A stretch of DNA of 39,401 nt from IMG/VR virus record IMGVR_UViG_3300017763_000052, positions 1 through 39,401 of that record. One strand, written 5' to 3'. Below are positions 1 through 39,401 of this stretch, piece after piece (positions within the stretch are counted from its first letter, which is position 1; every line of letters begins with the position of its first letter). Position numbers and translations under genes: made by a program. The notes beneath the pieces are model-generated. The model had not been told where the DNA came from. It did not search any database and saw nothing but the letters and a program-made list of their open reading frames with translations. The stretch is from a virus.

Positions 1-148
1 CAAAATGGGTAAAATGGGAGACGATGCTAGAGTAACAGGATGGGAGGCTGTATATCCGCCAAACTTCCAAGGTACAGTAGAAATAGACGGCAGTAAAAAT
101 TACTACAGTTCAAGAATAGGTGGCAAGTTTGCCTTTGGATTTAAGTAA
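1..148 (+). CDS. C-terminal end of an unknown protein (partial)
   Basis: An open frame enters from the left edge (frame beginning at base 2) and ends at a TAA at 146-148. The visible 48 residues end in SSRIGGKFAFGFK and contain no motif I recognise. The stop overlaps the start of the next gene (TAATG), so the two are probably translated together. The start lies outside the window. The product may be a virion or baseplate component given its neighbours, but that is only a guess from position. Confidence 0.6.
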   Translation, partial: KMGKMGDDARVTGWEAVYPPNFQGTVEIDGSKNYYSSRIGGKFAFGFK

Positions 149-1686
149 TGAGAGCAGTAGATTTTCAAAGTTGTCCTAAGACAAAAGCAAAAACTTGTGA
201 GTGCTCTAAGTTAGAGTCTATTACAGAGTCTGAAGAAACTATAAAAGCAATATGTCAATTAGAACATTCACCAGAAGATGTTACAGGATTTGTAAAGTTT
301 AAACAAACATTTGGTGAAGAAACAATAATCAAAGGAATAGTAAAAGGTTTAACTCCTGGATTACATGGTTTCCACATACATGAGTTTGGCGATCTAAGTG
401 ATGGTTGTGCTAGTGCCGGCGGACATTATAATCCAGAAGGTGTGGAACACGGTGGATTAGAACACGGACATGTAGGTGATTTAGGAAACATCAAAGCAGA
501 TGATCAAGGTATTGCAAGATTCCAATTCAAAGCACCGAGAGTACAATTACATGATATAGTAGGCAGAGCAATAGTAATACATGCTGATACAGATGATTTA
601 GGCCAAGGTGCTGACGAAGAAAGCACAAAAACAGGTAACGCAGGTGATAGAGTTGCTTGTGGTGTAATAAGATTAAAAGGTTCTATAGAAGAAGATTACA
701 ATAGAGCATTAAGTGATAAACATTTTAATAGAAATGAACTACCTCAAATAAGAAGAAAACATATTCAAGATTCTGATCTCAAATACAAAGAAGGTAAAAT
801 CAGTATAGATAAAATCAAACCAGTACAAAGCCAACGTGTAGATGGATTAAGTAAAAAAGCAGAAGACGTATTTTTAAAAAATGCAGACAGACCATTTATA
901 GTAGATAGGAAAGGCTATCTCATAAACGGACATCACAGATACGATGCCGCACATATATTAGGTATTAAAAGAGTACCAGCAATAATTATTGATGCTGATA
1001 TAGAAGATGTAATGAAAACTTTTGCACATACTACTAGCGATACAAAAACAATGGCTGAAAATTACTTCCACGATTTATTACGTTCTAAAATGGAAGAAGA
1101 ACTAGATGAAGATTGGAAAAATGTAGCCAGAGCAGGGTTGGCAACAGCCGCATTAGGAATGGGAGTAGCAGGAATGGATAGTGTTGCACCCGATGACTTT
1201 ACTCCAGACAAAGCAAAAGCAACTAAAAGTATGGACGTAAAACGCAATATCACAAAATTAGAAACATCATCTATAGAATATCAAAAATTATATAACAAAT
1301 ATGTAGAAAAATTTACTGATGAAGCTCAGGATAGGTTTGATAGAAATAGTATTACAAAGAAAGCAAAACTCTTTACAGATGTACATTGGACAAAAAAGTT
1401 TCCTTCACATGTAGACTTTAATGAATACTTAGTTAAAGCATATCCTGATAAAGAAAAAGCACAACAAGATTTTAATATAAAAAGCAGTATGCCAAACAAA
1501 GTAGGCGAAAACTTTGCCGACGGTAAAAAGAAAGGTAAGAGTAGACCAGGCCGAGTAAAAAAATCCGGTGCAAGTTGCAAAGGTTCAGTGAGTAGTCTCC
1601 GTGCAAAAGCCAAAAAGTACAGTGGTGAACGTGGTAAAATGTATCACTGGTGTGCCAACATGAAGGGCGGCAAGAAAAAATCCTAA
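148..1686 (+). CDS. Cu/Zn superoxide dismutase fused to ParB-like domain and basic tail
   Basis: A 512-aa multidomain protein. Residues about 30-175 form a complete Cu/Zn superoxide dismutase, which converts superoxide to peroxide and oxygen. The signature GFHIHEFGD is present, with metal ligands H76, H78, H93, H101, H108, D111 and H145, and the active-site Arg in GNAGDRVACGV. Residues about 215-290 resemble a ParB/sulfiredoxin-type nucleotide-binding domain (GYLINGHHRYDAAHILG). The last 60 residues are very basic with a GKMYHWCANMKGGKKK end, like small basic domains seen in marine phage structural proteins. No signal peptide is visible, so it acts in the cytoplasm or is carried in the particle. 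The start overlaps the preceding stop (TAATG). The SOD assignment is firm; the ParB-like call is moderate and the tail's role is unknown. Confidence 0.85.
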   Translation: MRAVDFQSCPKTKAKTCECSKLESITESEETIKAICQLEHSPEDVTGFVKFKQTFGEETIIKGIVKGLTPGLHGFHIHEFGDLSDGCASAGGHYNPEGVEHGGLEHGHVGDLGNIKADDQGIARFQFKAPRVQLHDIVGRAIVIHADTDDLGQGADEESTKTGNAGDRVACGVIRLKGSIEEDYNRALSDKHFNRNELPQIRRKHIQDSDLKYKEGKISIDKIKPVQSQRVDGLSKKAEDVFLKNADRPFIVDRKGYLINGHHRYDAAHILGIKRVPAIIIDADIEDVMKTFAHTTSDTKTMAENYFHDLLRSKMEEELDEDWKNVARAGLATAALGMGVAGMDSVAPDDFTPDKAKATKSMDVKRNITKLETSSIEYQKLYNKYVEKFTDEAQDRFDRNSITKKAKLFTDVHWTKKFPSHVDFNEYLVKAYPDKEKAQQDFNIKSSMPNKVGENFADGKKKGKSRPGRVKKSGASCKGSVSSLRAKAKKYSGERGKMYHWCANMKGGKKKS

Positions 1687-1693
1687 ATAAATA
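1686..1693 (+). promoter_or_regulatory. T4-type late promoter, leaderless
   Basis: AATAAATA octamer directly after the SOD-fusion stop. Only 6 nt separate it from the ATG at 1700. If spaced as in T4 (octamer about -13 to -6), transcription would start at 1699, one base before the start codon. Confidence 0.7.
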
Positions 1694-1699
1694 CTGCTA

Positions 1700-3013
1700 A
1701 TGCAGATTCTCGATATAAACAATCCTTTTGTTAGTTTTCTATCCAGTTGTGGAAAGAAAGATCTGTTGGAACATGTTCCTGCACATACTAAAGATAGTAT
1801 ATATGGCCAATGTACACATTTAGATATATACTGGAGAGAATTAGATAAAGCACACAAATCTTTAAAAACAATTATAGTAATAAGTTTAGACGGCATAGGT
1901 TCTAAAGAATTATTTAATTTGTGGAAAGACAACAAGTATAACTGTAAACCCATTATACCAGAATATATAAAAGAATTTACAGAACCTGTGATACTATTTG
2001 ATAATAGTTCTGAAGGGTTTAGTGATGAATATATGTTTAGTTTTATATCTCAGGTTGTGAACCATTACAATTTAAATTCTGAAAATACTTATTATTGTAA
2101 TAGCAGTATAAACATACAGGATATACAACAACAATTAGGATATACTAACTTCCAATCATTTTATGCAAATAATTTTATGGAAGACAGTATGACAGCATTG
2201 CACGAAGCAATTGAGTATGACTTTAAAGATGGCGATCAACTAGTAGACATAGACACAGACCTACACAGACCGTTTGTGTTCAGTTGTTTAAATAACGCAC
2301 CCAAACATCACAGAACACTTTTACTAGGCTGTATGAGCAAATTAGACCTATTACAAGACGGTTATGTAAGTAGTTCTGATATAGAGTACAATACACTTTA
2401 TAGTGAAACAATTAGGCAACTATCTCAAGATTTAACAAACGCAATAATAGATAAAGAAGACTTTGAAATAGCAATTGACTGGTTAAATAGGCTACAACCA
2501 CACTATCCTATAGTTGCAGATAAAAGAACACAAGACAGTATACATATGAAAGAGTTTGGTGATGATAGTTTTATACAAAATATGCTTAGTTGTGATGTAC
2601 AAGTTATTACAGAAACGTTTTCTAATAATAATTTATTTGTTTCTGAGAAAGTATTCAAGCCTATAGTTATGTGTCAACCATTTATTATACTAGGCAGTAA
2701 TAAAACATATAAGCATTTACAACAATTAGGCTATAATACTTTTGATTATTTAATAGATACTCACAAACTAGACACCACAATGAATAATATTAGTAAAATT
2801 ATTATGGTGTGTGATGCAATACAGCAATTAAAAGAAATTAAATCCAACCCAATAGAGTGGAAAAACTTGCAAGACAAGATTTCTATAGATGTTATTCATA
2901 ATTATAATCTATTTGTTAGCAATTTAAGTACCATTAAAAATAATTCCGCTCTAGGTTTACATGAGTTTCTTGGAATTAGGCCCGGTTATAAGTTACCATT
3001 ACAGAACAAATAA
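1700..3013 (+). CDS. Glycosyltransferase-like protein (GT-B type C-terminus)
   Basis: A 437-aa protein of a family I know only loosely. The C-terminal half has the pattern CLNNAPKHHR, then VITETF, then SEKVFKPIVMCQPFIILG followed by LQQLGYNTFDYLID. An acidic EK pair plus a 'PFIxxG' strand is typical of the nucleotide-sugar-binding half of fucosyltransferase/exostosin-like GT-B enzymes. The minus-strand gene at 36010-37266 shares all these blocks in the same order, so the two are paralogues. The likely role is transfer of a sugar to a phage or host surface structure, by inference. It is expressed from its own late promoter, with no Shine-Dalgarno before the ATG. Confidence 0.6.
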   Translation: MQILDINNPFVSFLSSCGKKDLLEHVPAHTKDSIYGQCTHLDIYWRELDKAHKSLKTIIVISLDGIGSKELFNLWKDNKYNCKPIIPEYIKEFTEPVILFDNSSEGFSDEYMFSFISQVVNHYNLNSENTYYCNSSINIQDIQQQLGYTNFQSFYANNFMEDSMTALHEAIEYDFKDGDQLVDIDTDLHRPFVFSCLNNAPKHHRTLLLGCMSKLDLLQDGYVSSSDIEYNTLYSETIRQLSQDLTNAIIDKEDFEIAIDWLNRLQPHYPIVADKRTQDSIHMKEFGDDSFIQNMLSCDVQVITETFSNNNLFVSEKVFKPIVMCQPFIILGSNKTYKHLQQLGYNTFDYLIDTHKLDTTMNNISKIIMVCDAIQQLKEIKSNPIEWKNLQDKISIDVIHNYNLFVSNLSTIKNNSALGLHEFLGIRPGYKLPLQNK

Positions 3014-3021
3014 GATAAATA
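3014..3021 (+). promoter_or_regulatory. T4-type late promoter, leaderless
   Basis: GATAAATA, 5 nt before the ATG at 3027. The expected start of transcription coincides with the A of that ATG. This settles the start of the small downstream gene, because an upstream in-frame ATG at 2961 lies inside the previous gene and upstream of the promoter. Confidence 0.75.
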
Positions 3022-3026
3022 ACAGT

Positions 3027-3209
3027 ATGAAGATCCACGATATAATATCTGAAACAATGACAGCAGGTTCTGTTGCAACTGTAGTTAAACCACTAAGCAG
3101 TGATGTGCAACGTGTGGTTCAACGTCCTAAGAAGCCTAAGAAAACTAAGTGGGCACACAAAAAACCTGGACCAAAGTCTAAAAAAGAAAGCACAATCATA
3201 AAGAGATAA
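3027..3209 (+). CDS. Small basic protein, possible cleaved virion component
   Basis: A 60-aa protein of unknown function. It begins MKIHDIISETMT and ends in a strongly basic stretch (PKKPKKTKWAHKK, then KSKKES). IISE followed by T fits the T4 prohead protease (gp21) cleavage pattern (I/L-x-E), and the MKI... opening resembles the gene at 5214. I infer a small internal or structural protein that is trimmed during head maturation. An in-frame ATG at 2961 would add 22 residues but lies before the late promoter at 3014, so I chose 3027. Confidence 0.65.
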   Translation: MKIHDIISETMTAGSVATVVKPLSSDVQRVVQRPKKPKKTKWAHKKPGPKSKKESTIIKR

Positions 3210-3210
3210 T

Positions 3211-3429
3211 ATGAAAATGCTTAAAAATAAACATGGTCTAACGGTTGTCAGTTCAAATGAATTCCGCTTTTTTGATAAATTGAAGCACGAAAAAGGTATA
3301 TATGAAGTAGACCTGCAAGAAAAAGAATTGCATATGGCATGCAACCTCAGACAACGTGGATTGGTACTTAAAGTAAATGACAATGGCAAAACGAAATACA
3401 AAATCTACCCTCAACAAGAAACTCTCTAA
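3211..3429 (+). CDS. Small unknown protein
   Basis: A 72-aa protein one base after the previous stop, so very probably in the same transcript. It is rich in Lys and Glu and has no recognisable motif; residues 20-55 alternate charged and hydrophobic residues as in a small alpha/beta fold. Its last 53 bases overlap the next gene in another frame. Function unknown. Confidence 0.55.
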   Translation: MKMLKNKHGLTVVSSNEFRFFDKLKHEKGIYEVDLQEKELHMACNLRQRGLVLKVNDNGKTKYKIYPQQETL

Positions 3430-3877
3430 GAAGAAAAAAGCAGAATTAGTCAATAAACTTGATAATGCTGTTAAGAGTATAAGCAAACGAAACCTTTATT
3501 TTGTTAGTGGTAATAAAGACAGATATTTTTCTGTAGTTGACAGCACAACTAAAAAGCCAATTTTTAAAGAGATACCTATTTCAGAAGCGGCTCAGTTGAT
3601 TGTTAGACTTTGCAATACTACATCAAAAACAAAAATCAATAAAGTTAAAGGTACTATAGAAAATCTTTTGATTAAAAATGGTAACGAATTAAACAAACAT
3701 ATAAATGACTTATTCTTTTACAACCATACAATTAGAACAACTAAAGACATGAATAAACTAATTATAACAGAAGCAAGAAAGGATATGTCTCTTAATTATT
3801 ACTATAAAGTCAAAGATGATATGATTTGCCAAATCCAAAACCAGTTCACAGAAGTAATCGATTATAAAAAAATGTAA
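3377..3877 (+). CDS. Unknown lysine-rich protein
   Basis: A 166-aa protein starting within the end of the upstream gene. There are two close candidate starts, ATG at 3377 (MTM) and ATG at 3383 (MAKRN...); neither has a clear ribosome-binding site. The first 20 residues are very basic and may bind nucleic acid. The middle (YFVSGNKDRYFSVVDSTTKK) looks like a beta hairpin and the rest is mainly helical. It immediately precedes a probable virion gene in a late region. No family recognised. Confidence 0.6.
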   Translation: MTMAKRNTKSTLNKKLSKKKKAELVNKLDNAVKSISKRNLYFVSGNKDRYFSVVDSTTKKPIFKEIPISEAAQLIVRLCNTTSKTKINKVKGTIENLLIKNGNELNKHINDLFFYNHTIRTTKDMNKLIITEARKDMSLNYYYKVKDDMICQIQNQFTEVIDYKKM

Positions 3878-3893
3878 ATTTTTTGATGTTTTT

Positions 3894-3901
3894 GATAAAT
3901 A
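3894..3901 (+). promoter_or_regulatory. T4-type late promoter
   Basis: GATAAATA preceded by a T-rich stretch. The start codon is at 3935, giving a leader of about 28 nt with a weak GGGA ribosome site at 3924-3927. This is one of the late promoters with an ordinary leader. Confidence 0.7.
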
Positions 3902-3934
3902 CATTTAACAATTATAATTTTATCGGGAATAATT

Positions 3935-5212
3935 ATGAGAATTACAAATTTCAAAAAAACAGGTAGTGCTAAGTTTAAAGAACTTAATCAGTACCTCAAA
4001 GAAAATCACGGTGTTAAAATCACTGGATTTCATTCTAGAAATAAACTAGAAAACGTAAGAGAACAGGCTGAAAGCCATGTTGTTAGATTAAGAAATACTA
4101 ACAAGAAGTTTAACTTAGATCCAGAGTATGCAAAGTACTTAGGTGTTAAAGACGTTATTGATGTCATGCTTGAAGAAGGTATGTATGTTGAAAGTCCTGC
4201 TATGCAAGAAATGAAACAAATGATCAATGATGGTATTCAACAACTTATGGATTCAGGCTATACAGTTGACGAAGCAAGTTCAGAGTGTATGAATAGATTC
4301 AGACAAGATTCCCGATTTGCACATGACGATGAATTTGTTTTACCAATCGTACTTAAAGCGGCTAAAGATTATATGGAAGCCTGTGGTATGAAATCAGAAG
4401 ATGCTCCACAATTCCCATCAACCGATATCAATGAATACTTGTTCCAAGAGATGGCTAGAGAAGTTGGAATGGAATTAGACAATGTAGATACACTAAAAGC
4501 AATTGAAGAAAAACTAGGCATGTTTGCAGAAGTAAGTGGCAAAAGCAGAGATGCAGTTGTTGGCTTCTTAAACGGTTTAGAAGAAGATGCAGTAGGCGGC
4601 GGAATTCAAATGTTTGGTAAAAAAGTTGCAGAACAAAACAAATTTACAGGTGCTAGAAAAGATGCTATTGCACAAGGTAAAGAAGAGTTTGAAGTAGACG
4701 GTGAAACTTACAAAATTACAGGCGATACTAAAGACGAAAAGAAACAAGCAAAAGAAAGCATGTTTGATGACATCATCGATGACATGATTTCAGAATCAAC
4801 TGTTGAAGAAGCAGAAGTTGTAATGGCGGCAAGAGCATTAAGTGATGATATTCAAGATCAAATTGAAAGACTTGGTAGAATGCAAAATGAAGATATTCCT
4901 GCTATTGCTGATCAGATGAGAGCAGAGTTTGGTGCAGAGGCGGCCCAAAGTTTTGGTAACGCCATGAATGCCGCTCTAGAGGCTCACTTAGGTAATTCTA
5001 AATCTACTAAAGCAGAGATGGACAATGCTATTGGAACTATAACAGGCGAAGCACCTGCAAGTGCTCCAGCAGGTGATATGGGTTTAGGTGAACCTGAAGC
5101 ACCAATGGATATGCCAGCAGATGACATGTCAATGGATGCACCAGTAGATAACGTACCAGCCGCGGCAGGACCAGAGGAAGAGCCACTAGGTAGAGCACCA
5201 GTAGAGGTGTAA
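3935..5212 (+). CDS. Probable virion structural protein
   Basis: A 425-aa acidic protein that I do not recognise by name. The N-terminal 60 residues are basic (MRITNFKKTGSAKFKELNQ). Residues 60-330 are helical and rich in Glu, Asp, Met and Ala. The last 60 residues are a low-complexity Ala/Pro/Met/Asp tail (PMDMPADDMSMDAPVDN) of the kind found on phage scaffold or decorating proteins. It is read from a late promoter, and the gene at 5214 follows by one base. Late expression and composition suggest a virion or assembly role; this is inference. Confidence 0.65.
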   Translation: MRITNFKKTGSAKFKELNQYLKENHGVKITGFHSRNKLENVREQAESHVVRLRNTNKKFNLDPEYAKYLGVKDVIDVMLEEGMYVESPAMQEMKQMINDGIQQLMDSGYTVDEASSECMNRFRQDSRFAHDDEFVLPIVLKAAKDYMEACGMKSEDAPQFPSTDINEYLFQEMAREVGMELDNVDTLKAIEEKLGMFAEVSGKSRDAVVGFLNGLEEDAVGGGIQMFGKKVAEQNKFTGARKDAIAQGKEEFEVDGETYKITGDTKDEKKQAKESMFDDIIDDMISESTVEEAEVVMAARALSDDIQDQIERLGRMQNEDIPAIADQMRAEFGAEAAQSFGNAMNAALEAHLGNSKSTKAEMDNAIGTITGEAPASAPAGDMGLGEPEAPMDMPADDMSMDAPVDNVPAAAGPEEEPLGRAPVEV

Positions 5213-5213
5213 C

Positions 5214-5558
5214 ATGAAAATATCTGAAGTATTGCTATTTGAAGCATACTTTGATGATCTTAAAGTAGCAGTACTTGATAGATTAGCACAGTTTGTAGGC
5301 TCAGACAAAAACGAAATATCCACAGAAGAATTTAGAGATGCTCTAGCAAGTGACGGTTTTCTAATGAGTGCCGAAGAACTAGTTAAGGCTTTAGATCAAA
5401 TGGACGTAGTACAAAGTGCAACAATTGATACTATTACACCTAAAGGCAAAATACCAAATGATATGGTTGACCCAGAACAAGAATTAGACCAAGTTGATGT
5501 TGGTGCTATGGCTGGCGACCAGGCTATGTCTGCCGTTAAAGACAACCTCCCACAATAA
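5214..5558 (+). CDS. Probable small virion protein ending MSAVKDNLPQ
   Basis: A 114-aa acidic protein one base after the upstream gene, so co-transcribed and probably translationally coupled. The start MKISEVLLFEAYF contains LFE-A, a fit to the T4 prohead protease site (L/I-x-E). Residues 30-60 look like a small helical EF-hand or winged-helix-like unit, but I cannot name a family. Its last 10 codons, stop and following late promoter recur as an identical 47-bp copy at the end of the next gene. The name is inferred from late expression and context. Confidence 0.65.
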   Translation: MKISEVLLFEAYFDDLKVAVLDRLAQFVGSDKNEISTEEFRDALASDGFLMSAEELVKALDQMDVVQSATIDTITPKGKIPNDMVDPEQELDQVDVGAMAGDQAMSAVKDNLPQ

Positions 5559-5572
5559 CTAACAAATAAATA
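5526..5572 (+). repeat. 47-bp direct repeat, copy 1
   Basis: This run is identical to 6785-6831. It encodes the end of the upstream protein (MSAVKDNLPQ, stop) and continues through the late promoter octamer AATAAATA. With one synonymous Ala difference (GCT versus GCC) the match extends to 50 bp (5523-5572). It lies in the same reading phase in both copies. Confidence 0.95.
5565..5572 (+). promoter_or_regulatory. T4-type late promoter, leaderless (repeat copy 1)
   Basis: AATAAATA at the end of the direct repeat, 6 nt before the ATG at 5579. There is no ribosome site between it and the start. Confidence 0.75.
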
Positions 5573-5578
5573 TTGTTC

Positions 5579-6817
5579 ATGACTTTTAAAATACCCAAGG
5601 AAATGCCTTGCAATTTTTGTATTGCACCGTTTATATCCACAAGGCCGGACGTAAGACATCAGAACAGTCCTTGTGCCTATGGTGCTTTAGATATTAAACA
5701 ACCACAACTAAATGCCAAAAAGAAATGGCATAGTGAAGAACTAAACAATCTCAGACAACAATTTATAAACAACGAACAGCCAGATGCCTGCAACAGGTGT
5801 TGGTTTGAAGAAGAGGCTGGCAAAAGCAGTTTAAGACAACGTTTATTACAGTATCAACCTAATGCATATCAAGATTTAATTATCACTGGTAGGTGGTACG
5901 ATGGTCCTTTATCTATTACATTCAAGTCCAGTAATGTTTGTAACCTAGCATGTAGAAGTTGCGGTGCTCATGACAGTAATCAGTTTGATAAAGAAGGTGC
6001 TACATATCTAAAAGAATACAACAATAGAGGACAATACATAGCAAATCACAAACCAGAGCATGTCAATATGATAGACTATATAACTATTTGCGACAATTTA
6101 CGACATTTAGAATTCTTTGGTGGTGAACCTTTATTAAACATTACACAATTTGAACTACTAGAACATTTAGTTGAATCAGGCAGAAGTAAAGATATAACAT
6201 TGTATTACAACACCAACGCAACTAACACACCCACAGAACGTTTACAACGAGCATGGAAAGAATTTAAAAGTATAGAAATAAGTTGTAGCATTGATGGTAT
6301 CAAAGATAAATTTGAATATTTAAGATATCCAGGTAAGTGGAGTACACTAGAATCAACTTTAGATAATTTACAAAATATGAACTTAGGTATTCCTACAAGG
6401 ATAGTAGGCAACATGACTACAAGTATTACTAATGTATGCGACACAACAGAAATTTATGAATGGCAAAAAGAAAGGTTTGGTGAGTATCCGTACAACTCCA
6501 TGGTTGACATGCCATCTTATATGAGCATAAAGAATATACCAGATGAATACAAAAATCAAATCAGTTCACATCTAAGTATGTCTGAGGTCAGAGATTACTT
6601 GAATATAGATATACAATATCCAAATGCATTCAGAGAATGGATTAAATGGATGAAAAGAATGGACAAGTATAGGGAACAAAACTTTATAACCACATTCCCT
6701 AAACTATATAATATAATCAAAAAAGATTGGGATTCAGTTATTGACTTAGCAGATCCTAGACCAGACTTTGATATATTTGGTGCCATGTCTGCCGTTAAAG
6801 ACAACCTCCCACAATAA
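5579..6817 (+). CDS. Radical SAM protein with auxiliary Cys cluster (twitch/SPASM-like)
   Basis: A 412-aa radical SAM enzyme. CNLACRSC at residues 121-128 gives the CxxxCxxC that binds the catalytic 4Fe-4S cluster, and FFGGEPLLN is the SAM-contacting GGE motif. Further cysteines lie at C11/C14 (CNFC), C32 and C71/C74 (CNRC), suggesting a second iron-sulfur cluster as in twitch/SPASM peptide-modifying enzymes; the substrate is unknown. I chose the ATG at 5579; a TTG six bases earlier overlaps the promoter spacing. The protein ends MSAVKDNLPQ, exactly like the upstream gene, because of the direct repeat. It looks like an inserted cargo gene with its own late promoter. Confidence 0.85.
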   Translation: MTFKIPKEMPCNFCIAPFISTRPDVRHQNSPCAYGALDIKQPQLNAKKKWHSEELNNLRQQFINNEQPDACNRCWFEEEAGKSSLRQRLLQYQPNAYQDLIITGRWYDGPLSITFKSSNVCNLACRSCGAHDSNQFDKEGATYLKEYNNRGQYIANHKPEHVNMIDYITICDNLRHLEFFGGEPLLNITQFELLEHLVESGRSKDITLYYNTNATNTPTERLQRAWKEFKSIEISCSIDGIKDKFEYLRYPGKWSTLESTLDNLQNMNLGIPTRIVGNMTTSITNVCDTTEIYEWQKERFGEYPYNSMVDMPSYMSIKNIPDEYKNQISSHLSMSEVRDYLNIDIQYPNAFREWIKWMKRMDKYREQNFITTFPKLYNIIKKDWDSVIDLADPRPDFDIFGAMSAVKDNLPQ

Positions 6818-6831
6818 CTAACAAATAAATA
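6785..6831 (+). repeat. 47-bp direct repeat, copy 2
   Basis: Second copy of 5526-5572, 1259 bp downstream. It encodes the last 10 residues of the radical SAM protein, its stop codon and the late promoter for the SGNH gene. The two copies exactly bracket the radical SAM gene. Confidence 0.95.
6824..6831 (+). promoter_or_regulatory. T4-type late promoter, leaderless (repeat copy 2)
   Basis: AATAAATA, 5 nt before the ATG at 6837. The predicted transcript start equals the first base of the start codon. Confidence 0.75.
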
Positions 6832-6836
6832 CAAGC

Positions 6837-7949
6837 ATGGATGATAGATTACTTCGTGCGGCTCAGCATATTGACAAAGAATACTTTGAACAATTTAATG
6901 TAAGTTACCCAGAAATGGCACTTAAATTTAATAAGGCTATTACTAGAGGTGGCGATCCTGATAATTACAAAGACGAAGACTTGTTAGAAACTACACTACA
7001 GATGCGTAGAGAACAAAAAAACGAGTATACAGTACAAGCAGAAAAGTTACCAACCGAAGTTCCTTATTTAAGTTTAGATGTTGCAAATGAGCAAATAGAA
7101 GATTTAAAAATGTCACTAAGTAGCCCAGCATTTACTAAAGACTTTGATGAGAATATACTTGATCCTATAACCAAACGTTTGTATAAACGTGTACAAGAAC
7201 AAACATACAAGTATAAAGAATTACTTAACGTCGATAAACAAGGCTGGTATGATCAATTTCCTAAATTTACATACAGATTAAACAAACAAGGAAGTCGTAA
7301 TAATTTTGATTTTGAAGATCTAACAGAAAATGAATTCATACCTGTGTTTGGCGATAGCAATACTGTTGGTATGGGTTTGCCCGTTAGTGAACTTTGGCAC
7401 AGTAAATTAAATGAAGAATTGCCAATCTACAATGCTGGTGCTATATGTGGAAATTTAATGGATGCATATATGCTATTAGTGTCTATGTATAAAACTAAAA
7501 AGTTTAAAAAAACATATATTTGCATTCCGCATTCAGATAGATTCTCAGCAGTTTCGGATAACGGCATCATCGAAGGCTTAACTCCAGCAAAACATTGGTT
7601 TCTAAAGCAGTTTGAACATTCAGACATTGTTTTAAATAACAATACAAGACAGATGTATAGATGGGTAGCATTACAAGGCATTATAAATTTTTGTTTATTA
7701 AACAACATTGAAGTACGTTTATTTGATAAAAATACTTTTGCTACTGTTACTTGGTGTACAGAAAATGAATTATATGTTCCTAACTGGATGTTTGTATTTA
7801 AAAATATGATCAAAGGCGTTAAATTAGTAAATGAATGCAATGCTGATATAACACAATGGCCTAAACATGTTGCTAGAGACCATCAACACTTTGGTACATT
7901 ATGGCACGATAAAATAGCAGAATATATGTTGACAACTAAAGCAATATAG
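6837..7949 (+). CDS. SGNH/GDSL-type hydrolase-like protein
   Basis: A 370-aa protein. The C-terminal 210 residues have SGNH hydrolase blocks: FGDSNTVGMG at 171-180 supplies the block I serine (S174), NAGAICGN a block II glycine, and ARDHQHFG near the end the block V Asp-x-x-His pair. Such enzymes hydrolyse esters, for example acyl or acetyl groups on lipids and polysaccharides. The N-terminal 160 residues are charged, helical and unrecognised, and may attach it to a particle. No signal peptide. It is expressed from the repeat-borne late promoter. A possible role is sugar or O-antigen deacetylation during adsorption, or lipid ester cleavage; neither can be shown here. Confidence 0.7.
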   Translation: MDDRLLRAAQHIDKEYFEQFNVSYPEMALKFNKAITRGGDPDNYKDEDLLETTLQMRREQKNEYTVQAEKLPTEVPYLSLDVANEQIEDLKMSLSSPAFTKDFDENILDPITKRLYKRVQEQTYKYKELLNVDKQGWYDQFPKFTYRLNKQGSRNNFDFEDLTENEFIPVFGDSNTVGMGLPVSELWHSKLNEELPIYNAGAICGNLMDAYMLLVSMYKTKKFKKTYICIPHSDRFSAVSDNGIIEGLTPAKHWFLKQFEHSDIVLNNNTRQMYRWVALQGIINFCLLNNIEVRLFDKNTFATVTWCTENELYVPNWMFVFKNMIKGVKLVNECNADITQWPKHVARDHQHFGTLWHDKIAEYMLTTKAI

Positions 7950-7957
7950 TATATAAT
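7929..7957 (+). promoter_or_regulatory. Perfect sigma-70 consensus promoter
   Basis: TTGACA at 7929-7934, a 17-bp spacer, then TATAAT at 7952-7957. It overlaps the end of the SGNH gene. Transcription would begin about 7964, just ahead of a GAGG ribosome site at 7965-7968 and the ATG at 7977. This suggests early expression of the exonuclease by unmodified host RNA polymerase. Confidence 0.85.
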
Positions 7958-7976
7958 ATACATTGAGGACAAATAC

Positions 7977-8651
7977 ATGTTAGTAGAAAAGTTTGAATAC
8001 CCAACACTAAAAAGGGTTACAGCCAAAAATGGTCAAAGACAATATACTGGTGATGATGATCAACCAGTGCCAAGTGTAACCACTGTATTAGGTGATACCG
8101 GTGATAAAACAGCACTAATGAATTGGCGTAAACGTGTAGGCGATGCTGAAGCAAACCGTATAAGCAGAGAAGCCGCAGGCCTAGGTACTAAAGTACACAA
8201 TGCATTAGAAAAATATGTGCTACAAGAAGAGTATGAAATTTCAGGTAGTAACCATATCAGTATAATGGCTAAATCAATGTTAGAAGAAATGATAGCAAAA
8301 GGTTTAAGCCAAGTAGATGAAGTATGGGGTGTTGAAGTAGCCTTAATTGCAAAAGGCTTATACGCAGGTACAAGCGATGCAGTGGGTATGTTTAACGGTG
8401 TTGAAAGTATTATTGACTTCAAGACTGCTAAAAAGATCAAGAAGCGTGAGTGGATTGAAGATTACTTTATGCAAGGTTGTGCATACGCATTAGCACACAA
8501 TGAAATGTTTGGCACAAAAATTAAACAAGTTGCTATCTTAATGGTAGACAGAGAAGGCAAGTATGCAGACTTTGTTATCGAAGGTGACGAGTTTGAAGAA
8601 TATTGTGGGAAATGGGCAGACCGTCTAGCTCAGTACTACAATAAGATATGA
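7977..8651 (+). CDS. PD-(D/E)XK exonuclease (Cas4/RecB-like nuclease)
   Basis: A 224-aa protein with the core of the PD-(D/E)XK nucleases. H74 lies in a GTKVHNALEKY helix, D134 in YAGTSDAVG, and the D147-x-K149 pair in SIIDFKTAKK; a following helix contains the conserved Gln-Tyr type motif (YFMQGCAYALAH). This arrangement matches RecB/Cas4-like exonucleases annotated in many T4-like marine phages. The likely role is host DNA degradation or phage DNA recombination in the cytoplasm. It has a perfect host-type promoter and good ribosome site, unlike its late neighbours, so it is probably expressed early. The next gene overlaps by ATGA. Confidence 0.85.
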   Translation: MLVEKFEYPTLKRVTAKNGQRQYTGDDDQPVPSVTTVLGDTGDKTALMNWRKRVGDAEANRISREAAGLGTKVHNALEKYVLQEEYEISGSNHISIMAKSMLEEMIAKGLSQVDEVWGVEVALIAKGLYAGTSDAVGMFNGVESIIDFKTAKKIKKREWIEDYFMQGCAYALAHNEMFGTKIKQVAILMVDREGKYADFVIEGDEFEEYCGKWADRLAQYYNKI

Positions 8652-9664
8652 TTTCAAAAGAAATACATTTAAAATATAAACTATCTCAACATGTATCGGA
8701 ATACGATTTTAACATTGTTGATGTAGAATTGCCTGAAATAGAATTAGGTGAATTTTTAGTTAAAAATTTATATTGTAGCACTGATCCTTTTATGCGATCA
8801 AATATGTCGTTTGAAGGTGGGTTCTTTAGAATGGAGCCTAATGCTCCTCTGTATGGAGAGTCTATTGGCATAGTTGAAGAAAGTAAATGCAGTGATTATC
8901 CAGTAGGAACTTATGTATGGCATAATAAAGGCTGGAGAGAATATGGTATATGTAAAGATACTACAGCAATACTTAAAGTTCAACCAGACTTAGATAGTTT
9001 AGATGAATCACTTATACGTTTTGCAACAGCATTTAGTCTAGTTGGTAGGACATCATACTACAGTATGACTAATGTATGTAATATTCAACAAGGAGATGTG
9101 TTAGGAATAGATGGAGCAACTGGAGGTGTAGGACATCTAGCAGTACAGATAGCAATATCTAAAGGTGCAAAAGTTTATGGTATTACTAGTACTGATGAAA
9201 AAGTATCAAAAATAAACGAACTTGGTGGTATTGGTATTAAAGTTTTACCTAATTGGCCACTGCAAAAAAAATTAAAAGCATACAATGATATAGGTGAAAA
9301 ATTTGATTATTACCATGCTAATGTTGGTAATGATTATACATTAGCAGGATTACAAAATCTAGCATACGGCGGAACTCTTGTATTATGTGGAGCAATGAAA
9401 CATTACAATGATGCTACTCATGGTCCTGGTCCAAATCTAGGTGCGGTGATCTACAATGATGCAACAATACGTGGTTGTAATTTTTCAGCAAAAAACACTA
9501 CCTTTGGTAATGAATGGAATCAAGAACTACAAAGTTTCTTTAATAAAACCAAAATTAAATGTTTAAGTACACTAACACATGGTTTAGAAAGTATGCCGGC
9601 ACAATTTGTAGGCCATTTTAACGGATTTAAAGACAGTATTGGCAAAAGGCTATGTAAGATATAA
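8648..9664 (+). CDS. Zinc-free MDR-family NAD(P)H reductase
   Basis: A 338-aa medium-chain dehydrogenase/reductase. The N-terminal GroES-like part has YCSTDPFMRSNM, typical of the leukotriene B4/prostaglandin reductase and CurA subgroup. The Rossmann part has GDVLGIDGATGGVGHLAVQIA at about 150-170, the cofactor-binding glycine motif. The cysteine and histidine zinc ligands of alcohol dehydrogenases are absent, so it should reduce activated double bonds (enones) with NADPH. The start overlaps the nuclease stop (ATGA), so it may share the early promoter at 7929. Its substrate is unknown, perhaps a lipid or quinone-type enone. It is an unusual gene for a phage. Confidence 0.85.
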   Translation: MISKEIHLKYKLSQHVSEYDFNIVDVELPEIELGEFLVKNLYCSTDPFMRSNMSFEGGFFRMEPNAPLYGESIGIVEESKCSDYPVGTYVWHNKGWREYGICKDTTAILKVQPDLDSLDESLIRFATAFSLVGRTSYYSMTNVCNIQQGDVLGIDGATGGVGHLAVQIAISKGAKVYGITSTDEKVSKINELGGIGIKVLPNWPLQKKLKAYNDIGEKFDYYHANVGNDYTLAGLQNLAYGGTLVLCGAMKHYNDATHGPGPNLGAVIYNDATIRGCNFSAKNTTFGNEWNQELQSFFNKTKIKCLSTLTHGLESMPAQFVGHFNGFKDSIGKRLCKI

Positions 9665-9683
9665 TCCCTAATTTGCTTAAAGT

Positions 9684-9691
9684 GATAAATA
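9684..9691 (+). promoter_or_regulatory. T4-type late promoter
   Basis: GATAAATA overlapping the left arm of a 22-bp palindrome. The predicted transcript start is about 9697, at the palindrome centre. The GTG start at 9721 has a clear GGAG at 9709-9712. Confidence 0.75.
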
Positions 9692-9708
9692 CTATTTAAA
9701 TAGTATTT
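9687..9708. repeat. 22-bp perfect palindrome
   Basis: AAATACTATTT is followed directly by its reverse complement. It straddles the late promoter and the expected transcript start of the fibre gene, so it could be a protein-binding site in DNA. Only half of it would be in the RNA. Confidence 0.8.
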
Positions 9709-9720
9709 GGAGATTACATA

Positions 9721-12342
9721 GTGTCACACCAAGACGATGCAAATTTAAAAGTTATAATAAGTAGAATCCAGCAAAGGCGAGGTCTTAAGCAAGATCTTCC
9801 TCAGCCTCTACGACCTGGAGAAATTGGTTTTGCTACAGACAGCAGACAAATTTATATTGGTGCTGATACAAGCGATCCTGTAAGTAATAATTATAATAAA
9901 ACAGTAGTATTTGAGACAACACAAAATGCTCAAGACTCTACAATAGCATTGGCTAACAGTCAAATACTAAAATTTGAAGTTCCTCATATTAGATTTCCCA
10001 AAGGTTCTAACACTTTTGATGGTGTAAGCAAGTCAGCAAGTTGGAGAGCAAATACAAGTTCTACATATACTATTTCAACTGGTGCATCAACAACTAGAGA
10101 AACATTTGGTAATGAAATAACTGGAAACACAAGTTCTATTATAAATCAAAATATCTCCAATCAAAGATTTCAAGCCAATGATATTAAAGTTATCATTGAT
10201 GGTGTTGCTCAAACAGGTGACAACGATGGAACAAATGCAAACGTAAATGCCGCATTTGATTACAACTTTGTAAGTGGCAATGTATTAAGTGATGACCATA
10301 CATTGTATATGAGAACAGCACCAACTAACAGTCAAGATGTAAGTATTACATATTATGGTAATACTCAAGTAATACATTTGCTAACAGCAAGTGGTATTGT
10401 TACTAACGGTTCAAGTACACAAGGTTTTTATACAGCAAAAGGTATTGAAGATTGGCAACAATTAAATCATGAATACATTTTAGTAAATGATGAAACAGGT
10501 ACTGGGTGGTTAGGTTTAGAGACTAAACATTTAGATGTTGTCGCTGGACTAGGTAGTGGTTCAGTAAGTAATGTAAGTTTAATTACAGCAGGTGGTGTAA
10601 TTGGTGTAAAGAATCCTTTGGACCAAGCATTGTTTGGTGGTAGTCCAACTTATAATGCATCTACATATACAGGCACAGTTGCAACTGCTACTGCAAATAC
10701 TACAGCAATTACATTTAATACAGGCTCAACTGTATTAGATTTAAACGGTACAAAAACAACAGGTACTAATTCTTTTATATGGGTAGAAGGCACTAGTCCA
10801 AGTAGTAATACAGCAATTGGTTGGTTAAATCAAAAATTACTACCTATTTCAAGTGCAAACGCAAGTACAACATTTACAGTAGATGTTCCTGCTAATGCTT
10901 TTGTTTCAGGTCAAACTGTAAACAATGTAACTATTAGTGGTAGTGATTTAGTAGTAGATATTACTGGACTAAGTGGTTCAGTTTCAAATGGTGACAAAGT
11001 TAAATTTAATGGTAATGCAGAAATTGGTTCAAGTGAATATATAGTAGATAACGCAAGTAGTACATCATTTACTGTACCAGATCCAGGTTTAAGTGCCAAC
11101 ATAACAACAGGTCTTACATTTATCAATTTTAAAACCAATACCGGTGAAGTACAATTATACAGTCAAAATCATGGATTTGCAAATGGCGACAGTATTACAG
11201 TTAGTGGTTCAGATGACACAGCGGAAATAAACGATGCGGCTTTTACAGTCTCAGATAGTCAAACAAATACGTTTGTTATTACACCAACAAGTGCTGTAGG
11301 ACCTAATACTGCAATAAATGGTACTAGTGTTGCTGGTAGTGTATCACCAGAACTTCCTGCAAGTATTGTATCAGGTGATAATATGGTTATCTCTCCAGGT
11401 AGATATATTAGTTTAAGTGGAGAAACAACACTTAATGGTGCTATACAAAAAGTAAATACTGACGGCGACTGGATTAAGATGAGTCTAATTCCTGACAGTA
11501 CTGATAAAACTTATGTAAGAAGTTCCGATCAAAAAGAATACTTATTATTTAATGATCCAGCAGATGGAATCAGCACATGGGCTAACGTAGGTATAGATTT
11601 AAGTACATCAACAAATAATAGATATTTAAAACAAAATACAACTGTTAAAGCAAAACTTGAAGAATGGTTAGAAGGTTTATTTGCAGACCAAGGTGACAGA
11701 CATAATATTTTAAGTAATGTTTATGTAAACTCTCCATTTGTTAGTTCAACATTTGGTACTTACAACCTAGACGTAAATAGTACAACAGGCGAAATTGATT
11801 TTGATGGTCATGAAGAATCCGGCAACTTCTCTGAAATAGTAAATAAATTATATTTTGATAAAACAGATTCTAATATTAAAGGACTTGCAACAATCAAAAC
11901 AAACATTGAGTTATTGACTACAGAAGCTCAAGAGGCTCGTTCAAGTACAATTGAATACAGTGAACCAAATGAATTGTTGTTAGATACTTCTTCACCAAAT
12001 ACAGAAATTGTTGTATCTTCATTAGGAACAGATTCAAGTATTATAGATACTATGATGTTTGACTATGTTCTAGATGCAAGAATGCCAGGTGGTGATTTTT
12101 ACAACAAAGTAGGTACATTACAATATGTTGCCAACCCATTAGCAGATGGTGGAAATGGTTCAGTTGTTATAAATGATATTGGTACTGAATTTGCAGACAC
12201 TGGTGTAGATATAAATGACGGTGTTAAGTTCACTGGTGCTATATCAAGTGGTACAGTATCAATTAGTTCTAATATATCATTATCCCCAACTCCTAGTAAT
12301 GTTACAATGAAATATATTACTAGAAGATGGAAATCCTACTAA
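9721..12342 (+). CDS. Tail fibre or baseplate structural protein with FCCH-like beta domains
   Basis: An 873-aa protein starting at GTG, chosen for its GGAG ribosome site 8 nt upstream and the late promoter at 9684. Residues 8-50 (IQQRRGLKQ...PGEIGFATDSRQIYIG) are the N-terminal motif common in phage fibres and tropism determinants. The middle (about 340-560) holds Ser/Thr/Gly-rich beta repeats; NHGFANGDSITVSG and similar segments fit the domain annotated in phages as 'ubiquitin-activating E1 FCCH-like'. The C-terminal part (about 640-800) is more helical. Probably a fibre or other host-contact component of the virion. Codon use resembles the neighbours. Confidence 0.8.
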   Translation: MSHQDDANLKVIISRIQQRRGLKQDLPQPLRPGEIGFATDSRQIYIGADTSDPVSNNYNKTVVFETTQNAQDSTIALANSQILKFEVPHIRFPKGSNTFDGVSKSASWRANTSSTYTISTGASTTRETFGNEITGNTSSIINQNISNQRFQANDIKVIIDGVAQTGDNDGTNANVNAAFDYNFVSGNVLSDDHTLYMRTAPTNSQDVSITYYGNTQVIHLLTASGIVTNGSSTQGFYTAKGIEDWQQLNHEYILVNDETGTGWLGLETKHLDVVAGLGSGSVSNVSLITAGGVIGVKNPLDQALFGGSPTYNASTYTGTVATATANTTAITFNTGSTVLDLNGTKTTGTNSFIWVEGTSPSSNTAIGWLNQKLLPISSANASTTFTVDVPANAFVSGQTVNNVTISGSDLVVDITGLSGSVSNGDKVKFNGNAEIGSSEYIVDNASSTSFTVPDPGLSANITTGLTFINFKTNTGEVQLYSQNHGFANGDSITVSGSDDTAEINDAAFTVSDSQTNTFVITPTSAVGPNTAINGTSVAGSVSPELPASIVSGDNMVISPGRYISLSGETTLNGAIQKVNTDGDWIKMSLIPDSTDKTYVRSSDQKEYLLFNDPADGISTWANVGIDLSTSTNNRYLKQNTTVKAKLEEWLEGLFADQGDRHNILSNVYVNSPFVSSTFGTYNLDVNSTTGEIDFDGHEESGNFSEIVNKLYFDKTDSNIKGLATIKTNIELLTTEAQEARSSTIEYSEPNELLLDTSSPNTEIVVSSLGTDSSIIDTMMFDYVLDARMPGGDFYNKVGTLQYVANPLADGGNGSVVINDIGTEFADTGVDINDGVKFTGAISSGTVSISSNISLSPTPSNVTMKYITRRWKSY

Positions 12343-12355
12343 GACAGGATCTTAA

Positions 12356-12781
12356 ATGTTTGAAAAACACACTACAGTTGCGACTAGATTAGAACAATAC
12401 AGAGAGTTACGAACAAGCAAACTTTCAAAATCCAAAATACTCGAGCACTTCGGAGAAATAAAACCACGTTCTAGATATATAGATTATTGGACTCCTAAGT
12501 CTTGGCCAAAGCCGTTTGAAATACTAGAGCATGGCTATTTTTGTAGTACGGGCATATCTATATTATTGTACCAATTACTCGGACATTTAGATTACCTAAA
12601 TCCACATGAAACAGAATGGAAAGTGATAAGTAATAACATGAATGGATTTGATGGTGCAGTCTTTATACATGATAAGAACATGTACAATCTAGATACCTCA
12701 AAACCAGTTCCAATGGACATAGCAGGTGACTACTATGTTGAATTGACCACTTTAAAAAATTTATATATACCGATAATTTAA
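12356..12781 (+). CDS. Small unknown protein after the fibre gene
   Basis: A 141-aa protein 13 bases downstream of the fibre gene with an AGGA ribosome site, so it is probably the second gene of that late transcript. The N-terminal 45 residues are charged and helical, and the C-terminal 100 residues are aromatic-rich (YIDYWTPKSWPKPFEILEHGY). No family recognised. Position suggests a fibre chaperone, attachment or accessory protein, but nothing in the sequence proves it. Confidence 0.6.
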   Translation: MFEKHTTVATRLEQYRELRTSKLSKSKILEHFGEIKPRSRYIDYWTPKSWPKPFEILEHGYFCSTGISILLYQLLGHLDYLNPHETEWKVISNNMNGFDGAVFIHDKNMYNLDTSKPVPMDIAGDYYVELTTLKNLYIPII

Positions 12782-12784
12782 TTA

Positions 12785-12813
12785 TTGACATTGTAATACG
12801 ATAGTGTTATAAT
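12785..12813 (+). promoter_or_regulatory. Perfect sigma-70 consensus promoter for nrdA
   Basis: TTGACA at 12785-12790, a 17-bp spacer and TATAAT at 12808-12813, lying wholly in the 58-bp gap before nrdA. Transcription should start about 12820, giving a 20-nt leader. This implies early or middle expression of nucleotide metabolism. Confidence 0.9.
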
Positions 12814-12839
12814 GTGGAACACACTTTGGATAAAAACAC

Positions 12840-15134
12840 ATGCAAGTAGAAAAAAGAGACGGCAAACTAGAAGACATAAACATAGACAAGTTGCATAAGG
12901 TAGTTGCGTATGCATGTGAAGGTATCACTGGTGTAAGTGCAAGTGAAGTAGAAATCAATTCTCAAATACAATTCTTTGAGTCAATTAAAACAGAAGACAT
13001 CCAAGAGACTCTTATCAAGAGTGCCGCTGATCTTATTTCAGAAGAAGCACCTAACTATCAATATGTTGCCGGTAGACTGATCAGTTATCATTTGCGTAAG
13101 CAAGTATATAATACATTTGAGCCTCCGTGTTTGTGTGACATTATTCAAGAAAACGTTGATGCCGGAATGTATGATGCAGAATTTTTAGAACTATATACAA
13201 AAGAAGAAATCAACGAATTACAATGTTTTATAGATCATAACAGAGACGAGTATCTCACTTATGCGGCTATGGAACAATTCCGTGGTAAGTACCTAGTGCA
13301 AAATAGAGCAACAGGTCAAATATATGAAACACCACAAGTTGCCTATATGATGATTGCGGCAACATTATTTGCAAAATATCCTGCTGATACAAGAATGAAA
13401 TATATTAAAGGATACTATGATGCAATTAGTATGTTTAAAATTAGTTTACCTACACCAGTCATGGCAGGTGTTAGAACACCGCAAAGACAATTTAGTAGTT
13501 GCGTACTAATTGAAACAGATGACAGTTTAGATAGTATCAATGCTACAGCAAGTAGTATTGTAAAATACGTTAGCCAAAAGGCAGGTATCGGCATTGGCGC
13601 CGGAAGTATAAGAGCAGTAGGCTCGCCTATTAGGAGTGGAGACGCAACTCACACAGGAGTTATCCCCTTCTATAAACTATTCCAATCAGCAGTTAAGTCA
13701 TGCTCACAAGGTGGAGTACGTGGTGGTGCGGCAACACTATACTATCCTATTTGGCATTTAGAAGTAGAAGATTTATTAGTATTAAAGAATAACAAAGGCA
13801 CAGAAGACAACAGAGTACGTCATATGGATTATGGTGTACAATTTAATAAACTGATGTATGAAAGACTCATCAGTGGTGAAAACATCACATTGTTCTCGCC
13901 ACATGATGTGCCAGGACTATATGATTCCTTTTTTGCAGATCAGGATAAGTTCAAAGAGTTATATGAAGCGGCTGAACGTAAAACAAGTATTAGGAAAAAG
14001 ACTATTCCTGCTATTGATTTATTTTCGTCGTTTGTACAAGAAAGAAAAGACACAGGTAGAATATATCTTATGAATGTAGACCATGCTAATACACATGGTT
14101 CATTTATAGAAGACGTAGCACCAATTAAACAAAGTAATTTATGTTGTGAAATTGATCTACCTACTAAACCTTTAAGTAATACCGATGACCGAGAAGGTGA
14201 GATATCTCTATGTACTTTGAGTGCAATAAATTGGGGTGTCATAAAGAAACCAGAAGACTTTGAAAAAATTTGTGATCTGGCTGTAAGAGCATTGGATGAA
14301 CTTTTGGATTACCAAAGTTATCCTGTATTAGCCGCCGAACTTAGTACTGAAAAGAGACGCCCTCTCGGTGTCGGCATTATCAACTTTGCATATTGGTTAG
14401 CAAAAAATGATACTAATTATCAGGAGCCTAACTTAGAATTGATTGATGAATGGGCAGAAGCATGGAGTTATTACTTGATCAAAGCAAGTTCAAACTTGGC
14501 TATCGAGAAAGGCAATATACCGGGTGCAATAGAAACTAAATACGGACACGGTATTACACCTAACCAAACATATAAGAAAGATGTTGATGAATTGGTTAAA
14601 CACAAAGAACGTATGGATTGGAAGGGATTGCGTAAGCAGTTAAAAGAAACTGGTATTCGTAATTCAACATTGATGGCACTTATGCCTGCTGAAACATCAG
14701 CACAGATTAGTAACAGCACAAACGGTATAGAACCACCACGTAGTTATGTAAGTATTAAGCAAAGCAAACATGGTGTGTTAAAACAAGTAGTTCCTGGATA
14801 CCCAAGACTTAAAAACAAGTATGATTTACTGTGGGACCAAAAGTCACCAGAAGGATACTTAAAGATTATGGCTGTATTACAAAAATATATTGATCAAGGT
14901 ATTAGTGTAAATACATCATATAATCCAGAACACTTTGAAGATGAGAAAGTTCCAGTAAGTGTACTAATTAAAGACATCTTAACTTTTTACAAATATGGTG
15001 GAAAGCAGATGTATTATAATAACACGTTTGATGGTCAAGGTGAAATAGACATAAATAAAGACACTACAGAAACAGTAGAAGTAAACATGGTGTCATCTTT
15101 AGATGATGACGATTGCGAGAGTTGTAAAATATAA
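12840..15134 (+). CDS. nrdA: Class Ia ribonucleotide reductase, alpha subunit
   Basis: A 764-aa protein aligning end to end with E. coli NrdA. It reduces ribonucleoside diphosphates to deoxy forms for phage DNA synthesis. The N-terminal ATP-cone is present (VEKRDGKLEDINIDKLHKVV). Active-site residues by alignment are C221 and C458 (redox pair), N433, C435 (thiyl radical, SNLCCEID) and E437. The tyrosine pair that relays the radical lies in the C-terminal barrel (KQMYYNNT). The tail ends CESCKI, so the re-reduction cysteines are C759 and C762, two residues apart instead of four as in E. coli. The stop overlaps the nrdB start (TAATG). The perfect host-type promoter upstream indicates early or middle expression. 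Confidence 0.97.
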   Translation: MQVEKRDGKLEDINIDKLHKVVAYACEGITGVSASEVEINSQIQFFESIKTEDIQETLIKSAADLISEEAPNYQYVAGRLISYHLRKQVYNTFEPPCLCDIIQENVDAGMYDAEFLELYTKEEINELQCFIDHNRDEYLTYAAMEQFRGKYLVQNRATGQIYETPQVAYMMIAATLFAKYPADTRMKYIKGYYDAISMFKISLPTPVMAGVRTPQRQFSSCVLIETDDSLDSINATASSIVKYVSQKAGIGIGAGSIRAVGSPIRSGDATHTGVIPFYKLFQSAVKSCSQGGVRGGAATLYYPIWHLEVEDLLVLKNNKGTEDNRVRHMDYGVQFNKLMYERLISGENITLFSPHDVPGLYDSFFADQDKFKELYEAAERKTSIRKKTIPAIDLFSSFVQERKDTGRIYLMNVDHANTHGSFIEDVAPIKQSNLCCEIDLPTKPLSNTDDREGEISLCTLSAINWGVIKKPEDFEKICDLAVRALDELLDYQSYPVLAAELSTEKRRPLGVGIINFAYWLAKNDTNYQEPNLELIDEWAEAWSYYLIKASSNLAIEKGNIPGAIETKYGHGITPNQTYKKDVDELVKHKERMDWKGLRKQLKETGIRNSTLMALMPAETSAQISNSTNGIEPPRSYVSIKQSKHGVLKQVVPGYPRLKNKYDLLWDQKSPEGYLKIMAVLQKYIDQGISVNTSYNPEHFEDEKVPVSVLIKDILTFYKYGGKQMYYNNTFDGQGEIDINKDTTETVEVNMVSSLDDDDCESCKI

Positions 15135-16231
15135 TGACAGTTTTTAACCCTAACAGAAAAACAAAACACACAGAATCTAAAATGTTTTTAGATAAAAGTG
15201 GTTCAGTGGATATTCAAAGATTTGATACACTTAAATATAAACAGTTTGATAAACTAACTGATAAGCAGTTAGGATTCTTTTGGAGACCAGAAGAAGTAGA
15301 TATTTTACGTGATGCAACTGACTTTAAAAATCTTTCCGATCATGAACAGCATATCTTTACAAGCAATTTAAAAAGACAAATATTACTAGATAGTGTACAA
15401 GGACGTTCACCTAATCTTGCTTTCTTGCCTATAGTAACTCTACCTGAGTTAGAAACTTGGATTGAAACTTGGGCATTCAGTGAAACAATTCACAGCAGAA
15501 GTTATACACATATTATCAGAAACGTATATGCAGATCCTAGTAAAATATTTGATGAAATGCTTGACGTTAAAGAGATTGTAGATTGTGCTGATAGTATTAC
15601 TGCTAATTACGATAAACTCATCGAATACAACCTGTTAAGACAACAAGCAAGTAAAAAGTACGATGAATACGAACACAAAAAGGCTTTATGGTTAGCACTA
15701 ATGAGTGTAAACATCTTAGAAGGTGTACGTTTTTATGTATCCTTTGCATGTAGTTGGGCATTTGCAGAACTTAAAAAGATGGAAGGTAATGCTAAAATTA
15801 TCAAACTTATTGCTAGAGATGAAAACGTTCACTTAGCAAGTACACAACAAATGCTAAAGATTTTACCACAAGACGATAAGGACTTTGCAAAAATAGAAAA
15901 AGAAACATACGAGCAATGTACACAAATGTTTGTTGATGCTGTAGAGCAAGAAAAACAATGGGCAGACTATTTGTTCAAAGACGGAAGTATTATTGGACTC
16001 AACGCAGAACTACTAAAGCAGTATGTAGAGTTTATTGCTGGTAAAAGAATGCATGCCGTTAGACAAGAAAAGATTTATAATACTGGTACCAACCCTTTAC
16101 CATGGACACAATCATGGATAGCAGGTGGTAGTGTACAAGTAGCACCACAAGAAACTGAAATCAGCAGTTATGTAATTGGTGGTACTAAACAAGATGTAGA
16201 ACAAGATACATTTAAAGGATTTAGTTTATAA
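15134..16231 (+). CDS. nrdB: Class Ia ribonucleotide reductase, beta subunit
   Basis: A 365-aa protein, the diiron-tyrosyl radical partner of NrdA. The block WAFSETIHSRSYTHIIRN carries iron ligands E117 and H120 and the radical tyrosine Y124. D86 lies in LLDSVQGRSPN, and the second ligand set is in NILEGVRFY and ARDENVHLAS. It is therefore a Tyr-radical class Ia enzyme and not a Phe/Leu variant. It overlaps nrdA by one base and the PAAR gene by one base, so three genes form a coupled unit from the promoter at 12785. Confidence 0.97.
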   Translation: MTVFNPNRKTKHTESKMFLDKSGSVDIQRFDTLKYKQFDKLTDKQLGFFWRPEEVDILRDATDFKNLSDHEQHIFTSNLKRQILLDSVQGRSPNLAFLPIVTLPELETWIETWAFSETIHSRSYTHIIRNVYADPSKIFDEMLDVKEIVDCADSITANYDKLIEYNLLRQQASKKYDEYEHKKALWLALMSVNILEGVRFYVSFACSWAFAELKKMEGNAKIIKLIARDENVHLASTQQMLKILPQDDKDFAKIEKETYEQCTQMFVDAVEQEKQWADYLFKDGSIIGLNAELLKQYVEFIAGKRMHAVRQEKIYNTGTNPLPWTQSWIAGGSVQVAPQETEISSYVIGGTKQDVEQDTFKGFSL

Positions 16232-16494
16232 TGCCAGGTGTAACAAAAGTATCAGCCAATCAAGCCAAGGGTGCTATATTAGGACCTGGTGCTTCTACAG
16301 TTTTTACTGAAGGACAACGCACTACTTTACTTGGTGATAGAGTTGCTCCTCATGGCAAGCCACCACATACATCACCAACAATGGTAGAATCTAGCAAAAC
16401 AGTATTTGCTCAAGGTAAACCAGTTGTAAGATCAGGTGATTCCGCAACTTGTGGACATGCCGCTAACGGTTCTAGTACCGTATTTGCTGGCTAA
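16231..16494 (+). CDS. PAAR-motif spike-tip protein
   Basis: An 87-aa Gly/Ser/Thr/His-rich protein. PAAR proteins cap the membrane-piercing spike of contractile tails (T4 gp5.4). Histidines in VAPHGKPPHTSP plus the Cys-Gly-His in SATCGHAANG fit the zinc-binding tip, with repeated turns of the form 'STVF', 'KTVF', 'PVVRSGD'. Length is typical for a stand-alone PAAR. It starts inside the nrdB stop (TAATG), an odd partner for a virion gene. An internal late promoter is not obvious, so it may rely on read-through. Confidence 0.85.
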   Translation: MPGVTKVSANQAKGAILGPGASTVFTEGQRTTLLGDRVAPHGKPPHTSPTMVESSKTVFAQGKPVVRSGDSATCGHAANGSSTVFAG

Positions 16495-16509
16495 ATTAGC
16501 CTACGCAAT

Positions 16510-16517
16510 AATAAATA
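16510..16517 (+). promoter_or_regulatory. T4-type late promoter of the lipid operon, leaderless
   Basis: AATAAATA, 6 nt before the ATG at 16524. It heads a run of seven overlapping genes ending at 22479. Confidence 0.75.
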
Positions 16518-16523
16518 TTCTAC

Positions 16524-17666
16524 ATGCTTATTATACAATTTGTTGATCCTATAAACATATCTACGTTTCCTGTCGATATAATACAATCTTTTAAACATGA
16601 CACATATCTAATAGATTGCCAAATCAACGAATATGAGACTATAAATTACATTACAGCAAACTACCCTGTTTTAAACATGCAAAACAACGAAGATGTTGCT
16701 TATTTCGGTGGTTTAAACGCACATACACCGTCTTACACGCATGTTTTATTAGAAGATACACTTGCGCCACTCATTGAAAAATTAGACCTGTTAGAGACGC
16801 AAATACCACAAATATTGTGTTTTGACTGGCAAATAGACCGTAATTATATACTAGATTATCGTATAAAACAACTGATTAAAGCAGGTAATATAGTAGTTTG
16901 TTCCGGTGGAAACGAGGATTTGCCACTACTAGATCTTAGTCCTGTAGCAGTTGATGGAGTATTTAGAGTAGGTGGAGATTTGCATAATGGACACTATGCT
17001 AATTGGATTGATGTTTATGATTTTATTGTACCTGATGTACCAAACAGCAATGAAGCAGTACACATTGTTTGTGAAAAATTAGTTACTAAAGAATTACAAT
17101 TAGAATATGATTTAGATTTTTATAGTGAGAGCAATGTAAAAAGTGCTCCATGGCCAAGACGTTTAGTAAAGACTCCAGAAAAATTAAACAAAGTTTATGA
17201 ATTTTTGCCAGTATCAAATTTGAGATATTTTGCTGGTGAACATTTATTGCCAGTTAGGCCAGGTGACACAGTAGAAGTTAAATATGGTTCTTGTGAATTG
17301 GAAGATTTTGTAAATGCAGAAAGCATTACAGTAGATAAAGACCTACCACGTGGTATTACCTTTAACACTGATAGTGGTTGGATGTATGGCACATTTAAAT
17401 TTAAGAAAGATTTGTTTCACAGATTTGTAGTTAGATTTAATGATCAAAAATTTGAATACCATATTATAAGTTGCGATGCAGATAACAAACTAACATACGA
17501 AGATGTAAAACAAAAGTATTACAATCAACCATACGATGCACCACCATTTACAATTAGAGAATATTGGGTACCAATGGCAAGACCTGTAAAACTTTTAGAA
17601 CCAGGTGATCCGTTTATTAGAACTTATAATTTAAATGACTATCATTTGTACAGAGGTGTAAAATGA
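16524..17666 (+). CDS. Subtilase-like (probably inactive) and Ig-like domain protein
   Basis: A 380-aa protein. The segment IKQLIKAGNIVVCSGGNEDLPLLD, then VDGVFRVGG and YANWIDVYDFIVP, mimics the oxyanion-hole region of subtilases (GI.VV.AAGN, then VI.VGA, then the FSN.G block). I see no Asp, His or GTS serine motif, so this is likely a dead S8-like fold. After residue about 230, VRPGDTVEVKYGS and DLPRGITFNTDSGWMYGTF resemble a putative-Ig (He_PIG) domain. A virion or adhesion role is plausible. First gene of the late operon; the stop overlaps the next start (ATGA). Both domain calls are from pattern only. Confidence 0.5.
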   Translation: MLIIQFVDPINISTFPVDIIQSFKHDTYLIDCQINEYETINYITANYPVLNMQNNEDVAYFGGLNAHTPSYTHVLLEDTLAPLIEKLDLLETQIPQILCFDWQIDRNYILDYRIKQLIKAGNIVVCSGGNEDLPLLDLSPVAVDGVFRVGGDLHNGHYANWIDVYDFIVPDVPNSNEAVHIVCEKLVTKELQLEYDLDFYSESNVKSAPWPRRLVKTPEKLNKVYEFLPVSNLRYFAGEHLLPVRPGDTVEVKYGSCELEDFVNAESITVDKDLPRGITFNTDSGWMYGTFKFKKDLFHRFVVRFNDQKFEYHIISCDADNKLTYEDVKQKYYNQPYDAPPFTIREYWVPMARPVKLLEPGDPFIRTYNLNDYHLYRGVK

Positions 17667-18619
17667 GAGGAGTAACGTTTAGCGAATTTGGAGGAGGCAA
17701 GCCAGTTGATATGTTTGTACACGCACCAAAAACTATTCCTGGTACTCCTATGCAAGAAGCAATAAGAACTGCAAAATCAATTAGAGAAAAGTACACTAAA
17801 GATTTATATGTATGGTGTGATTATAGTGTGCAACACATGTATTCTCAAATAGCCATGCAGGCATTTAAAATGGCAGGCATAGAATTTAAAGCGGCTATAC
17901 CTTTACTTAGTAATGATTTAAGTAAAAGAGAAAACGATTGTACTATTGCATATTGTGAGAAACATAATATAACATATGAATTATTTTATATAGATGTGCC
18001 TGAATTATTTAATGGACCAGACCTTGAATACTATGGTGAAAAGTTTCCTACAACACAACCACAAATGACTATTGCTGGTAAGTTTTTTGATATGTTACCA
18101 GATTGCTGTATTGTGTATCCTGGTTTTATGATGCACGTGAGTACAAGTGATTGGACTAGAAGTAAAAATAATGGCTTTATGCCTTTTGTACCTCATGAAA
18201 CACAAGAACATGCCGCAACAGTATTTGGTAAAGAGTATACTAATTTCCAAGAACATTACGTAGATATGTACAGCAGTTGGATGTTTACACAAAGTTATGG
18301 AGAAGTATTAAAATCAGCAACGCAAGAATTTGTAGATAATGCCCCACATAGATATTATCAATATGAAATGCGTACTATAAAACAAGCAGGGTTTGATATA
18401 AAACCCACAACACAAAAACTAATTGGCATTGAAATGCTCAAAAGTTTTTTCGGTCATGATAAATACGATATAGCATTCAGACAAAGATTAGCACCATTTT
18501 CTCCTTTGACTCTGAAGTATGCGAGTCTACAGTACACAGTTAAAGTAGACACTAAACTTAAAGAGATGTTAGAACATTATCATGAAGAGACTTTTGAATT
18601 CATTGACAAACTTTTTTAA
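17663..18619 (+). CDS. PP-loop/adenine nucleotide alpha-hydrolase-like protein, degenerate
   Basis: A 318-aa protein. Residues about 45-115 follow the layout of N-type ATP pyrophosphatases seen in phages: a strand (DLYVWCDYSVQHMYSQIAMQAFKMAGIEFKA, quoted here by position 46-76 with key residues W51, C52, D53), then AIPLLSNDLSKRENDCTIAYCE and NITYELFYIDVPELF. In active relatives the first strand carries SGGxDS; here it is CDYSVQ, so ATP hydrolysis is doubtful. The C-terminal part is unrecognised. Upstream it couples through ATGA, and the desaturase starts 38 bases before its stop. A ribosome site (AGAGGTG) precedes it. Confidence 0.45.
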   Translation: MRGVTFSEFGGGKPVDMFVHAPKTIPGTPMQEAIRTAKSIREKYTKDLYVWCDYSVQHMYSQIAMQAFKMAGIEFKAAIPLLSNDLSKRENDCTIAYCEKHNITYELFYIDVPELFNGPDLEYYGEKFPTTQPQMTIAGKFFDMLPDCCIVYPGFMMHVSTSDWTRSKNNGFMPFVPHETQEHAATVFGKEYTNFQEHYVDMYSSWMFTQSYGEVLKSATQEFVDNAPHRYYQYEMRTIKQAGFDIKPTTQKLIGIEMLKSFFGHDKYDIAFRQRLAPFSPLTLKYASLQYTVKVDTKLKEMLEHYHEETFEFIDKLF

Positions 18620-19409
18620 AAACAAAGCAAAAGCCAATTTCTGGCTATACACATTACCAGTACATTTCTTAGGCCTAGTAGGATTAGGTGCCATGGCTTA
18701 TTTTGGAGACTGGAATTATCTACTACATACGTTCGTCTTTTATTTCCTTTTTGGCTGTATTGGAATGGCTGTTGGCTTACATAGATACTGGGGTCATGCC
18801 GCATTTGAAATGCCTAAATGGAAAGAACGTTTTGTAACACTTATGGGTGTATTCAATGGCTATGGAAGTATTTTTCCATGGGTTATGGTACACGAAAAAG
18901 GACATCATGTCCACAGCGATACTGAGGAAGATCCACATACACCAAACAAAGGAATGTGGTATGCTTTTTTAACATGGCACAAAGAACAAAAATATTTTGA
19001 TCAACACGTTAGTAGAAGAGTGTTAGTAAACTATGTGAGAAGAGGTTTTGTAAACGATAAGTTTTATCAAATACTAAACGATTATCATATGGCAATAAAC
19101 TATGGTACACTTATACTGATAGCACTACTGTTCGGTTGGAAAGTAGCACTATACGGTTTTTGGATGGGCATATGGTTTACACTTTTAAATACTAGTACTG
19201 TAACAGCATTCAGTCACAAGAAATGGTTTGGTTACAGAAATTTTGAAACAAAAGACAATAGTGTAAACAATAGAGTTGGAGCAATACTAACTTTTGGTGA
19301 AATGTTACATAACAATCATCATAGGTATTGGAAAGCAACAAACAATAGTCAACACTGGAGTGAAATAGATATAAGTGGTTTAGTAATTGAACGACTGAGA
19401 AAAAGATGA
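18582..19409 (+). CDS. Acyl-lipid/acyl-CoA delta-9-type fatty acid desaturase (first of two)
   Basis: A 275-aa integral membrane diiron desaturase. The three histidine boxes are complete: HRYWGH at 67-72, HEKGHHVH at 104-111 and HNNHH near 248. Hydrophobic segments flank them (about 20-60 and 165-205), as in stearoyl-CoA/DesC desaturases. It inserts a double bond into fatty acyl chains in the inner membrane using oxygen and an electron donor. Its length is near the bacterial minimum. The start lies within the end of the previous gene, and its stop overlaps the next start (ATGA). Late expression suggests that the host membrane is remodelled before lysis or for virion contact. Confidence 0.92.
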   Translation: MKRLLNSLTNFFKNKAKANFWLYTLPVHFLGLVGLGAMAYFGDWNYLLHTFVFYFLFGCIGMAVGLHRYWGHAAFEMPKWKERFVTLMGVFNGYGSIFPWVMVHEKGHHVHSDTEEDPHTPNKGMWYAFLTWHKEQKYFDQHVSRRVLVNYVRRGFVNDKFYQILNDYHMAINYGTLILIALLFGWKVALYGFWMGIWFTLLNTSTVTAFSHKKWFGYRNFETKDNSVNNRVGAILTFGEMLHNNHHRYWKATNNSQHWSEIDISGLVIERLRKR

Positions 19410-20173
19410 TATTTTACTTACTGTTTATACCCATTACAATACTAAGTTTTATCTGGAGCCTTATCTATGGCTCTACAGAACTTTGGTTAGCAACATTATT
19501 CTTTACAACATTATATAGTGGGTATGGAATTGTAGTTGGATACCATAGATTACATAGTCATAAAAGTTTTAAAACTTGGGAACCTATGAGAAAGTTTTTA
19601 TTATATTTAGGTTGTCAAGGAGCACAAGGCTCGCCAGTAACATGGAGCCTAATACACAACAGAAGTCATCACGCACATACAGATACAGATAAAGATGTGC
19701 ATACTCCTACAAAAGGATTATGGTATGCATTTGCAGGATGGATTTTTCATAAAGAAAATCATAGATTTGCACAACAAGAAATTTTTAAAGTAAAAAAGAT
19801 TTTAGATCCTTATTCAATTTGGTGTCATAGAAATTATTACTTTTTAGTAATTTTAAATTTAGTAATTATAGGTTTAATAACTATATGGTGGCATGACGGA
19901 AGATATTTACTTGCAAGTTTAAATGCAAGTTATTTAAGTTTAGTTATTAGTGGAATAGTAAACGTATTTGGACATACACCTATTAAAGGTTTGACGTATG
20001 CAACTACTCCAATGAAAAATAACAGTACAAACAATCCTTGGTTAGCATTATTTACATGGGGTGAAAGTTTACATAACAATCATCATGCTAAACCTAGAAG
20101 ACTAAACTTTAATACTAAATGGTACGAATTGGATGTAGGAAGATGGTTGATCTCAACAGTAAAAAAATCTTAA
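19406..20173 (+). CDS. Fatty acid desaturase (second of two)
   Basis: A 255-aa membrane desaturase, paralogous to the preceding gene but clearly diverged. Its histidine boxes are HRLHSH at 47-52, HNRSHHAH at 84-91 and HNNHH near 229. Hydrophobic spans occur at about 2-20, 27-45, 130-150 and 155-170. The two desaturases probably act on different acyl positions or carriers, although the sequence cannot show which. Both have all metal ligands and no frameshift, so both appear functional. It is coupled to the first by ATGA. Confidence 0.92.
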   Translation: MIFYLLFIPITILSFIWSLIYGSTELWLATLFFTTLYSGYGIVVGYHRLHSHKSFKTWEPMRKFLLYLGCQGAQGSPVTWSLIHNRSHHAHTDTDKDVHTPTKGLWYAFAGWIFHKENHRFAQQEIFKVKKILDPYSIWCHRNYYFLVILNLVIIGLITIWWHDGRYLLASLNASYLSLVISGIVNVFGHTPIKGLTYATTPMKNNSTNNPWLALFTWGESLHNNHHAKPRRLNFNTKWYELDVGRWLISTVKKS

Positions 20174-20748
20174 GAACATTTTTTGATGGTAAAATAGGTT
20201 GTATAAAATACGACAATGACTGGTTGCCTCAATTAGAAGAATTTTGTAGTGTTGCAAAAGATTTAGGATATGTCAACAACGCATCTCCAGAAGCAATGAA
20301 AGTCGATGAAATACAATATCATTGTATGATACATATTCCAACTAAAAAAATATATGCAGTTGCCGGTGTACAGTATATGCCTGAGTACAAAGAAGGTTAC
20401 TATAGAATTTGGACTAGACTTAGTAGAATACCAAATCCTGATATACCAATGACAACAACAAGAAGATATGGTAGAGGTGAAATGCCAGAGTTTGATGGCT
20501 TACTATATTTTAATTGTGAGTGGGCAACACAACAGCCTAACTTTAAAGCAACCTTTGGAACAACATTAGCCAATAAAGCATACGCAGATAATTATGTTAA
20601 AACAGCAAATACTATTACAGATTATGTTGCAAAAAATTGGTGGAAACGTAAAGGTATAGCAGAACCAGAAGGCATTACAGAATTTTATGCAGTACCACAA
20701 GTAGTGTGGCGTATGCACTTTGACAAATTTAAGGACTTAGCAAAATGA
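20143..20748 (+). CDS. Unknown protein in the lipid operon
   Basis: A 201-aa protein without a recognised family. I prefer the ATG at 20143 (MVDLNSKKILRTFF), with GGA upstream; an in-frame ATG at 20119 would add eight residues but has no ribosome site. The centre (MIHIPTKKIYAVAGVQYMPEYKEGYYRIWTRLS, key positions around 70-100) has strand-strand-helix features weakly like a GNAT-type acyltransferase. That would suit neighbouring lipid enzymes, but it is only a suspicion. It overlaps the desaturase by 31 bases and the next gene by ATGA. Confidence 0.55.
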   Translation: MVDLNSKKILRTFFDGKIGCIKYDNDWLPQLEEFCSVAKDLGYVNNASPEAMKVDEIQYHCMIHIPTKKIYAVAGVQYMPEYKEGYYRIWTRLSRIPNPDIPMTTTRRYGRGEMPEFDGLLYFNCEWATQQPNFKATFGTTLANKAYADNYVKTANTITDYVAKNWWKRKGIAEPEGITEFYAVPQVVWRMHFDKFKDLAK

Positions 20749-21608
20749 AAAATATGAAACGAGTACTATTCTCTGTAGAGAGTACTAGAAATATTTATTG
20801 GGACAATACTCCAATAACAGTAGGATGCCAATTGGTAATACCTAATAAATTTGAGGGCGATCAACCTTTGTGTATTGTAAGTCATGGTTCAGGTGGATTA
20901 GGTAGCGATACAGATTTATTTGTAAATAGTTTAGCGGCACAAGGTATAGCAACATTATGTGTTGATAGTTTTACTGGTAGAAGTATGGAAGCCATTGGCT
21001 GGAATGACTTTAGTGGATATGTAAGTCCTAGAATGAGAGCATTAGAAACAGTCCAAGCATACAAATATTTAAAAGATAATCAAGAACTAATGTTTGCTGG
21101 TTTAGATCTAGACAGAGTAGCATGTGTTGGTTTTAGTTGGGGAGCAGATTCAATGGCAAATGTTTTTGCACATCACAAAGATGATATTCCAAAAGAAACA
21201 TTCTTTGCATTATGTTATGGTAATTTGTGGCCTTTCGAGGAAGAATTTTATAACGCAAAAGATTTTGATGTAACTGTATATCACGGCACAGAAGATAATT
21301 GGACTAGTCCGGAAAGAGGCAAACAATTTTGTGATGAGACAAACAGTAAATTTGTAGAATTCTTTGATGTTGTACACGGATTTTGTAAACCAGGATACGA
21401 CAAACAAGAAGTTGCAAATGATGTAATAGTAAATTATCACGCAGAATTTCCAGTACCAACTAGATTAAGAGATGTGTTTGGTTGGATTCAAAAAGGTAAA
21501 GTTTGGAAAGATACTGATTGGCTCCGGGTAGATGCAAAATTGGCTTACGACCAAATGGCAACAGAACGTGTGCTAGATGATATCATAGGAAAATTAAAAA
21601 ATGCATAG
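20745..21608 (+). CDS. Dienelactone-hydrolase-like alpha/beta hydrolase
   Basis: A 287-aa alpha/beta hydrolase. SHGSGGLG (about 46-53) is the oxyanion strand, GFSWG at 129-133 the nucleophile elbow with S131, D184 in HGTEDNWTS and H211 in VVHGFCKPG complete the triad. Layout and the VHGF motif fit the dienelactone hydrolase family, which cleaves esters or lactones. No signal peptide, so cytoplasmic. It may start at ATG 20745 or at the in-frame ATG 20754. It shares an operon with two desaturases and an SGNH esterase, suggesting lipid or ester turnover. Confidence 0.85.
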   Translation: MKNMKRVLFSVESTRNIYWDNTPITVGCQLVIPNKFEGDQPLCIVSHGSGGLGSDTDLFVNSLAAQGIATLCVDSFTGRSMEAIGWNDFSGYVSPRMRALETVQAYKYLKDNQELMFAGLDLDRVACVGFSWGADSMANVFAHHKDDIPKETFFALCYGNLWPFEEEFYNAKDFDVTVYHGTEDNWTSPERGKQFCDETNSKFVEFFDVVHGFCKPGYDKQEVANDVIVNYHAEFPVPTRLRDVFGWIQKGKVWKDTDWLRVDAKLAYDQMATERVLDDIIGKLKNA

Positions 21609-22479
21609 AATGGTATTTGCAGGTTGTAGTTTTACCCACAGTGGAGATAGTTGGGCATATCAACCACAACCAAAAAATAAACCACATGTTGAAGAGATTG
21701 ATCATCCTAGTGAACCTTGGGGAGATTATTTATTAAGAGAGCAAAGTAAATTGGTAGAAAAAATATATGGTATTAAAAATGCTTTTGATCCAGAAACGTT
21801 TTGGGCAAACTCTCATAGACTTCCAGAAGAGCAGTATGAAATAAATATATTCGGAAGAGGCTCTAACAGCAATACTGACACAGCAAGATGTATTATGCAC
21901 TTTATAGAAAACTATGAACATGATATAGACACAGTTGTAATGCAAATTAGTGGTTTTGCTAGAAGAGAATTATATACTGCTAGTGCAGACGCAATTGAAC
22001 ATGCTAATACTTTTTCTGGTTATATTTTTAATACTACAAATTATGATGATGCAACCTTTATAAAACACCATGGGTGCATAGATCTTAATGAAATTAAAAA
22101 TGAAGAAACTAAAGATGCTCTTAGAACGGCATCAGCAAGATTTTATGCAGTTGCTGAGCAAGAAGAATACCACATAAGAGCAATAGAACAATTACAAAGT
22201 TTAACTAATTTTTGTAAAGTACATAATATTAAATTAGCATACTTTCATGGTTGGGATAATATACCCGAAAACACAACTCAATATTTTAATAAAAAATACT
22301 ACAAGTATGTACAACCGTACTTGTTATCACAAGATAGCATAATAAGTTATGCACAAAAACATTTAGAAGAAAAATTTGTGTATGACATTATGACTCATAA
22401 TGATGAACATGGTGGACATCCATGTCCATTAGCACATCAATTATTTTGGAACAATATTGTTTATCCTTTTGTAAAATAG
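21601..22479 (+). CDS. SGNH hydrolase-like protein
   Basis: A 292-aa protein, last gene of the late operon. GCSFTHSGDSW at 8-18 is a block I variant (S10), GRGSNSNTD supplies block II, QISGFARREL block III and HGGHPCPLAHQLFWNN the C-terminal histidine block. This pattern is that of phage and bacterial SGNH-like esterases often annotated as hypothetical. It overlaps the preceding gene by 8 bases. It differs from the SGNH gene at 6837 by lacking a long N-terminal region, so they are separate lineages. Ester hydrolysis is likely; the substrate is unknown. Confidence 0.7.
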   Translation: MHRMVFAGCSFTHSGDSWAYQPQPKNKPHVEEIDHPSEPWGDYLLREQSKLVEKIYGIKNAFDPETFWANSHRLPEEQYEINIFGRGSNSNTDTARCIMHFIENYEHDIDTVVMQISGFARRELYTASADAIEHANTFSGYIFNTTNYDDATFIKHHGCIDLNEIKNEETKDALRTASARFYAVAEQEEYHIRAIEQLQSLTNFCKVHNIKLAYFHGWDNIPENTTQYFNKKYYKYVQPYLLSQDSIISYAQKHLEEKFVYDIMTHNDEHGGHPCPLAHQLFWNNIVYPFVK

Positions 22480-22487
22480 AATAAATA
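22480..22487 (+). promoter_or_regulatory. T4-type late promoter, leaderless
   Basis: AATAAATA immediately after the SGNH stop, 6 nt before the ATG at 22494. Confidence 0.75.
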
Positions 22488-22493
22488 TACTGT

Positions 22494-23516
22494 ATGAGCA
22501 GACTCATTTCAGTAAAAGGTCCACATACAACAGACCCAGATAGAGCAGTACACATACAATGGAGCATGGGTAATACATGTAACTATGAATGTGAATACTG
22601 TCCTACAACTCTACATAATGGTTCTAAGCCTTGGTTATCTACGGAATTGTATTTAGAAACTATACATAAAATATGTAAATATTATCGAGACAAAGGTAGA
22701 CATTTACATTTTGAACTTATAGGTGGAGAGGTAACAACAATACCAGGGTTTGAGATTATACTTAAAACTATTGCGGAATACGGTGCTAGTGCTGTAGTTT
22801 ACACTAATGGTAGTAGAACTGTACGTTGGTGGGAAGAGGCAAGAGAATACCTACAAGGTGTAGTGATAACATATCATCCACTTACAATGGACGAAGAGCA
22901 TTTATTTGAAGTTGTTAAAACATTAAAAGGCTATTGTACTATAGATTTAAACATTGCAGGTATAGGTGGTCAAGTTATAGAACTAGGTGAAGTAGTAGAT
23001 AGATTAAGAGAATTATTCAAAGACAATGCACAACAAAGTATATATGATGTAAACATTACAGTTAAAACAATGTATCAAAAGTACTTAGGTAACAACAACG
23101 AACAACAAGCACCATATTATTCTTACACTGATGAAGAATTAGAAATATTACAACGTCCAGGCGTAATACCCAGACCTCCGGAGCCACAACCGGAACAATC
23201 AAATGAACCAGATGAGACTGGGCATGAACGTTTTTGGGCAACAGAATTTTTATATGAAGATGGTAGTGTAAAGTATGTACAAAGTCATCAAATTATAAAC
23301 GAAGGATTGAACTCTTTTAAAGGTATGAAATGCGAATTAGGTTATGATGGAATCAATATTGATATGAATGGAGAAATAATTAGTAGTTGGTGTGGTGCAA
23401 AAAGTTTTGGAAATATCACACAATTAGATTCTTGGCAGTTGCCAGACACTGAAACTGTTTGTCCTCATGAGTTTTGTAATAACCTAAATGACATCAGTAT
23501 AACCAAAACATTGTAA
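22494..23516 (+). CDS. Radical SAM protein with C-terminal Cys motifs
   Basis: A 340-aa radical SAM enzyme. CNYECEYC at 29-36 is the CxxxCxxC cluster motif and LIGGEVTT is a GGE-type motif. Near the C-terminus MKCELG, SSWCGAKSFGN and CPHEFCNN give four to five cysteines arranged like a SPASM/twitch auxiliary cluster, which suggests modification of a peptide or protein. It has a hydrophilic Pro/Glu-rich insert around 220-240. It is not closely similar to the radical SAM gene at 5579. It is alone behind its own leaderless late promoter. Confidence 0.85.
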   Translation: MSRLISVKGPHTTDPDRAVHIQWSMGNTCNYECEYCPTTLHNGSKPWLSTELYLETIHKICKYYRDKGRHLHFELIGGEVTTIPGFEIILKTIAEYGASAVVYTNGSRTVRWWEEAREYLQGVVITYHPLTMDEEHLFEVVKTLKGYCTIDLNIAGIGGQVIELGEVVDRLRELFKDNAQQSIYDVNITVKTMYQKYLGNNNEQQAPYYSYTDEELEILQRPGVIPRPPEPQPEQSNEPDETGHERFWATEFLYEDGSVKYVQSHQIINEGLNSFKGMKCELGYDGINIDMNGEIISSWCGAKSFGNITQLDSWQLPDTETVCPHEFCNNLNDISITKTL

Positions 23517-23673
23517 AAATACCACATATTTAATTACTTTCAAAATAATTGTATAAATATCCCTTATAAGTAGATATAATATTTAGTTATAATATTCTCC
23601 CAAATATATTACTTCAGTTATATACTCTTATACTAAATGTTTACAATGATGTAGGCATAAACACTAGTACGAC
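23517..23673. other. AT-rich intergenic region with a late promoter
   Basis: 157 bp, very AT-rich, the longest non-coding stretch apart from the tRNA area. It holds a perfect TATAAATA at 23552-23559 and TATAAT-like runs at 23574-23601. I see no open frame or strong hairpin with a T-run. Confidence 0.6.
23552..23559 (+). promoter_or_regulatory. T4-type late promoter, exact TATAAATA
   Basis: An exact match to the T4 late consensus, 115 bp before the first small frame at 23674. It would start the transcript of the small-protein cluster with a long untranslated leader. Confidence 0.65.
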
Positions 23674-23805
23674 ATGATTAGAAGTTTATTCACAATATGG
23701 TTAAGTATGTCTATTCAGACATCTGACAACCTATACGGTGCATTACGAAGTGTAAATCAGATTGTCGGCTGGGGCATTAGTAATGAGCGAAAAAAAATTA
23801 AATAG
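23674..23805 (+). CDS. 43-aa small protein
   Basis: ATG at 23674 to TAG at 23803-23805. The sequence runs MIRSLFTIWLSMSIQTSDN and continues to a charged NERKKIK end. The N-terminal 20 residues are amphipathic or weakly hydrophobic. It overlaps the next small gene by 23 bases, a phage-like arrangement. No clear ribosome site. Function unknown, and it may not be expressed. Confidence 0.4.
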   Translation: MIRSLFTIWLSMSIQTSDNLYGALRSVNQIVGWGISNERKKIK

Positions 23806-23878
23806 ACTTAGAGATCACGTAGAAGTTGCGGCTCTTGGCTTAATATTTATTTTTAGTACTACTGCAATTACGGGGTAA
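23783..23878 (+). CDS. 31-aa single-span membrane protein
   Basis: ATG at 23783 to TAA at 23876-23878. A charged start (MSEKKLNRLRDHVE) is followed by a hydrophobic segment (VAALGLIFIFSTTAITG), long enough to cross the membrane once. The next gene begins two bases later, which supports it being a real member of a tightly packed set. Confidence 0.45.
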   Translation: MSEKKLNRLRDHVEVAALGLIFIFSTTAITG

Positions 23879-23880
23879 CA

Positions 23881-24105
23881 ATGGGTTGGTTAGAGAAAGC
23901 AACATTAGATTTAAGTAATGCTCAATATGAACCTAACGTATCAAATATAGTCAAAGACTTTGTAATGGAGAACACTTGGAATACACCTTTTATAATTAAA
24001 ACAGGTAATAACCAAGAAGTTAAACGCAAAGTACATGATGTTTTATATGATATGACATCTTATACGAAAGAAGATGAATGTGAATTTGAGGTAATAAATG
24101 TATAA
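23881..24105 (+). CDS. 74-aa unknown protein
   Basis: A small soluble acidic protein (MGWLEKATLDLSNAQYEPN...) two bases after the 31-aa frame. The C-terminal half alternates charged and hydrophobic residues (VKRKVHDVLYDMTSYTKEDECEFEV). No motif recognised. The set of tiny genes around it suggests membrane- or host-takeover roles, but that is context only. Confidence 0.55.
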   Translation: MGWLEKATLDLSNAQYEPNVSNIVKDFVMENTWNTPFIIKTGNNQEVKRKVHDVLYDMTSYTKEDECEFEVINV

Positions 24106-24158
24106 AGTATTTTTAAAATACTGGATATTACCTTGGGCACCTATCCCTTACAAATAAT

Positions 24159-24347
24159 ATGAGTGAAACTAAAAATTACATAGAAGCAACACCAGAAGAA
24201 GTGCATGAATGGCAAAACGGTGGCGACTTTTTTATGACTGGCAATTTTGATGCCATGAAACTCTTTGTGGTTGTTCCAGCAGTTATTCAAGTAGTTGTAT
24301 TTGGAATGATGTTAGCAGTCTTTTATTTTAACAGTTTTTTCTTTTAA
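24159..24347 (+). CDS. 62-aa single-span membrane protein
   Basis: Residues 1-35 are acidic and soluble (MSETKNYIEATPEEVHEWQ), and residues 36-62 form one hydrophobic span ending FYFNSFFF. A cytoplasmic N-terminal domain anchored by a C-terminal helix is the likely topology. Holin-like or membrane-regulator roles are possible but unproven. Confidence 0.55.
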   Translation: MSETKNYIEATPEEVHEWQNGGDFFMTGNFDAMKLFVVVPAVIQVVVFGMMLAVFYFNSFFF

Positions 24348-24349
24348 AA

Positions 24350-24517
24350 GTGTTCAAGTCAATAGTTAAAGCACTTTTAGGAGTTGGAAAAAAACATGAT
24401 AAACCATTTGAAATCACACCACGCAATGTACTTCTTTTTGCTATACTTCTTTGTTTCAGTTTTCTATCAATAGTACTATCCTTAATGGCTATCGCCAGTT
24501 TATTTTTAAAACCCTAA
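24350..24517 (+). CDS. 55-aa membrane protein with GTG start
   Basis: GTG at 24350, two bases after the previous stop, to TAA at 24515-24517. A basic N-terminus (FKSIVKALLGVGKKHDKPFE) is followed by a hydrophobic stretch of about 27 residues (VLLFAILLCFSFLSIVLSLM and on). The GTG start is inferred because it sits at the expected spacing and no ATG precedes the span. Fourth member of the small-protein cluster. Function unknown. Confidence 0.5.
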   Translation: MFKSIVKALLGVGKKHDKPFEITPRNVLLFAILLCFSFLSIVLSLMAIASLFLKP

Positions 24518-24526
24518 CAAATAACT

Positions 24527-24534
24527 GATAAATA
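24527..24534 (+). promoter_or_regulatory. T4-type late promoter, leaderless
   Basis: GATAAATA, 5 nt before the ATG at 24540. The predicted transcript start is the first base of the start codon. Confidence 0.75.
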
Positions 24535-24539
24535 GAAGT

Positions 24540-25265
24540 ATGAGCTTACCATACTATTTTGAAGTACCAGAACTTAAATTACCTTTTGACGTTTTACAGT
24601 ATGTAGACGATGAAAAAGTAATGAAAGCAGACGACAGAGTAGACGATGGTAATCACAGTTATGTTGATAAATTAAAACGTCAAGAAGCAACCTCAATGGA
24701 TGCTGGTTGGTATATGAGAGCATTTGGTAATACTGGAGGCACAGGACAAGGTGGCTACGGTGAAACACTTAGTGACGCAACTGGTATGTCAGAAGAACAA
24801 CATCCAGATATGAGTAAGATTGTCAGAGAATGGGCAAATGACTTACTTAATATCAGAATGACAAGTTGTATGTTATTAAGAACATTACCAGGCAAAGACG
24901 GTTATTGGCATTGTGAAGGCCCACAGTTACGCAGTAGAAGATGTGCATTAAACTTTTTAGTTGAAGGCAATATAGGAAAAACTTCTGCACAATGGGGATA
25001 TAATAAGAGTTGGGGTAACCTTCCGCCCGAACAAGTAGAACTTCAAGGATATGTAAAAAAAGAAGATGCAGATAATATAGAAGTACTCGACGAGTACGAA
25101 TCACCTGAATTAAACACAGGATTTTTTTATAACACAATGTACTTACACAGAGGTACTAACTCAAATTCAGATGTACGAAGAAGTATATTAAGTATTTCAG
25201 TTGCGGAAAGTGTTGATATACAAGGAGTTTATAAACTATACCAAGCAGGAAAATTATTTAAATGA
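24540..25265 (+). CDS. Beta-helix dioxygenase-like protein (first of a tandem pair)
   Basis: A 241-aa protein. YWHCEGPQLRSRRCALNF and MYLHRGTNSNSDVRRSILSISV match the order H-x-D/E ... R ... LNF ... H ... R-x-x-LS found in Fe(II)/2-oxoglutarate and aspartyl-hydroxylase-like double-stranded beta-helix enzymes. Candidate metal ligands are H124, E126 and the distal His near 210. It begins MSLPYYFEVPELKLPFDV, an opening shared with the next gene. Likely a paralogous pair. Whether it is a true oxygenase is unproven, since HxE is less common than HxD. It overlaps the next gene by ATGA. Confidence 0.6.
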   Translation: MSLPYYFEVPELKLPFDVLQYVDDEKVMKADDRVDDGNHSYVDKLKRQEATSMDAGWYMRAFGNTGGTGQGGYGETLSDATGMSEEQHPDMSKIVREWANDLLNIRMTSCMLLRTLPGKDGYWHCEGPQLRSRRCALNFLVEGNIGKTSAQWGYNKSWGNLPPEQVELQGYVKKEDADNIEVLDEYESPELNTGFFYNTMYLHRGTNSNSDVRRSILSISVAESVDIQGVYKLYQAGKLFK

Positions 25266-25975
25266 GTCCAAGAGATTTTTTACCCTACTATTTTGAAGTG
25301 CCAGAGATGCCACTCATACCTTTTGATGTAACAAAATACTTTACTACAGAATTGCAACGTGAAATAGCAATGCAAGATAACAAAAATCCAGAAGATTTAA
25401 TGGATGGTGAATCAAGAAGCCAGAGTGCTAATTGGTATCAAAGTTATATTAAGGTAGAAGAAAATAGTCCTATGAACAAGAGGGACTTTAAAGAAGTCAA
25501 TTTGTTCGAAGATGTAAATTTTGAATTATCAAAACTAATGAAAGAATGGTTACATGATACATTAAATTTAAAATTTACAAGTATACTTATGTTACGAACA
25601 CCTGCAAATTGTAATAGCAGATGGCATTGTGAAGGCCCAGTATTTCATACCAGGCAATGTGCATTAAATTTTCCAGTATACGGTGATGCATCAGTTATGG
25701 AAGGTCAATGGGCAACGTTCCCAAGGTTTAAAGATGTAGATCCACGTGACAATGAAAAGCACGGATTTGTTACTAAAGATGATATGAAAGAAACAAACAT
25801 ACTTTGTCGTTGGGATAAACCAACAGTTCCTGCATTTTATAACACTATGATTTTCCACAGAGGTTATAACGAGTTAAGCAATAGGGATAGAGTTGTTTTG
25901 TCCTGTGCTGTGGAAGATTACTCCGATATAAATGTTTGTCACCGTAAATACAATAAAGGCAAATTATTCAAATAA
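25262..25975 (+). CDS. Beta-helix dioxygenase-like protein (second of a tandem pair)
   Basis: A 237-aa paralogue of the upstream gene. Shared blocks: LPYYFEVPEMPL at the start, WHCEGPVFHTRQCALNFPV (H122, E124), FYNTMIFHRGYNEL with the distal His, a similar last strand and a final KGKLFK matching AGKLFK. Sequence between the blocks has diverged, so the duplication is old or the two act on different substrates. Substrate unknown. Confidence 0.6.
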   Translation: MSPRDFLPYYFEVPEMPLIPFDVTKYFTTELQREIAMQDNKNPEDLMDGESRSQSANWYQSYIKVEENSPMNKRDFKEVNLFEDVNFELSKLMKEWLHDTLNLKFTSILMLRTPANCNSRWHCEGPVFHTRQCALNFPVYGDASVMEGQWATFPRFKDVDPRDNEKHGFVTKDDMKETNILCRWDKPTVPAFYNTMIFHRGYNELSNRDRVVLSCAVEDYSDINVCHRKYNKGKLFK

Positions 25976-25977
25976 TT

Positions 25978-25985
25978 GATAAATA
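25978..25985 (+). promoter_or_regulatory. T4-type late promoter
   Basis: GATAAATA just after the dioxygenase stop. The leader is about 40 nt and contains AGGAGA (26021-26026), a strong ribosome site for the GTG at 26031. Confidence 0.7.
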
Positions 25986-26030
25986 AGTGTATAACAGGCT
26001 TCAGCCGTATTAAAAATTGTAGGAGATAAT

Positions 26031-26198
26031 GTGTCTAATAAAACACCTTATGAAATTAGACTGGAACTTATTCAAGAAGCTCGGCTGATACTTCAGGCTA
26101 AGGCAGGCAAACCTGACCATATGCCCTCGACCGAAGAAGTAATCACAGAGGCAGAAAAACTTAACAGTTTTATATCTAAAAAACCAGACCAAAAATAA
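26031..26198 (+). CDS. 55-aa conserved phage protein with GTG start
   Basis: GTG at 26031 to TAA at 26196-26198. The sequence begins SNKTPYEIRLELIQEARLIL and ends AEKLNSFISKKPDQK. It is a helical protein resembling short proteins common in T4-like marine phages (recalled, not checked). The AGGAGA ribosome site five nt upstream decides the start. It has its own late promoter. Function unknown. Confidence 0.7.
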   Translation: MSNKTPYEIRLELIQEARLILQAKAGKPDHMPSTEEVITEAEKLNSFISKKPDQK

Positions 26199-26207
26199 AT
26201 TAAATTG

Positions 26208-26236
26208 TTGACCTTATAGAGTAAATATAGTAAACT
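26208..26236 (+). promoter_or_regulatory. Possible sigma-70 promoter
   Basis: TTGACC at 26208-26213, a 17-bp spacer and TAAACT at 26231-26236. The -35 box and following TTATA match the promoter at 28897, but the -10 box is weak. It lies 35 bp before the glycosyltransferase start. Confidence 0.4.
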
Positions 26237-26270
26237 TAAATACTAAGAGTACTTTATAAGGCACAACAAC

Positions 26271-27203
26271 ATGGCAAGAAGCAAAAAGAAAACCACAAAA
26301 AACTCTACAAAAAAAGCACCAGCTCAGCAAAAGCAACAAGCAGTGAATGAAAATGTAGACGTGAACAAAAACGACGACGTTCTATACAATCTATTAGATT
26401 CCAAAATAGAAATTCCAGTACAAGTTTTAAGAGATAAGCATATTTTTATTGCTACACCTTGTTATGGTGGGCAAATTGGCGAACCATACTTTAGAAGTAT
26501 GATGAGACTTGCTATTCTTTGTAATAAATTTGATATTCAATATACTGTAAGCACATTGGCAAACGAAAGTTTAGTTACAAGAGGTAGAAATACACTTGTA
26601 AGTTTCTTTATGGAACATCCTGAAGCAACACACTTATTCTTTATTGATGCAGATATTGAATTTGATCCAAACGATTTATTGAGAATGGTTGCTTACGATA
26701 AACCAGTTACAGTAGGTGCATATCCTAAAAAAGCAATCAATTGGGATAGCATTATAAATGCATCAAGAAGTAACGATCAAGAAACAGCACAAACAATTGA
26801 AGGGCATAGTTCAAACTATGTTGTAAACTTTGATTTCCTAAAAGATGAACAAGGCAAACCATTGCCACAAATTCAAATTAGAGATAACTTAATAAAGTTA
26901 AAAGATGCTGGTACAGGATTTATGTGTATTCAAAGAGAAGTTATTCAAAAAATGTTTGATGAACACCCAGAACTAAAATATGCTAATGACATCAATGTTG
27001 ATCAAAAGTTTGAAAAGCACATGTATGCATTGTTCGACACAATGATTGATCCAGACAGCAGACGTTATTTGTCTGAGGATTATACATTCTGTAGACTATG
27101 GCAAAATATGGGCGGAGAGGTATACTTAGATCCGAGAACTGCTCTTAATCACGTAGGGCATTATACTTTCCGTGGTAACATTAGAAAACTAATAACAGGA
27201 TAA
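26271..27203 (+). CDS. GT-A-type glycosyltransferase
   Basis: A 310-aa protein with a basic, low-complexity N-terminus (ARSKKKTTKNSTKKAPAQQ) followed by a GT-A-like fold: IFIATPCYGGQIGEPYFRS, then RGRNTLVSFF and HLFFIDADIEFDP containing the DxD metal motif. Near the end GEVYLDPRTALNHVGHYTF supplies a conserved acidic and His region. It resembles glycosyltransferases common in T4-like cyanophages. The likely role is glycosylation of phage DNA, virion or host glycan in the cytoplasm. The next gene follows at 4 bases and is also a glycosyltransferase. Confidence 0.75.
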   Translation: MARSKKKTTKNSTKKAPAQQKQQAVNENVDVNKNDDVLYNLLDSKIEIPVQVLRDKHIFIATPCYGGQIGEPYFRSMMRLAILCNKFDIQYTVSTLANESLVTRGRNTLVSFFMEHPEATHLFFIDADIEFDPNDLLRMVAYDKPVTVGAYPKKAINWDSIINASRSNDQETAQTIEGHSSNYVVNFDFLKDEQGKPLPQIQIRDNLIKLKDAGTGFMCIQREVIQKMFDEHPELKYANDINVDQKFEKHMYALFDTMIDPDSRRYLSEDYTFCRLWQNMGGEVYLDPRTALNHVGHYTFRGNIRKLITG

Positions 27204-27207
27204 AGAT

Positions 27208-28128
27208 ATGGGAACACAAGAAAATACAGAACAGTCTAATAGAAAAAGTTCCATTAGTATTATACTTCCTACAAGAGGTAGAATTAAAACTGGTACACTA
27301 GAAGCAAGTTTAAAAAGTCTTTTAGAACTAGCAGATGAACCACAAGGCATAGAAATTATGCTTGGTGTAGATGAAGATGACCAAGAAAGTTTAGATTGGG
27401 TAAATGATGAGGCCGCAAAATTTGTAGAACCATATGGTTGTGCCTGTAAAGCAAAGGTATTTCAGCCATTAGGTTATGAAAAACTTAATGTTTATGTAAA
27501 CTTACTTGCACATAGTTCAAGTGGACAGTGGTTATTTTTATGGAACGATGATTGTTTAATGCAAACAAAAGGTTGGGACAGTAAAGTCAGAGAGTATGAT
27601 GGACAGTTTAAATTGTTATCACCTCATGATAATCATGATCATCCTTTTGCTATTTTCCCACTTATTCCAGCAGATTGGTTTATACTATGTGATGCTTGGA
27701 GTTTAAATGCACAAAATGATACTTGGGTAAGTGTTATTGCTAAGATGTGTGGAGTATTTGAAAAGATCGATATTGAAGTGCTACACGATAGAGCAGACTT
27801 AACTGGTGGCAATGATGATGAAACTTTTGCAAATAGAAAGTACATGGAAGGCAATCCAGAAAATCCAGCAGACTTCAATCATCCTAATATGCAACAAGCA
27901 AGAATGCATCATGCAACTAAGATTGATTGGTTCTTAAAAAGAGTAGGTGAAGTACCTTCACCAAGTCCGTTTGAGCAATTCTTATCAGGTGAAGTAAATC
28001 CATTTGACTTTGCTGGTAAACATAATCCAAAAGGTGCAGGCCAATTTGACAGCATCAATAAAAAAGAAGAAGAGGATATTCCGTCTACTAAGGAACGACT
28101 ACCTGACGATCATAAGTTGATATTGTAA
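27208..28128 (+). CDS. Family 2-like glycosyltransferase
   Basis: A 306-aa GT-A-type enzyme. ISIILPTRGRIKTGTLEASL is the nucleotide-binding strand of family 2 glycosyltransferases, ML.GVDEDDQES the second strand, and LFLWNDDCLMQTKGWD the metal-binding region (D-D in place of DxD). ELLSPHDNHDHPF and the DLTGGNDDETFANRKY part may form the acceptor side. It is co-transcribed with the preceding glycosyltransferase and overlaps the methyltransferase start (TAATG), suggesting a three-step glycan-building set. Confidence 0.75.
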   Translation: MGTQENTEQSNRKSSISIILPTRGRIKTGTLEASLKSLLELADEPQGIEIMLGVDEDDQESLDWVNDEAAKFVEPYGCACKAKVFQPLGYEKLNVYVNLLAHSSSGQWLFLWNDDCLMQTKGWDSKVREYDGQFKLLSPHDNHDHPFAIFPLIPADWFILCDAWSLNAQNDTWVSVIAKMCGVFEKIDIEVLHDRADLTGGNDDETFANRKYMEGNPENPADFNHPNMQQARMHHATKIDWFLKRVGEVPSPSPFEQFLSGEVNPFDFAGKHNPKGAGQFDSINKKEEEDIPSTKERLPDDHKLIL

Positions 28129-28910
28129 TGGGCAATATCTTCCCTAGGCAACCTAGATACGATTTTTTTGATATGATGCATGGCAGACCGGATTGGTCTA
28201 ATGCTACCATATTAGATATAGGTGGTAACAGAGGAAACTTATTAGAAGACCTAATAGACTTACAACTAATTACACCACAACAATATACTTCTTTAGATGT
28301 TGATCAAGAAGGGTTAGACTTTGGTAAAATGAATAATCCAGATGCTAACTGGATCAAACACGAAGCATTTAATCACGCATACAATGTAGAAGGCACACAC
28401 GAAACATCTTTTCCGTTTGAAGATGAAACATTCGATATTATTTGTGGGTACAGTATATACAGCCATACTACATTTAAACAAATGATATTTGATTTAATTG
28501 AATTACTTAGAGTATGCAAACCAAACGGTTCAATTGCATTTACAGTTATAGATACTCCTGGTGTAAAGTATTTTACTGATAAAAGAGCATATGATAATAC
28601 AGGTAAGAAAACAGTTACCTTTGAAGAAATATCACAATTAAAAATCTCAGATTATATGTATCTAGTAGATCACGACTTATTAGTTGATGAAATGTACAGT
28701 GATACAAGTGTTGACTTTTTAGTTACCATTTATAATATTAAATGGTTGTCATCATACCTAAATAAACTAAATATAAAACATAAAATGAAGTTTCCTCCAC
28801 AGCATCACGTTCAACGTACTGTGGTAATAAATAAAAATGAGGTGGACAACACAATAGAAAACTTGCAGAATTTTTATAATGACGCAGACTTTTTGGTTGA
28901 CCTTATATAA
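28128..28910 (+). CDS. Class I SAM-dependent methyltransferase
   Basis: A 260-aa protein. ATILDIGGNRGNLLEDL (about 24-40) is motif I for SAM binding, YTSLDVDQEGL motif II, FDIICGYSIYSHTTF motif IV region and LRVCKPNGSIAFTVID the typical post-motif strand. Acceptor unknown, perhaps a sugar made by the two upstream glycosyltransferases. The C-terminal region (PPQHHVQRTVVINKN) resembles the end of the minus-strand methyltransferase at 33983. It overlaps the upstream gene by one base. Confidence 0.8.
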   Translation: MGNIFPRQPRYDFFDMMHGRPDWSNATILDIGGNRGNLLEDLIDLQLITPQQYTSLDVDQEGLDFGKMNNPDANWIKHEAFNHAYNVEGTHETSFPFEDETFDIICGYSIYSHTTFKQMIFDLIELLRVCKPNGSIAFTVIDTPGVKYFTDKRAYDNTGKKTVTFEEISQLKISDYMYLVDHDLLVDEMYSDTSVDFLVTIYNIKWLSSYLNKLNIKHKMKFPPQHHVQRTVVINKNEVDNTIENLQNFYNDADFLVDLI

Positions 28911-28925
28911 ACATGGTGTTATAAT
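28897..28925 (+). promoter_or_regulatory. Sigma-70-type promoter
   Basis: TTGACC at 28897-28902, a 17-bp spacer, TATAAT at 28920-28925. Six nt separate the -10 box from the ATG at 28931, so this message also starts at about the start codon. It may read on into the tRNA cluster. Confidence 0.7.
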
Positions 28926-28930
28926 TAAGC

Positions 28931-29152
28931 ATGAACAATAAAGATAAGTTATATGATGATCTAGATGGATACGACATTGAAAAACTATGTAATAAACTTG
29001 AACTAGGTAGACATGATCTTATCTTGTTAGCAACTAAAGTCGCTAGAGATGGAGACATGACTCCGTTTCAAGCACTTAAAAAATTGCATGAAGTTGACGA
29101 TATAAGAGAGTATTTAATACAACTCAATTACAATAAACTTCAGCAAGAATAG
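28931..29152 (+). CDS. 73-aa unknown helical protein
   Basis: An acidic helical protein (MNNKDKLYDDLDGYDIEKL...) right after a host-type promoter and before the first tRNA. LATKVARDGDMTPFQALKKL looks like a helix-turn-helix-length pair of helices, but I do not recognise it. Probably an early gene whose transcript continues into tRNA-Glu four bases later. Confidence 0.6.
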   Translation: MNNKDKLYDDLDGYDIEKLCNKLELGRHDLILLATKVARDGDMTPFQALKKLHEVDDIREYLIQLNYNKLQQE

Positions 29153-29155
29153 TTT

Positions 29156-29230
29156 GCCCCGTTCGTCTAGTGGTTAGGACACCGGGTTTTCATCTCGGCA
29201 ACAGGAGTTCGACTCTCCTACGGGGTGCCA
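29156..29230 (+). tRNA. tRNA-Glu(TTC)
   Basis: 75 nt with encoded CCA. The acceptor pairs 5' GCCCCGT with 3' ACGGGGT, and the anticodon stem CCGGG/CTCGG holds loop TTTTCAT with anticodon TTC. T-loop is GTTCGAC. Confidence 0.95.
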
Positions 29231-29279
29231 GTTTTGTGCAACTTTTCCCGGGTGCCCGGGTGTTTACTGCACGTTAAAC
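29231..29279 (+). other. GC-rich hairpin region between tRNAs
   Basis: Nested pairing: GTTT/AAAC at the outside, GTGCA/TGCAC next, and CCCG/CGGG inside. The core is two tandem copies of CCCGGGTG (29247-29262), very GC-rich for this genome. No T-run follows, so it is not a classical terminator. It may be an RNA processing element after tRNA-Glu. Confidence 0.35.
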
Positions 29280-29351
29280 CTTAGAACATAATTCGCAAGT
29301 CTACTGATCATGACTTCAAAAACGATCCAGTGTTGATTATAGAGTATTTAG

Positions 29352-29428
29352 GCTCGGATAGCTCAGTTGGCCAGAGCAGGGGTTTTGTAAACCTCAGGTC
29401 GTCGGTTCGAATCCGACTCCGAGCTCCA
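29352..29428 (+). tRNA. tRNA-Thr(TGT)
   Basis: 77 nt with encoded CCA. Acceptor GCTCGGA/TCCGAGC pairs over 7 bp. Anticodon stem GGGGT/ACCTC encloses TTTGTAA with anticodon TGT. T-arm is standard. Discriminator base is T. Confidence 0.93.
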
Positions 29429-29441
29429 TCTCTAAAAAAGG

Positions 29442-29469
29442 TTGACATTTTCATAAAATTTGCTATAAT
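29442..29469 (+). promoter_or_regulatory. Sigma-70-type promoter
   Basis: TTGACA at 29442-29447, a 16-bp spacer and TATAAT at 29464-29469, between tRNA-Thr and the small gene at 29497. Leader about 20 nt with a weak GAGA ribosome site. Confidence 0.8.
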
Positions 29470-29496
29470 ATATGCATAACTTGAGATAAAGAGATT

Positions 29497-29766
29497 ATGG
29501 GACAATACGACGCAGTAGTAGAAAGGCAACGACAGTTATTAGCCGCAGAAGAGTGGGCAAATGAAGTTAGAGCCATACATGTGCATTCATTAAGTTCTAT
29601 GTGGTATGATGATAGACCACAAGATACACATAACGGAACATCAGTCACAGACAGAGAATTCAATTCGGGTCTTATTGAAAGGTTCAAAGATGGTAAAATA
29701 ATTCATATCTTCGGTGAAAAACTTGTAGGTGATCAACTCTTACAGGCATTCGAACAACACGTTTAA
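29497..29766 (+). CDS. 89-aa unknown protein within the tRNA cluster
   Basis: A small protein with its own near-perfect host-type promoter. MGQYDAVVERQRQLLAAEEW starts a long helix; the second half (GKIIHIFGEKLVGDQLLQAF) looks like a beta-hairpin and helix. No family recognised. An early gene, possibly host takeover, as is common for small genes among phage tRNAs. The tRNA-Arg begins 16 bases later and may share the transcript. Confidence 0.6.
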   Translation: MGQYDAVVERQRQLLAAEEWANEVRAIHVHSLSSMWYDDRPQDTHNGTSVTDREFNSGLIERFKDGKIIHIFGEKLVGDQLLQAFEQHV

Positions 29767-29782
29767 AAGAAAAACAGTATAA

Positions 29783-29859
29783 CTGCTCATAGCTCAATTG
29801 GATAGAGCAACGGCCTTCTAAGCCGTAGGTTGCAGGTTCGACTCCTGCTGGGCAGGCCA
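29783..29859 (+). tRNA. tRNA-Arg(TCT)
   Basis: 77 nt with encoded CCA. Acceptor CTGCTCA/TGGGCAG pairs with one G-T. Anticodon stem ACGGC/GCCGT encloses CTTCTAA, anticodon TCT, which reads AGA and AGG, the main Arg codons in these genes. Confidence 0.95.
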
Positions 29860-29863
29860 ATTA

Positions 29864-29950
29864 GCCTTGGTGGTGGAATAGGTAGACACAACAGACTTAA
29901 AATCTGTCGACTGAAAGGTCGTGCCGGTTCGATTCCGGCTCAAGGCACCA
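29864..29950 (+). tRNA. tRNA-Leu(TAA)
   Basis: 87 nt with encoded CCA and the long variable arm of Leu tRNAs. Acceptor GCCTTGG/TCAAGGC; anticodon stem ACAGA/TCTGT with CTTAAAA, anticodon TAA, which reads TTA, abundant in this AT-rich genome. Confidence 0.95.
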
Positions 29951-29962
29951 CATTCTGGTAAG

Positions 29963-29988
29963 GCTCTCCCAGGGTAAAAACAGAGAGC
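29963..29988 (+). other. Hairpin between tRNA-Leu and tRNA-CAT
   Basis: GCTCTC (29963-29968) pairs with GAGAGC (29983-29988) across a 14-nt loop. No following T-run, so probably a spacer structure for tRNA processing and not a terminator. Confidence 0.35.
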
Positions 29989-29995
29989 AGTTGCA

Positions 29996-30072
29996 GGGCC
30001 CTTAGCTCAGATGGTTAGAGCATCCGACTCATAATCGGCAGGTCGTAGGTTCAAATCCTACAGGGCCCACCA
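29996..30072 (+). tRNA. tRNA with CAT anticodon, probably Ile2
   Basis: 77 nt with encoded CCA. Acceptor GGGCCCT/AGGGCCC; anticodon loop CTCATAA gives CAT. The acceptor, D-arm start (TTAGCTCAG) and CGACTCATAATCG stem look more like bacterial tRNA-Ile2, which needs lysidine modification to read ATA, than elongator Met. Confidence 0.9.
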
Positions 30073-30081
30073 AATTCAAAT

Positions 30082-30089
30082 GATAAATA
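30082..30089 (+). promoter_or_regulatory. T4-type late promoter, leaderless
   Basis: GATAAATA, 5 nt before the ATG at 30095. It marks the switch from the tRNA cluster back to late genes and heads the operon that runs to 33999. Confidence 0.75.
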
Positions 30090-30094
30090 TAGGT

Positions 30095-30568
30095 ATGAAC
30101 AATTTAAAAACCGCAGTACTAATATTTGGAGCATTAGTATTAAGTAGACTTTTACCACTTCCTGCAAATAGCGAACCTCTACTAGGACTTGCTGTTTTAA
30201 CACCCTTCTTAACAAAAAACAATTTTGCATTTTTATTGCCACTGGCAGTAATGTTTGTGTCTGATGCTATTATAGGATTTCATAATAGTATGATAGCAAC
30301 ATATACCGCTATAGCCTTAGCACCTTTTATCAGTGAGTTTTTTAAAGATCGTATGTATACATCTTTATTTACTAGTTGGTTTGTTTGGCATGTATTTGCA
30401 AACACTGGACAATGGTTCCCACCATTTAGTTTAGAAGCATTATTGTTTGATTTACGATTTTTAGCAAGTGGTTTAACTATAGTGGTTGCGTATGATATTG
30501 CTCAACGTTTAAATCAAGCAGAAATAATTAAAATAGATTTTAAAAAGAAACATGTCAAAAAAACCTGA
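30095..30568 (+). CDS. DUF6580-like integral membrane protein
   Basis: A 157-aa membrane protein with about five hydrophobic spans. SRLLPLPANSEPLLGLAV and MFVSDAIIGFHN match the 'RLLP.P.N..P' and 'SD...GFH' marks of the DUF6580 family, which is distantly like the substrate-binding (S) part of ECF vitamin transporters. FVWHVFANTGQWFPP lies in a loop. I chose ATG 30095, because ATG 30080 lies upstream of the late promoter. It overlaps the deformylase by 17 bases. What it would move or bind is unknown. Confidence 0.65.
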   Translation: MNNLKTAVLIFGALVLSRLLPLPANSEPLLGLAVLTPFLTKNNFAFLLPLAVMFVSDAIIGFHNSMIATYTAIALAPFISEFFKDRMYTSLFTSWFVWHVFANTGQWFPPFSLEALLFDLRFLASGLTIVVAYDIAQRLNQAEIIKIDFKKKHVKKT

Positions 30569-31184
30569 TATCACAATAGTTTCAGCAACACCAACTATTA
30601 GAGCATATGATCCTTTTGCTAATATGGCATCAACATCGGATATAAATGTATCTACAGATAATTGGAAATGCGAACTAGTAGAACCTAACAATCCATCATT
30701 GAGAAGGAGAGCAAACATTGATCCTTTTACTATAGACGTAGATTGGAATGCTAGAGAAATAGAAATGTGTAACCTAATGCATGACAAAATTGGTATTGGT
30801 TTAGCATGTCCTCAAATAGGTAACAGTTACAATTTGTTTGTAATGAAACATAGCATACTTGGTGACATTGGTTGTTTTAATCCTAAAATTTTAGAAGAAG
30901 CAGGCAGTGAAGATTTATATGAAGAAGGCTGTTTAAGTTTTCCTTTAATATATTTACAAATCACAAGACCTGAAAAAGTCAAAGTAGAATATACAAAAGC
31001 AGACGGTAAAACAGTTGTTCAAACATGGATGGATGGTATCGATGCTAGATGTTTCCAACATGAGTTTGAACACTTACAAGGCGAATTGTTTATACAACAT
31101 GTGAGTGATTTTAAATTGCAACGAGCAATGAAAAAACGTGATAAATTACTTAGAAGGCTACAAAAAGAATTAAAGAAGGCATAA
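30552..31184 (+). CDS. def: Peptide deformylase
   Basis: A 210-aa peptide deformylase, removing N-formyl groups from new proteins at the ribosome. All three family motifs are present: GIGLACPQ at 81-88, EGCLS at 125-129 (metal ligand C127) and HEFEHLQG from 170 (ligands H170 and H174, catalytic E171). In most relatives the last motif is HExDH; here it is HEFEH. The N-terminal 50 residues are an extension not seen in short phage deformylases. Marine phages often carry this gene, and in cyanophages it is linked to turnover of host membrane proteins (recalled). Confidence 0.95.
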   Translation: MSKKPDITIVSATPTIRAYDPFANMASTSDINVSTDNWKCELVEPNNPSLRRRANIDPFTIDVDWNAREIEMCNLMHDKIGIGLACPQIGNSYNLFVMKHSILGDIGCFNPKILEEAGSEDLYEEGCLSFPLIYLQITRPEKVKVEYTKADGKTVVQTWMDGIDARCFQHEFEHLQGELFIQHVSDFKLQRAMKKRDKLLRRLQKELKKA

Positions 31185-31185
31185 C

Positions 31186-32037
31186 ATGTTGGACTATCCT
31201 TTTTGGGTCAATGACTTTGATAGAGTAAAAGACCACAAACAGAAATATCCATTATCAAGTAAAATTTTTGAACATCCAGTTTCGTTCTGGTACGGTGAAC
31301 GTAACGGAAAAGAAGTAAATGATCTAGATTACAGCATAGAAAGATTACTTAAACGCACACATCCAAATTTACCAATCTTAGTTTTGTATAACATGCCTAA
31401 CAGAGATATAGGGCAGTATAGCAAAGGCGGAGCAAAGACTAGAGATAGTTACTTGCACTTTATAAAAAGTTTTGCTGATGGTATAGGTAATAAATCACCT
31501 ATAGTTATATACGAACCGGATAGTCTCCCTCATACTACAATGATGCAAGAAGCAGATGCACTTTGGCGCATGGACCTTATGAAAGAAGGCTTAGAACTGC
31601 TTACACGCAGTTGTAGAGCCCATGTTTATGTTGATATAGGACATAGCAATTGGTTAAGTCCTAAAGATGCCGCTAAATTGTTAAATAGTGTATGTAACGA
31701 AAAAGTTAGAGGCTTTGCAGTAAACGTTAGTAATTATCGTAGTACAAAAGAAAGTGTAAATTGGGGTCTTAAAGTATGCGAATACAGACCACAAGATCAT
31801 TTTGTAATAGATACTAGTCGTAATGGTAACGGACCACACGGCAATGAATGGTGTAATCCTCCTGGCAGATCATTAGGTATACCACCAACATGTGATACAG
31901 GTGAGGAACAATGTGATGCATTTCTTTGGATTAAGATACCAGGCGAAAGTGATGGTAAGGCCAACAAAGGACCTAAAGCAGGTAAATTTTGGGGAGAGAT
32001 GGCAGAGCAATTAGTGAGAAACAATGAAGATTCATGA
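31186..32037 (+). CDS. Glycoside hydrolase family 6 (cellulase-type) catalytic domain
   Basis: A 283-aa GH6 domain. The known catalytic acidic residues are all present: D74 in NMPNRDIGQYS, D112 in YEPDSLPH (proton donor) and D256 in IPGESDG (base region). VYVDIGHSNWLSP, GFAVNVSNYRST, IDTSRNGNG and WCNPPGRSLGIPPT are further hallmark strands of GH6 endo/exo-beta-1,4-glucanases. There is no signal peptide or carbohydrate-binding module, so it must act inside the cell, leave at lysis or ride on the virion. It sits between deformylase and three oxygenases in a late operon. A ribosome site AAGG precedes it. Confidence 0.9.
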   Translation: MLDYPFWVNDFDRVKDHKQKYPLSSKIFEHPVSFWYGERNGKEVNDLDYSIERLLKRTHPNLPILVLYNMPNRDIGQYSKGGAKTRDSYLHFIKSFADGIGNKSPIVIYEPDSLPHTTMMQEADALWRMDLMKEGLELLTRSCRAHVYVDIGHSNWLSPKDAAKLLNSVCNEKVRGFAVNVSNYRSTKESVNWGLKVCEYRPQDHFVIDTSRNGNGPHGNEWCNPPGRSLGIPPTCDTGEEQCDAFLWIKIPGESDGKANKGPKAGKFWGEMAEQLVRNNEDS

Positions 32038-32644
32038 ACATAATGAACCCTTCAAGCATCTAGTAATAGAAGAATTCCTCACAGAAGAAGAAACGCATTT
32101 AGTATATTATAGATGTAGAAATGCTGTTGATGAAAACAAGTTTAACGATAAAAGCATGTTCTTCGAACATGGAGAATATCAAAACAACTCAGGTGTTGAT
32201 ATAGAATTTACTCCTGATTTAAATAATAAAATCACAGAACAATTAAATCAAGTTGCTGAACATTTTAATTTGTTAGACGATAAATTTGAATGGAATTTTA
32301 ATTGTAACCTTACATATGATAATCCAAGCAAACCATTAAGACCACACAATGATGATTGGAATGAACTAAGTAAATATGGAGCAGGTAGATTAAAATTGCT
32401 AGTGTATTTAGGTCTTAACGATCAGGAATACAAAGATTGGGGTACAAAACTTTACACCAAAGGTGAAACATATGATAGTTTTGCAAAAGAAGTAGAATTT
32501 GTACCTGGTAATGCTATGTGTTTTGAAGCAACTGATAAATCATTTCATGGCACAGACTTTACACATGGAATAGAAGGTTATAGATTTATACTAGGTGCTG
32601 AGTACATAAACAGTTCCTTAATTACAACGGAACCTGGAGAATAG
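32024..32644 (+). CDS. 2OG-Fe(II) oxygenase-like protein (first of three)
   Basis: A 206-aa protein with the double-stranded beta-helix pattern of Fe(II)/2-oxoglutarate oxygenases. LRPHNDDW gives H108-x-D110; KLLVYLGLND is the following strand; KSFHGTDFTHGIEGYRFILG carries the distal His and the Arg that binds 2-oxoglutarate. Typical size for phage members. Substrates in this class include proline, nucleobases and sugars; none can be deduced. It overlaps the GH6 gene by 14 bases. Confidence 0.75.
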   Translation: MKIHEHNEPFKHLVIEEFLTEEETHLVYYRCRNAVDENKFNDKSMFFEHGEYQNNSGVDIEFTPDLNNKITEQLNQVAEHFNLLDDKFEWNFNCNLTYDNPSKPLRPHNDDWNELSKYGAGRLKLLVYLGLNDQEYKDWGTKLYTKGETYDSFAKEVEFVPGNAMCFEATDKSFHGTDFTHGIEGYRFILGAEYINSSLITTEPGE

Positions 32645-33313
32645 ATGGATAGTTATTGGGAATGGAATAAAGAAAATTTTCCTTGGCATTATGATCCAAG
32701 CAGTAAAGAAACAGATGTACAATATGTAGGACAGTTTGTTAGTGATAAGATGAATAACTATGTACAAGAAGCAATTGGTAACTTTACAGAAGAAGATGAA
32801 TACAACGAAGTAAGTATCAAGGGCAAACCTTATAATAAAGAAGCGGCAGAGATTATGGAAGGCTATCACAATGACCTTACTCGTGCCGGCTACAATGAAC
32901 ATAACACTGGCGGAAGACAAACTAGGAACTTACCTAACTTCTTTAATATTATGGCAGAAGCAAGTGGATTATGGAATCCCCAAATAATGTTTCTAGAACA
33001 ACCACCGGGAAGATTTGTTCCGTGGCACAGAGATAGTTATAATAACTATAGAAGAAACTTTGCTAAAGTTAGTGACGACACTGAAGTAATACGTTACTTA
33101 GTACAACTTAATGATTGGCAGTGGGGACATTATGTTAGTGTAGGCAATGATGTTATACATCAATATAAAATGGGAGACATACATTGTTGGCCCGAAGGTA
33201 TATATCATGCTACTGGTAATGCAGGTTTATGGCCCAGGTATTGCTTAACTATTACAGGTGTTGTAACACCTAGTGCTTTGCATCTAAAAGAATCAAAAAA
33301 GTTTAAGATATGA
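32645..33313 (+). CDS. Aspartyl-hydroxylase-like oxygenase (second of three)
   Basis: A 222-aa protein. RFVPWHRDSYNN gives H128-x-D130, IRYLVQLNDWQWGHYVSVG follows, and IYHATGNAGLWPRYCLTITG supplies the distal His and the binding Arg. The W-x-W-G-H strand fits the aspartyl/asparaginyl beta-hydroxylase side of the superfamily. A GGAG ribosome site sits 5 nt upstream. It overlaps the next gene by ATGA. Confidence 0.7.
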   Translation: MDSYWEWNKENFPWHYDPSSKETDVQYVGQFVSDKMNNYVQEAIGNFTEEDEYNEVSIKGKPYNKEAAEIMEGYHNDLTRAGYNEHNTGGRQTRNLPNFFNIMAEASGLWNPQIMFLEQPPGRFVPWHRDSYNNYRRNFAKVSDDTEVIRYLVQLNDWQWGHYVSVGNDVIHQYKMGDIHCWPEGIYHATGNAGLWPRYCLTITGVVTPSALHLKESKKFKI

Positions 33314-33999
33314 ACAAACCTTTTAAAAAAATTAAAGTAGATTTCAATTATCAACAATTAAGACGTGATGTTGAACAAGTGTTTATTAAAAATAAAGAAT
33401 CTGCAGTTGGTACAGAACTAGAAAACATATCAAAAAGAAACCAATGTATTACAGTATCTAAACCAAACAGCGATGAATGGTACGATGGTATTGCTGGTAA
33501 AACATATGGTAACAATCAACAGCAACGTTACGATTTAAAAACACAGTTTGAAAATGAAACAAATGAATTTGTAGACGAAAGTAAATTTATACATCCTATA
33601 AACAACATTAAAGGCACATACTTAGAACAACTAGTAACTAGTATAGAAGGCGCCTTTAGATGGCGTATAAGTGTGTTACCGCCACGAACAACATTAAGTA
33701 TACACAAAGACGGCAGTCCTTTAATGATGACTTTAAATGGTACTGGTACTATAATGGATTGGAGAATACACTTTCCTATCACAACAAATAATAGATGTTT
33801 TTTAGTAAACTGGCCTGAAAACTTTAATACACCAAAAGAAGATGGCGAAACAATACCTTTAGAAATGGCACATTTTAAAGCAGGTTCTTCTTATCTTTTA
33901 AATACTAGTAAGACTCATTGTGCTACTAACTACAGTAATGTAGAAAGAATACATTTAATTGCTAGTATGTCTACTGATGCCGCTAAGGCTTTTGAATAA
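33310..33999 (+). CDS. Aspartyl-hydroxylase-like oxygenase (third of three)
   Basis: A 229-aa protein. TTLSIHKDGS gives H132-x-D134, RIHFPITTNNRCFLVNWPE is the central strand pair and LLNTSKTHCATNYSNVERIHLI supplies the distal His and Arg. This arrangement is that of aspartyl/prolyl hydroxylase-like phage enzymes. It ends the plus-strand operon and overlaps, tail to tail, the last 17 bases of the minus-strand methyltransferase gene. Confidence 0.75.
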   Translation: MNKPFKKIKVDFNYQQLRRDVEQVFIKNKESAVGTELENISKRNQCITVSKPNSDEWYDGIAGKTYGNNQQQRYDLKTQFENETNEFVDESKFIHPINNIKGTYLEQLVTSIEGAFRWRISVLPPRTTLSIHKDGSPLMMTLNGTGTIMDWRIHFPITTNNRCFLVNWPENFNTPKEDGETIPLEMAHFKAGSSYLLNTSKTHCATNYSNVERIHLIASMSTDAAKAFE

Positions 34000-34729
34000 C
34001 AAAAGGATTTTGAATACTCCACATAGGTGGTAAACGTCTTGTAGTAACAGTTGCTTCTGGGAAGTGATCTTTAGTTCTTTGTGTTAAATATTCGTTGCTC
34101 CAGAACCAAGTGTAATGTGTTGCTTCTAATACAGCATCATCACCTTCTGTTGGTACTCTTTCAGCATCAACTCTGACATCATCATTATTGATTAAAGCAA
34201 AAACACCTGAACCCTCAGTACTTTCTACAAGGTTATTATTTAACATACCGTATTCATGTGTACGTCTTACAACAAAATAATTTAATGCTACTTCTCTAAT
34301 GAATACAGTGAATATAATTGCACCACCTGGATTCAAATGCTCGTAACATTTATCTAGATCTGCAAATAATATCTCAGGGTCTACGTTTGCAGTTTTCATA
34401 AAACAGAAAATTAAATCAAATTTCTCACCTTCTTCTAATGGAATTGGTAAATCTATTTGACCATTAGGATGAACCATTTGATTATGTCTATCCCAAAACC
34501 TAAAACTTGCTTCTGGAAAGTCTTCTTTACCTTGCTCAATTGCTTCAAAGTCGCAATCTACACAAACATAGTTTTCTTCCTCTACATCGTTTGCTGGATC
34601 GTTTAGTAGTGTTCCTGCATTACCATATAGTTCTAACACTTTTGCTTCTGATAAATCCATATCAATGTTAGCACTATTTAATGTAGTAGTAATAAATTCG
34701 TATTTGGGTATATATGCTTCAACAGTCAT
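33983..34729 (-). CDS. Methyltransferase-like protein
   Basis: A 248-aa protein. AKVLELYGNAGTLL is a motif-I-like strand and loop, VCVDCDFEAIEQG motif II, FDLIFCFMKTANVD motif IV and LNPGGAIIFTVFIRE the late strand of class I SAM methyltransferases. The glycine loop (LYGNAG) is slightly unusual. The whole layout, including a C-terminal LPPMWSIQNPFVIQK, parallels the methyltransferase at 28128, so they are paralogues. AGGAGA at 34736-34741 (minus strand) sets the start. A late promoter lies 27 bases upstream. Confidence 0.65.
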   Translation of the reverse strand: MTVEAYIPKYEFITTTLNSANIDMDLSEAKVLELYGNAGTLLNDPANDVEEENYVCVDCDFEAIEQGKEDFPEASFRFWDRHNQMVHPNGQIDLPIPLEEGEKFDLIFCFMKTANVDPEILFADLDKCYEHLNPGGAIIFTVFIREVALNYFVVRRTHEYGMLNNNLVESTEGSGVFALINNDDVRVDAERVPTEGDDAVLEATHYTWFWSNEYLTQRTKDHFPEATVTTRRLPPMWSIQNPFVIQKP

Positions 34730-34755
34730 GTTGATTCTCCTGTGTTGTTAAGATA

Positions 34756-34763
34756 TATTTATA
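34756..34763 (-). promoter_or_regulatory. T4-type late promoter (minus strand), exact TATAAATA
   Basis: An exact consensus on the minus strand, followed by AGGAGA and the methyltransferase start. This one has a normal leader of about 21 nt. Confidence 0.75.
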
Positions 34764-34781
34764 ACTAGGAGTTTGTTGATA

Positions 34782-35405
34782 TTAAATAAGTTGGCCATTA
34801 AAAGATTCAACATCATCGTTAAAATCCATATGACTAATTTCTACAGGCTTATACACTTTAGGAAATACATGGCAAGGATAACATTGTAATTTACCTATGC
34901 GATATATTTTTTTGGTTTCTTTATCTTGTACCCATTCTAAGCCTTCTGGAGCATTTTCTTGAGTTTCTTGGCTATCTGCTAATATAGTATATCCCCAACG
35001 TTCTTGAATACTTGCTGGTATTAGCATTCTATTTACTGGTATAAGATCTTCTAAATTGTTTGCACCGTATCCTAATCTTCTACCATGCTCTACAATATTA
35101 CCATCAATATCTTTGTATGCAGTTACTTCGTGGAATGGGCCTGTTATTTCTGTATATGTTTCGACTAACCAAACCATTTCCCCGCCCCACTCATCATGAG
35201 GACATTCTTTAGGACCTAATTCTTGATTATACTCCCATATAAAATCATCTGCTTCTTCTGGGAATTGTCTAAGGCGTTTTACTAATTCACCATCAACATA
35301 TTTGTAAATATTTTGACCGCCATCTACAGTTTCATATCGAATGTTATCAATATCTAGAGATGTTATGTCTGTGTCGTAGTCGTGTAACCAATTAAGTTGA
35401 GCCAT
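34782..35405 (-). CDS. Unknown acidic protein
   Basis: A 207-aa acidic, Trp/Tyr-rich protein that I cannot name. It shows alternating strand-like segments (YETVDGGQNIYKYVDG; YKDIDGNIVEHGRRLGYG) and a Cys-x-x-Cys in LQCYPCHVF near residue 180. Three bases separate it from the gene upstream on the minus strand, so they share a transcript. Neighbours suggest a virion-associated role. Confidence 0.6.
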   Translation of the reverse strand: MAQLNWLHDYDTDITSLDIDNIRYETVDGGQNIYKYVDGELVKRLRQFPEEADDFIWEYNQELGPKECPHDEWGGEMVWLVETYTEITGPFHEVTAYKDIDGNIVEHGRRLGYGANNLEDLIPVNRMLIPASIQERWGYTILADSQETQENAPEGLEWVQDKETKKIYRIGKLQCYPCHVFPKVYKPVEISHMDFNDDVESFNGQLI

Positions 35406-35408
35406 TTT

Positions 35409-36023
35409 TTATACGCCTGATGGGTTTACTTCATCGTCCATTTCTGGTTTTCTATCTAATGGACTTTCTTCCTCTGGTGCTTCTAATTCACCTTCTAGGT
35501 AATGTTTAGCAGAACCTATATAATCTCCTGCTTTAACAATTTTTGATTGCCACCAATGTGGATAATCTGCATCAGGAAGTTTACCTAACATTTTGTATAA
35601 TTCAACACTATACTTTCCAATTTTAAATAATTCCTTTCTTAGCATATCTGATTCATTGTCAATATGTCCAACAGCAATCTTTTCAACTTCTTCTTCATTT
35701 AATGGAAGTCCAGCAAGTTCTTTAATTCTTTGAATACTTTCTAGACCTTTTGCTTTCATTTCTTCACCGCGGTCATCAAATGCTGAGTTTACACTAGGTT
35801 TCATATCAGGTTCTGCTTTACGCATAGCCTTTTCTTGCCCATATTCTCTTTCAAGTTGAGGCATTCTTGTTTCTAGTTGTCCTAAAGTTAGTTTAGGATA
35901 TTTTTTCATTGCCCAAGCAAAGAAGTTACCAATACCAAATTGTTTTCCTTGTTTAGCATCTCTGTTAGCATCTGCTTTTGCACCTGCAGATTTAAAGTTT
36001 AATTTTGTTCTATCTTGTTCCAT
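35409..36023 (-). CDS. Probable virion-associated protein
   Basis: A 204-aa charged helical protein. Residues 1-60 are basic, RIKELAGLPLNEEE near 100-112 repeats the 'LAGL' tag also seen in the nucleotidyltransferase, and residues 125-180 (ESDMLRKELFKIGKYSVELYKML, then YPHWWQSKIVKAGDYIGSAKHYL) form a conserved helical unit that I recall from structural proteins of marine T4-like phages. It overlaps the glycosyltransferase-like gene upstream by 14 bases. Virion location is inferred. Confidence 0.6.
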   Translation of the reverse strand: MEQDRTKLNFKSAGAKADANRDAKQGKQFGIGNFFAWAMKKYPKLTLGQLETRMPQLEREYGQEKAMRKAEPDMKPSVNSAFDDRGEEMKAKGLESIQRIKELAGLPLNEEEVEKIAVGHIDNESDMLRKELFKIGKYSVELYKMLGKLPDADYPHWWQSKIVKAGDYIGSAKHYLEGELEAPEEESPLDRKPEMDDEVNPSGV

Positions 36024-37266
36024 TACTTCTACCTAATATGTAAGTGTTAAAGTTAAATTTACTATACTTTTTACAAAGTTCGTAATTATGATCTAATATT
36101 TCTTGACATTGATCACTGTAGTAATACTTATTTATCACTTCTATATCAATATCTTGTAATCTTTTTATTTCAGTTATAATAGCATCTAAACGTTTATCGT
36201 CATCTTTTATGTTATCAAAACTAAAATCTATAAAATCTTCATGAAATTTAAAACCACAATCTTTAATATGTTTATGTATATGATATGTACCAACTACAAA
36301 CGGTATTTGCTTTGACCAAAATGTTTTTATAGTTTTTTCTGTGTAAAATCCTTCGTTGTACCAATCAGTCAATGGACCATCAAACATCTCAAACTGTACA
36401 TATGATAAAGACTCAGATTGTTTTCTTCTAAAACATGTTTCTGTAGATATACAGATAATACTTTCTTGATAAAAATCCTTTACTCCTGTCCACCATTTCC
36501 AACCATTCACCTGTTCTGAATCTAATAAGACCCCTTTTTCTACAAAACTTCTAATAGATTTATTAGGATCAAGTGCATCAAATACTTTTAGTCTATGTTT
36601 CTTAATGCGATTATTTAAACATAAAAAATGTTTAGGTCTAAATTCTGTATTTGGTACAAATTCTTTATTTAAACTAACAGTATTTCTAAAGTATACTAAA
36701 TTAAACACAGCATTGGTATTTGGTAAGTATTTGTTTATGGAATCTATTATAGGTTTATTACCAAGCATAAAGAAAACATTTTCTTGTACAGGCTCTAAAA
36801 TATCGCATAACCATTTTACAATATTTATTTCTTGCTTATTCCATACAATAGTCTTTGACCATACGTCCCAAATATTTGTAAAAACAATTTTTATATTAGG
36901 ACAGTCTTTAACAGCATCAACTATATCTTTGAGATAGGTTGTGTTTTCTTCGTAATGAAGGAAAGCCTGAGTAGTCCATGCAAAATGTAAAATTTGTAAT
37001 TGATCACTAGGCTTTATATCTTTCAATGATATCGTTTTTGTTTTTCTATTAAGTTTGGTTATGGGAGGTACGTTGTGCCATAGAGGCATTTGATGTATAG
37101 GACCTTGCCATTTATTTTGTAATACATAATTAAGTGTATTTTGATAATAATCTTTATCTAAGACTGGTAAGTGATCTAAATATAGGAATTCAAAGAAATC
37201 ACTGATTTGTGATTCTTCTATTATGTCGAAATAAATACTATTGTCGGGTACTACTGATAAAGCCAT
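36010..37266 (-). CDS. Glycosyltransferase-like protein, paralogue of the gene at 1700
   Basis: A 418-aa protein. FLCLNNRIKKHRLKVFDAL, then CISTETCFRR, then YTEKTIKTFWSKQIPFVVG and KDCGFKFHEDFIDFSF match in order the blocks of the plus-strand gene at 1700. This is a GT-B-like donor half with the EK pair (fucosyltransferase/exostosin-like). The promoter is an exact TATAAATA 5 nt before the start codon, so the message should be leaderless. Role: sugar transfer to an unknown acceptor. Confidence 0.6.
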   Translation of the reverse strand: MALSVVPDNSIYFDIIEESQISDFFEFLYLDHLPVLDKDYYQNTLNYVLQNKWQGPIHQMPLWHNVPPITKLNRKTKTISLKDIKPSDQLQILHFAWTTQAFLHYEENTTYLKDIVDAVKDCPNIKIVFTNIWDVWSKTIVWNKQEINIVKWLCDILEPVQENVFFMLGNKPIIDSINKYLPNTNAVFNLVYFRNTVSLNKEFVPNTEFRPKHFLCLNNRIKKHRLKVFDALDPNKSIRSFVEKGVLLDSEQVNGWKWWTGVKDFYQESIICISTETCFRRKQSESLSYVQFEMFDGPLTDWYNEGFYTEKTIKTFWSKQIPFVVGTYHIHKHIKDCGFKFHEDFIDFSFDNIKDDDKRLDAIITEIKRLQDIDIEVINKYYYSDQCQEILDHNYELCKKYSKFNFNTYILGRSNGTR

Positions 37267-37271
37267 AACAC

Positions 37272-37279
37272 TATTTATA
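37272..37279 (-). promoter_or_regulatory. T4-type late promoter (minus strand), leaderless
   Basis: An exact TATAAATA on the minus strand, then 5 nt (GTGTT), then the ATG whose first base is 37266. This is the clearest example of the leaderless layout. Confidence 0.85.
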
Positions 37280-37296
37280 GGTAGTGTAAGTTAAAT

Positions 37297-38907
37297 TTAA
37301 TTTAATCCTGCTAACTTTTTAAGTGTTTCTAAATCTTCGTTTGATTCTTTTTTACCGTAAGTAACACAAGGGTCTTGATTACAGCCACAGTTTTTACTTT
37401 CAGCCATAGCAGAACCATAGTCTTTAACATCTCTATTATGTACAGTATCTTCTATGTAACCATGGATTACGTCATCTCTGTCATCGTCCATGTGTAAATT
37501 ATGATCCATTGCCCACTCTGTCATTTCTTGATCAAGTTCTTGGTCGCTTAGGCCCATTGCTTTTGCTAAAGCAGGCTCACCACCTTTCTGGTATGCATCC
37601 ATAAAACGGTCATACATTTCTTCATCTTGACTTGGTTCACCAAATGGAGCACTTTCTTTCTTAGCATGTTTGTCCATTTCTTCTTGACTTGGCTCTTGTG
37701 AATCGTCATCACCTGCACCGGCATAACCTGTACCATGACAAGTAGCACAGTCTTCATCGTCACCATCACAATGGTAACATTCGCCACCTTCTTCTAATTC
37801 AGGCTCGTAGTCAGATCTAATATCTGCTAAGTCTAATGTAGGTAGTTCAGCAGTTTCTTCTTTAACTAAACCTTTTGATTTAGCAAAGTCAAGCATTTGA
37901 GTTAAACCTGCAGTTTTTTGTATTGCTCTGTTAAACTTTTCTCTAGGTGATTCTTCTTCACCTGCTCTTTGAGAACTGAGCATATTAAACATTTTAATTA
38001 AAGCATCTGCTTCAGCACCACTAACTTGATGTGAATCACCATCATCAGTAGTTACAGAAGTAATTTTATCAAATTTCTTAACTTTCATTAGTTCAGCATC
38101 TTTACTAGCATCTTCACTGTCTGCAACTTTACCTAATTGAGTCATCATGTTCTTTTGTGCAAAACCTGGCTTGTACCCATCGTCATCAGTGTTGTCTATT
38201 TCTTTACTTACGTCGTCATCATCGGAATAGTCCATTGGTGCTTCGTTAAGCATTCCTGCTAAAAATTTTAATATGTTTATGTCTTCGCTCATTTTTTTCT
38301 CTGCTTTACTTTTTAGTAAGTCAAATATACCTTGGTTAAATGTTCCCATATATTTGACAAAAATTTCTTTTTTATGTTCATTATCTGTAGCACTATTAAA
38401 TGCATTTCTAAAAGCACTTGCACTTGCTACTACATCACCCTTGTCAATATTGGGTGCTACATATATGTAGCCTCTCTGCGACATTGGCAAAGCAGGATGT
38501 CTCTCTAATGTATTTATCATTTGATAGAACTTTGGTCCAGGTTCTCCGCGTACTTTCATGTCTAAACCGGTCTCTGTATCTACGTTTGACATAGGAAATC
38601 TATCAGTGTCTTTCTCACCAACAGCAAATATAACCATAGTATTTTCTTGATCAAATGCTTTTGTATAAGAATCCACTAAGTAAGGTACTTTTGCTTGTAT
38701 GATTTTATCAGCAGGAATATCATGTAATTGTGTCATAATTTCTGCTTTTTCTTTAAAATTAAATGGTGACTTAGGCATTTCAACCTTGTCTGATGTTGCT
38801 ACATATACATTAGCATCAGGAAATTGTGCCTGTAACTTTTTGTATACTTCTGCATGATGCGGTAGCATAGGTTGGAATCTACCTGGGTATATAACTACCT
38901 TTTTCAT
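37297..38907 (-). CDS. Nucleotidyltransferase with Zn-binding and tail regions
   Basis: A 536-aa protein. Residues 1-200 are a HxGH-class nucleotidyltransferase (cytidylyl- or NMN-adenylyltransferase-like): YPGRFQPMLPHHAEVYKKL at 7-25 and ASASAFRNAF, similar to the ISSTxxR motif. The first His of HxGH is replaced (LPHH at 15-18). Residues about 205-350 are acidic, and 375-393 (CYHCDGDDEDCATCHGTGY) form a DnaJ-like zinc-binding loop. The end NCGCNQDPC then LETLKKLAGLN repeats the LAGL tag. Probably a virion-packaged or bifunctional enzyme in NAD or lipid-head-group chemistry; the substrate is unknown. The start overlaps the upstream stop (ATGA). Confidence 0.75.
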   Translation of the reverse strand: MKKVVIYPGRFQPMLPHHAEVYKKLQAQFPDANVYVATSDKVEMPKSPFNFKEKAEIMTQLHDIPADKIIQAKVPYLVDSYTKAFDQENTMVIFAVGEKDTDRFPMSNVDTETGLDMKVRGEPGPKFYQMINTLERHPALPMSQRGYIYVAPNIDKGDVVASASAFRNAFNSATDNEHKKEIFVKYMGTFNQGIFDLLKSKAEKKMSEDINILKFLAGMLNEAPMDYSDDDDVSKEIDNTDDDGYKPGFAQKNMMTQLGKVADSEDASKDAELMKVKKFDKITSVTTDDGDSHQVSGAEADALIKMFNMLSSQRAGEEESPREKFNRAIQKTAGLTQMLDFAKSKGLVKEETAELPTLDLADIRSDYEPELEEGGECYHCDGDDEDCATCHGTGYAGAGDDDSQEPSQEEMDKHAKKESAPFGEPSQDEEMYDRFMDAYQKGGEPALAKAMGLSDQELDQEMTEWAMDHNLHMDDDRDDVIHGYIEDTVHNRDVKDYGSAMAESKNCGCNQDPCVTYGKKESNEDLETLKKLAGLN

Positions 38908-39140
38908 AATTCGACTATTCTTACTTTAAGTGGGGTATCGCCTTTGATAAGTCTGTGAAAACAATTTTTATTTATGTGTATGGTTGTTCCTGGTCTAATG
39001 TCTTTTGCTTCTTGTTGTGAGTATTGGAATTTCCAACCTAAACCTTCGATAACTTTCATAAACCTTGTGGTTTTATCTTTATGCCATGTGTATTCTTCAT
39101 CAGCAATATCGATATCAAAGATTTTTTCGTTATCAAGCAT
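38904..39140 (-). CDS. 78-aa cupin-like small protein
   Basis: A small protein whose second half (RPGTTIHINKNCFHRLIKG, then LKVRIVEL) looks like the last strands of a cupin barrel. No complete metal site can be seen. It couples by ATGA to the nucleotidyltransferase. Function unknown. Confidence 0.55.
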   Translation of the reverse strand: MLDNEKIFDIDIADEEYTWHKDKTTRFMKVIEGLGWKFQYSQQEAKDIRPGTTIHINKNCFHRLIKGDTPLKVRIVEL

Positions 39141-39146
39141 TACATT

Positions 39147-39401
39147 CTACCATTTACGACAACTCCAGTACCTTGCTTTTGTCTTAGGTCCTGGATTATC
39201 ACAGTTGTGTCTTGCTCTAAAACTCTTACGAGCTTTAGGATTAGACTTTCTAATTTTCATTGTTTTACCTTTAGCACTACTTCCGCCGTGTCCAAAGTTT
39301 ACTTTTTTTACGTTACCTGTTTTAGGGTCTTTGACATATACTTTAAACTTCTTAGTATCACCTTGCATAGGTTTGTTTAGTTTAACTTTACGTCCTTGAT
39401 A
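39147..39401 (-). CDS. Basic phage protein, N-terminus outside the window
   Basis: The open frame runs off the right edge of the window, giving at least 84 residues (YQGRKVKLNKPMQGDTKKF...). An internal ATG at 39368 is therefore not necessarily the start. KVYVKDPKTGNVKKVNFG is followed by SNPKARKSFRARHNCDNPG and KARYWSCRKW, a small basic Cys-containing domain found at the ends of many marine phage proteins. It resembles in character, though not clearly in sequence, the basic tail of the SOD fusion. Confidence 0.7.
   Translation of the reverse strand, partial: YQGRKVKLNKPMQGDTKKFKVYVKDPKTGNVKKVNFGHGGSSAKGKTMKIRKSNPKARKSFRARHNCDNPGPKTKARYWSCRKW

Follow-up and report, generated by a model that had tools for sequence, protein, structure and literature searches.

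In the 39,401 nt of viral DNA analysed here (IMG/VR record IMGVR_UViG_3300017763_000052, hereafter the window), a radical SAM gene lies between two copies of one short block, which carries the end of the gene upstream, a stop codon and a promoter-like octamer. The arrangement raises two questions: how the gene came to occupy this position, and whether the block serves as a homology arm through which phages swap cargo genes. We compared the locus with itself, with related viral loci and with homologues of the enzyme.

The duplicated block and the genes around it

Comparison of the window with itself identified a direct repeat identical at 49 of 50 positions (5523-5572 and 6782-6831), with an exact core of 47/47 bp (5526-5572 and 6785-6831). 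The chance expectation for a 47 bp exact repeat in a sequence of this length is ~4e-18. Each copy comprises 10 C-terminal codons (MSAVKDNLPQ), a stop codon and the octamer AATAAATA. The identical 47 bp pair, its content and its in-frame recurrence in the radical SAM gene are thus as originally predicted, and the duplicated gene-end/promoter block is confirmed as an observation. The features of the locus are as follows.

5214-5558, + strand: g5214, the upstream gene, 114 aa; its C-terminal codons are duplicated
5523-5572, + strand: repeat copy 1, the final 10-11 codons of g5214, stop TAA and octamer AATAAATA; exact core 5526-5572 (codons 5526-5555, MSAVKDNLPQ; TAA 5556-5558; octamer 5565-5572; radical SAM ATG at 5579)
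5565-5572, + strand: octamer ahead of the radical SAM gene, 14 nt to the ATG; late-promoter-like by sequence and position only
Left junction, repeat into cargo: AATAAATATTGTTCATGACTTTTAAAATACC
5573-6781, + strand: novel segment, missing at the empty site of relatives
5579-6817, + strand: radical SAM protein, N-terminal twitch type (NF033640), 412 aa; its last 10 residues are repeat copy 2
Right junction, cargo into repeat: GATATATTTGGTGCCATGTCTGCC
6782-6831, + strand: repeat copy 2, the radical SAM C-terminal tail and stop, and the octamer for g6837; core 6785-6831 (codons 6785-6814, in frame with the radical SAM ORF; TAA 6815-6817; octamer 6824-6831; ATG at 6837)
6824-6831, + strand: octamer ahead of g6837, 13 nt to the ATG; late-promoter-like
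6837-7949, + strand: g6837, the downstream gene, 370 aa; SGNH/GDSL-like from the motif FGDSN, and adjoining g5214 at empty sites

Spacing is given from the first base of the octamer to the first base of the ATG. The most likely start of the cargo gene is the ATG at 5579, in preference to the TTG (5573) given by the ORF list. The upstream protein had been described as virion-like. The 114 aa product of g5214 gave no family match, and the neighbouring gene at 3935-5212 matches a 'virion structural protein' family, so the description fits the neighbour and extends to g5214 through gene neighbourhood alone.

Every locus in the window and 36 kin loci (423 kb) was searched against itself for direct repeats (30 bp or longer, 88% identity or higher), and the window repeat was the sole example. 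On this result we abandoned the notion that cargo sites commonly carry such repeats. The exact 47-mer had no match among the viral contigs searched.

The empty site and the direction of change

An empty site, in which g5214 is followed by a single copy of the block and then by g6837, is present in five relatives, with DNA identities between 92-93% and about 67%. L001 and L002, recovered by searching with g5214, follow the window collinearly and match it at 89-94% (about 92% over its length), and L003, L196 and L197 show about 67-69% DNA identity in this region; L196 and L197 came from a scan of viral contigs for the encoded tail. L002 is collinear with the window throughout, with three large differences, one of which consists of the radical SAM segment together with a single copy of the repeat. 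No radical SAM gene was found at the site or elsewhere in the five records, which are fragments. The flanks outside the repeat are native, as GCTATGTCTGCC on the g5214 side and AATAAATACAAGCATGGA on the g6837 side match the distant L197; the two flanks facing the cargo are new. As had been proposed, the radical SAM gene is an insertion; the search suggested at the time, for genomes with one copy of the block and no such gene, returned these five relatives, and the contrary case of relatives that all carry the gene without repeats did not occur.

Given the empty sites and the lack of a radical SAM gene in the relatives, a single gain in the window lineage requires less than repeated losses, and is the simplest history. 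The block in L001 differs from both window copies at 6 of 47 sites, and the window copies are mutually identical. If the duplication had predated the split between the window and L001, the identity of the copies would have a probability of about 0.01-0.03, a rough estimate that gene conversion could undercut by mimicking youth; the duplication is probably younger than that split. It is conceivable that the common ancestor carried the cargo and that the relatives lost it by recombination between the repeats, as a perfect 47 bp repeat would make precise loss easy. However, the five empty records include the outgroups L003, L196 and L197, and the repeat probably postdates the window/L001 split; recent gain is simpler on both counts, and we consider ancestral presence improbable.

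The filled site is known from one assembled metagenomic contig, with no second contig, and two strain variants might have been fused through shared sequence during assembly. Against this, the 50 bp repeat is shorter than an ordinary read, the cargo ORF is complete, with a start spacing of 14 and a stop codon, the remainder of the window is collinear with L002, and the empty site in relatives is accompanied in the window by intact, properly spaced signals. An assembly artefact is accordingly very improbable.

The cargo protein passes the curated cut-off of the twitch-domain radical SAM family NF033640 (267 bits against 170) and also matches Pfam Radical_SAM, and it scores far below the cut-offs of the families of its characterized relatives (peptide-modifying and other radical SAM enzymes). 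Full-length homologues occur in other phage records, at 54% in L106 and L107 and 41-47% in the others. These homologues finish at about ...DWDSITDLSEDNFH, where the repeat of the window begins, and do not carry MSAVKDNLPQ. Their lack of the tail indicates that the filled state is derived, and that the insert is almost exactly one gene whose final few residues and stop were replaced by the repeat. The earlier suggestion that the cargo acquired the end of its neighbour is borne out by the same comparison.

The homologues emerged by alignment, the protein search of viral contigs having returned no close radical SAM relatives. Annotated phage DNA gave no match, and bacterial genomes gave two distant homologues only (24%), so these searches yielded no recent cellular donor. 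The homologue-bearing phage records showed no exonuclease gene like that of the window; these are fragments, which makes the evidence weak. A foreign base composition was considered for the cargo and dropped, as its GC (0.338) and GC3 (0.274) are not distinctive.

We also considered whether the 10 duplicated residues might have been selected as a peptide tag, targeting the enzyme to a partner of g5214 or to the virion. The C-terminus is the most conserved part of the g5214 family, where the motif DVGxMAGDQA (..L) does not vary among the first 12 relatives, and the repeat preserves the reading frame. However, the invariant motif lies almost entirely outside the repeat, the homologues manage without the tail, and one join in three would be in frame by chance. 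A functional tail is the least probable of the explanations considered.

Several other features of the window were noted. A 402 bp in-frame segment of ORF 148-1686 (1104-1505), missing from L001 and L002, stops where a conserved C-terminal module begins. L002 has an extra block of ~2 kb, with small genes and a tRNA-Pro, after a tRNA-Met (window 30041-30075; L097 reverse complement 6770-9000), and the tRNA T-arms there have GGTCGTAGGTTCAAATCCTAC in common, which probably marks where the block was gained or lost. Two adjacent pairs of similar genes resemble tandem duplicates, one desaturase-like (18582-20173) and one encoding 241 and 237 aa proteins (24540-25975).

The octamer and the proposed formation of the duplication

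The octamer AATAAATA is close to the T4-type late promoter TATAAATA and lies at a fixed 13-14 nt before the ATG. Of the 42 [ACT]ATAAATA motifs that have an ORF start no more than 60 nt away, 28 stood 13-14 nt ahead of the ATG, and permuted motifs did so far less often. Octamers occur in the window at 1686, 5565, 6824, 16510, 22480 and other positions, in the kin loci, and in pelagiphage HTVC008M (L199), where six of nine are spaced at 13; the spacing measured in the same way in T4 is 22-43 nt. A second, unrelated-looking radical SAM gene in the window (22494-23516) also lies immediately behind an octamer. Shine-Dalgarno-like matches were found at none of the eight octamer genes checked in the window, versus 12/26 other genes.

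In T4, the late element is about one helical turn upstream of the transcription start site (PMC2988020). That distance, combined with a spacing of 13-14 nt, would place transcription starts at or beside the ATG, and leads us to predict leaderless late mRNAs in these marine phages. The octamer could alternatively be a translation signal. A gp55 sigma factor was not found in the records of close relatives, which are incomplete. The term late promoter, used in the original prediction, is apt for the resemblance to T4 in sequence and position, and we retain it as a putative assignment.

We consider it likely that the locus arose by insertion of a single gene through two junctions sharing 50 bp of recipient sequence, so that the gene-end/promoter block was duplicated. 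The incoming DNA, a twitch-type radical SAM gene belonging to a different phage lineage, would have been joined into the g5214/g6837 junction. On the left, recipient DNA would continue to 5572, through the g5214 end, stop and octamer, and give way to foreign DNA just ahead of the cargo start. On the right, near the natural C-terminus of the cargo (6781/6782), the foreign DNA would rejoin the recipient 50 bp upstream, in frame, within the final g5214 codons. The outcome would be the cargo plus a duplicated block of 10 codons, stop and octamer, with copy 1 ending g5214 and starting the cargo, and copy 2 ending the cargo and starting g6837. Joining may have taken place through short homology or by template switching during recombination-dependent replication. 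The cargo would presumably be expressed late, and the perfect 47 bp repeat would permit its precise excision by recombination.

Each gene retains its own promoter-like octamer at the correct spacing (14 and 13 nt), in line with the original prediction. The position of the left junction at the end of the octamer, with the promoter-start spacing kept, points to the octamer, though not conclusively, as the short homology used there; in L106 and L107, an octamer before the radical SAM gene was looked for and is absent. It should be noted that an intact g5214, together with promoters for both the cargo and g6837, requires a duplicated or imported promoter, so selection alone could favour the observed product. 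We dropped the possibility that the copy 2 duplication once reached further upstream (FDIFGAM resembling VDVGAM), because the sequence left of copy 2 showed no homology (shuffle P=0.46).

The junction as a candidate exchange point

In L197 and L196, the g5214/g6837 junction has kept its sequence much more closely than the DNA on either side. Against L197, identity reaches 95% in a 60 bp comparison window versus a regional mean of 67%, and the non-coding spacer CTAACAAATAAATACAAGCATGGA is identical. L001, much closer to the window than L197, has a different spacer. This pattern may reflect either strong sequence constraint or exchange between lineages, and since the L001 spacer is unlike those of both the window and L197, the site has undergone at least one further change.

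In ~30 kin loci, a cargo site lies between g5214 and an exonuclease gene, occupied by a 106 aa gene and 0, 1 or 2 GDSL/SGNH-like genes. At a second cargo site (window 1506-1700, g148/g1700), the last ~58 residues of g148, the stop and the octamer are conserved (window; L003:1805-2560, L010, L011 and L013), homology stops at the octamer and different genes follow in relatives; in L003, this site holds a methyltransferase with an octamer-like element on either side. Counted across kin, HSP ends coincided with 13 of 48 octamer starts compared with 28 of the 284 remaining starts (Fisher P=0.003), a significance that is overstated, the count being mostly orthologous copies of one site.

These observations bear on a different route, in which a donor genome or circle carrying the cargo and the block recombined within the shared 50 bp block, either as a boundary sequence or in a Campbell-like manner. 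Such homologous integration is consistent with the strong conservation of the block and the identical spacer in distant kin, and with the frequent ending of kin homology at octamer starts, and similar reasoning has been applied to the mycobacteriophages Island3 and Brujita (see below). However, no genome with the cargo and the block elsewhere was found, the encoded-tail scan of viral contigs having returned only empty-site copies of g5214, and the identity of the two copies over 47 bp is better explained by copying within one genome than by a diverged donor block. We regard homologous integration as possible but unlikely.

The original prediction went further, proposing the junction as a homology arm through which phages could swap cargo. 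Recurrent use of this kind was not supported by the loci compared, as no different cargo was found between two copies of this repeat, and the other cargo sites of kin lack a long repeat. In a weaker form, the junction block as homology arm for a cargo swap is possible: the conserved junction in L197 and L196 and the turnover at the g148/g1700 octamer speak for it, but the block could equally be the by-product of one insertion. More broadly, we offer as a tentative and rather doubtful suggestion that late-promoter junctions (gene end, stop and octamer) are recurrent exchange points in these marine phages. Cargo would then move as a unit of ORF and octamer, the junction providing homology, in a late-gene counterpart of the promoter/stem-loop cassettes discussed below, and the radical SAM case would be a fresh example that retains its duplicated arm.

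The closest known case is that of Island3, in which genes 67 and 68 share about 50-60 bp at their 3' ends (the last 18 residues), and Brujita, which has one copy and lacks gene 68; insertion or deletion between the repeats was proposed (PMC3029335, Pope et al. 2011, section 13). Both systems have one additional gene whose terminal stretch repeats the 3' end of the gene before it, and near relatives, here the five with an empty site, carry a single copy and lack the additional gene. The present case differs in that the block also holds a promoter-like octamer, outgroups favour insertion, the cargo is a recognizable enzyme with tail-less homologues, and the mycobacterial phages are siphoviruses. 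The architecture has thus been published before, in nearly exact form, and the present locus, ordinary in kind, stands out for its clarity and offers a modest prospect of revealing a general mechanism of exchange.

PeSLs (Arbiol 2010; Comeau 2014), as outlined in PMC4503421, are cassettes of T4-type phages with an early promoter and a stem-loop terminator, and resemble the present block in that an intergenic regulatory sequence is proposed as homology for modular shuffling. Unlike that description, the window has a late-type octamer with an upstream coding end, and one event only. No notable stem-loop terminator was found in the block (fold z-scores of -0.48 and -0.52 in two contexts; a third context gave -2.6, dependent on cargo bases 5573-5580), and many copies in shuffling regions, as for PeSLs, were not seen, with one long repeat in 423 kb. 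Given the lack of a stem-loop, PeSLs serve as an analogy only. Morons, to which a promoter and a terminator of their own are attributed (PMC3029335), are similar as single extra genes, with an expression signal, between genes adjacent in relatives, but here the promoter-like octamer was copied from the recipient and no terminator was seen in the block. Boundary and start-associated sequences are likewise short conserved sequences at gene borders (PMC3029335, PMC3203893); the start-associated sequences of cluster K, however, are 13 bp repeats taken as translation signals, with a role in recombination not demonstrated.

The locus represents a well-resolved snapshot of a lytic phage gaining one gene while its neighbours remain unbroken, in which duplication supplies the newcomer with a stop codon and a promoter and the old ones are kept. 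The outgroups and tail-less homologues allow the direction of gain to be argued, which the Island3/Brujita precedent did not. If late-promoter junctions were general exchange points, the cargo sites of marine phages would be predictable from sequence.

Follow-up and report, generated by a model that had tools for sequence, protein, structure and literature searches.

The window, i.e. the whole 39,401-nucleotide stretch of viral DNA analysed here (IMG/VR record IMGVR_UViG_3300017763_000052), carries seven open reading frames arranged head to tail on the plus strand between 16524 and 22479 (Table 1). They overlap each other and lie downstream of a single late-promoter-like site, AATAAATA. This agrees with the first-pass annotation, which had proposed one unit of seven overlapping genes with ATGA overlaps at 17663, 19406 and 20745. 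All three overlaps are present, and the remaining junctions overlap as well (18582-18619, 38 bp; 20143-20173; 21601-21608). The start of gene 5 was corrected from 20119 to 20143, because the ATG at 20143 is common to the relatives and in relative L004 the open frame does not reach back to the upstream start.

The ATAAATA core of AATAAATA starts 13 nt upstream of the gene 1 start codon. In 11 of 11 homologous sequences compared, ATAA[AG]TA is located about 12-13 nt 5' of the start of this gene, and the motif is found 11-15 nt upstream of 5 of 39 genes versus 0.3% of random positions. Of the late promoter proposed earlier, the conserved site holds and the motif has to be replaced: it is AATAAATA and not the exact TATAAATA, which was rejected since, unlike the degenerate ATAA[AG]TA at fixed spacing, it is not enriched in the window. 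The next such site, whose core likewise lies 13 nt upstream of a start codon, that of the radical SAM gene, is kept in the relatives and marks the end of the unit. The PAAR-motif gene is a conserved anchor shared by phages that carry the block and by sister phages that have the same flanks. The radical SAM gene has homologues at 41-50% in 17 sister loci and is an anchor kept where the lipid genes are absent. Genes for glycosyltransferases, a methyltransferase and a GH6 protein are situated further downstream.

Table 1. Features of the block and its immediate neighbours in the window.
Feature	Position	Strand	Evidence or remark
PAAR-motif protein, directly upstream	16231..16494	+	PF05488 E=4e-16; synteny
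Late-promoter-like site AATAAATA	16510..16517	+	14 nt upstream of gene 1 start codon
Gene 1, subtilase-fold-like without S8 catalytic motifs	16524..17666	+	hhalign to sister subtilases
Gene 2, PP-loop-fold protein without SGGxDS ATP motif	17663..18619	+	AlphaFold/Foldseek, hhalign
Gene 3 (des1), membrane fatty acid desaturase	18582..19409	+	PF00487 E=1.4e-14; 4ymk_A E=1.1e-9
Gene 4 (des2), membrane fatty acid desaturase	19406..20173	+	PF00487 E=8.7e-18; 4ymk_A E=2e-13
Gene 5, 201 aa, possibly GNAT-like	20143..20748	+	low-confidence model, weak GNAT matches
Gene 6, alpha/beta hydrolase	20745..21608	+	Ser131 (GFSWG), Asp184, His211 invariant in alignment
Gene 7, SGNH-like by motif (GCSFTHSGDSWA ... 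HPCPLAH)	21601..22479	+	alignment
Next late-promoter-like site, before radical SAM gene	22480..22487	+	core ATAAATA at 22481
Radical SAM protein, directly downstream	22494..23516	+	PF04055 E=2.1e-9

To judge from their sequences, genes 3 and 4 encode complete membrane desaturases with the stearoyl-CoA desaturase fold. Both contain the three His boxes HRxxxH, HxxxHH and HNNHH (des1: HRYWGH, HEKGHH, HNNHH; des2: HRLHSH, HNRSHH, HNNHH, in addition to NVFGH), match PF00487 above its cut-off and match the solved structure of an acyl-CoA desaturase 1 chain, 4ymk_A. This confirms two complete but diverged desaturases, as had been claimed. They differ at the NxxxH position: The Asn is conserved in des2 and in nearly all bacterial homologues examined, and Thr replaces it in every des1 sequence examined. 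The metal site of des1 may therefore be altered, or the change may be neutral, since the Asn is also missing from one bacterial homologue. In the tree, des1 and des2 each form one clade and these clades are not sisters. Therefore, the two genes are not recent tandem duplicates, although their deeper placement is unsure due to long branches. Whereas des1 was found solely within the block, a close relative of des2 stands alone in two contigs of another T4-like phage type. This means, des2 does not need the whole module. In the search for a bacterial source, phage-specific des2 patterns had no match in 84,980 genomes, and a broader bacterial query returned only desaturases with 26-35% identity, whose flanks contained no tandem pair.

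The three genes behind the desaturases are less easily assigned. Gene 6 encodes a serine-type alpha/beta hydrolase by its GxSxG motif and Ser-Asp-His triad, and the PDB esterase EST1E was matched at E=0.0036. Only generic alpha/beta-hydrolase profiles match, weakly and all under cut-off. The earlier designation 'dienelactone-hydrolase-like' stands for the intact and invariant triad and falls for the family: The dienelactone hydrolase profile is not matched, and the nucleophile is Ser, while true dienelactone hydrolases use Cys-Asp-His. In gene 7, proposed to encode an SGNH esterase, SGNH block I GxSx and the block V His are present, with no match in Pfam, PHROG or NCBIfam. The gene is absent from four relatives (L002, L004, L008, L010) and is accessory, i.e. 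dispensable within the lineage. Gene 5 had been considered a possible acyltransferase. Its predicted structure (pLDDT 55.5, pTM 0.54) has a GNAT-like order of elements and the best PDB matches are GNATs, with E>=0.05. Sequence and profile searches yielded no match, and profile comparison revealed no homology to the GNATs of sister phages. The protein is at best weakly GNAT-like. An overlapping ORF behind des2 in contig L009 was considered as a gene 5 homologue, which profile comparison did not support.

Genes 1 and 2 were rejected as lipid enzymes, since fold comparison and hhalign showed them to be subtilase-like and PP-loop-like. Gene 1 has fold-level similarity to the subtilases that sister phages encode at the same locus (hhalign E=5.7e-5). 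It lacks the HGT and GTS motifs of the S8 catalytic Asp-His-Ser set, and the Pfam S8 profile found no match. By eye, its C-terminal part resembles a putative Ig-like domain. Gene 1 is probably not a lipid enzyme. Gene 2, the most conserved protein in the block (dN/dS 0.07-0.11), aligns with SGGxDS-containing PP-loop proteins of sister phages (hhalign E=4.5e-5). Its AlphaFold model, with a mean pLDDT of only 49, retrieved LarE, TtuA and NadE in Foldseek with a probability of up to 1.0 but E~0.01. Instead of the SGGxDS ATP-binding motif of PP-loop ATPases it carries an invariant DYSVQH. Genes 1 and 2 either derive from the subtilase and the PP-loop protein of sister phages or are similar to them. 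Sister phages lack desaturases at this site and have all of subtilase, PP-loop and GNAT in intact form there. Therefore, the lipid genes look added to an older locus.

The gene order of the block is strictly kept in 11 viral contigs (nine distinct phages plus the window), with genes 1-6 in the same order and 45-98% protein identity. Genes 2-6 occur together, and overlap, in every long-enough relative with des1. All block genes are under purifying selection (dN/dS 0.07-0.22 where estimable). Such conservation at this divergence, together with the low dN/dS, argues against a chance arrangement, and co-occurrence of the genes in relatives, on which the earlier proposal depended, was indeed observed. 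In many phage contigs, PAAR, nrdA/B and radical SAM genes flank the block, which together with this selection places it among the phage auxiliary metabolic genes. Annotated phages gave no DNA-level match to the block, and no homologues of genes 1, 2, 5, 6 and 7 were found in them.

The largest relatives contribute further fatty-acid genes. All three relatives above 100 kb encode a FabF-like ketoacyl synthase (KS) and an acyl carrier protein (ACP). The KS matches the TIGR03150 fabF profile with E=4e-72, yet under the equivalog cut-off, and its triad Cys163/His298/His332, as in beta-ketoacyl-ACP synthases, is conserved between G001 and G003. The ACP, a PP-binding protein, matches PF00550 above cut-off in three contigs, with the serine motifs LELDSL and LNFDSL and PRK00982 at E=6e-20 in L084; in relatives a spanin-like lysis gene lies near its gene. 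A third desaturase is encoded by G001. KS and ACP strengthen the fatty-acid reading. Both genes are located tens of kb from the block, outside the window, and are thus tied to it by genome content only. Probe genes from their neighbourhoods were unmatched in the sister contigs, which do not cover those regions. A search of the relatives, one of them 340 kb in size, for Fer2 ferredoxin, flavodoxin or cytochrome b5 was negative, and so was one for a PlsC-type acyltransferase. The check proposed earlier, for an electron donor such as ferredoxin elsewhere in the genome, thus came out negative in the relatives, and the donors would have to be those of the host.

Because the desaturase pair and the hydrolase are conserved and the bigger relatives add KS and ACP, these phages probably remodel host fatty acids. 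The reading we favour, and to which we give about even chances, is that the block is a module for acyl-chain desaturation and remodelling in a lineage of jumbo marine phages, which would act late in infection. Des1 and Des2, as putative membrane diiron desaturases, would act jointly or in sequence on acyl chains bound to ACP, to CoA or in membrane lipids, with electrons provided by host donors. Unsaturation would be raised late, at a time of membrane stress from virion assembly and lysis. The gene 6 hydrolase, and the SGNH protein where gene 7 is present, would most likely release or edit acyl esters, and the synthase and ACP of the large relatives may supply or elongate chains. Genes 1 and 2 would have been inherited from the older PAAR/PP-loop/subtilase/GNAT/radical-SAM locus and are probably outside lipid chemistry. 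Of the earlier idea of one lipid pathway formed by all seven genes, the part carried by both desaturases, the hydrolase triad and co-occurrence persists, and genes 1 and 2 drop out.

Other readings of the locus can be weighed against this one. The block might be a late transcription unit of unrelated auxiliary genes, in which the desaturases alter membrane lipids, like those of other phages, and genes 1, 2, 5, 6 and 7 act elsewhere, e.g. on virion proteins or glycans. Sister phages in which subtilase, PP-loop and GNAT occupy this site without lipid genes, the coming and going of gene 7, des2 alone elsewhere and the glycosyltransferases, methyltransferase and GH6 protein downstream all speak for this. 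However, random collections are normally reshuffled at such divergence, and genes 2-6 have stayed together and overlapping wherever des1 is found in a long-enough relative. We regard this reading as somewhat unlikely. It is clearly less probable that Des1 is no standard desaturase and serves as a partner of Des2 or as a relative with altered chemistry (hydroxylase, regulatory subunit). The invariant Thr at NxxxH would fit, as would the finding that des1 occurs only alongside des2, whereas des2 occurs without des1. Yet every His box is retained in des1, its conservation is strong, and the bacterial homologue that also misses the Asn weakens the argument from Thr.

Two further proposals involve the older locus. 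By analogy, gene 5 might move an ACP-bound desaturated chain to a phage protein or small molecule, with genes 1 and 2 and the radical SAM gene belonging to the same protein-modification locus. This proposal is modelled on ACP-dependent protein acyltransferases. It draws on an ancestral locus that resembles a protein-modification one (PP-loop ATPase, protease, GNAT and radical SAM beside PAAR), on gene 5 occupying the position of the GNAT that its best PDB matches also suggest, and on a lineage with its own ACP; in addition, an ACP was reported in virion mass spectrometry of Erwinia jumbo phages (PMC7760394). With a gene 5 fold of low confidence that has no profile homology to the sister GNATs, no substrate peptide identified and catalytic motifs missing from genes 1 and 2, we find it decidedly improbable. 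Hardly better are the prospects of a near self-contained acyl pathway (KS, ACP, two to three desaturases, acyltransferase-like protein, hydrolases) that would be grafted on the older protein-modification locus beside the tail-spike PAAR gene and make a specific late unsaturated product, possibly attached to the virion.

Components of the favoured remodelling module have precedents in phages. Roitman et al. are said to have reported cyanophage-encoded lipid desaturases in 2018 (ISME J). We know of no operon from that work with the hydrolase, gene 5 and a second, non-sister desaturase. The likeness, one of description, lies in membrane fatty acid desaturases encoded by marine T4-like phages. Acinetobacter phage MD-2021a, a jumbo phage of ~254 kb, also encodes a desaturase, the sole match in an annotated phage, but with just 26% identity. 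Freshwater pelagimyophages of the PMP-D group are, to our knowledge, not jumbo phages. This T4-like group has both fabF and a stearoyl-CoA desaturase, whereas radical SAM genes are absent and neither a desaturase pair nor the present operon is described in the available text (PMC7029224). The desaturases reported from phages of cryopeg brine and sea ice share with des1 and des2 the three His motifs, the SCD1 fold and purifying selection; some clades have no microbial members and two viruses have five copies each, but a conserved late-operon pairing with hydrolase, PP-loop-like and GNAT-like genes is not described in the accessible sections, where action on membranes is a hypothesis only (PMC7300359). 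In Eneladusvirus-type jumbo phages, an ACP gene lies near a spanin-like lysis gene, as in our relatives, but the hosts are enterobacterial, and the accessible part of the paper does not mention a desaturase or KS (PMC7760394).

Hence, phage desaturases, fabF with a desaturase, and phage ACPs have already been described separately, and this lineage departs from them by combining a fixed pair of non-sister desaturases with the hydrolase and KS/ACP. Earlier phage desaturases were mostly single auxiliary genes or loose copies, while here a non-sister pair is locked with a hydrolase. If functional, the module would mean that some phages use their own enzyme set to rebuild acyl chains instead of boosting one host step. 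Des1 and Des2 with host electron donors constitute a compact and directly testable system.

Seven ORFs with overlapping ends lie on the plus strand at 16524-22479. The first-pass annotation had read them as one late operon with ATGA overlaps at 17663, 19406 and 20745, and all three overlaps are present. Further overlaps comprise 38 bp (18582/18619) and 8 bp (21601/21608), and gene 5 starts at 20143. The claimed late promoter has the sequence AATAAATA (16510-16517). An ATAA[AG]TA core is located upstream of the gene 1 start with constant spacing across ten relatives, and a second copy precedes the radical SAM gene at 22494. The motif lies 11-15 nt upstream of 5 of the 39 listed window starts compared to 0.3% of random positions; a sixth motif-bearing start is the TTG at 5573, with an in-frame ATG (5579) 13 nt from the motif. 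This distribution points to genes 1 to 7 as the most likely transcription unit. Its presumed late character is deduced solely from the promoter motif. Across the window, ATAAATA at 1687, 5566, 6825, 16511, 22481 and 24528 precedes the start codons of six genes by 12-13 nt; most of these genes are the first in their runs. T4-type spacing would place transcript starts at or beside the start codon, resulting in nearly leaderless late mRNAs.

Genes 3 and 4, designated des1 and des2, had been proposed to encode two complete desaturases. This is borne out by the matches in the table below and by HRxxxH, HxxxHH and HNNHH boxes together with several hydrophobic stretches in both proteins. Des1 and Des2 share ~31% identity. 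A tree that includes bacterial relatives places them in separate clades that do not group together, with deeper branching uncertain because of long branches. Des1 was found in block-bearing contigs only. A Des2 relative (68-71%) stands alone in two T4-like contigs, which have their own, different ribonucleotide reductase genes. The large relative G001 encodes a third desaturase, which lies within an array of radical SAM genes. The radical SAM-like array with a third desaturase in its middle in the 340 kb relative is located at L082:4503-14249.

Coordinates of the desaturase genes in the window and of lipid genes in contigs of relatives
Feature	Location	Strand	Observation
des1	18582-19409	+	PF00487 match; solved acyl-CoA desaturases matched
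des2	19406-20173	+	PF00487 match; solved acyl-CoA desaturases matched
ACP (acyl carrier protein)	L083:6452-6688; L084:7551-7781		between spanin-like lipoprotein gene and DnaJ/ClpA genes
FabF-like KS (beta-ketoacyl-ACP synthase), intact triad	L119:6470-7687; L120:6752-7966		overlaps dCMP deaminase gene

A radical SAM search yielded 17 sister loci (L054-L069, L074), which share the flanking genes without desaturases between them. Their order, nrdA-nrdB-PAAR-...-radical SAM-glycosyltransferase, is that of the window lineage. Their PAAR-radical SAM interval encodes a PP-loop protein (SGG[IV]DS), a subtilase whose DSG/HGHGT/GTS motifs are intact and a canonical GNAT. Profile comparison linked gene 1 to the sister subtilase (E=5.7e-5) and gene 2 to the sister PP-loop protein (E=4.5e-5), and found no link between gene 5 and the sister GNAT. 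In gene 1, the subtilase resemblance lies around SGGN...SPVAVDGVFRVGG, and a search for subtilase catalytic motifs found none. The gene 2 model has low overall confidence (pLDDT 49); its N-terminal part matches PP-loop enzymes, among them LarE, TtuA and NadE (Foldseek probability near 1, E-values near 0.01), and SGGxDS is missing. Of all proteins encoded in the block, that of gene 2 (17663-18619), PP-loop-like without the ATP motif, shows the strongest conservation (dN/dS about 0.07-0.11). In the simplest history, the window lineage would have retained degenerate yet strongly conserved older genes and acquired the desaturases and hydrolases; alternatively, the sister phages may have lost them. 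PAAR, SGGxDS PP-loop protein, active-looking subtilase, GNAT and radical SAM stand in a row at L074:6433-11008 and L054:6312-11014 and may make up a separate phage locus for protein modification.

The window is a virus record of 39.4 kb. Block-bearing contigs extend to as much as 339,794 bases, which identifies the lineage as a jumbo marine phage; as judged by exonuclease, ribonucleotide reductase, PAAR and late-promoter features, it is T4-like. No DNA similarity to the block was found among annotated phages. The three relatives exceeding 100 kb (G001, G002, G003) each encode an ACP and a FabF-like KS, both known from relatives' contigs, the window being too short to include either. In G001 and G003, ACP is flanked by a spanin-like lipoprotein gene on one side and DnaJ/ClpA on the other, and KS adjoins dCMP deaminase. 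Cys163, His298 and His332 of KS are conserved between these two. In all, 11 viral contigs carry the lineage-specific KS, taken at about 75% identity or more. The search of the relatives for an electron donor, suggested as ferredoxin, came out negative for ferredoxin, flavodoxin and cytochrome b5; PlsC was not found either.

Other window genes include a medium-chain reductase (8648-9664) related to leukotriene B4 dehydrogenase/2-alkenal reductases, enzymes whose substrates are lipid-derived enals. In L021, a gene of similar appearance lies upstream (853-1905). A glycosyl hydrolase family 6 (cellulase) match at 31186-32037 (E=4.9e-53) is unexpected in a phage. In one ORF (148-1686), the N-terminal part matches a phage superoxide dismutase family, and the part that follows matches ParB-like nucleases. 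Adjacent paralogues at 24540-25265 and 25262-25975 are about 34% identical and have two or three copies in relatives.

Phage desaturases were reportedly described by Roitman et al. in 2018. Some viruses have five copies (PMC7300359), and freshwater pelagimyophages carry fabF with a stearoyl-CoA desaturase (PMC7029224). Erwinia jumbo phages encode ACP near a spanin (PMC7760394), resembling the spanin-like neighbour in G001/G003. The literature searched, outside which lay preprints and most subscription papers, describes no conserved non-sister desaturase pair that shares a late operon with the block's other genes.

The block might be an operon of unrelated auxiliary genes. We consider this rather unlikely, albeit the foremost of the alternatives. 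Gene 7 is missing from four loci (L002, L004, L008, L010). The genes do co-occur in relatives: genes 1 to 6 keep their order in 11 contigs, wherever the contig is long enough, three of these being identical in the block region. Where pairwise dN/dS against the window could be estimated, block genes gave 0.07-0.22, with synonymous sites near saturation. Des1 might be an altered partner: the NxxxH position is Thr in every Des1 examined, and Asn in Des2, the third G001 desaturase and nearly all bacterial homologues examined. With its His boxes complete, we regard this as improbable. Slightly less probable still is a dedicated acylation role. The gene 5 model (low confidence, pLDDT 55.5) has a GNAT-like order of elements and its best PDB matches are GNATs, none of them significant. 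These readings and that of a module for acyl-chain modification are not mutually exclusive.

Gene 6 encodes an alpha/beta hydrolase in which Ser131, Asp184 and His211 do not vary; the proposed intact triad stands, and the dienelactone hydrolase family was unmatched. The SGNH esterase assignment of gene 7 retains its SGNH-like motifs and lacks profile support. At the sequence level, the block is a late-type unit that has been conserved and encodes a hydrolase and two complete desaturases; its lineage also has ACP and KS. For an acyl-chain modification module, we see about an even chance. Such a unit would be expressed late in infection and desaturate host acyl chains with electrons from host donors. 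The hydrolase, and possibly gene 5, would edit or transfer acyl groups, and KS and ACP may supply the chains.
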